Part shown: piece by piece, positions 1 to 31,853 of the stretch
Position numbering within the stretch: position 1 is the stretch's first letter
How the letters are laid out: each line of letters opens with the position of its first letter
The notes under the pieces: generated by a model
Databases searched by the model: none
What the model was told of the DNA's origin: nothing
The model's input: the letters and a program-made list of their open reading frames with translations, nothing else
Position numbers and translations under genes: made by a program
IMG/VR virus record: IMGVR_UViG_3300038425_000058
Span: 1 to 31,853 of that record
Source of the DNA: a virus
Length of the DNA: 31,853 nt
Direction: 5' to 3' (one strand)

Positions 1-2
1 GG

Positions 3-38
3 CCTTTGCAGCTGGAGAAGAAAGATGAACCGCAATGA
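3..38 (+). CDS. possible 3' end of an upstream gene (partial)
   Basis: Frame 3 is open from the window edge to TGA at 36-38, giving an 11-codon charged tail ending DEPQ. That composition fits the C-terminus of a viral gene just left of the window, perhaps a portal or minor head protein given the genes downstream. It is too short to identify, and the other frames also stop soon after. Confidence 0.25.
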   Translation, partial: PLQLEKKDEPQ

Positions 39-65
39 TGGGGCAACCCCGGAGCGGACGTAGCT

Positions 66-195
66 TGGCTTCGCAAGGCTCGGTTGGGCTTGGCACGGCG
101 CGGTTAGGTAGGGAATGGCGTGGTCTGGCGTGGCAGGGATTCCCTGGCTCGGTAGGGTCCGGCCCGGCGGGGCAGGGTGTGGCTCGGCGCGGATT
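66..195 (+). repeat. GG-pentamer periodic repeat tract
   Basis: A GG dinucleotide recurs almost every 5 bases from about 66 to 138 (NGGNN register). After one broken unit at 141-145 it resumes one base out of phase (GGNNN) from 146 to 192. The bases between vary, so this is a periodic pattern, not an exact tandem repeat. Five is not a multiple of three, so the pattern is not driven by protein coding. The 64-codon ORF over it is a by-product with low-complexity Gly/Arg/Ala/Gln content. The tract ends about 20 bases before the RAMP-like gene at 216. Confidence 0.8.
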
Positions 196-215
196 TCAAG
201 GTAAGGTGAAACAGC

Positions 216-788
216 ATGAGAAAAGTTGACGTTTGGATTAAGGGGATTACCCCCCTTCTGATGCATGATAGTCAGGGGATCAACCCATTACATCCCCTGA
301 TAAAAGAGCTGAAAAAGCTCACGGTGAAAGGGAAGAAGAAAACGGACGACGACAACATCCAGATCGCCCGTATCGAGTGGGAGCTCGGCCTCTATCTGGA
401 TAAGGACGGTAAACCCATGGTCCCGGCGGTCAATGTAGAAGCCTGCATTCGGGACGCTGCTAAGGAGGAGAAACAGGGCAGAACCGTCACCGCCGGGCTC
501 AAAGTCTCCCCGGATGATATCCCCCTGATCTATCCAGGACCAACCACCAAGAACGGGCTCTGGGAAGCAGGATTCAGCGACTTCCGAAGCGCTAGGATCA
601 AGGGAAGCCGAGTGAACCGATGCAGGCCACGGTTCAACAGCTGGGAACTTAAGTTCACCATCGAGTATTCCGAGAAGGACTTCGATGATGAGGCCATCCG
701 AAGGTTCCTTGAGATCGCAGGGGAACGGAAGGGACTTGGGGACTATCGCCCCCGGTATGGAAAGTTCGCCGTTATGAGCATGGAATAA
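216..788 (+). CDS. RAMP/Cas7-like phage protein of unknown function
   Basis: Protein of 190 residues starting at ATG 216, with an AAGGTGA ribosome binding site about 9 bases upstream. It opens with a beta strand and the motif KGITPLLMH (residues 9-17), has a MVPAVNVEACIRDAAK segment (about 68-83), and ends in a glycine-rich stretch GLGDYRPRYGKFAV. A first strand with a TPLLMH-type motif, a 'P-x-N-x-x-x-x-I/L-R' helix and a C-terminal G-rich loop resemble RAMP/Cas7 (RRM-fold) proteins. From memory, similar standalone proteins are common in phages as hypotheticals. No CRISPR or other cas gene is present. It is followed after 2 bases by the RHH gene. Coding is near certain; the fold is an inference. 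Confidence 0.8.
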   Translation: MRKVDVWIKGITPLLMHDSQGINPLHPLIKELKKLTVKGKKKTDDDNIQIARIEWELGLYLDKDGKPMVPAVNVEACIRDAAKEEKQGRTVTAGLKVSPDDIPLIYPGPTTKNGLWEAGFSDFRSARIKGSRVNRCRPRFNSWELKFTIEYSEKDFDDEAIRRFLEIAGERKGLGDYRPRYGKFAVMSME

Positions 789-790
789 CC

Positions 791-988
791 ATGGCGACGC
801 ATAACTGGCAGGTCAGCATCAACGCGAACGGGGCCGAAAAGACTGAATATGTCTACGTAGAGCTCCCCGGTGCGTATCTTTGGCAAATTGAACGCATTAT
901 CCAAGACCCCCGGTTCGGATTCGCTTCCCGTGAGGCATTCCTATTAGATGCAATCCGGCAACACATCATCAAATACGACTTACAATAA
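791..988 (+). CDS. small ribbon-helix-helix protein with tape-measure-like N-terminus
   Basis: A 65-residue protein starting 2 bases after the previous stop. Residues about 22-60 fit a ribbon-helix-helix (CopG/Arc-like) DNA-binding domain: a strand (YVYVELP), helix (YLWQIERII), a turn, then helix (SREAFLLDAIRQHI). The first 17 residues are not part of that fold and closely match the C-terminal region of the tape measure protein in this window. RHH proteins usually dimerise and bind short palindromes to repress promoters. Its position just before the promoter at 1010 makes it a candidate autoregulator or regulator of the late operon. That role is inferred from position only. Confidence 0.8.
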   Translation: MATHNWQVSINANGAEKTEYVYVELPGAYLWQIERIIQDPRFGFASREAFLLDAIRQHIIKYDLQ

Positions 989-997
989 TAAACGACT

Positions 998-1008
998 CCC
1001 TTTTTTAG
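998..1008 (+). terminator. T-rich archaeal-type terminator
   Basis: CCC followed by six T (1001-1006), 13 bases after the RHH stop and immediately before the TATA box of the next operon. Archaeal RNA polymerase terminates on T runs without needing a hairpin. No stable stem is visible. Confidence 0.5.
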
Positions 1009-1042
1009 ATTTATATAGTATAGCGTTGTATATTTTGAGCGT
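1009..1042 (+). promoter_or_regulatory. archaeal promoter P1 of the structural operon, with shared operator motif
   Basis: TATA box TTTATATA at 1010-1017, 26 bases before ATG 1043, so transcription should begin within a few bases of the start codon. No ribosome binding site is visible, which fits a leaderless mRNA. The decamer TATAGTATAG (1014-1023) and its extension CGTTG recur at the promoters near 19231 and 28300 (on the - strand there). It overlaps the TATA box, where a bound repressor would block TBP/TFB. Confidence 0.75.
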
Positions 1043-2329
1043 ATGCCGGAGTTCACCCTTTTAGGCAGCCTTCATCCATTTGTGATCGCTACCGCGGGGA
1101 ATGCCCTTCTCATCGAGGGCCCTCTCTTCACCGCGGGAAAGATCAACAAGAACGGGTGGGGCATCCCCGAGGAAGAGGCTGCGGACTTCGCTGCATCATT
1201 CACGGGCAAGCCCATTCGATATTGCCCGTATGGAAAGGAGGTCATCCCGGGGGTCCCGGGCGAGCATTACTGCGACGCCATCAACTCCCAGAAGGCCGTT
1301 GTAGGCACTATTCTCAAAGTCATGCCCGGGGGAAAGGATGACCAGAACCGCACCGTCTTCTACCAGCGAGCGAAGATCACAGACCCGGCGACCGTCAAGG
1401 GGATTCAATCCGGCACGATTCCCTTAACTGTCTCCCTCTGGGGTATCGCTGACGAACATGGGGAGGACGGGATGATGCGGGGGATCCGGGGCGAGAGCGC
1501 AAGCATTGTCAGCGACCCCGCCTATACGGAGGCCCGCTTTACCTGGATGGCAGCGAAGTCCTACCCTTTCCAGAGCTCAAAAGGAGCATCTACTGTGACC
1601 GACAAACCAACCGAAGAGCAGGCCACCCTTCCGGGAATGGAGGCGGTGGCTCCTGGCGTGACGATCAACATCGCCGCCGGGAAAGGATCGACTGATGGAA
1701 AAGATGGGGGGGGATCTCCGGAGCACAACGCGGTATGCGCGGGATGTGGAGAGAAGCTCCCTGCCTATGCGAAGTTCTGCCCGGCCTGTGGTAAGGGCCT
1801 TCATGCGGCCTGCGGAGGCTGTGGGGCATCTGTCCGACCCGGCGCGAAGTTCTGCGAAGCCTGTGGGACCCCGGTGGGTCAGACTGTGGGGGACAACTCC
1901 GTTGCGGCCTCGGTTGATAAGCAGGTCGCCGAGAAGCTGGCCGCAAAGCTCGAAGAGGTCCGCAAGCAGGATCTCGCTGCCTCAATCGTCCAGGTTCAGA
2001 TCAGGGCCGGCCTGCTCAAGCAGGAGGACGCAGAGAAGCGGAAGACCGAGCTCGTGACCATCCCGGCCGCGGCACTCGAGATCGAGCTGGCGAACTACAC
2101 CACCATCGCGGACAAGCTCGCAAAGCCTGATGAGCGGGGCCTCAAGAGCGGGCAGATCCCGGTCCCGGCCTCCACCCAGGAGAAGCCAAAGCTTCCGATG
2201 CCTGCCAACGCAGACGCCTTCCTCGCCCGGTTCAAGGGCCTTGACAACAAGGGCCTGACCTGGGAGGACGTGAAGAAATACGGGCCCGGTGGCACGTTCC
2301 ATCAGGGTCGCGTAATCCAGGAGGTCTAA
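1043..2329 (+). CDS. putative prohead protease / double zinc ribbon / scaffold fusion
   Basis: A 428-residue protein at the head of the structural operon. Residues 1-170 resemble phage maturation proteases of the XkdF/Mu-protease type (LLIEGPLFTAGKINKNGWGI near 22-41, candidate His75 in GEHY, a TVSLWG strand near 129-134). The catalytic set cannot be confirmed by eye. Residues 232-274 form two zinc ribbons with CxxC pairs at 232/235, 246/249, 257/260 and 271/274 (double zinc ribbon type). Residues 285-360 are charged and helical, like a scaffold, followed by a basic C-terminal tail. Protease fused to scaffold is known in tailed phages; the zinc ribbon pair between them is unusual. The decoration and capsid genes follow. 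Confidence 0.75.
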   Translation: MPEFTLLGSLHPFVIATAGNALLIEGPLFTAGKINKNGWGIPEEEAADFAASFTGKPIRYCPYGKEVIPGVPGEHYCDAINSQKAVVGTILKVMPGGKDDQNRTVFYQRAKITDPATVKGIQSGTIPLTVSLWGIADEHGEDGMMRGIRGESASIVSDPAYTEARFTWMAAKSYPFQSSKGASTVTDKPTEEQATLPGMEAVAPGVTINIAAGKGSTDGKDGGGSPEHNAVCAGCGEKLPAYAKFCPACGKGLHAACGGCGASVRPGAKFCEACGTPVGQTVGDNSVAASVDKQVAEKLAAKLEEVRKQDLAASIVQVQIRAGLLKQEDAEKRKTELVTIPAAALEIELANYTTIADKLAKPDERGLKSGQIPVPASTQEKPKLPMPANADAFLARFKGLDNKGLTWEDVKKYGPGGTFHQGRVIQEV

Positions 2330-2331
2330 AC

Positions 2332-3423
2332 ATGGGAAACCTTTCAGCACCCCTCGATGTTCCACGCCGGGAACCTCACACGGTCATCGCCCCGGTCAAG
2401 GCAAGCACGACCATCTATAAGGGCGCGATGCTCGAATACAACGGCGGCTATGTGCAGCCGTGGAACCCCTCGGACGGCTATCCCTTCGCGGGAGTTGCCG
2501 AGAGCGGCACAGTCGTCCCGATTGTCGGGAGCGGCGCAAATGTTGTCGGGACCTCCGATGGATGGACCTCGATCCCGGTCAAGCGCACCGGCATGTTCAA
2601 GATCGCCTACTCCTCGGCCGCCATCACCAACGTAGGCGCACTCGTCTACTTCAGCGACGACAACACCCTCACGCTCTCCGCAACCGGGGATGCCGTTGGG
2701 GCCGTCGCGGACTACGAGAGCGGCTACCTCTGGATCGATATCACAGGCTTCACCCTCCCGACAGACGTTAAAGCATTCCTGTCCTATCCCGTGGATCTCT
2801 CCGCGGCTACTGGCTCCGGCACGACTGGGGTTGCAGAGCGGATCGGGACCTCGGGCTCGCCCGTTGCGATGAGCGTTGCCGGCCAGCGTGGGGCCCAGGA
2901 ATACTACTCCACGACCGCGACCAGCGACACCTCCTACGGGCGCTACATCCAGCTCAAGGCCCTGGCTGCAGGGCTCGAAGCCATCGCGCTCCGTTCCCGG
3001 ACCATGCTCTCCATCGCGGCCGTTGGGAACGCCCACGGGATGCACGCTACCCTGGAGCTCGATACCTCCGCGGGCAGCGTCACGGGCCTCGGCACGGGCC
3101 TCCGTGCGAACCTCGTCCTCCCCGGGCGGGCTGTTGCAGCCGGCGGGACCTACTACGGCCTCATGGCGGAGATCTTCTGTGCTGCGAGCGCCGATATCTC
3201 GCCCGTCACGCAGCATGCGATCCTCGCGGTCCAGGCCAACGGCGACGCGACCGCGGTGGGCAAGGTCCTCAACGCCATCGCCTTCGCAGGGGGCGACGGG
3301 ACCGGCAAGATGATCTACACGGCGACGGACTCTGCCCCGACATTCACGGGCTCGATCCGGATCCTCGTGAACGGTGCGGTGCGATACCTGCATTTCACCA
3401 GCGCACAGGCGGCGAACTCGTAA
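2332..3423 (+). CDS. capsid decoration / head protein (DUF2190-like N-terminus)
   Basis: A 363-residue protein preceded by AGGAGG. The N-terminal 145 residues are rich in beta strands and Gly/Ala/Val and resemble the small capsid-cement proteins (DUF2190 type) encoded just before Mu-like capsid genes: a 'VIAPVKASTTIYKGAMLEY' start, then strands ending in YLWIDITGF. After a Ser/Thr/Gly linker (about 150-180) comes a second beta-rich domain of about 170 residues, which I do not recognise. It could be an exposed head ornament. No membrane segment or catalytic motif is seen. The position between protease and capsid supports a virion role. Confidence 0.75.
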   Translation: MGNLSAPLDVPRREPHTVIAPVKASTTIYKGAMLEYNGGYVQPWNPSDGYPFAGVAESGTVVPIVGSGANVVGTSDGWTSIPVKRTGMFKIAYSSAAITNVGALVYFSDDNTLTLSATGDAVGAVADYESGYLWIDITGFTLPTDVKAFLSYPVDLSAATGSGTTGVAERIGTSGSPVAMSVAGQRGAQEYYSTTATSDTSYGRYIQLKALAAGLEAIALRSRTMLSIAAVGNAHGMHATLELDTSAGSVTGLGTGLRANLVLPGRAVAAGGTYYGLMAEIFCAASADISPVTQHAILAVQANGDATAVGKVLNAIAFAGGDGTGKMIYTATDSAPTFTGSIRILVNGAVRYLHFTSAQAANS

Positions 3424-3741
3424 ATGCGGCGAATTTCCCTCATCCCTTACCGCTGCGCAGACGGTCAGTCCTACAAGGTGCGAGAATCCCTCGCAAACCT
3501 GCTCTTCCTCCCGACGCTCCAGCTCGGAGCTCGGGAGATCATTGAGCACGACCGGATCGCACGGAAGATTGAATCCGCGAAGGATAACGTGGTTCTCGAA
3601 GAGGCTGAGTTTGCCAAGGTCAAGCAGGCAATCGAAGCCTTCAAGGGATATGGTCGTGACGACCTCCAGCTCATCGCGCGGGTCATGGATGCGGCAGAAC
3701 TCGACGCAAACACCAACGTTTCAAAAGGAGATGTGATGTAA
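3424..3741 (+). CDS. small head-associated protein, unknown
   Basis: A 105-residue, mostly helical protein whose ATG follows the previous TAA directly. Residues 1-27 form a short beta part (ISLIPYRCADGQSYKVRE), then helices (about 35-90) rich in Arg, Glu, Lys and Ala. From memory, genes of this size and charge often sit between decoration and major capsid genes in Mu gpT-type head clusters. No function can be read from the sequence. The last codons contain an AAGGAG that can serve the capsid gene. Confidence 0.7.
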   Translation: MRRISLIPYRCADGQSYKVRESLANLLFLPTLQLGAREIIEHDRIARKIESAKDNVVLEEAEFAKVKQAIEAFKGYGRDDLQLIARVMDAAELDANTNVSKGDVM

Positions 3742-3742
3742 C

Positions 3743-4705
3743 ATGCCTATCGCACTTTCGGACCTGTATCCGGAATTCACGAACATGCTCATCCAGACCT
3801 ACTTCTTCAAGGTCTATGACATGTATGTCCCGACCGACTGGGCGGACTTCACCCAGGTCCTTCCGTCAACGAAGGAAGCAGAGATCTACCCGACCCTCGG
3901 AGTGGTTCCGAAGATGTCCGAGTTCCGCGGCGAGCGGACCTTCACGGGCCTCGGGAACAAAGAGACCTTCATGGTCCACAACAAGATGTATGATGGCGGC
4001 GTGAGCTTCCCCCTGACGTCCTTCCAGGACGACCAGTATGGGATCGTCTCCATGCGCATCGGAGACCTCGCCATCGAAGGGAAGCGGTTCCCTACGGAGC
4101 TCGTCTACAACATCCTCCACAACGGGGCATCCGTCAAGGGCTACGATGGAGCCTACCTCTTCGCGGACCACAAGGCAAAGGGCTCGGCCACCCAGAGCAA
4201 CACCAACGGGACCTCGACGACCCTGGATGCGACCGGCCTGACCGGCGTCATCAAGGCCATGCGGAAGTTTGTCGATACCCAGGGCCGTCCGCTGAACATC
4301 GTCCCGGACACCCTCATCGTCCCGCCCGACCTCGAAGTCACCGCGGCCCAGCTCCTCAACACGACCTTCTTCATGGCGGTCGGAGCGAACACCTCCCAGA
4401 ACGCTACGAGCGGTCAGGGGACGAGCATCGGCAACATCCCGACCTACAACCCCTTCGGCGGCATCCTCAAGCGGATGATCGTCAGCCCCTACCTCACGTC
4501 AACGACCGAGTGGTATGTGGCCTGCACGACCCGCATGACGAAGCCCGTCATCCTCCAGGAGAGGCAGCCCGTGACCCTCACGGTCAAGATGGACCCGTCC
4601 ACCTCGGATAAGGTCCTCTCCAGCAACGAAGGGCTGGCATCCATCATCGCCCGGTGGGGCGCTGCAGCCGGCGACTGGCACACGGTCTTCCAGGGCTCAA
4701 CCTAA
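3743..4705 (+). CDS. major capsid protein, Mu gpT-like (HK97 fold)
   Basis: A 320-residue protein matching the Mu gpT-type major capsid family in length and pattern. It has an N-terminal helix region (LSDLYPEFTNMLIQTYF), a segment near 78-110 with conserved-looking FMVHNKMYDGGVSFP and FQDDQYG, and the family-like YDGAYLFADHKAKGSATQSN (about 133-152, cf. 'DG..fFs..H'). A central helix (TGVIKAMRKFVDTQGRPLNI) precedes strands carrying VPDTLIVPPDLE. It should assemble the icosahedral shell after protease cleavage of scaffold. Start is ATG 3743, with AAGGAG inside the previous gene. A T-run terminator follows. Confidence 0.85.
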   Translation: MPIALSDLYPEFTNMLIQTYFFKVYDMYVPTDWADFTQVLPSTKEAEIYPTLGVVPKMSEFRGERTFTGLGNKETFMVHNKMYDGGVSFPLTSFQDDQYGIVSMRIGDLAIEGKRFPTELVYNILHNGASVKGYDGAYLFADHKAKGSATQSNTNGTSTTLDATGLTGVIKAMRKFVDTQGRPLNIVPDTLIVPPDLEVTAAQLLNTTFFMAVGANTSQNATSGQGTSIGNIPTYNPFGGILKRMIVSPYLTSTTEWYVACTTRMTKPVILQERQPVTLTVKMDPSTSDKVLSSNEGLASIIARWGAAAGDWHTVFQGST

Positions 4706-4711
4706 ACCCCC

Positions 4712-4732
4712 CTTCCCGTCTCTTTTTTCGGG
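4712..4732 (+). terminator. T-run terminator after the capsid gene
   Basis: Six T at 4723-4728 flanked by CCCG and CGGG, which could form a weak 4-bp stem. It may attenuate read-through after the highly expressed capsid gene. The GGGAGG that follows is the ribosome binding site of the next gene. Confidence 0.45.
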
Positions 4733-4741
4733 AGGATCACC

Positions 4742-5161
4742 ATGACCCTAAGCTGGGCGAACATAGTAACGGCGCAGATTGAGACTTCATGCAGCACCAG
4801 CTACGACCTCACCACAATCGGGGGAAAGGTAGAGGCCGAGATCAAGGCCGAGCTCGATGTTAACGGGCTCGATACGAACCCCCAGAACGTCTCGCAGAGT
4901 GGCGTGGGCCTCCTCGTAACCGCGGCCCAGGCATGGCTCTGTCGGGATATCCGAATCCTCCAGAAACACGACCAGACGATCCCGAATGCCATCCACGAGG
5001 GAACGCTCGGGATCGATGTGACCATCGACGCCTCCATCAAGTTCTACGCTGACAAAGGGCGGGAAGCCCTTGATAAGTATATCGCCGCCATGACAGGGAC
5101 AAACGAAGACGACACGGGCGAGATTGCGGGCCTTCTCGCTCTCGCAGGGGAGGAGTTATGA
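4742..5161 (+). CDS. head-tail connector/adaptor-like protein
   Basis: A 139-residue protein directly after the capsid gene, where the head-tail adaptor normally sits. It is mainly helical with a compact N-terminal region and a C-terminal helix (IDASIKFYADKGREALDKYIAAM). It is similar in size to phage DUF1320/gp6-like connectors, but no diagnostic motif is seen, so the assignment rests on position and size. Ribosome binding site GGGAGG lies 8 bases before ATG. The stop overlaps the start of the next gene (ATGA at 5158). Confidence 0.6.
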   Translation: MTLSWANIVTAQIETSCSTSYDLTTIGGKVEAEIKAELDVNGLDTNPQNVSQSGVGLLVTAAQAWLCRDIRILQKHDQTIPNAIHEGTLGIDVTIDASIKFYADKGREALDKYIAAMTGTNEDDTGEIAGLLALAGEEL

Positions 5162-5490
5162 CGGAAGGCTCGGAATGCGTTACCTTCACCAGAGAGAACG
5201 CGGAATGCCTCGCCCTTACCTGCGAGATCCTCAAACGAGTAGAGGAGGCCCAGAATACGGGCTTTAAGGCGGTCAACGAAAGGCTCGATACCCTCCATAC
5301 CTCGATGAAGAAGCAGCGGGAGGAGTGCGATGCGAAGCTCGATAAGAAAGTCGCTGCCCTGGATGAGCGGATCAAACCCCTGGAGATCTTCAGGACCCAG
5401 ACTACTACGGCCCTCCTCACCATCAACGGGATCCTCGGGCTCGCCCTCTCGCTCAAGGTCTTCCTCGGTAAGATCTTCGGGGTGCTCTGA
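5158..5490 (+). CDS. coiled-coil protein with C-terminal membrane segment
   Basis: A 110-residue protein with a long charged coiled coil (about 20-78) and one C-terminal hydrophobic segment (TALLTINGILGLALSLKVFL, about 83-102). This is the layout of XhlA-type phage proteins (hemolysin/holin partner), but here it lies between head-tail connector genes and not in a lysis cassette. It may act at the membrane in assembly, entry or lysis. The start overlaps the previous stop. Confidence 0.7.
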   Translation: MTEGSECVTFTRENAECLALTCEILKRVEEAQNTGFKAVNERLDTLHTSMKKQREECDAKLDKKVAALDERIKPLEIFRTQTTTALLTINGILGLALSLKVFLGKIFGVL

Positions 5491-5491
5491 A

Positions 5492-5839
5492 ATGTCGACT
5501 CTCTGCCCGCACCTCTGCACCATCCAGCTCCGGGCGTCGCTCGGGACCGGCTCCCTGGGCCCCGTTTTGGGCTGGAGTGATGAGCAGATAAATGTCCCCT
5601 GTCGCTTCGAGATGATGAGCGCGGACATGGTTCTGCGGCTCTACGGCGAAGGGGTCCTGAAGGCGGCACGGGTCTACCTCCCCAACACGGCGACCATCAC
5701 CGCGAACACCCGGCAGATCACCACAACCCAGCCGGGCTTTGCCGGGACCTGGATCGTGAAGGGGGTTATGCCCTACTTCACGCTCCCGCACCAGGAAGTC
5801 AACCTGATCCCGGATATCGCAACCACGGCAGGACAGTAA
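5492..5839 (+). CDS. head-closure/neck-like protein
   Basis: A 115-residue, beta-rich protein starting at ATG 5492, just after the previous TGA. Four cysteines occur in the first half (two in CPHLC near 5-9). Strand-rich segments (VPCRFEMMSADMVLRLYG, AARVYLPNTATITANTRQI, WIVKGVMPYF) fit the small beta-barrel of head-closure proteins between adaptor and tail-completion genes. The assignment rests on gene order (capsid, adaptor, this, gp10-like) and length. Confidence 0.6.
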   Translation: MSTLCPHLCTIQLRASLGTGSLGPVLGWSDEQINVPCRFEMMSADMVLRLYGEGVLKAARVYLPNTATITANTRQITTTQPGFAGTWIVKGVMPYFTLPHQEVNLIPDIATTAGQ

Positions 5840-5840
5840 C

Positions 5841-6233
5841 ATGGACCTCACGCCCGAGCAACTGGTAGCAGCCCTCCTCCGGGTCTCGCAGGGGGCGCAT
5901 AACGGGGCCTACAGGGGCATGGGGAAGGCGGCCGCGATGGTCAAGGGGGTAGCGATGAAATACTCCTCCCCGGGCACGACCCCCTTCTCCAAGGCCCCTT
6001 TCGATACCGGGCGATACCGGGCCGCCATGTATTCCAAGGTCAAAGAAGAGGCCGAGACCATCATCGGGACCGTAGGGAACAAAGCAGGTTATGGACTCTA
6101 CATTGAGCTCGGAACGTCCCGCATGGCAGCCCGGCCCGTCATTCAGAGGTCCATCACGGACTCGGAGGCGGATATCGGGAAGACCCTCGCGGAAGAGACC
6201 TTCAAGGGCATCCGGGAGGCAGCCTACCTATGA
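5841..6233 (+). CDS. tail-completion protein, HK97 gp10-like
   Basis: A 130-residue protein with the usual layout of the HK97 gp10/neck family: N-terminal helix, then 'PFDTGRYRAAMYSKV' near 50-64, 'GTVGNKAGYGLYIELGTSRMAARPVI' near 76-101 ('Y..ylE.GT..m.aRPfl' is the family signature), then a C-terminal helix. It joins the tail to the filled head. It overlaps the next gene by 4 bases. Confidence 0.8.
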   Translation: MDLTPEQLVAALLRVSQGAHNGAYRGMGKAAAMVKGVAMKYSSPGTTPFSKAPFDTGRYRAAMYSKVKEEAETIIGTVGNKAGYGLYIELGTSRMAARPVIQRSITDSEADIGKTLAEETFKGIREAAYL

Positions 6234-6697
6234 CCCCGACCATGACGGCAGCCCTCCTCGATTACTACGAGGATGACGTTGCCCTTCAGACGCTTCTAGG
6301 CAGCGGAGCGGATGACGTCCGGATCGCGTATGCAACCCTCCCCATCATCTATCCCTCTGTCACCCTCCACCTTGACCGGGACGAGGCGCTCCCGCGGCTC
6401 GGCTACGATACCAACGGGGTCTCGGACTTCTCGGTATCTCTGGCGCTCCATGTGTGGACCCGGGACGAAGGGAAGATCATCGGAACCGGGCAGTCCGCGG
6501 TAGCCTATGACGCCAACTCCCTCCAGCTCGCTATCGCGGAAAGGGTGAGGATCCTCTCGCTCAACATCGACAAGACCATCGCGGGACTCCGAGATCTCGC
6601 CTTCAGCGCGATCCCACTCCCCTTCGAGGAAGACGTTCATATCCATCACACTGCATGCCTCCTCAAATTCACCTACGCGGCGGTGGATGTTTTGTGA
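6230..6697 (+). CDS. tail terminator-like protein
   Basis: A 155-residue alpha/beta protein immediately after the gp10-like gene and before the tail tube, the standard place for the tail terminator (lambda gpU / HK97 gp10-11 order). N-terminal helix, strands around IIYPSVTLHLDRDE and SVSLALHVWTRD, a central helix (YDANSLQLAIAERVRILSL), then strands ending in LLKFTYAAVDVL. It should cap the tail tube. A 67-base gap follows that contains GAGAAAGGAGAAG ahead of the tube gene. Confidence 0.65.
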   Translation: MTPTMTAALLDYYEDDVALQTLLGSGADDVRIAYATLPIIYPSVTLHLDRDEALPRLGYDTNGVSDFSVSLALHVWTRDEGKIIGTGQSAVAYDANSLQLAIAERVRILSLNIDKTIAGLRDLAFSAIPLPFEEDVHIHHTACLLKFTYAAVDVL

Positions 6698-6764
6698 CCC
6701 GAAACCTCCATCCTGGAGAATTGCACAACGAACACCAGAATGAGAAAGGAGAAGTGAAAGAACC

Positions 6765-7550
6765 ATGACCGATCCGGTTGCGGGGTCCTACACGGGCCTC
6801 CATGCTACAATCTCCTTCGCCAGCTCACGCGACTACGTGGCAACGAAGGGCGGCTATACGCTGGAACAGACCTTTGAATCCCCCTGGCCTACGGGCGACG
6901 CGATGGAGCATAACGTCCCGACAGGGTTCAAGCTGACGACCCTCTACGTTGAGCGGCAGATGCTTGACGACACCTTCATCCAGAAGCTCCTGACGACTAC
7001 CCCAAGCGCAGGGACCGCGAAGACCGTGGTAACGGGCGGGACCTCCCTGAATACCGATGGAGTCGTTGCCCTGAACGGGACCGCCCCGGTTGACTCCGGA
7101 GATGGGCTTCTGAAGGTGACTATCGCTGGAGCGACTACCACGCTGGCGACGACCCTCTACGCGACGGGCTACGATGTGAATAGGAACCTCATCTATGATG
7201 CGATCTACATCCCGGTCGGGTCGCTCGTTGCGTCGACCTTCTACAGTCACAAGCCCTTCCACACGGTCAAGGAGATCGTCAATGCGGAGGCGGCAGGCAC
7301 AGGTGTTACCTGCACGGTGGCCTCTGTTGTAGGGACTACGACCTACGGAGCAGCGAGCGGGCCGGGAGACCTCGTGAATATCGAGATGAAGCTCCTCCAT
7401 CCCGTGACCGGGAAGATGGTCCAGGCGACCTTTTCCAACTGCTACGTGAAGACGCACCCGGTTGAGACCCAGGGCGGGAAGGCCGTCAGCGGAAAGATCG
7501 AGTTCGTCATGCAGAACCCGAATGCCGATATGGTCTTCGTCTCCGCGTGA
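6765..7550 (+). CDS. major tail tube protein
   Basis: A 261-residue, beta-rich protein with many Thr/Gly/Ala, located between the tail terminator and chaperone genes, as expected for the tube subunit. It has an AGGAGAAG ribosome binding site, an 'ATISFASSRDYVATKGGY' opening, a central beta domain (about 80-165) that may be an Ig-like or loop insertion, and closing strands 'GKAVSGKIEFVMQNPNADMVF'. The single tube gene and lack of a sheath gene argue for a non-contractile tail. Confidence 0.75.
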   Translation: MTDPVAGSYTGLHATISFASSRDYVATKGGYTLEQTFESPWPTGDAMEHNVPTGFKLTTLYVERQMLDDTFIQKLLTTTPSAGTAKTVVTGGTSLNTDGVVALNGTAPVDSGDGLLKVTIAGATTTLATTLYATGYDVNRNLIYDAIYIPVGSLVASTFYSHKPFHTVKEIVNAEAAGTGVTCTVASVVGTTTYGAASGPGDLVNIEMKLLHPVTGKMVQATFSNCYVKTHPVETQGGKAVSGKIEFVMQNPNADMVFVSA

Positions 7551-8113
7551 GGGCCTTCATGGGCGCACTCGAGGACAAATGGACGGAGATTGACCGGCAG
7601 ATCGCAGAGAAGGAGAAGGCCACCCAGGGGGCCCGGGAGGAGGAGGTCCATCAGTGGGAGGTAGTGATCAATATCCTCACGGATCGGGCTACCCACCCGG
7701 GGCGCAATGTAGAATACATTGACCTGGATACCGGGGAGCCCGTCTCGGGTCCCATTAAGGGCGCGATCCCTATGCCGAAGAGATTCAATCAGGCCACCCA
7801 GAACGCGATCACAACCCTCCTCACCCGGAAGAACGAGCTGGTTCAGGCCATCTTGGATCTCCCCAATAACCTCACACCTGACATAGATCCGGGGCTCCTC
7901 ACGGTTCGCATGAATGACATGAAGGGAGAGCTCGGCACTATCGCCCGAAAGCTCTACGTGCTTCTTATCGCGGATCCGCTGCTTACCGAGGACTGGCTCC
8001 TGGAGAACCCCGATAAGTGGTGCCCCCAGGACCTCGCCGTCCTCATCGCCCGATACGAAGCCCGCAATCTGGAGGTGGTGGAGCGGATCCGTTCCTTTCG
8101 CCGCAAGCGATGA
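7547..8113 (+). CDS. tail assembly chaperone (G-type)
   Basis: A 188-residue, charged helical protein between tube and tape measure, where lambda-like viruses encode chaperones G and GT. Start is GTG 7547 (GTGA overlap with the tube stop) or ATG 7559. Helical segments (LEDKWTEIDRQIAEKEKAT, FNQATQNAITTLL) and a very basic end (SFRRKR) are seen. The reading frame that continues beyond its stop in the +1 register encodes a coherent extension, so a frameshifted GT form is likely. Confidence 0.75.
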   Translation: MRAFMGALEDKWTEIDRQIAEKEKATQGAREEEVHQWEVVINILTDRATHPGRNVEYIDLDTGEPVSGPIKGAIPMPKRFNQATQNAITTLLTRKNELVQAILDLPNNLTPDIDPGLLTVRMNDMKGELGTIARKLYVLLIADPLLTEDWLLENPDKWCPQDLAVLIARYEARNLEVVERIRSFRRKR

Positions 8114-8246
8114 TGGGATCGGATGGGCGGTCTTCCTTCGCTGGATGGGCCTGACCTGGAGCGAGTGGTCAGCGATGCCCGAGACAGAGCGGGAATTCTG
8201 GTTAATCGCATTTCAGAAGATCTTCGAGGTGAAAGCGAATGGGTGA
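8112..8246 (+). CDS. T extension of the tail chaperone, reached by probable +1 frameshift
   Basis: In the frame one base ahead of the G gene, codons from about 8097 to TGA 8244-8246 encode DGIGWAVFLRWMGLTWSEW followed by an acidic stretch and FWLIAFQKIF. This Trp-rich segment has no initiation codon at its beginning (first ATG 8145, inside it), and it ends 3 bases into the tape measure gene. Likely shift points are TTT-C at 8096-8099 or the stop itself (CGA-TGA at 8108-8113). This is how lambda-like viruses make a GT fusion that loads the tape measure, although lambda uses -1. The shift itself is inferred. Confidence 0.6.
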   Translation, partial: DGIGWAVFLRWMGLTWSEWSAMPETEREFWLIAFQKIFEVKANG

Positions 8247-9750
8247 TGTTGAACTGGGGAACGTCTTCTATAACATCCTGGCGAAAGACCTTACTGGGGC
8301 GGGAACGTCAAGCGCAAAGGGGAACTTTGTAGCCGCGGGCCTCGCCATCAGCGCAGCCTTGACCGGGGTGGCGGTCGCCGCGGACGCCTTCATCGACAAG
8401 AATACGAAGCTCATGGGCTCCCTGGAGACAACTTCTCAAGAGACGGGGATCTCGGCCGATGCCCTGCGCTCCCTCACGATGAATCTGGCAAACGGGAAGG
8501 ACACGATCGAGGAAGTCACCGCAACGATGGATACTCTCGGGAAGTTCGGAGTCACTACTGCAGACCAGATAAACACAGCAGCCCAGGCCGCGCTTGCTCT
8601 CGGGGATGCGAACAACACCACCGGATCGGATGTAGCGAACAATATCATCCCCGCGCTCCAGGCATACGGCCTCACCGTGGACGACCTGGGAGCAAAGAGC
8701 GACGCTCTGACTGCCATCACGCACTCAACAAAATACGGCCTCGATGACATAACGAACATACTTACCCGGGCAGCCCCAACCGCGGCCGCGGCCGGTCTCT
8801 CCTTTGATGACATGACCCAGATGATCGAGGCAATGGGGCTGAAGGGGATCCCCGCCCGGAACGCCGTTAACCTCCTAAATACTAATATTAAGGAACTGGC
8901 CAAGGCCAACAAGGACGGCAAAGTAACTTTTGAGGAGCTCACGCAGAAGCTCGGCATCACCAGCACGACTCTCACTGAAGCAACAGGGAAGATGAATGCC
9001 GCCGCGGGATCCACTGCGGCCTATAATGACATCGCCCAGACCCACATCGGGATCATGGCGAATATGGCGAGCTGGTGGGAGAAGACCTCACTTGCCGTAG
9101 GTGACGCCCTGACCCCCTACTCGGGGATCTTCCAAACCCTCACAGTTATCGCTCCGATCATGACGGCCGTGAATGGGCTCCTCATGCTAAACAACACCCT
9201 GAACATCACGGGAGCCATCGCCACCCAGGGAGCGGCCGCTGCACAGTGGCTCCTGAACATCGCCCTAGACGCGAATCCCATCGGCCTTGTTGTCCTCGCC
9301 GTGGCGGGGCTTGTCGCGGGGATCTACTTCCTTGATCAGCAGTTCCACTTCATCCAGCCAACCATAGACTTCATTCTCGGTCTCTTTACGAGGCTCTGGG
9401 ACGTCATCCAGGGGGTCGCGGGTGCGATTGCGAGTATCCCTGGGGTCGGGGCCCTGATCAGTGGGATCGGTTCGGTTGCGGGCATGCTCGCTTCAGGGGG
9501 TTCCGCGCAGCCCGGCCAGAGCTATGTTGTCGGGGAGAGGGGGCCCGAGCTCTTCAGGCCATCCACCCCCGGGACGGTGATCCCAAACTCGGCTCTGGCG
9601 AACACCACCAACAACGCGGGGGATACGCATAACTGGCAGATCAGCATCAATGTGAGTGGTGCCGGAAAGAGCGGGAAAGATATTAGCAAGGAGATCGCCG
9701 CCTCTCTCAGGACGGAGATGCGGCAGCGCGGAATTCCCACGGGAGGCTGA
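8239..9750 (+). CDS. tape measure protein (short)
   Basis: A 503-residue protein with an Ala/Gly-rich N-terminal hydrophobic segment (about 30-55), then a 'TGISADALRSL' region typical of TP901-type tape measures and long helices. Strongly hydrophobic segments lie at about 295-375 (LVVLAVAGLVAGIYFL). The C-terminal part has VGERGPELFRP (about 431-441), a common tape-measure ending motif. It sets tail length; at roughly 0.15 nm per residue a tail of about 75 nm is expected. Residues 463-477 (THNWQISINVSGAGK) are nearly repeated at the start of the RHH gene at 791. GAGGTGA ribosome binding site. Confidence 0.85.
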   Translation: MGDVELGNVFYNILAKDLTGAGTSSAKGNFVAAGLAISAALTGVAVAADAFIDKNTKLMGSLETTSQETGISADALRSLTMNLANGKDTIEEVTATMDTLGKFGVTTADQINTAAQAALALGDANNTTGSDVANNIIPALQAYGLTVDDLGAKSDALTAITHSTKYGLDDITNILTRAAPTAAAAGLSFDDMTQMIEAMGLKGIPARNAVNLLNTNIKELAKANKDGKVTFEELTQKLGITSTTLTEATGKMNAAAGSTAAYNDIAQTHIGIMANMASWWEKTSLAVGDALTPYSGIFQTLTVIAPIMTAVNGLLMLNNTLNITGAIATQGAAAAQWLLNIALDANPIGLVVLAVAGLVAGIYFLDQQFHFIQPTIDFILGLFTRLWDVIQGVAGAIASIPGVGALISGIGSVAGMLASGGSAQPGQSYVVGERGPELFRPSTPGTVIPNSALANTTNNAGDTHNWQISINVSGAGKSGKDISKEIAASLRTEMRQRGIPTGG

Positions 9751-9752
9751 GG

Positions 9753-10103
9753 ATGACCGTCACCTACGGCACGGCGACCCTGACCCTTGCGGGGAAGCCC
9801 ACGGTCACACCCCCTATTATTGTCAAGAAGACCCATGTCTTTGGTGCGATGGTGGGAAACATTCAGGAGGTCACGACCAATATCCAGCAGGCCCTAGGCT
9901 CTGGGGTAACGGTCGCCCTGAAATGCACCACTACGGACCTCGACGACTACACTGATCTCCTGGAGCTCGCGGGAACCCTCCAGACCCTCACGCTCGAATA
10001 CTCCGAGACTTACCTGAACATGGCAATCACCAGGCTCTCGCGGCCTGAAATCGGAAAGGGCGTGTGGACCTATGAGGTTGAGTTTGAGCAGCACACCGCC
10101 TAG
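9753..10103 (+). CDS. small tail protein, unknown
   Basis: A 116-residue beta-rich protein directly after the tape measure (start in GAGGATG). Alternating strands (TYGTATLTLAGKP, VTVALKCTTTD, LTLEYSETYLNMAI, GVWTYEVEFEQ) suggest a small sandwich or distal-tail-type fold. Its place between tape measure and tail hub fits a distal tail adaptor. No motif allows naming. Confidence 0.65.
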   Translation: MTVTYGTATLTLAGKPTVTPPIIVKKTHVFGAMVGNIQEVTTNIQQALGSGVTVALKCTTTDLDDYTDLLELAGTLQTLTLEYSETYLNMAITRLSRPEIGKGVWTYEVEFEQHTA

Positions 10104-10112
10104 GGGGGGAAG

Positions 10113-11585
10113 ATGACACTCCCCGCGAAAGCCTACGAGATCCGGGTCTCCCGCACCCTCCAGGACTCTTACTACAAGGCCGACCTCCTCGTCGATGGAT
10201 GGGCCGATTACGCCGCGTGGTCCCAGGTCGAGGTTGACATGCTAGACTACACGGGAACCACGCAGAAGGTCTTTCTGGGGATCCTCCCGTATGCAACTCA
10301 TAAAATGGTGGAAGCGGAGAACAAGACCACCTTGGCGGCTTACTCCTATGACTACTACCTCACCAAGAACCCCGTCCCGCGCTCGTTGTGGACCACGAAC
10401 GGCACGAGCGACCCTGGGACGGTGATCACGGCTCTCCTCAACGCCATTGCGGTTTCTGGGGTTCCTGCGATCACCTGCGCCCGCTGTGACGCGACCCCCG
10501 GATGGGGGAGTACCCTCCCCTTGAAGCAGTTCAAGGCCACCGAGAAGACCACGATGATGGACTTCATCAACGAGATCCAGAGATACTGCAGCATGCTCTT
10601 TATCGTTGAGAAGAAGGTCATTGGGGGAGTCCTCACGCCCGTCTGGTATTGGATTGCCGAGACCACCTTGGACGCGGACCTTGATATCCTCCCTAGCCCC
10701 CTCACGCTCACGGCCGGCACAGACAACTACGTGGATTCCGAGGTCGGGATCGATATCACCACCCGTCCTGATGATAGCTACAACGGGGTCATCGCTCGGG
10801 GGACGGACTCCAGCGGGAACCTGCTTGAGAAGATTATCACCACGGGGGGGGTCCTCCCGGTGATGTATATAGACCCCACGAACGCCGCCTACAATACTCA
10901 GGCCCTTGTGGACGCCCGGGCCGCCATGCTCTACTCATTCCTCACGAATATCCCCTACGTGTACACCGCTGAGCTGATCGGCCGGACGGACCTCCGCCTT
11001 TACCAAAAGGTTAAGTTCGTGGGCTTCAAGGCCGTGGGGCCCGGCGGGGCAGAGACCGCGATCCCTGAGGTGTGGATGCGCGTCGTCGCTATCACGTACT
11101 CCATGAAGACCTCCGAGACGGAAATCGACATCCGGGCGATCATTCAGTTCACCGTTGACACCTACCTCTCGGACAAAAAGCTCCTCTTCCCCGTGATGGA
11201 CTCCAGCGCGGTCACGGAGATCGGAAACCTCGTCAACTATGGGATCGGCCAGATTCAGATGCCGAAGATCGCAACCGTAACGGCCGTGGCGGGGGGCCTC
11301 GTGACAGTCAGCTCCCCAGATGGCACCACCACGATCGCCCTAGATGGTTACGGCTCCGGGAGCCCTTGGATTGAGGGATCCGGGGTGCCGGGCTCCGGGG
11401 ATGGCGCAGATGGGGACTTCTATCTCCGAACCACCACGGGGGATATCTACTACCGGCAAGCGGGAACATGGTCCTTGATTGCGAACATCAAAGGCACCGC
11501 TGGGACCAATGGCACGAATGGGACCAACGGCACAAACGGAGCCCCGGGAAGTGTCTGGTATGAGGGTTCTGGAGATCCATCATGA
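10113..11585 (+). CDS. tail hub/tip protein with C-terminal fibre module
   Basis: A 490-residue protein. Residues 1-380 look like a tail hub or tip (siphovirus Tal/gpD type): beta-rich opening (YEIRVSRTLQDSYYKADLLV), 'MMDFINEIQRYCSMLFIVE' near 149-167, and VVAITYSMKTSETEIDI near 326-342. Residues 380-490 form a fibre module: beta turn repeats, 'GDFYLRTTTGDIYYRQ', 'GTWSLIANIKG', a collagen-like GTNGTNGTNG stretch, and the closing SVWYEGSGDPS. The same module recurs in the gene at 12249. The stop overlaps the next ATG (ATGA), just at the place where homologous modules carry an inserted sandwich domain. Confidence 0.75.
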   Translation: MTLPAKAYEIRVSRTLQDSYYKADLLVDGWADYAAWSQVEVDMLDYTGTTQKVFLGILPYATHKMVEAENKTTLAAYSYDYYLTKNPVPRSLWTTNGTSDPGTVITALLNAIAVSGVPAITCARCDATPGWGSTLPLKQFKATEKTTMMDFINEIQRYCSMLFIVEKKVIGGVLTPVWYWIAETTLDADLDILPSPLTLTAGTDNYVDSEVGIDITTRPDDSYNGVIARGTDSSGNLLEKIITTGGVLPVMYIDPTNAAYNTQALVDARAAMLYSFLTNIPYVYTAELIGRTDLRLYQKVKFVGFKAVGPGGAETAIPEVWMRVVAITYSMKTSETEIDIRAIIQFTVDTYLSDKKLLFPVMDSSAVTEIGNLVNYGIGQIQMPKIATVTAVAGGLVTVSSPDGTTTIALDGYGSGSPWIEGSGVPGSGDGADGDFYLRTTTGDIYYRQAGTWSLIANIKGTAGTNGTNGTNGTNGAPGSVWYEGSGDPS

Positions 11586-13146
11586 CAAAGAAGGGGATAA
11601 TCTTCATGGATAACCTAGGAAATACAGTTCTCCTTCAGGACCTCACCCCGGCGCATATCGGGGATGTGGGGGCTCTCTTCAATAATGTCTCCGGGCAGCC
11701 GGTCTTCATCAAGGCCGGGGCCTCGATGGTCGGGGATCGGGGTGCCCTAGTCCCATCCTCCTCCGGGCTGCCGCGGTTCATCCGGGCGGGTTCCACAGGG
11801 GCCAACGTCGTTATCGACCCCTGCTTCGCTGCGGGAGAACCCCCTTGGACACAGCATCCTGAAACTATCGGATTTGGTCTCGTAGAGTATGATCAAGCCG
11901 ATGGCGGCGGGGGCTGTCCCACCCACGTAAAGTTATACAATATCCAGACCGGAGGAGTTGTTACTATGTCAGCAGGAACCCATCAGACATTCACTCCGTT
12001 AAATGCCCGGACAATCTCCTTCTGGTATAAATTCACCTGCACGGGGACACCGGATGTTTGCAGATGTATAAGTAACCTCGGAACGATGGGGCCACTGATT
12101 CTTCCGCAGGAGAGTGACTGGACCAAGGTAACTCTTACCGGGCCCTTTATAGGATTGGCAAATATTGGGTTCCAATACGGCCAAGCTTGGCCGGTTACGA
12201 TAACCGGGGAGTTTGACGTTTCGGGGGTCTTCGTATGTGGGTGATGAGATGACGGGAATCAATGGCGATTACTACTTAAAAACCACCACCGGAGATGTTT
12301 ACCAGAAGCAGTCCGGGGCCTGGGTGCTCATCGGGAACATCAAAGGCGCGAATGGGGCTCCCGGTGCGCATGGGAGTGTCTGGTATGAGGACGCCGGCCC
12401 GCCGGGCTTCGGGATCGGAGACAACGGCGATTACTACTTGGACACAACCACCGACGACGTCTACTACAAGTCGGGCACATGGTCGGTGATCGCCAACATC
12501 AGGGGCGCGGCGGGCGTCGTGGGTAGTGTCTGGTACGAGGGCTCCGGAGCTCCGCCTACGGGCAACTACGTGGTCAACGGCGGATTCGAGACGGGCGTCC
12601 TCACGCCATGGGTGGACAATTCCAACGTCGGGGGTTCGGTCAACGTCGGCGGGAGCTATGCCCACACGGGTTCATATGGAGTGCAGGTCCTCGACGTGAT
12701 CATCTACGGGGCGCTCAACCCCGACACCTCGGAGATCTATCAGGATCTCGGGGCGGTGCCGATATCGCAGCCGTTCTCATTCTGGTACAAGATCATCTAC
12801 TCCAGCTGGACCTACACGGCACATGTGACGGTGACTATCTCGGACGAGTCTGGCACCCCGCACTCGGAGACCCTGCTCGATCTCACCAACCCCGACATCG
12901 GCGACTGGATACATGTGACCGGCACAACCGTGAGTGCCTACGAGGCGGGCCGTCTGCATGTGAAGATCGTTGCGTCCGCGGCGAGCGACGATGGGATGGA
13001 GGTCTTTGAGGTGGACTCCGACGACTTCTCCATCGGGAGCGGGATCGGCGTTGATGGAGACTACTACCTCGACACTGATAACGGGGACGTCTATCACAAG
13101 GAGAGCGGGACATGGGTCCTGATCGGGAGCATTAAGGGAGCCACGG
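11398..13146 (+). repeat. four copies of a fibre module across two genes
   Basis: A module of about 30 residues, G-D-[FY]-Y-L-x-T-x-x-x-D-[IV]-Y, then GTW-x-[LV]-I-x-[NS]-I-[KR]-G, usually followed by a Gly-rich collagen-like spacer and S-V-W-Y-E, occurs near 11407-11493, 12258-12352, 12424-12511 and 13054-13140. Two of the gaps between SVWYEGSG and the next module hold a sandwich domain; in one gap it is a separate gene. Confidence 0.75.
11582..12244 (+). CDS. tail fibre segment with carbohydrate-binding-like sandwich domain
   Basis: A 220-residue protein overlapping both neighbouring fibre genes. Residues 1-75 are repetitive (GDVGALFNNVSGQPVFI, then GDRGALVPSSSGLPRFI). Residues 75-220 look like a beta-sandwich domain: NVVIDPCFAAGEPPWTQH, ISFWYKFTCTG, DWTKVTLTGPF. 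The same landmarks occur in order in the gene at 12249 (NYVVNGGFETGVLTPWVD, FSFWYKI, DWIHVTGT), so the two domains appear homologous. It is probably a receptor- or glycan-contacting part of the tail tip. It lies in a different frame from both neighbours. Confidence 0.7.
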   Translation: MTKKGIIFMDNLGNTVLLQDLTPAHIGDVGALFNNVSGQPVFIKAGASMVGDRGALVPSSSGLPRFIRAGSTGANVVIDPCFAAGEPPWTQHPETIGFGLVEYDQADGGGGCPTHVKLYNIQTGGVVTMSAGTHQTFTPLNARTISFWYKFTCTGTPDVCRCISNLGTMGPLILPQESDWTKVTLTGPFIGLANIGFQYGQAWPVTITGEFDVSGVFVCG

Positions 13147-13694
13147 GGCCGGCGGGTCCGAATGACATCACTACGAGCACCACTACCAACCTAACGGGAA
13201 TCCTCGAAGGAGATGGGAGTCATGTCGGGGCAATCTCCCCCTCAGCTCCAGGGTCGGGCCTGAGAAGTGTTGTGGGCATTGACCACGGTGATACGGCCTT
13301 CTCTGAGAAAGCCTTGCTTGATACCACAAACCCGGCCGACCTCGGGACGGCCGGCCCTGGGACTCAGCTGGTGGCAGCAAGAAGAGATCACATCCACACC
13401 CTGCCGAAGCTTGACGACCTCGCCGCGCCCGACGACGGCACGGACCTCGACGCCACGACGTCCCTGCACGGTCTCTCCAAGAAGGCGACTGCCCCGGCCT
13501 CTGGGCTGCTTAGCGTGCTCGCCATTGGGAATGGAGAGACCGCCCGCTCCGACAAGGCCATTTTCGACACCACGAACCCCGCGATGGATGGAACGGCGGG
13601 CCCCGGGACGCAACTCGTGGCCGCGAGAAGGGATCATGTCCACCCATCAGATACGTCCCGCGCGATGCGAATATTTTCATTCTTTATAGGATGA
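12249..13694 (+). CDS. modular tail fibre protein
   Basis: A 481-residue fibre from ATG 12249 (GTG 12237 also possible). Order: module GDYYLKTTTGDVY ... SVWYEDAGPP, module GDYYLDTTTDDVYY ... SVWYEGSGAPP, a beta-sandwich domain (about 100-255), a third module GDYYLDTDNGDVY with a collagen-like GATGPAGP, then two tandem C-terminal repeats of about 70 residues. Each of those ends 'TAGPGTQLVAARRDH[IV]H'. DHxH-type motifs are common in trimeric phage fibres. Start context and frame suggest the gene once formed one reading frame with the upstream hub fibre module. Confidence 0.75.
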   Translation: MTGINGDYYLKTTTGDVYQKQSGAWVLIGNIKGANGAPGAHGSVWYEDAGPPGFGIGDNGDYYLDTTTDDVYYKSGTWSVIANIRGAAGVVGSVWYEGSGAPPTGNYVVNGGFETGVLTPWVDNSNVGGSVNVGGSYAHTGSYGVQVLDVIIYGALNPDTSEIYQDLGAVPISQPFSFWYKIIYSSWTYTAHVTVTISDESGTPHSETLLDLTNPDIGDWIHVTGTTVSAYEAGRLHVKIVASAASDDGMEVFEVDSDDFSIGSGIGVDGDYYLDTDNGDVYHKESGTWVLIGSIKGATGPAGPNDITTSTTTNLTGILEGDGSHVGAISPSAPGSGLRSVVGIDHGDTAFSEKALLDTTNPADLGTAGPGTQLVAARRDHIHTLPKLDDLAAPDDGTDLDATTSLHGLSKKATAPASGLLSVLAIGNGETARSDKAIFDTTNPAMDGTAGPGTQLVAARRDHVHPSDTSRAMRIFSFFIG

Positions 13695-13698
13695 GACC

Positions 13699-14835
13699 AT
13701 GACACTTGTGCTAAACACGACTGAAACGATCCGGGGGGTGGCGGGAACGGCTTCCGCCGTTACCTGCACTATCACCGGGGCGGAGATCTCTGGCGGTGTG
13801 GAGACCTATAAAGTTCTCTATCAGGGGCAGCTCCCCAGCTCGGCCGGCACCCTCTACACGGTGCCGGCCTCCACGATGGCCGTGATCCGGAACATCAACC
13901 TGACGAATGCGACCGGGAGTGCAGTATTGGGGGTCATCCTCTACGTGAACGGCACCGCCGCGGTGAACCAGATCTGCGGCAGCACCACGATCCCCGCATA
14001 CGCTACCCTCATGAGGACGGACTCCGGCTGGGTGATGACGGGCCCGGATGGAATTCAGCAGCAGGGGACGACCCCCCAGGCGGCGATCCACAACCGGAAC
14101 ATCCTCATCAACCCCGGATTCACCATCAAGCAGCGTGCCTATGCCTCCGGTGCGACTCTCGCGGCCGGGGTATACGGACATGATCGATGGAAGGCTGGCG
14201 CTGGTGGGGGAGATTACACCTTCACACAGCTGGCAGGTCCGACAACGATCACGATCGCCTCGGGGAAGACCCTTATCCAAGTAGTCGAGGATAAGAACGT
14301 CCTCGGGGGGACGTATATCCTCTCGTGGGCCGGCACGGCGCAGGCCCGATATGGTCTAAATTCCGCCACTCCCTCGGGTTCCTATGCTGCGTCTCCGATT
14401 ATCATCTCGGGGCAGTCTGCAGGCACTACGATGTCCGTGGAGTTCAATGCGGGCTCTCTCGGCACGGTGCAGCTAGAGTTGGGAAGTGTGGTGACGGCAT
14501 TCGAGTTCCGGCCGTTCTCGATGGAGCAGACGTTGTGCAAGAGATATTTTCAGTCGTTCAACGTCGTGATGATCTCAATCACCGTGAATGCACTGGCGGG
14601 AACTTGTATTTACCCGGTAGAGATGCAAACGACCCCTACATTCGCGTTCAGCTACCTCGGCGTCGCGAACACCGTCTATAATATCCTTACGGGGACGACT
14701 GTGGTGATCCAATCACCCACGGAAATCTTCCTGACATCTACTGGGTTGGGGTGCTTGTATGATGCCGCTTTCCCGAATTTGCTCACGTTGGATTACGGGT
14801 ATGAATTCCTCGGCACATTCGCGGCGGAGCTCTGA
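13699..14835 (+). CDS. tail fibre / receptor-binding protein
   Basis: A 378-residue protein with 'GAEISGGVETYKVLYQG' beta N-terminal domain (1-110). A domain opening NILINPGFTIKQRAY...YGHDRWKA (about 134-166) follows; this 'N.LiNpgF.I.QR...DRW' pattern is frequent in phage tail fibres. Then a sandwich ending VVTAFEFRPFSMEQTLCKRYFQSF (about 265-288), also frequent ('T.FE.R....El.lCqRYf'). It is the likely host-binding tip. No reverse transcriptase or template repeat was seen, so no diversity-generating element. Last gene of the structural block. Confidence 0.8.
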   Translation: MTLVLNTTETIRGVAGTASAVTCTITGAEISGGVETYKVLYQGQLPSSAGTLYTVPASTMAVIRNINLTNATGSAVLGVILYVNGTAAVNQICGSTTIPAYATLMRTDSGWVMTGPDGIQQQGTTPQAAIHNRNILINPGFTIKQRAYASGATLAAGVYGHDRWKAGAGGGDYTFTQLAGPTTITIASGKTLIQVVEDKNVLGGTYILSWAGTAQARYGLNSATPSGSYAASPIIISGQSAGTTMSVEFNAGSLGTVQLELGSVVTAFEFRPFSMEQTLCKRYFQSFNVVMISITVNALAGTCIYPVEMQTTPTFAFSYLGVANTVYNILTGTTVVIQSPTEIFLTSTGLGCLYDAAFPNLLTLDYGYEFLGTFAAEL

Positions 14836-14854
14836 TCGTCGTGCGAGGCGCCAG

Positions 14855-14932
14855 ATGATCCAAGTCTTCATCGCGGGCAAGGGTAACCCGACCGCGATCG
14901 TGTGGCCTACCGTCCCATCGCTACCAATCTAA
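14855..14932 (+). CDS. short ORF next to the insertion element, doubtful
   Basis: 25 codons (MIQVFIAGKGNPTAIVWP...) from ATG 14855 to TAA 14930. It ends just before the candidate left end of the transposase element, so it might be the remnant of a gene interrupted by the insertion, but no matching remainder is recognised on the far side. It could equally be chance. The rest of 14836-14950 shows no other feature. Confidence 0.25.
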   Translation: MIQVFIAGKGNPTAIVWPTVPSLPI

Positions 14933-14950
14933 TAATAGGGTTCTGTTAAC

Positions 14951-14977
14951 TTAATGGGGGATGGCTTCCCCCGTTAA
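14951..14977. terminator. strong hairpin at the transposase 3' end
   Basis: An 11-bp stem (TTAATGGGGGA / TCCCCCGTTAA, one G-T pair) with a 5-base loop covers the last codons of the transposase. It may terminate transcription from either side or protect the element from read-through from the fibre operon. No T run follows on the + strand. Confidence 0.5.
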
Positions 14978-16093
14978 CCGTCGTGGGATGGCTGCGTTCT
15001 GGATCAGGGTCATCCACCGGTTCTCGCCTTCCACCGAGATTCCGCAGGCTTCCGCAGGGGTCTTTCCCTTCAGGGCCTCATGCTCCCGGATGAAGTTGTG
15101 GTAAATCTGATACCCTGGAAGGATCGGGGTATCAACCTTCTTCAGTCCCCGCATGACCTTCTCCCGGTCACGGATCTCCCCGTTGATCCTTTCCATCTTG
15201 TTATTGTTCGCCGGGGTGCTGAACTGGATCGCGCTGATGTGCCGTGACTTCGGGGCGGTCACGGTGCCGAACTCCTTTCTAAAAGCATCCTTGTATGCCT
15301 GCAACCCATCGGTGATGAGGATACCCGGTCTCTTCCTGGCGACCTCCTGCCCGGCATGGAGGAGGCCCGCCGCGTCATGGGAATACTTCGTCCCCGCGAC
15401 TTCTTGAGCAATCCAGTATCGGGTCTCGTCGTCCATGAGGGCAAAGAGGTATTTCATATCCCCCCGGATCCTGACATAGAGTTCATCAGCCCTCCAGGTA
15501 TCGCCGAGCTGGGGCTGAAGCTTCTCGATGTATTTTTCCATCAGGGCGGTATATTTCGAGATCCACTTATAGACGGTGACATGGGAGACCGAGACCCCGC
15601 GAAGCTTGAGGGCCTTCGTGACGTTCCGAAGGGAAAGCCCGCTGAAGTAGAGCTGCATCGCAGAGGTAATATCCTGCGGTCCCTTCTTCATGTATTCAAA
15701 CCCGACATTCAAAGTGAAGTGCTGGAGACAGTCCTTGCAGAAAAATACCTGAATATCTCCATAGGCGTTGTATCGGATACCGTCCTTCACGATATTGGAG
15801 GAACCGCAGAGGATACACGCACCCTCGGCGAGTGGAGCGATCCGCACCATTTCAACCTCTTTCCTGATGGCGACGCTGAACTCCACGGCCCAGATATGCT
15901 TGCATTTCGCGCCCCGGGTCACATGATCCGGGCAGGTGCATCTCCACCCGATCTCCGTGTGGGTGACTTCATAGGCCCCGGGGCCGGACTGCGAGCGCAC
16001 CAGATAGAGGTCTTTCGTAATCCGCTTTATCTGCCCCATCTTCTCCGCGATCTCCTTTCCGCGTTCTTCCCTGGTTGTTGTTAGTCTCTGCAT
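14951..16093 (-). CDS. DDE transposase with SWIM and zinc ribbon domains
   Basis: A 380-residue protein. N-terminal SWIM zinc finger CTCPDHVTRGAKCKH (52-66), zinc ribbon with CxxC at 93/96 and 119/122, helix-turn-helix-like 'SLRNVTKALKLRGVSVSHVTVYKWI' (about 154-178), then a DDE domain. Asp203 in WRADELY, Asp262 in ITDGLQAY and Glu301 in NNNKMERINGEIRDR are the likely catalytic acids, followed by MRGLK. Length and motifs appear intact. Transposases with SWIM and this DDE layout are, from memory, frequent in methanogenic archaea. A TATA-like AGTAATATAC (about 16121-16130) lies about 30 bases before the start on the - strand. Gene orientation opposes the viral operons. Confidence 0.85.
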   Translation of the reverse strand: MQRLTTTREERGKEIAEKMGQIKRITKDLYLVRSQSGPGAYEVTHTEIGWRCTCPDHVTRGAKCKHIWAVEFSVAIRKEVEMVRIAPLAEGACILCGSSNIVKDGIRYNAYGDIQVFFCKDCLQHFTLNVGFEYMKKGPQDITSAMQLYFSGLSLRNVTKALKLRGVSVSHVTVYKWISKYTALMEKYIEKLQPQLGDTWRADELYVRIRGDMKYLFALMDDETRYWIAQEVAGTKYSHDAAGLLHAGQEVARKRPGILITDGLQAYKDAFRKEFGTVTAPKSRHISAIQFSTPANNNKMERINGEIRDREKVMRGLKKVDTPILPGYQIYHNFIREHEALKGKTPAEACGISVEGENRWMTLIQNAAIPRRLTGEAIPH

Positions 16094-16139
16094 CTTTACC
16101 GCCTGTAACTTACCTGTTCTGTATATTACTTAATAGGTT

Positions 16140-16208
16140 ACTTGAGCATATATACCTTACGCCTGACACCGCAAACGGTATATACCTTAAGAGTGATACA
16201 TAACCCAC
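16140..16208 (+). promoter_or_regulatory. promoter of the ParB operon with direct repeats
   Basis: TATATACCTTA occurs at 16149-16159 and again at 16179-16189, exactly 30 bases apart. The second copy is a good TATA box 28 bases before ATG 16209, giving a leaderless start. The first may be an operator or second TATA box. The motif differs from the TATAGTATAG promoters, so this operon may be separately controlled. Confidence 0.6.
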
Positions 16209-16361
16209 ATGGCAACGAAGGTGAAACTCCAGGTTGAAGGGAACCGCTGCGAGCGTTGCGGCCACGAGTGGACTCCCATTGGAAAGGAGATGCCCACGGT
16301 CTGTCCGAAGTGTAAAAGCCCGTATTGGAACCGGCCCCGGAGGACAGAGAACCATGAATGA
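16209..16361 (+). CDS. small zinc ribbon protein
   Basis: A 50-residue basic protein with one zinc ribbon: CERCG (14-18) and CPKCK (33-37), about 19 residues apart. ATG 16209 has no ribosome binding site and sits where a leaderless transcript would begin. It is the first gene of the ParB operon and overlaps the next gene by 8 bases. Such viral zinc ribbons often bind nucleic acids or transcription factors; the exact role is unknown. Confidence 0.75.
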   Translation: MATKVKLQVEGNRCERCGHEWTPIGKEMPTVCPKCKSPYWNRPRRTENHE

Positions 16362-16596
16362 GCCGAAGGTCATTTCCATCTTCCAGCTCGCATATCTCAA
16401 GCGAGAATATCCCGTTGAGTATGCCGAAGCCGTGAAAAAGATCCAGAATGGGGAGCTGATCGCCGGAGAACCTTTCATCCGCCCGGCCATCGTCCCAAGG
16501 AATATCTATGACGATGCGGGAAAGGAGCCGAGTTTTAAGGGACTCTATGACTCACTGGAATATCGCGGGGCCATTGTCATTGAGAGGGAGGCATAA
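16354..16596 (+). CDS. hypothetical protein
   Basis: An 80-residue protein starting at ATG 16354 inside the end of the zinc ribbon gene (in-frame codons exist upstream but lack a good start). Helical N-terminal half (FQLAYLKREYPVEYAEAVKKIQNGEL), then a polar C-terminal half with strands. I do not recognise it. Stop overlaps the next start by one base (TAATG). Confidence 0.65.
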   Translation: MNEPKVISIFQLAYLKREYPVEYAEAVKKIQNGELIAGEPFIRPAIVPRNIYDDAGKEPSFKGLYDSLEYRGAIVIEREA

Positions 16597-17024
16597 TGGA
16601 CGAAGTTCAAAAACTCCAGGGCCTCGCAGATTTGATTGACGAAATGAGGAGGCTCAAAACCCCATTCAATGCGGTAATTATACCATCAGGAGTACTCGGG
16701 AATGTTCTCGATGTTGCCCGTCTTAAACTTGTGGATAACGCAACGGAATGGGAGGCGTGTTATGAAACTGGAACTTACGATCTCTGGAAGGATGGGGATT
16801 TAGTCGAATATGACCTCTCGCGTTCACAAGCAGCTCAACGCCTGATTGATGAATACCGGAAAGCGAAAATGGAGAAAATGGTTCGGCGAATGAAGGATGA
16901 GATCAAAGAACTTCTGGTTATTCCCAGCGAAGTTTACCGGGCTCTCCCTGAGCTGGAACGCCTCGCTGCCGATGCTTTACAGCAAACGGGGAAAGTAATC
17001 ATCCAGGAGGAAAAACATGAGTGA
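16596..17024 (+). CDS. hypothetical protein
   Basis: A 142-residue alpha/beta protein. N-terminal part (LADLIDEMRRLKTPFNAVIIPSG) suggests helix and strand. The C-terminal half has two helices (RSQAAQRLIDEYRKAKMEKMVRRMKDEI and LPELERLAADALQQ). Not recognised. It overlaps the ParB-like start by 8 bases, implying translational coupling; the AGGAGG near its end serves the next gene. Confidence 0.7.
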   Translation: MDEVQKLQGLADLIDEMRRLKTPFNAVIIPSGVLGNVLDVARLKLVDNATEWEACYETGTYDLWKDGDLVEYDLSRSQAAQRLIDEYRKAKMEKMVRRMKDEIKELLVIPSEVYRALPELERLAADALQQTGKVIIQEEKHE

Positions 17025-18354
17025 CAAGATCGCGTTATCGAAGATCACCCCGGCCCCATTCCAGTCAAGGAAGGAATTTAACCCCGTAAAGCTGCAAGAA
17101 CTCGCCGATTCCATGAGGGAACAGGGCCTCATCGAACCAATCATCGTGAGGCCCTTGGATGGCGGGTATCAGCTCATCGCAGGGGAGCGCCGGTTCCGTG
17201 CCGCTAAGCTCCTCGGATGGAAGGATATCCGGGCCGAAATCTGCCCGATGGATGACATGGAGGCCGAGGAGAAATCCGTGGTGGAGAACGTCCACCGTGG
17301 GGATCTCAAGGGTCAGGAGCTGGAGGATATTGTTTATGACCTCTGGCAAAAGGGAAAAGAGCTGAAGAGATATGGGGGGGCCTCCGGGGAGCAATCAATG
17401 GAAGTCCTCTCAAAACGGCTCGGATGGGAAAGGGGACGAGCAAGCGAGATTGTTCGCGCGAAGGAGGCGCGTGAGCGGCTTGGATTTAAAGTCGTCGGAG
17501 ACGAGAAGAAGAAGGTTACTACCGACGATCTGATTAAAACCAGGGGGATTGAGAACGACGCAGATCGCAAGACACTTATTGAAAAGAAGGTCGATGGCTC
17601 AATCAAACAGGGAGACCTTGAGCAATATGCCCAGACGGTGAAGGAATCCCCCAAGGCCGTGAAGGAGGCTGTCCTTGACAAACCCAAGACCTTCACCCCG
17701 AAGGTCGCCGAAGGTCTCTCGAAGCTGCCCGAGGAATCCCAGGCAGGGACCATCGCCGCGATCAAGAAGGGAAAGATGGACGAGGAAAAGGCCGTCCAGC
17801 TCACCAAGACAGTGAAGGAATCCCCCAAGGCCGTGAAAGAGGCCGTCCTGGAGAACCCGGAACGCTTCACCCCGAAGGTCGCCGAAGAGCTATCAAAGCT
17901 CCCCACCGAGGAGGGGCAGAAGTCCACCATCGACGCCATCAAAAAGCATCGGCTCGAAGAGGGGGAGGCGGTCGAGCTCACAAAGATGATGGACAAGCAG
18001 ATGGCCTATGCCAAGGAACACGAGGTCGAGCTGGAGGAGAAGGCCCGCGAGTTCGCCGCCCTCCTGAAAGAATGGGAGAGGGAACGGGCAAAGGGGCAAT
18101 CGACGCCCGGGAGGATTCGGGTGGGTCATGCCTTCCGTAACATCATGGCCCACATGGGGATCGTCCACGAGATCGAAAGCTCATCCGGGAGCTGCACCTG
18201 CCCGCATTGCGGGAAGGAAGCATCGCAATATCTCCGGTGGACTTGCTGTGATGAGGGAAAGAATGAAACGCTCGCCCAGGCATTCGAGGATGCCAAGCGA
18301 CAGCATGAGGCTATCGTGAAAGAGGAAACCAAGAAAACCGTGAGGTGGAAGTGA
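17017..18354 (+). CDS. ParB-like protein with internal repeats and C-terminal zinc finger
   Basis: A 445-residue protein. Residues 1-100 form a ParB/Spo0J N-terminal domain: ITPAPFQSRKEF, 'ELADSMREQGLIEPIIVRP' and the box GERRFRA (56-62), which in ParB proteins contacts CTP, then ENVHRGDL. A helix-turn-helix-like region follows (about 125-148). Residues 207-264 and 265-322 are tandem 58-residue repeats (TVKESPKAVKEAVL ... FTPKVAE.LSKLP). A charged helix (about 330-358) and Cys-rich end (CTCPHC at 393-398, CC at 410-411) follow. No ParA is present. Roles could be DNA segregation, replication or regulation. Binding sites were not located. Confidence 0.85.
   Translation: MSDKIALSKITPAPFQSRKEFNPVKLQELADSMREQGLIEPIIVRPLDGGYQLIAGERRFRAAKLLGWKDIRAEICPMDDMEAEEKSVVENVHRGDLKGQELEDIVYDLWQKGKELKRYGGASGEQSMEVLSKRLGWERGRASEIVRAKEARERLGFKVVGDEKKKVTTDDLIKTRGIENDADRKTLIEKKVDGSIKQGDLEQYAQTVKESPKAVKEAVLDKPKTFTPKVAEGLSKLPEESQAGTIAAIKKGKMDEEKAVQLTKTVKESPKAVKEAVLENPERFTPKVAEELSKLPTEEGQKSTIDAIKKHRLEEGEAVELTKMMDKQMAYAKEHEVELEEKAREFAALLKEWERERAKGQSTPGRIRVGHAFRNIMAHMGIVHEIESSSGSCTCPHCGKEASQYLRWTCCDEGKNETLAQAFEDAKRQHEAIVKEETKKTVRWK
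17635..17982 (+). repeat. two tandem 174-base repeats in the ParB-like gene
   Basis: The copies (17635-17808, 17809-17982) encode the 58-residue repeats. Long stretches are nearly identical in DNA (GTGAAGGAATCCCCCAAGG is shared exactly), so the duplication looks recent or kept similar by gene conversion. Confidence 0.8.
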
Positions 18355-19154
18355 TGAAATACGCCTTCAATGACCCGCAGTATCCGCGCCTGATCGACGT
18401 GCTGCCGGTCCTCTCTCTTCAGAGGGTGGTGAGGCCAGATCTCAAGATCGGGTATGCCTCCCTCTCAACGTCGATGGAGAACTCCAAGTCCGTTGAACAG
18501 ACCGTCAGCCATGGGGATCATACCGAGTTCGGCACCCTGGAGATTGACCGGGTGGACAAGACGAAGATCAACTTCTATTTCGGAAGCCCCGATCCGTCAT
18601 TCCCGCCCGAGCTCACCCTGAAGCCGAAGGAGATCACCGATGACCTCTCGGATGCTCTCGGGGGCCTCCCCGAGCTCCAGAAGGGTATCGAGGACATTGT
18701 GATCAAGGAGATCAGCATGGTAGAGGAGATCCCCCGGGGTATCCCCCGAGAGGGTCCACTTGAGGAGGTGGACCGCCTCTATCTCCAACAGGTCTCCCGG
18801 GGGAACTTCAACAAGAAAATCGGGCAGGTCACCGGGATCTCCCTGGCAAACCCCTATCACATGGCCGCCGTGGGACTGATGAACAACTGCAATCTGAAGC
18901 CCGCCATGCCCCTCGTCAAGCGAATGCGGTCAATCGAGGAGACCACATGGATCGGGGGGTTCCGAAAGAACGTCCTCATCGGGTATCAGGAGATGGGCCG
19001 TGCCCTGGTGGAGCTCATCCAGAACTCCCTCGCCATCAATCGGTGGTGGCAGGATCTCGCAACCCTCCATGAGTTCCAGTTCCCGATAGATCACCGGGTC
19101 ATGGACGGACACCTTTACTGCCTCGTGAAAGAGGGGCGGTTCATTCCCCTGTAA
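18354..19154 (+). CDS. hypothetical protein
   Basis: A 266-residue protein that starts at ATG 18354 overlapping the ParB stop (GTG 18345 is an alternative). It has a mixed alpha/beta N-terminal half, an acidic stretch near 85-140, and a C-terminal half with FRKNVLIGYQEMGRALVELIQNSL and NRWWQDLATLHEFQFPIDHRV. No catalytic motif or membrane segment is visible. Operon position suggests it works with the ParB-like protein. I do not recognise it. Confidence 0.75.
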   Translation: MKYAFNDPQYPRLIDVLPVLSLQRVVRPDLKIGYASLSTSMENSKSVEQTVSHGDHTEFGTLEIDRVDKTKINFYFGSPDPSFPPELTLKPKEITDDLSDALGGLPELQKGIEDIVIKEISMVEEIPRGIPREGPLEEVDRLYLQQVSRGNFNKKIGQVTGISLANPYHMAAVGLMNNCNLKPAMPLVKRMRSIEETTWIGGFRKNVLIGYQEMGRALVELIQNSLAINRWWQDLATLHEFQFPIDHRVMDGHLYCLVKEGRFIPL

Positions 19155-19166
19155 CCTTTTCTTTAC
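19155..19166 (+). terminator. T-rich terminator of the ParB operon
   Basis: CCTTTTCTTTAC immediately follows the stop of the last ParB-operon gene and precedes the next promoter by about 70 bases. Weak T run, no stem; assigned by position. Confidence 0.35.
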
Positions 19167-19224
19167 ATCCCACGCCGATTAACAGCTCGTTCTATCCCAC
19201 AACAAGTTACCAGAACCGGGATGT

Positions 19225-19275
19225 ATCACATTTATATAGTATAGAGTAGTATAGGGACATATCACAGCCGAGGTG
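19225..19275 (+). promoter_or_regulatory. archaeal promoter P2 of the early/accessory operon
   Basis: TATA box TTTATATA at 19231-19238, identical to P1, followed by TATAGTATAG (19235-19244) and AGTAGTATAGGGAC. ATAGGGAC (19251-19258) recurs at P3 (28311-28318). Transcription should start near 19260-19265. A GAGGTGA lies at 19270-19275, about 20 bases from the first ATG, too far for an ideal ribosome binding site. Region 19155-19295 holds nothing else visible. Confidence 0.7.
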
Positions 19276-19295
19276 AAAAAACGAGCGACGAACTG

Positions 19296-19436
19296 ATGAA
19301 GTCCTTCCGGCACACGCCGCGAAGCCTCGCCATCATGAAGGCCCTCGAAGAGAGGGGCGTCGGCGAGGACGCGACCGACAGGATCCGGAAGGCGATTGAG
19401 TGCCTGGGAAAGAAGCACGGGGTGAAGGTCGAATGA
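19296..19436 (+). CDS. small hypothetical protein
   Basis: 46 residues from ATG 19296. Basic and helical (RSLAIMKALEERG, ATDRIRKAIECLG). Upstream in-frame codons (GEKTSDEL) look protein-like and sit behind the GAGGTGA, so a non-standard start further upstream is possible, but no ATG/GTG/TTG is present there. First gene after P2; it overlaps the next gene by 4 bases. Confidence 0.5.
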   Translation: MKSFRHTPRSLAIMKALEERGVGEDATDRIRKAIECLGKKHGVKVE

Positions 19437-19561
19437 TCCCGATCCCCGTGGAGGTATCTCGCGCCAGCTTCGAGGCCCACTATCAGGGGCGCGAGGCTTT
19501 CGCGGGGCTCCTCCTCGAGTATGGAATCGTGAAGATCCGAGATGAGAAACATGACACCTGA
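19433..19561 (+). CDS. small hypothetical protein
   Basis: 42 residues starting in an ATGA overlap with the preceding gene and ending inside the next one. Contains 'IPVEVSRASFEAHYQGREAFAGLLLEYGIVKI'; short strand-helix-strand character. Coding is supported by overlap spacing, codon composition and operon continuity, not by a known family. Confidence 0.5.
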   Translation: MIPIPVEVSRASFEAHYQGREAFAGLLLEYGIVKIRDEKHDT

Positions 19562-19982
19562 AAAAGCAGCACGGGGGGGCCCGGTTGAAGCCTGCCACCC
19601 CAAGGAAGTATCGACGGGCACCGATTTTAAGGTATGCCCATGTGGGAAGCACTACATCCAGGGCACCGTGAAGGAGAAGCAGTGCCCGGCCTGCAATGCC
19701 CGCGAGCTCGCGGAACTTGCCGAGGACATCCCCGCGGTCATGTTCCACTGCCCGAACTGCGGGCTCGAATTCCAGGATGAGAGCGACGATCCCGATCTGG
19801 CCGGGGGAGATGGCGATCTGCCTCCGGTGCGGCTGCGAGGTGCAGGTATGACCCCCCAGGATCGCCAAAAGGCATTCCAGGATGAGATCCGCCGGCGCGC
19901 CTCCTGTCCCTACTCGGACCCCGTGAAGCAGCGCATGGACGGGCGGCTCGGAAGGGGCGAGCGCCTCCAGGGGATGACCTGA
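19542..19982 (+). CDS. zinc ribbon protein, possibly frameshifted; may be two genes
   Basis: 146 residues as read. First zinc ribbon CPCGKHYIQGTVKEKQCPAC (about 32-51) is complete. A second begins CPNCGLEF (about 70-77) but its partner cysteines appear only in the +1 frame, where codons before 19851 read ICLRCGCEVQV and stop exactly at GTATGA. In that reading a separate 44-residue gene starts at ATG 19848 (MTPQDRQKAFQDEIRRRA...). A one-base indel between about 19770 and 19815 is therefore likely. Nucleic-acid-binding function is probable but unknown. Confidence 0.6.
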   Translation: MRNMTPEKAARGGPVEACHPKEVSTGTDFKVCPCGKHYIQGTVKEKQCPACNARELAELAEDIPAVMFHCPNCGLEFQDESDDPDLAGGDGDLPPVRLRGAGMTPQDRQKAFQDEIRRRASCPYSDPVKQRMDGRLGRGERLQGMT

Positions 19983-20480
19983 ATGGCAAAGACTCCGACC
20001 CACCGACTTCCAGAGGAGACCATGACCCCGGGGGAGGAAGCCCGCGAGCTGCGGAAAGAGCCCCTCCCGCCCGGCGAAGAGGATGAGCACATCCTCACGC
20101 GGATCTACACAGTCGACAACCTCATCGAGACAACCAAGCGGGACCTCGCCGCCCTCCAGACGGAGCGGGCGGGCCTCATCACTCGGGCCGAGGAGCTCAA
20201 CATCAAGGAGCAGGACGATCTGGTCCTCCTCTACAAGTATCGGACCACCCGGATCCTCGATGTGCGGGCCTTCAAGGAGAAGTATCCCTTGGACGCCATG
20301 ACCATCGCGGAAAAGCAGCGGGAGGAGCTCATCAGGCAGGCCGAGAAGGTCGGGGATACGATCCCGCTGACGATGGCCGATGCCCTGGTTGGCAAGGAGA
20401 AGGTCTCCGAGCTCTGCGATCTCAAGGTAGAGGGCACTCCCTACGTCCAGGCCAAGGGGGGATCCCGGTGGTCCTCATAG
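19983..20480 (+). CDS. hypothetical coiled-coil protein
   Basis: 165 residues starting at ATG 19983, immediately after the previous stop. Long charged helices (DNLIETTKRDLAALQTERAG, AFKEKYPLDAMTIAEKQREELI) predict a coiled coil. No recognised family. Its end overlaps the possible GTG start of the next, frameshifted reading frame at 20468. Confidence 0.7.
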   Translation: MAKTPTHRLPEETMTPGEEARELRKEPLPPGEEDEHILTRIYTVDNLIETTKRDLAALQTERAGLITRAEELNIKEQDDLVLLYKYRTTRILDVRAFKEKYPLDAMTIAEKQREELIRQAEKVGDTIPLTMADALVGKEKVSELCDLKVEGTPYVQAKGGSRWSS

Positions 20481-20618
20481 AAGAATACCGGATACCCTAT
20501 GCTTGCACACTCTGTCCCTTCGAAGATGATGAGCGTTGTTGGGGGGGGGGACACTCCACCACTTGATTGCTTTGAAGGTGCTCGGCGCGGATCCAGACTA
20601 CTCGGGGCGGCGGTATGA
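20468..20618 (+). pseudogene. small Cys-containing protein broken at a G10 tract
   Basis: From GTG 20468 (purine-rich AAGGGGGGA upstream) the frame reads IEEYRIPYACTLCPFEDDE and RCW, then meets ten G (20541-20550) and stops at 20564-20566. With one G fewer it would continue DTPPLDCFEGARRGS and end at 20616-20618, in a GTATGA overlap with the next gene. With one G more it would stay open to 20988. The clean stop-start overlap favours the first reading. This could be a sequencing error, a mutation or phase variation. Confidence 0.5.
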
Positions 20619-20773
20619 CCTACGAGACCGAGCGGGCCCTTGCTCGAGTGCGGGCTCACGGCCTCCGAAGGGATGCGGACCGCCTGCAGGATGTGGAGCC
20701 CATCCAGGCCCGGGAGCTCCGGGCGAGCGTCACCTGTCTTGCGGTCCTCTGGGAGCTGGAGGGATTCCTATGA
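20615..20773 (+). CDS. small hypothetical protein
   Basis: 52 residues, helical and Arg-rich (ETERALARVRAHGLRRDADRLQ, then LRASVTCLAVLWELEGF). Starts in the GTATGA overlap and ends in an overlap with the next gene (CTATGA). Overlap pattern and composition support translation; family unknown. Confidence 0.55.
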   Translation: MTYETERALARVRAHGLRRDADRLQDVEPIQARELRASVTCLAVLWELEGFL

Positions 20774-20988
20774 AGCTCCGCCTTGTTGGGAAAATCCGCC
20801 GGGCCGATACGACATGGTATGTGGCCTATTCAGAGACGGGACAGCTCGTGGAGTTCTCCCTCATGCCCGATACCTCGCCCAAGGTGGTCGGGACCCTGAA
20901 CGCGGCCCTCCCCGTCCCGGTCCGGGTAGAAAGTGTGATCGTCGACACGAATGATATCCAGAAATTTCACGCCTTAAAGGAGGCATAA
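20770..20988 (+). CDS. small hypothetical beta-rich protein
   Basis: 72 residues from ATG 20770. Strands KLRLVGKIRR, TWYVAYSETGQLVEFSLM and VRVESVIVDTN suggest a small barrel. The AAAGGAGG at its end serves the gene at 20992. It may cooperate with that OB-fold-like product; this is a positional guess. Confidence 0.6.
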   Translation: MKLRLVGKIRRADTTWYVAYSETGQLVEFSLMPDTSPKVVGTLNAALPVPVRVESVIVDTNDIQKFHALKEA

Positions 20989-20991
20989 TTC

Positions 20992-21969
20992 ATGCAAGGA
21001 ACGATTCTGAAAATCGAAGGCCAGAACATTGTCCTCTCGGTCACAGAGAAGGACGGCACAACGAAGGACAAGACCCTCTTCGCGCTCCCGGCAGTCAAGC
21101 AATATATGAGCGGGTGGATGGTCGGGGATATCCTCGAATACTCAACATCGAAGAATGACAAGGGGGCTATGTCCTTTGGCAAGAAGATCGGGACCGCGAA
21201 GACGGATGGGGCCCCGGCTCCAGCAGCAGCCCAGAAACCCACAGAGGAGAAGAAACCCGCGGGACCAAAGGAGATCTTCCAGGCGGATCTCTCGGGAGCG
21301 ACTCCGGAGACCCCGGAGGAGATCAAGAAGCGATGGGATGCCGTCTACGACCGCGTGAAGGCCATGCACCCCGAGGACCGGATCGTATGGGCCGGCAAGA
21401 TCCTGGAGGATGTAAGTCAACCTGGGAGCTGTATCCCGGATCGGATCGAGTCCCTCGCAAGGTTGGCCTTAAGGGAGAAGACCGAGGGCGATAAGATCGC
21501 TGCCCAGACCGGGCAGCCAAGCGATCCCGCGGTCCAGGCGGCGAAGACCAACGCGACCCTCCAGAAGCCCCCTGAAGGAGCCAAGGAAAAGGAGCCCGCA
21601 GCGAAGTCCAAGGAAGCCCCGCCAGCGGCCGCACCCCCCAAGGAGGTAGCGAAGCCTATCCCCCCTGCGAAGCCGGCAGAGGCCCCGCGGCCCGTTGCCC
21701 CTGGGCAGGGAAAAGTGGAGGATCTAACCGGCCGAGCGGCAGGGACCGGGCGGCCCCTCTCTGATGTGATGGAGCCAAAGCCCTACTACACAAAGACGGA
21801 CCTCTCGATCATGCGGCAGACCGCGGTGAAGGCGGCCGTGGAGCTCGTCAAGGGGCAGCCAGGGACCCTCATGCTCTGCTTCGCCGAACAGATGGAGCTG
21901 GTCCTCCACACCGCGGACAAGTTCAACGACTACATGCAGAATGGCAAGGAGGGACTCCAAAATGTGTAA
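20992..21969 (+). CDS. OB-fold-like protein with Pro/Ala linker, possible ssDNA-binding protein
   Basis: 325 residues. Residues 1-70 look like a small beta barrel (GTILKIEGQNIVLSVTEKDG, KTLFALPAVKQYM, GDILEYSTS). Residues 70-95 and 190-250 are Pro/Ala/Lys-rich linkers around a helical domain (about 98-180). The C-terminal 60 residues have 'SIMRQTAVKAAVELVKG' and 'ADKFNDYMQNG'. A C-terminal 'RQ.AlKAAVEL' helix pair followed by a 'A..F..yl' helix occurs, from memory, in phage DNA-binding and recombination-associated proteins. The role is inferred. Confidence 0.65.
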   Translation: MQGTILKIEGQNIVLSVTEKDGTTKDKTLFALPAVKQYMSGWMVGDILEYSTSKNDKGAMSFGKKIGTAKTDGAPAPAAAQKPTEEKKPAGPKEIFQADLSGATPETPEEIKKRWDAVYDRVKAMHPEDRIVWAGKILEDVSQPGSCIPDRIESLARLALREKTEGDKIAAQTGQPSDPAVQAAKTNATLQKPPEGAKEKEPAAKSKEAPPAAAPPKEVAKPIPPAKPAEAPRPVAPGQGKVEDLTGRAAGTGRPLSDVMEPKPYYTKTDLSIMRQTAVKAAVELVKGQPGTLMLCFAEQMELVLHTADKFNDYMQNGKEGLQNV

Positions 21970-22753
21970 AGCATTTTCCTGTGTAATCGGGCGAGATAAG
22001 AAGGTTATTTGGAAGATGGGGGTCGATTCCCATGAAGACCTCCTAAAGATCGCCGGCTACAAGGATGATACCAGGGATCCGGAGATAATTGAGTTTGCCC
22101 GAATCGAGAGCGCCCCCAAGAACGGCTCCTATCTTGAGCCCGATAAATGGGTCTTCAAGATTGATATGGACATCACGCCGAAGTGGTGGACGCTGGCGCA
22201 TAAACGGGCCTGCGAGAGGGCGCATAAGGCATGGCTGAAGAAACTGGAAAAGATCCTTGTGAGAAAGGCCATTGTGAATCCCCTTACCCTTCAGCCACCG
22301 GAGATCACCCCGGAGATCCTCCAGCTCCTGAAAGAATGGGACTCGGTCAGGGACTCGGTCTGGGACTCGGTCAAGGACTCGGCCTGGGCCGCGGTCGGGG
22401 ACTCGGTCTGGGACTCGGCCTGGGACTCGGTCAGGGACTCGGTCTGGGACTCGGTCAAGGACTCGGTCTGGGACTCGGTCGGGGACTCGGCCTGGGACTC
22501 GGTCAGGGACTCGGCCTGGGACTCGGTCAGGGACTCGGCCTGGGCCTATACCGGGTCGTTCTTTGTCCTTCCGAGAAAGGCATGGAAATACACCGAGAAG
22601 ATTCCGGGAAAGGAGTATCCCTTCAAACCCGCCGTCACCCTCTGGGAACTCGGGTTAGTTGCCTCCTTTGACGGGAAGATCTGGAGGCTACACGGTGGCA
22701 AGGATGCGAAGATCCTCTGGGTGGGGACTGCGAAAGACCTGGAGGTGACCTGA
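21962..22753 (+). CDS. phage protein with 17 DSVW-type tetrapeptide repeats
   Basis: 263 residues from ATG 21962, chosen for the AAGGAGGGA 7 bases upstream and the MCKAFSC opening typical, as I recall, of a phage hypothetical family (MCK.FS...V...D.HedL). The N-terminal domain (1-120) contains WVFKIDMDITPKWWT. Residues about 127-194 are 17 tetrapeptides of the form [DA]-[SA]-[VA]-[WRKG]. A C-terminal domain (about 200-263) has strand-rich ILWVGTAKDLEV. Regular four-residue repeats suggest a beta-solenoid or a flat repetitive surface. Function unknown. Confidence 0.75.
   Translation: MCKAFSCVIGRDKKVIWKMGVDSHEDLLKIAGYKDDTRDPEIIEFARIESAPKNGSYLEPDKWVFKIDMDITPKWWTLAHKRACERAHKAWLKKLEKILVRKAIVNPLTLQPPEITPEILQLLKEWDSVRDSVWDSVKDSAWAAVGDSVWDSAWDSVRDSVWDSVKDSVWDSVGDSAWDSVRDSAWDSVRDSAWAYTGSFFVLPRKAWKYTEKIPGKEYPFKPAVTLWELGLVASFDGKIWRLHGGKDAKILWVGTAKDLEVT
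22340..22543 (+). repeat. 17 tandem 12-base repeats
   Basis: Units of GACTCGGTCTGG with variation mainly in the last three bases (TGG, AGG, AAG, GGG) and GTC/GCC in the middle. They encode the DSVW/DSVR repeats. Perfect 12-base phasing keeps the frame on expansion or contraction. No unique spacers, so not a CRISPR array. Confidence 0.9.
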
Positions 22754-22971
22754 TGCCCGACTACGAGGTCTCTGTCATGGTCAGGGTCAAAGAAATGTCC
22801 GCCGGGGGAGATGCAACAGGGACTACCTACACACATCCTTTCGATTCGATCACAGTCGGGGGGGGCGGTATCGAGGATCCCGCGCTCCTCTCTGCGGCCC
22901 TGAAGGATGCGACTCGTCAGTATGAGGAAGAGGCCGCGGCCCGGGCAGCCCAGACTACCCTCCGGGTGTAA
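22753..22971 (+). CDS. small hypothetical protein
   Basis: 72 residues. N-terminal strand (DYEVSVMVRVKEM), a Gly-rich loop (VGGGGIEDP) and a C-terminal amphipathic helix (LLSAALKDATRQYEEEAAARA). Starts at the stop of the repeat protein gene. No recognised family. Confidence 0.6.
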   Translation: MPDYEVSVMVRVKEMSAGGDATGTTYTHPFDSITVGGGGIEDPALLSAALKDATRQYEEEAAARAAQTTLRV

Positions 22972-22974
22972 CAA

Positions 22975-23088
22975 ATGACCCGCGAAGGGACCCTAACTCA
23001 TCTCGAGTGGGGCTGCTACTTCCTGATGGTCTCCGCTATGCTGCTCGCGCTGACGGCCGTGGGGATCGGGGGGGCGATACCCCTATGA
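22975..23088 (+). CDS. small single-pass membrane protein
   Basis: 37 residues with one hydrophobic segment (CYFLMVSAMLLALTAVGIGG, about 14-33) and a short polar N-terminus. Stop overlaps the next ATG (CTATGA). Could be a small membrane protein modulating the host or lysis, but it lies far from the lysis-like cassette. Too short for the usual gene finders. Confidence 0.55.
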   Translation: MTREGTLTHLEWGCYFLMVSAMLLALTAVGIGGAIPL

Positions 23089-23753
23089 GCCCCGGGAGAT
23101 GTCAGATTTTTGATAAGCGGAACGCCCGGCAGGCTCATCCAGGGGTTTGCCCGGAAGAGATTCGGACCATCAACCACCGGAAGAAGCTGGAGGATATCTG
23201 GGCTTCCCCGGAATGGAAGGCGGCGGAGGCGGCATGGCTCCCCGGGAAAGTCTGTATCTGGTGCGGGAGGCCCGCCCAGGTTCCGCATCACTCCTCCCTG
23301 GATGACTACGGGAAGCCCGAGTATATCAACCTCTACCTCTCGGGCTGCCGCCCGATGTGCGCGAAATGTCACCACCATCTCCATCGGGGTGAAGTTCTCT
23401 GCCCGAAGTGCAAGGAACGCTATACGAAGCAAGGAAATGAGACCTGCTTCCGCTGTCTCCCCCCGGAGATGAAGCGGGCCCTCCGGCAGATTCGCCGGGA
23501 TCGGAAGGACTCCCGGGAGAAGTTCAGGCGGGAGAATGACCGGGACTTCCGGCAGCGGTTGAAGGAAGGGCGTTATCCTACTCCGACCGCTGAAGAGGTC
23601 CGGGCCCATCCGAACATCGACCGAATGATCATCGACCTCGGATGTCACCTGGATTGCCCGCACCTCTACGAGTGCGTGACCCAGAAGATGCGCTGTGCTC
23701 CGAACCGGGTAAGCCTCTGGACAGCATGGCAGAAGGCGGGGGCGATGGCGTGA
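23085..23753 (+). CDS. HNH-type zinc endonuclease-like protein
   Basis: 222 residues from ATG 23085 (ORF extends upstream, but this start overlaps the previous stop). CIWCG (57-61), VPHH (66-69), CRPMCAKCHHHLHRG (88-102) match an HNH/beta-beta-alpha-metal nuclease core with paired cysteines. A second zinc pair (CPKC 106-109, CFRC 121-124) and a basic helix (RQIRRDRKDSREKFRREN) follow, then a Cys-containing C-terminal part. Homing-type or genome-processing nuclease; not next to a terminase in this window. Confidence 0.75.
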   Translation: MSPGRCQIFDKRNARQAHPGVCPEEIRTINHRKKLEDIWASPEWKAAEAAWLPGKVCIWCGRPAQVPHHSSLDDYGKPEYINLYLSGCRPMCAKCHHHLHRGEVLCPKCKERYTKQGNETCFRCLPPEMKRALRQIRRDRKDSREKFRRENDRDFRQRLKEGRYPTPTAEEVRAHPNIDRMIIDLGCHLDCPHLYECVTQKMRCAPNRVSLWTAWQKAGAMA

Positions 23754-24085
23754 ATCGAAATTACACATTGAAAGAGATCCTCCTCTTCAAACGGGCCCTC
23801 AAAGCCAGGGGGGAAGCCGATCAATTTAACATGGTAAAGGAGGAGTGCGCCGAGCTCATCGTTGCGGTTTCCCATCTCATGCGCAGGCCAAAAGGGAACC
23901 GGAACCGAGTTATCACCCAGGTAATCGGGGAGATGGTGGATGTAGATCTTATGATGGGGGAACTACAGCAGGCCCTCATCGAGGAGACTGGTGAGGCCCG
24001 ATTCGGATATATCTACCAGCTCGCTCGGGAGACCAAGGGCCGAAGAATTGAGGCGCTCCTCCTTACATCGGAGGGACGGGAATGA
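23750..24085 (+). CDS. MazG-like nucleotide pyrophosphohydrolase-type protein
   Basis: 111 residues from GTG 23750 (GTGA overlap with the HNH gene). 'MVKEECAELIVAVSHLMR' and 'IGEMVDVDLMMGELQQAL' give the E-x-x-E and E-x-x-D pattern of MazG/dUTPase-type all-alpha NTP pyrophosphatases. These bind Mg and cleave nucleotides; in viruses they may adjust nucleotide pools or alarmones. Length fits a single MazG-like domain. Overlaps the DUF3310 gene. Confidence 0.7.
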   Translation: MNRNYTLKEILLFKRALKARGEADQFNMVKEECAELIVAVSHLMRRPKGNRNRVITQVIGEMVDVDLMMGELQQALIEETGEARFGYIYQLARETKGRRIEALLLTSEGRE

Positions 24086-24336
24086 CTGGCGATCCAATAT
24101 TCCATCCCCCGCATTATAATCAGGGCCGTATCGAGGCTATCGACGCTATCGAGGCATCTATGAGCTCCGAGGCATTCTTGGGGTTCTGTAAGGGGTGCGC
24201 GATGAAGTATATCTGGCGGGCCGGGATGAAGATCCCAGACAAGACTGCCGAGGACTTCAGAAAGGCGGTGTGGTATCTGGAGCGTGCCGCGGTCGCCGTT
24301 GAGAATATGCAGAAAATGAAGGGGGCCGTCCGATGA
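24082..24336 (+). CDS. DUF3310 protein
   Basis: 84 residues with the DUF3310 signature: HPPHYNQGRIEAIDAI near the start, FCKGCAMKYIWRAGMK in the middle and EDFRKAVWYLERA near the end. DUF3310 proteins are common in phage nucleotide and replication gene clusters; some are annotated as nucleotide kinase-like but the activity is unclear. Overlaps its neighbours on both sides by 4 bases, which also include a MazG-like gene. Confidence 0.85.
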   Translation: MTGDPIFHPPHYNQGRIEAIDAIEASMSSEAFLGFCKGCAMKYIWRAGMKIPDKTAEDFRKAVWYLERAAVAVENMQKMKGAVR

Positions 24337-24743
24337 CCGCGAACAGCGTGAAGGCTCGGAAGGCGAAGGCCCGGGTCTGTCAGGATATGGTCTCGAATGC
24401 CGTCCGGGATGCCTTTGGGCTCACCGCGGATGATATCAGGTCGACCCCGATGGGTCTCCAGGGGGAGGACGTGCTCTTCCTCTCTGGGCGGGCCCGGGCG
24501 GTCTTCCCCTTCGCGGTCGAATGCCAGAACGCGGACGCCACCCTCTTCTGGGCAAAGTGGCGGCAAGCCGAGCGTCATAGCGAGAAGCTGAAGCTCCCCC
24601 CTCTCTTCGTCTTCAAGAACCCCAGAATGGCTCGGGGACAGGAGTTCGTCATGCTCGAGTGGAAGACCTTCCTGGAGATCCTCAAGTCCCGGGAGGAGGT
24701 CTCGATAAAGATGAGGGCCCTGGAGGACCGGCTCAATGGCTAA
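24333..24743 (+). CDS. PD-(D/E)XK nuclease-like protein, possible Holliday junction resolvase
   Basis: 136 residues. N-terminal basic helix (NSVKARKAKARVCQDMV) as in phage resolvase-like nucleases, then GLQGEDVLFL with Asp46 and FPFAVECQN with Glu63-x-Gln65, followed by a helix (LFWAKWRQAE) and a strand (PPLFVFKN). This is the PD-(D/E)XK order, with Gln in place of the usual Lys, a variant that occurs in this superfamily. Could process recombination or replication intermediates. Confidence 0.7.
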   Translation: MTANSVKARKAKARVCQDMVSNAVRDAFGLTADDIRSTPMGLQGEDVLFLSGRARAVFPFAVECQNADATLFWAKWRQAERHSEKLKLPPLFVFKNPRMARGQEFVMLEWKTFLEILKSREEVSIKMRALEDRLNG

Positions 24744-24999
24744 CGTCTGGGTTATCTGCCCTCACTGCGGGGCTCGGAGAATGGCGATCCCCGGGGCCGA
24801 GACCTTCCTCTGCTTCTTCTGCAATAAGAGGAGCCCGGTAGCGGGGCATGAGAAGAAGATCGGCCCCATCAAGGTCAAGGACCTAACCCTTGATAACAAC
24901 GCCGAGCGGGTCCGCCCCGAATGGGTCCATGGGGGCCCACCGCGGCGGCATGGGTTCGTCAAAGCCAGCGATCTCCCGCGGCGGGAGGGACTTCGATGA
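24736..24999 (+). CDS. zinc ribbon protein
   Basis: 87 residues. ICPHCGARRM (about 7-16) and FLCFFCNKRS (about 24-33) form one zinc ribbon; the rest is a basic, Pro-rich tail. Overlaps its neighbours. One of several tiny zinc ribbons in this operon. Confidence 0.7.
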   Translation: MANVWVICPHCGARRMAIPGAETFLCFFCNKRSPVAGHEKKIGPIKVKDLTLDNNAERVRPEWVHGGPPRRHGFVKASDLPRREGLR

Positions 25000-25277
25000 G
25001 CCAGCTCCAGATACGGCAGGCGGTGAAGTGGTCCGCTCCCTGGATGAAACCGGAGCGGAAGGCCCTCGCCGCCTTTCTCAAGAAATCGAAGATCTTGAAG
25101 GGTCGGACCATCGTAGGCATCGGGACCATCATGGGGGCCCTGGATGGCGATACAACCACAACGGCCGGCCTCCAGGGGCGATACCTCCTGCGGCTCATCA
25201 GCTACACCATGCACGATCTTGGCTGGACGGTCCACACGGTCGGGCGGGGGGGGAAGATTTCCTCATGGAAAAAGTAG
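24996..25277 (+). CDS. hypothetical protein
   Basis: 93 residues from ATG 24996 (GATGA overlap). Basic start (QIRQAVKWSAPWMKPERKALAAFLKKSK), then IVGIGTIMGALDGDTTTTAGLQGRYLLRLI. No recognised domain. Ends 13 bases inside the next gene. Confidence 0.6.
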   Translation: MSQLQIRQAVKWSAPWMKPERKALAAFLKKSKILKGRTIVGIGTIMGALDGDTTTTAGLQGRYLLRLISYTMHDLGWTVHTVGRGGKISSWKK

Positions 25278-25447
25278 AGGTAGACTCCCCTTTCCGGTCG
25301 ATTCACGTTGATCAGATCGCCCGCATAAAGGCTCACGGTCAGAAGATTTGGGAGAAGACCACGCCATTCCCTGACGAGACCGCGAAGGACATGAAGGACG
25401 AGGTGCTCGCCTTCCTTGCTACCATCCAGGAGGTTGAGACGCGATGA
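25265..25447 (+). CDS. small hypothetical protein
   Basis: 60 residues from ATG 25265, nested over the end of the previous gene. Charged, helical (IHVDQIARIKAHGQKIWEK, AKDMKDEVLAFLATIQEV). Ends with a GATGA overlap. Coding supported by the overlaps; family unknown. Confidence 0.55.
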   Translation: MEKVEVDSPFRSIHVDQIARIKAHGQKIWEKTTPFPDETAKDMKDEVLAFLATIQEVETR

Positions 25448-25680
25448 AGGTTGCACCGCTCGGGGCCGAGGGAACCAAGAAGGTATCCCTCGGGATGGTC
25501 CTGAAGGAGCTCAACCAGCGGGACGGGATCCCAGAATACTCCAAGGAGGCACGGAGACGGATGGGCAGGAACTCGATGGGGCGGCCATCCCGGGAGACCC
25601 GCCTCAAGACCAGCGCAACCCTCCGAGCTTGGCATGGAAGAGGCAAGGGCGGTCCGCGCCCAGGGGAGGGGCGGTCATGA
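25444..25680 (+). CDS. small basic hypothetical protein
   Basis: 78 residues, strongly basic (SKEARRRMGRNSMGRPSRETRLK), possibly a helix-turn-helix or nucleic-acid-binding tail (VSLGMVLKELNQRDGIPEYSKEA). Stop overlaps the next ATG. Not recognised. Confidence 0.6.
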   Translation: MKVAPLGAEGTKKVSLGMVLKELNQRDGIPEYSKEARRRMGRNSMGRPSRETRLKTSATLRAWHGRGKGGPRPGEGRS

Positions 25681-25904
25681 CTCAAAATCGAATTATGGAA
25701 TCCATATTACTTTATTTCACGCCTAAAGGGAATTACGGAATCCGTGATCCTTTGGTAGTAGTAGTAGCTAGGAGAAATTACGGATACTATAATACTATAA
25801 TTCCCTCGGGTGTTTTCCGGAAACTTGGAAACTCGGTTTCCATAATTCTGTCACCGGCGATAAATACGGATACCGTATTACCGCAATTCGGGGGGGCCTC
25901 ATGA
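25677..25904 (+). CDS. AT-rich small ORF over a palindrome cluster; coding doubtful
   Basis: 75 residues in an ATGA-to-ATGA position, so it fits the operon. But its DNA is unlike its neighbours: 78 of the 200 bases at 25681-25880 are G or C (39%), against clearly higher content around it, and it holds five dyads. The protein ends NTIIPSGVFRKLGNSVSIILSP, reminiscent of an AbrB/MazE-type swapped-hairpin segment ('IP..vr.kLg....v'). It may be a transferred small gene or simply an open frame across a regulatory element. Confidence 0.45.
   Translation: MTQNRIMESILLYFTPKGNYGIRDPLVVVVARRNYGYYNTIIPSGVFRKLGNSVSIILSPAINTDTVLPQFGGAS
25694..25879. repeat. cluster of five dyad-symmetric sites in an AT-rich island
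   Basis: Perfect palindromes or inverted repeats: TATGGAATCCATA (25694-25706), ACGGAATCCGT (25735-25745), TTTCCGGAAA (25814-25823), TGGAAAC-TCG-GTTTCCA (25826-25842), AATACGG-ATA-CCGTATT (25863-25879). A half-site TTACGGATA lies at 25778-25786. TACTATAA occurs twice around 25785-25800. Most share a GGA/TCC core. This resembles an operator array, iteron-type origin or recombination site. Confidence 0.7.
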
Positions 25905-26254
25905 GGCGCGGCCCAAAGCAGAAATACCGGGAGCGGGAGCGGCTTATCCTCTCCATCGAGAAGGTTGAGCTGGAGATCCTGGAGCTCGGAAATGTCCCCT
26001 ACCAGAAGATCCTCCAGAATACCCTGAAGGAGATCGTCCGGGGGCAGGTTGAAAAGGGGCATATCACCGAGAAGAAACTTAAGGAACTCTCCGAGGTGGA
26101 GGAGATCGCGGCCCAACGCTGCGAGTTAAACTGCGAAGAGCACCGAAGCCGGGCCCGGGAATACCAGTTGATAACCTCCCTTATTCAGAAGAAGCATGCC
26201 CGGCCGGTCGCCCTGGAGAGACCCCTCGTAGACTCAAAGGAGGCGAGTGGATGA
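25901..26254 (+). CDS. hypothetical helical protein
   Basis: 117 residues, start in a CATGA overlap with the AT-rich ORF. Highly charged helices (RERERLILSIEKVELEILELG, EKKLKELSEVEEIAAQRCEL). A coiled-coil protein of unknown role. Overlaps the next gene by 4 bases. Confidence 0.65.
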   Translation: MRRGPKQKYRERERLILSIEKVELEILELGNVPYQKILQNTLKEIVRGQVEKGHITEKKLKELSEVEEIAAQRCELNCEEHRSRAREYQLITSLIQKKHARPVALERPLVDSKEASG

Positions 26255-26427
26255 GGGAAGGAACGGTCAGCTTGGAAGAGAAGGTCACGACCTATACCTT
26301 CTGCCCTGGGTGCGGCTGGATCTTCTGGATCTTCAAGACGGCGCTCCTCGGAAGGGCCCGGTGCCCGAAGTGCGGCCATCGGTTCTACGCGAAGCACCCG
26401 GCCGGGGTGCGGGCGGACTCGGCATGA
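26251..26427 (+). CDS. small zinc ribbon protein
   Basis: 58 residues. FCPGCGWIFWIFK and RCPKCGHRFYAK place two CxxC pairs about 18 residues apart, a rubredoxin/zinc-ribbon knuckle pair. Ends in an ATGA overlap with the methyltransferase gene. Confidence 0.7.
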   Translation: MREGTVSLEEKVTTYTFCPGCGWIFWIFKTALLGRARCPKCGHRFYAKHPAGVRADSA

Positions 26428-26933
26428 TAATCTCCCGTGCAGTAGCGGCCCCTTCCCGCTGGACATTCACCATTCGACCCATCGCCGAGCTCGTCAAGAG
26501 ATATGTCGGGGATGGAATGGGGTGGGTCGACCCCTTCGCCGGCATGAATAGCCCGGCCGAGCTTACGAATGACATGGACCCGGAGACCCCGGCGATGTGC
26601 CACATGGAGGCGGGCGAGTTCTGCGCGGCGCTGGTAGGAACCTTCGCCGGGGTCCTCTTTGATCCACCCTACTCGAAGCGGCAGATATCCGAGCATTACA
26701 AAGCGTGCGGGAAGAAAGCGACCTCCCTGGATACATCAGATCGGTTCTATAACCGAGTGAAGAATCCGATCTGTGATAAGATCCGGCCGGGCGGCCTCGC
26801 CATCTCTTTCGGATGGAATTCTCACGGCTTCGGGCAGTCCAGGGGATTCGAGATCATCGAGATCCTGCTGGTCAGCCACGGCCAGGGGCACAACGACACG
26901 ATCGTAACGGTTGAAAGGAAGGTCTCGCCATGA
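26424..26933 (+). CDS. adenine-specific DNA methyltransferase-like protein
   Basis: 169 residues. VDPFAGMNSPAELTND (35-50) resembles the cofactor-side loop and FDPPYSKRQISEHYK (79-93) carries the catalytic DPPY motif of N6-adenine methyltransferases. 'FDPPYS.RQ..E.Y' occurs, as I recall, in a phage and bacterial MTase family of similar size. No restriction enzyme partner is seen, so it probably modifies viral DNA for protection or regulation. Overlaps the next methyltransferase by 4 bases. Confidence 0.75.
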   Translation: MIISRAVAAPSRWTFTIRPIAELVKRYVGDGMGWVDPFAGMNSPAELTNDMDPETPAMCHMEAGEFCAALVGTFAGVLFDPPYSKRQISEHYKACGKKATSLDTSDRFYNRVKNPICDKIRPGGLAISFGWNSHGFGQSRGFEIIEILLVSHGQGHNDTIVTVERKVSP

Positions 26934-27664
26934 GCGGTGAAGACTGCGGGGCCCGGGCCTGGAAGGAGATGCACTCGAGGACGCTCTTCACCGAGGATTG
27001 CGATATCGGCATGGCGCGGATCCCGGACGGCTCCATCGACCTGATCCTCACGGATCCGCCCTACCTGCAGGAGACGTATCAGCAAGCCTACGGGACCCTC
27101 GCCCGGCATGCCGCCCGGATCCTCAAGCCTTCGGGCTTCCTCGTCACCTACTCGGCCCACTTCTATCTTCCCTGGGTGATGGGGCTCCTCTCGCAAAGTC
27201 TCGAGTGGTATTGGCTAATGGTGCAGGAGAACCGCGCACCGCGGGCCCGAATATGGAATCGGAACCTCACCGCGGCCTACAAGCCGATCCTCATCTTCCA
27301 AAAGGCTCCGCTGAAAAAGCAAGAATGGTTTGGGGTTGATATCCTGCCGAGGAGCTACATGGAGAAGCGGTATCATAAATGGCAGCAGTCTCTCAAGGAG
27401 GCCCTCTACCTCGCCGAGCTCTACGGGCATCCAGGGGATACGGTTCTGGACCCCTTCGCGGGCTCGGGGACCTCCCTCCTGGCAGCCGAGCTCCTGGGGA
27501 TGCCCTGGATGGGCTTCGAGATCGACCCGAAGGTTGCCGAGACCGCCCGGGGCCGGCTGTCACAGACGACCCTTGCGGACCTCCCTCCAAAGACCCTGAT
27601 GAGGCCCGCCCGGGCGGTCGATGGGCGGAAGACTAAAGGAACAACCCTGAAGGGATGGGCATGA
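26930..27664 (+). CDS. DNA methyltransferase, beta-class (DPPY before FAGSG)
   Basis: 244 residues. Catalytic TDPPYL at 41-46 precedes the S-adenosylmethionine-binding loop DPFAGSGTSLLAAELLG at 174-190, the motif order of beta-class N6-adenine/N4-cytosine methyltransferases; DPPY favours N6-adenine. GFEIDPKVAETA (195-206) completes motif II. The target-recognition region lies between. Full length for a solitary viral enzyme, with no cognate nuclease nearby. Confidence 0.85.
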   Translation: MSGEDCGARAWKEMHSRTLFTEDCDIGMARIPDGSIDLILTDPPYLQETYQQAYGTLARHAARILKPSGFLVTYSAHFYLPWVMGLLSQSLEWYWLMVQENRAPRARIWNRNLTAAYKPILIFQKAPLKKQEWFGVDILPRSYMEKRYHKWQQSLKEALYLAELYGHPGDTVLDPFAGSGTSLLAAELLGMPWMGFEIDPKVAETARGRLSQTTLADLPPKTLMRPARAVDGRKTKGTTLKGWA

Positions 27665-27906
27665 CTCTACCAGAGGATGACGGCTCGGAGGAGTATCGAG
27701 CCTGGAAGGAGACCTTTGATCGCGTAATGAAGGCCCAGGAAGAGCACCAGGAATTTATAAAAACCCACCGGGCCCGCGGGAAATGCCTCCGCTGCCCGGA
27801 GCGGAAATATCTTCGATGCGGCATAACTGAAGCCTATTGCGTCGACCAGATGAAGACCTGTCGCCCGGTCCGAGATGGGCGGCATCTTGTAGGGGCCTTC
27901 GCATGA
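27661..27906 (+). CDS. small Cys-rich protein
   Basis: 81 residues from ATG 27661 (ATGA overlap; ATG 27655 is also in frame). Charged helix (YRAWKETFDRVMKAQEEHQEF) followed by CLRCPERKYLRCGITEAYCVDQMKTC split over about 30 residues, a likely metal site. Unknown family. Overlaps the ASCH gene by 4 bases. Confidence 0.6.
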   Translation: MTLPEDDGSEEYRAWKETFDRVMKAQEEHQEFIKTHRARGKCLRCPERKYLRCGITEAYCVDQMKTCRPVRDGRHLVGAFA

Positions 27907-28274
27907 CCCGCAACATCAGCTTCAGCGCCACCACGGAGCAGGTCAGGGCCAGAACGAAGGAAGTAACCAGAAGGACCGGCTGGAAGGACCTCTCCTCGGG
28001 CGAGGTCCTCTGCGCTGTGGAGAAAGGGCAGGGATTGAAGAAGGGCGAGAAAGTTACGCGGATCTGCTTCATTGAGATCCGAGGGGTCCGCTCGGAGCGG
28101 CTCGGGAGGATCCTGGATGACCCCGTATATGGCCGGCAAGAGATGATCCTCGAAGGCTTCCCTGGTCGGAACCCCGCGGACTTCTGCGCGATGTTCGTCA
28201 AGATGAACCACCTCGATTCAGTCGACGCGGTGATTAAGAGGATCCGCTTCGGCTACGTCGATAGGAGATGGTAG
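27903..28274 (+). CDS. ASCH-domain-like protein
   Basis: 123 residues. 'NISFSATTEQVRARTKEVTRRTGWKDL' followed by 'GQGLKKGEKVTRICFIEIRGVRSERL' and 'EGFPGRNPADFCAMFVKMN' matches the phage ASCH pattern (FS.tt.q.r.rtKtVTRR.gw....G..l.av.kg.gLKkGekv). ASCH domains have a PUA-like barrel and probably bind RNA or modified nucleotides. Last gene of the operon before P3. Confidence 0.8.
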   Translation: MTRNISFSATTEQVRARTKEVTRRTGWKDLSSGEVLCAVEKGQGLKKGEKVTRICFIEIRGVRSERLGRILDDPVYGRQEMILEGFPGRNPADFCAMFVKMNHLDSVDAVIKRIRFGYVDRRW

Positions 28275-28334
28275 CGTATAGTCTTGTATCCCAATGCTAT
28301 ACTATAAAATATAGGGACGCTGCTATCCCTTATC
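28275..28334 (+). promoter_or_regulatory. archaeal promoter P3 of the lysis-like operon with operator motifs
   Basis: TATA box TATAAAAT (28303-28310) 25 bases before ATG 28335, with no ribosome binding site, so leaderless. CTATACTATA (28297-28306) is the reverse complement of TATAGTATAG; extended, its opposite strand reads TATAGTATAGCATTG, 14 of 15 bases the same as P1. TATAGTCTTGTAT (28277-28289) matches TATAGCGTTGTAT at P1 (1019-1031). ATAGGGAC is shared with P2. Confidence 0.75.
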
Positions 28335-28706
28335 ATGGATCCGATTGTCCTCTACGAAATCGCCGCCCTCGCCCTCGGCGCAGTTGGCGGGTATCTGGTC
28401 GCCGGCAAGCTCTCCGCTGCGGCTCTCCAGGATGCAAAGCAGTTGATCGAAGACGGGGCTGTCCTCGCCGCGGGAGTGGCTGCCGTCATGGATGAGATCC
28501 AGGCGGGGAACGTCTCGCCCGCGGACCTTCAGGCCGTTGTGAAACAGGCCAAGGCCGTCCTCCAGGACCTCGAAACCATCTTTGAGCTCTTCAAGAAGGA
28601 CCCTGCGGCCGCGGTCGGTGCGATGGAGGCCCAGAAGGTCAAGGTAGAGCAGCTCGTCCAGAGAGTCAAGTTCCCCCTTGCCCCACCGTATGAGGGCCCC
28701 GCCTAA
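28335..28706 (+). CDS. holin-like small membrane protein
   Basis: 123 residues with an N-terminal transmembrane segment (LYEIAALALGAVGGYLVAG, about 6-24) and a long helical, charged C-terminal part. It is first in the operon, directly before a predicted peptidase, so it may release or present that enzyme at the membrane (holin-type role). One clear membrane pass plus cytoplasmic helices is compatible with a class III holin or a membrane anchor. No family recognised. Confidence 0.6.
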   Translation: MDPIVLYEIAALALGAVGGYLVAGKLSAAALQDAKQLIEDGAVLAAGVAAVMDEIQAGNVSPADLQAVVKQAKAVLQDLETIFELFKKDPAAAVGAMEAQKVKVEQLVQRVKFPLAPPYEGPA

Positions 28707-28707
28707 T

Positions 28708-28718
28708 CCTTTTTTCCC
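28708..28718 (+). terminator. T run between holin-like and peptidase genes
   Basis: Six T (28710-28715) followed by CCCGGG. May reduce read-through after the first gene. GGTGA downstream is the next ribosome binding site. Confidence 0.35.
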
Positions 28719-28727
28719 GGGTGAACC

Positions 28728-30185
28728 ATGACCTACCGAGGCCATAAACACATCTTTCGACACCTGAAAATCTCGCAGACGCCCGGCCTCACTATCGAGA
28801 GCCTCCAGCGCCGGCTCGGTGTCGTCACGAAGGAGGAGGCAACAGCCTTCCAGGAGGACCTCCTGCGGCTCCTCTCGAAGAAGTATCTGAAGAAGACTAT
28901 GGACGGAAAGATCGCCATCCGGTTCAAGCTTGACCGGGTATATCCGAAGCGGAAGGCCCCGCTGAAGTGGGTTCCGAAGGCCCGCGCAATAGCCATCTCA
29001 TCCTATATGTTCCCCTACCTCCCTGCCATCGTATCCCGGGATCAGGCGGACCGCGGAATCTGTTGCGGGATGGGCGGCGCGTATAAGAAGGACTGCGATG
29101 AGGCGATGAACCGCGCAAAGGAGGGGAAGCCCTACTTACCGAATGCGGCCGATATCGCTGGTATTCGGCGCGCGGTCAAGAACGCGGACGGAACGATCAC
29201 CGATGACCTCTTCGATTGGAGCAAAAGCGCCGAGGACGTGTATCAGAACTCCCGGCGCATCGGGAAGATCACGGATCCGGAAGGCTCCGAAGTGGTCTAC
29301 GTTGCCCAGGCACTCGTCCAGGTTGGGATCTCCTGCGAAAATATGCAGTGGCCTACCTCCCGGACCCCTATGGCCGTCTGGTCTTCGCCGCCCACGCAGT
29401 TCGCGCAGGCAGTCTCCAACGAGGAGCCCTACCACAAGGCCGCCGGCTACGCTGCCATCGACAACGTAGCGGACCTCTGTGCCGCAATCGCGCAATATGG
29501 CTCGGTCATCATAGGGATCACCGTCTACGAGAACTACACCGATATGATGGGCGAGACGGATGGCTTCTGCACCTTCCCGGATCCCAAGGGGCCCAAAGTC
29601 GGGGGTCACTGTCTTTGCGCGGTGGGCTTCGATGACCACTATATCTATGCGATCTCCTCATGGGGAACTGCCTGCGGATGCAAAGGGACCCACAACACCG
29701 CGGATCAGCAACTTCACCGACTCTCCTATAACTACATGGCGCAAGGCTTCGCCGGCGCGTATGCCCTGGTTGACGCGGACGACATGCAGCGGATGGTCCC
29801 GGCTGGCGGGGCCCCTGCAGAAATCATCGACTACTCGGCCTCGCCGAGCTCGGGAATTGCACCCCTGAAAGTGACCTTCCTCAACGAGTGCGTCGGGGAG
29901 TCCATCAACCATCAGGTGCTCTACACGGGCGACGGGGACGTCTATGACTTCAAGGCAACCCCGACCCTTGACTACACCTACGTCAAGGCGGGGACCTACA
30001 ACACCCAGCTCATCGTTTCGGAGCCCGGGAGCAACACACTGGTCGGGAGCAAGGGTCATCTCATCACGGTCGCCCCTGCACCAACTCCGACCCCGATACC
30101 CCCGGCCAGCCTCCGGGAGAGGATCCTCGCCTTCCTTAAGGCCCTGGTTGCGGCATTCGAGAAGCGGCTCTTTGGGGGAGCCTGA
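28728..30185 (+). CDS. papain-like (C1A-type) peptidase with PKD domain; candidate lysin or entry enzyme
   Basis: 485 residues. Residues 1-70 look like a winged-helix or pro-region domain. The catalytic core has Gln106 and Cys112 (QADRGICCGMGG, spacing as in papain), His294 in GGHCLCAVGFDD, and SSWG (310-313), where papain's NSWG has Asn; here the Asn position is Ser310. A PKD domain follows (about 366-448: YSASPSSGIAPLKVTF...GDGDVYDF...YTYVKAGTYNTQLIV), then a TPTPIPP linker and an amphipathic C-terminal helix. No signal peptide, so it would need a holin or act from the virion. S-layer protein is a plausible substrate. The substrate and function are inferred. Confidence 0.75.
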   Translation: MTYRGHKHIFRHLKISQTPGLTIESLQRRLGVVTKEEATAFQEDLLRLLSKKYLKKTMDGKIAIRFKLDRVYPKRKAPLKWVPKARAIAISSYMFPYLPAIVSRDQADRGICCGMGGAYKKDCDEAMNRAKEGKPYLPNAADIAGIRRAVKNADGTITDDLFDWSKSAEDVYQNSRRIGKITDPEGSEVVYVAQALVQVGISCENMQWPTSRTPMAVWSSPPTQFAQAVSNEEPYHKAAGYAAIDNVADLCAAIAQYGSVIIGITVYENYTDMMGETDGFCTFPDPKGPKVGGHCLCAVGFDDHYIYAISSWGTACGCKGTHNTADQQLHRLSYNYMAQGFAGAYALVDADDMQRMVPAGGAPAEIIDYSASPSSGIAPLKVTFLNECVGESINHQVLYTGDGDVYDFKATPTLDYTYVKAGTYNTQLIVSEPGSNTLVGSKGHLITVAPAPTPTPIPPASLRERILAFLKALVAAFEKRLFGGA

Positions 30186-30188
30186 ACC

Positions 30189-30296
30189 ATGACCCACCGG
30201 CCCCCGGTCCACTCTGGAATGGAGGACTCCTGCGGGGGCTCCTCCGGGAGCGGGACCACTATGCACGGCTCGATACCGTCCGGGGGCCCTCTATGA
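30189..30296 (+). CDS. small ORF, doubtful
   Basis: 35 residues, Gly/Ser/Pro-rich, between the peptidase and the next gene, ending in a CTATGA overlap. The alternative frame (in phase with the 30293 gene) reads GLLRGLLRERDHYARLDTV just before that gene's ATG and looks more protein-like but has no start codon. A frameshift at CCCCC (30201-30205) or GGGGG (30234-30238) is possible. Confidence 0.35.
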   Translation: MTHRPPVHSGMEDSCGGSSGSGTTMHGSIPSGGPL

Positions 30297-30508
30297 TACC
30301 ACACAAGAGCCCGAAGCCCTTCCGCGTGGGGCGGCAGGCGAAGAAGCGCGGCTTTGAACGGCATGACGGCGGCCCGATCCAGAAGCGGATCTTCTACCCT
30401 CGGATGATCCCGCAGGATATCGCTCGGGACCCGGCCAAGCCGCTTATCGAGCAAATGGCGGAGGAATGGGGGCTACCCCTTGGAGGAGAGACCCATGCGA
30501 GAGTGTAA
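30293..30508 (+). CDS. small basic hypothetical protein
   Basis: 71 residues from ATG 30293. Basic N-terminal half (FRVGRQAKKRGFERHDGG), then helix (IEQMAEEWGLP). Unknown. Overlaps the next gene's start by 14 bases. Confidence 0.55.
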   Translation: MIPHKSPKPFRVGRQAKKRGFERHDGGPIQKRIFYPRMIPQDIARDPAKPLIEQMAEEWGLPLGGETHARV

Positions 30509-30857
30509 CGTCTGCCATATCGGGAAGGAGGCAAACAGCGAGAATTTCCGACCACACGGCCGCGGCCTCTCGAAGACCTGCCGGGACTGCGAGAACTTGA
30601 AGACAGGCCCGCAGACCGGGAGGGCTCGGAACCCCACACCGGGGGCCTCCGGGGATAGCTACCCCAATCCTAATCCGGGGGACGACCTCTTCTACTTCGC
30701 GGATGCCCTGAAGATGGTCGCGGACTCCATCGCAGCGACGAAAGCCGAGCTGATCCGGGAAGTTGGGCTGCTCACGAAGGAGATGAGCAAGATCGAGGCG
30801 GATCTCCGGGCTATCCTCCAGGAGATCGAGCCCCTCAAGGAAAAGAAGGAGGGATAA
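30495..30857 (+). CDS. zinc finger plus coiled-coil protein
   Basis: 120 residues from ATG 30495 (GGAGGAGAG upstream). CNVCHIGKEANSENF and SKTCRDCENL give two CxxC pairs about 23 residues apart (HNH-like zinc finger without the HNH histidines). A Pro/Gly linker and a C-terminal coiled coil (ALKMVADSIAATKAELIREVG onwards) follow. Unknown role before the phosphoesterase gene. Confidence 0.65.
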   Translation: MRECNVCHIGKEANSENFRPHGRGLSKTCRDCENLKTGPQTGRARNPTPGASGDSYPNPNPGDDLFYFADALKMVADSIAATKAELIREVGLLTKEMSKIEADLRAILQEIEPLKEKKEG

Positions 30858-30862
30858 CCGAA

Positions 30863-31726
30863 GTGACCGAGACGAAGAGGATCCTGCTACTGTCGGATCT
30901 CCACGTCGGATCGAAATGGGCCCTGTGGCCGCCCGGGTTCACCTCCCCGAACGCGAGATCCGACATGACGGACGAGATCCCGCAGAACGCCGTCAACGCT
31001 GCAATCTGGGCGCACTGGAAGAAGATGCTGGCATATCTTAAGAAAGAGCGGCCGGACTGCATCATCCTGAACGGGGACCTCATCGAAGGCAACCAGCACC
31101 GGGAATACGGCAGGGGATTGATGACGCCCGATATCGGCGTCCAGATGGAGGCCTGTATCAAGGTGATCAAGACCCTCCCGAAAGTCCCAATGTACTTCAC
31201 GGCCGGGACCGATTACCACCAGCTCAAGGACGGCACCAACGTAGACTTAGCTATCTCGAAGACCTTCAATGCGGACTTCGGGGACGAGCTGGTAGTAGAA
31301 GAGTGCGGGATCCGGCTCTTCTGCCGGCATGCCATTGGGATCAGTAATTCCTCCTGGCAGTACATGGCGACCGCCCCAGGACGAGACCAGATGCTCCTGG
31401 TACTTAACAAGTCGGAGGAGAAATACGGCCCGATCGATGTGGCGGTCTTCAGCCACCGGCATCAGTTCGTAGCTCCCCAGTTCCGGTCCGGGATCGCCCT
31501 TGTTACCCCTTGCTGGCAGGGGAAGACAGTTTTTGCCGTCAAGAAGGGGATCGTCGGGGTACCGGATATCGGCTGGGTGATGCTGCATATTTCCGAGAAC
31601 TGGATCGCGGTCGATGCTTCCGGTATTGCTACCGTCGTGCGGCCCTGCAAGGTCGTCGGGCGGGATGTCGGGAGACTCCCGATATTCCCCCATCGGCCTA
31701 CAGAGAAAGGGGGCCGGAAGAAGTGA
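30863..31726 (+). CDS. calcineurin-like metallophosphoesterase
   Basis: 287 residues from GTG 30863. Metal ligands: SDLHVG (Asp12, His14), NGDLIEG (Asp72), GTDYHQ (115-120, replacing the usual GNHD), RHAIG (His156) and SHRHQF (His198, His200). This is the Mre11/calcineurin-type order. Such viral enzymes can act as nucleases in DNA processing or on nucleotides. Its place before a likely terminase region suggests packaging or DNA-end processing, but this is inferred from position. Confidence 0.8.
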   Translation: MTETKRILLLSDLHVGSKWALWPPGFTSPNARSDMTDEIPQNAVNAAIWAHWKKMLAYLKKERPDCIILNGDLIEGNQHREYGRGLMTPDIGVQMEACIKVIKTLPKVPMYFTAGTDYHQLKDGTNVDLAISKTFNADFGDELVVEECGIRLFCRHAIGISNSSWQYMATAPGRDQMLLVLNKSEEKYGPIDVAVFSHRHQFVAPQFRSGIALVTPCWQGKTVFAVKKGIVGVPDIGWVMLHISENWIAVDASGIATVVRPCKVVGRDVGRLPIFPHRPTEKGGRKK

Positions 31727-31853
31727 AGGGGCAGGAGATCATCATTCCCGAGCTCGAAGAGGAGGTAAAGCGGAACCACGGCAAGACCGTCAACGGTGGC
31801 GGTCTAAACTGGACCGAGAAGGAAGAGAAGATCCTCAAGAGATACTACGGGAA
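31723..31853 (+). CDS. 5' part of a gene with Myb/SANT-like start; candidate small terminase (partial)
   Basis: GTG 31723 overlaps the previous stop (GTGA). The frame is open to the window edge (43 codons). It has an acidic start (IPELEEEVKRNH), then GLNWTEKEEKILKRYYG, which resembles the first helix of Myb/SANT-type DNA-binding proteins. Such domains occur at the start of some small terminase proteins. The rest of the gene is outside the window. Confidence 0.5.
   Translation, partial: MKGQEIIIPELEEEVKRNHGKTVNGGGLNWTEKEEKILKRYYG

Follow-up and report, generated by a model that had tools for sequence, protein, structure and literature searches.

A dyad-rich AT island in the operon of a circular virus: probably a short ORFan gene, less likely a protein-binding array

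The window analysed here, a stretch of 31,853 nucleotides covering the whole of IMG/VR virus record IMGVR_UViG_3300038425_000058, contains an AT-rich island that fills the gap from the TGA of a 78-aa gene to the ATG of a 117-aa gene. Because of its two ATGA overlaps, its open frame and the change in composition at its edges, the island looks like an operon gene and not like a spacer. We lean towards reading it as an AT-rich ORFan cassette in a coupled operon, with largely incidental dyads. The dyad cluster itself is suggestive but not secure when viewed genome-wide, because 18-20% of shuffled genomes and 6% of codon shuffles match it. The features on which the argument turns are the following:

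17017..18354, + strand: ParB-like protein (ParB_N domain), the sole candidate centromere-binding protein seen in the genome
25444..25680, + strand: upstream operon gene, 78 aa, unknown
25677..25904, + strand: ORF P0001, 75 codons, with ATGA overlaps at the upstream stop (25677-25680) and the downstream start (25901-25904)
25681..25887, no strand: AT-rich island, its edges those of the ORF
25694..25706, no strand: dyad 1, TATGGAATCCATA, copy 1 of TAYGGAWWCCRTA
25734..25746, no strand: dyad 2, (T)ACGGAATCCGT(G), copy 2, with ACGGAATCCGT itself at 25735-25745
25779..25791, no strand: half-site, copy 3, TACGGATACTATA, which falls short of a full dyad
25814..25823, no strand: dyad TTTCCGGAAA
25826..25842, no strand: dyad TGGAAAC-TCG-GTTTCCA (TGGAAACTCGGTTTCCA), its right arm running on into a reversed copy, GTTTCCATAATT, at 25836-25847
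25863..25879, no strand: dyad AATACGG-ATA-CCGTATT (AATACGGATACCGTATT), copy 5
25901..26254, + strand: downstream operon gene, 117 aa, unknown

An open frame between two operon genes

The G+C content of 25694-25879 is 0.392, whereas the window averages 0.592 (SD 0.049), and the 186-base stretch with the lowest G+C in the window starts at 25680, which bears out the 39% originally reported for the patch. In all, the AT-rich patch covers about 220 bases, and composition steps at both edges of the ORF. The frame stays open across all of its ~75 codons, as do only 0.9% of shuffled islands, and its ATGA start and stop overlaps resemble those of the neighbouring genes. The suggestion that the ORF spanning the dyads may be incidental is thus doubtful, although its codon statistics do differ from those of the genes around it. 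Codon-position dependence is not significant (chi-square p 0.35, where 99% of the virus's real 75-codon stretches fall below 0.15), and G+C by codon position is 0.43/0.42/0.38 versus roughly 0.6/0.45/0.76. There is a weak coding trend, with first codon positions enriched in G and second ones in T (p 0.06-0.07), and the amino-acid make-up is nearer to that of the virus's proteins than 96% of shuffles.

No homologue of the ORF was found in Pfam, PHROGs, NCBIfam, phages, viral_contigs (the identical strain excepted) or 232 genomes of the host's order, nor by HMM libraries, tblastn or comparison with solved structures; leucine-rich and designed-repeat matches were rejected as low-complexity noise. 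AlphaFold on the single sequence gave an uninformative model (pLDDT 44). A young or foreign ORFan fits best with a frame that has almost no codon-position structure, no homologue and no confident fold. The same reading has points against it, namely the lack of a homologue, the weak codon-position signal and a dyad density that is locally unusual.

How would such a gene work? We picture an early-operon gene, short, AT-rich and foreign in composition, that was presumably acquired recently and came to sit between two genes of a circular archaeal virus whose translation would be coupled. By stopping and restarting at ATGA, ribosomes would move from the gene at 25444 into the 75-codon frame and, at the second ATGA, on to the gene at 25901. 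If expressed in this way, the frame would yield a small hydrophobic ORFan protein rich in strands, plausibly with an accessory role, and the dyads would owe most to base composition and to a handful of codon strings that recur, with no function needed.

Dyads judged against the patch and against the genome

The five dyads of the original prediction are all present and exact: 25694-25879 holds five perfect inverted repeats with arms of 5-7 bases, three to five of which have a TAYGGAWWCCRTA-like core in common, together with a half-site, TTACGGATA, at 25778. A sixth dyad, GCCTCATGAGGC, lies at the island's 3' junction. Copies of AATTAYGGAWWC, four forward (25691, 25731, 25776 and, with one mismatch, 25862) and one reversed (25836-25847), make up most of the array. 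A direct-repeat family of five members is seen, with spacings of 40, 45, 45 and 41. Allowing at most one mismatch, TAYGGAWWCCRTA is exclusive to the island within the 39.4 kb circle described below. A codon string, AAT TAC GGA (read as NYG), is common to copies 2 and 3. The repeat cannot be put down to the protein alone, since the reading phase of copies 1 and 5 is a different one and one copy is reversed.

Measured locally, the density of dyads is unusual, with p 0.0005-0.005 against dinucleotide shuffles of the island and p 0.005-0.015 against synonymous-codon shuffles of the ORF, which keep the protein. The shared-site statistic for five similar sites was reached by 2 of 1000 dinucleotide shuffles versus 61 of 1000 synonymous ones. 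The first reading, however, had singled out the most striking place in 32 kb. Under a genome-wide null, in which the genome was shuffled in blocks and the best window taken from each shuffle, a window scoring at least 184, the score of the five dyads, appears in 18-20% of shuffled genomes, and at least three similar dyads within 220 bases in 15%; the score that includes the junction dyad is reached by 4.5%. The excess over random sequence therefore stands locally, whereas across the genome the cluster is not clearly significant, and the case is weaker than first claimed. The second densest dyad cluster of the genome (12002-12222, score 174) lies within a tail-region gene, and a related virus has comparable clusters elsewhere, with other motifs. 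Should the ordinary reading hold, the island adds another to the AT-rich ORFans of viral operons and warns against judging dyads by the local patch instead of the whole genome.

The virus, its host and its relatives

Two other contigs overlap both ends of the window at 99.8-99.9% identity, and the three IMG/VR contigs (the window, L017 and L007) overlap end to end to give a circle of ~39.4 kb. Since they close this circle, the record belongs to a genome that is circular or circularly permuted, as opposed to a linear Mu-like prophage whose ends are fixed; its capsid protein resembles Mu gpT. A DDE transposase gene at 14951-16093, with a SWIM-like zinc motif and 69% identity to Methanoregula copies, is probably an insertion sequence in the virus. 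Because its nearest relatives are in Methanoregula, Methanoperedens and other archaea, the host would be archaeal, probably a methanogen.

Searches for further carriers of the island through both flanking genes, the capsid protein, the methyltransferase and the ParB-like protein returned the identical strain only, and the island is absent from the related virus G238. A DNA pattern for the iteron pair, run across viral_contigs, matched only the sister strain and AT-rich or NYG-repeat sequences judged to be chance. In a related virus, an AT-rich, non-coding-looking patch lies upstream of the shared methyltransferase (L068 2985-3150, about 16115-16280 in G238) and carries AATACTACTACTACTAAGTACGGATC and TTTAAATATTT; the island, too, has a run of GTAGTAGTAGTAG near TACGGATAC.

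Several other elements of this virus deserve mention. A G-rich patch between two genes (window 50-200; about 7644-7815 in the reverse complement of L017; 6308-6480 in L007) is built of degenerate GGCTNGG/GGTNNGG units, contains a GGGATTCCC dyad and shows substitutions and insertions between strains that are otherwise 99.8% identical. It may be a more interesting non-coding element of the virus than the island. At 22337-22544, a 12-base unit (TGGGACTCGGTC) is repeated 17 times in tandem and encodes WDSV repeats within the 21941-22753 gene, and a 176-base insertion (L007 4024-4199) is present in one strain and missing from the other.

Alternative readings and known systems

Could the repeats instead be a place where a protein binds? 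A tentative second reading, which we hold to be possible but distinctly less probable than the ORFan cassette, is an array that would act as the sopC centromere of the F plasmid does, or as a silencer: some five repeats 40-45 bases apart, of which several contain a 13-base dyad, to which the viral ParB-like protein would bind. That the ORF would then be kept open solely to preserve translational coupling seems to us equally tentative. The five-copy family with its spacings of 40-45 bases and the restriction of its sites to the island speak for such an array, as do the circular genome, the virus's own ParB_N protein (E 3e-25, Spo0J-like over residues 5-101) and the scant codon-position signal of the ORF. 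In the related virus G238 the ParB-like gene and the dyads are both absent, a single case that proves nothing. Against it, the island lies 8.7 kb from the ParB-like gene, and the circle yielded no ParA-like protein with a Walker A motif: none of its frames above 120 aa carries GK[ST] or KGGxG[KR]. Of the five sites, two are weak as dyads, leaving three good dyads and two degenerate copies (three similar dyads arise in 15% of shuffled genomes), and significance across the genome is marginal. The operator array of the original prediction may still apply, with at most weak statistical support (18-20% genome-wide, 4.5% with the junction dyad). The ParB-like protein has internal repeats, and close relatives of it are absent from viral_contigs and from genomes of the host's order. 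In its most specific form, a sopC-like centromere or ParB-nucleation array within an open frame of a circular archaeal virus that encodes a Mu-type capsid protein and a ParB-like protein but no recognisable ParA, the idea appears rather unlikely. If the ParB-like protein did bind the array, partition or silencing in a methanogen virus would have a site that can be tested; a limited literature search found no such case.

An origin by insertion or decay we regard as unlikely. Here a small MITE-like element, or a decayed repeat gene, would have entered at an ATGA junction and duplicated TCATGA; its imperfect ends would be CGAATTATGG and CCGCAATTCG, which lie 8 bases inside each TCATGA copy. TCATGA does occur at both edges, with CGAATT equidistant from both, but coupling alone predicts ATGA at both edges, and a second copy is found neither in the virus itself nor in phages, plasmids or 232 genomes of the host's class. 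A search with island DNA of host-class genomes, plasmids and phages gave one 28-base match, inside a gene, which we judged to be chance. The reading also draws on the in-phase repeats NYGIHI, NYGIRD, NYGYYN, KLGNSV and KYGYRI, with a period near 15 codons and shifted frames; the read-through repeat, however, matches no family, and the frame-shifted read-through was rejected as a repeat protein for want of a match.

A structured RNA element in the operon mRNA, whose hairpins would pace or process the transcript, is very improbable. The island RNA folds better than its shuffles, of which 3 in 200 do as well (z -2.45), and has two stems of 7 pairs each with 3-base loops, but several stems have just 5 pairs and no Rfam match was found; scans with Rfam and for tRNA and sigma-70 promoters gave nothing of use. 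Least probable of all is that replication starts here, with host Orc1/Cdc6 recognising the site and the AT-rich patch opening: AT-richness with repeats recalls the phage lambda origin inside gene O (PMC3349717), yet the best island match to the Methanomicrobia ORB box TCCASTKGAAAYRAWGGGGT (consensus from PMC4164010), which is present near cdc6 in Methanoregula genomes, has 7 mismatches of 20, no replication initiator is recognisable among the proteins scanned, and the GC-skew extrema, a check proposed at the outset, lie elsewhere (minimum 16.2 kb, maximum 33.7 kb), so the origin first suggested is not supported.

Finally, we would like to set the island beside systems that it resembles. With the short AT-rich ORFan genes of viral early operons it shares small size, lack of a homologue, ATGA coupling and foreign composition, and it differs from them in its unusually weak codon-position signal and its dyad cluster. 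The F-plasmid sopC (parS) site consists of 43-bp repeats with a 16-bp inverted repeat in each (PMC6238139, PMC9178275), and the likeness lies in direct repeats of ~43 bases, several with an inverted repeat, and in a replicon-encoded ParB-family protein; sopC has twelve copies, whereas the island has five degenerate ones, inside an ORF, without ParA and far from the ParB-like gene. The phage lambda origin likewise combines iteron-like repeats and an AT-rich stretch inside a reading frame, but the island has no recognised initiator gene, separate melting region or skew signal, and its frame encodes a 75-aa ORFan.
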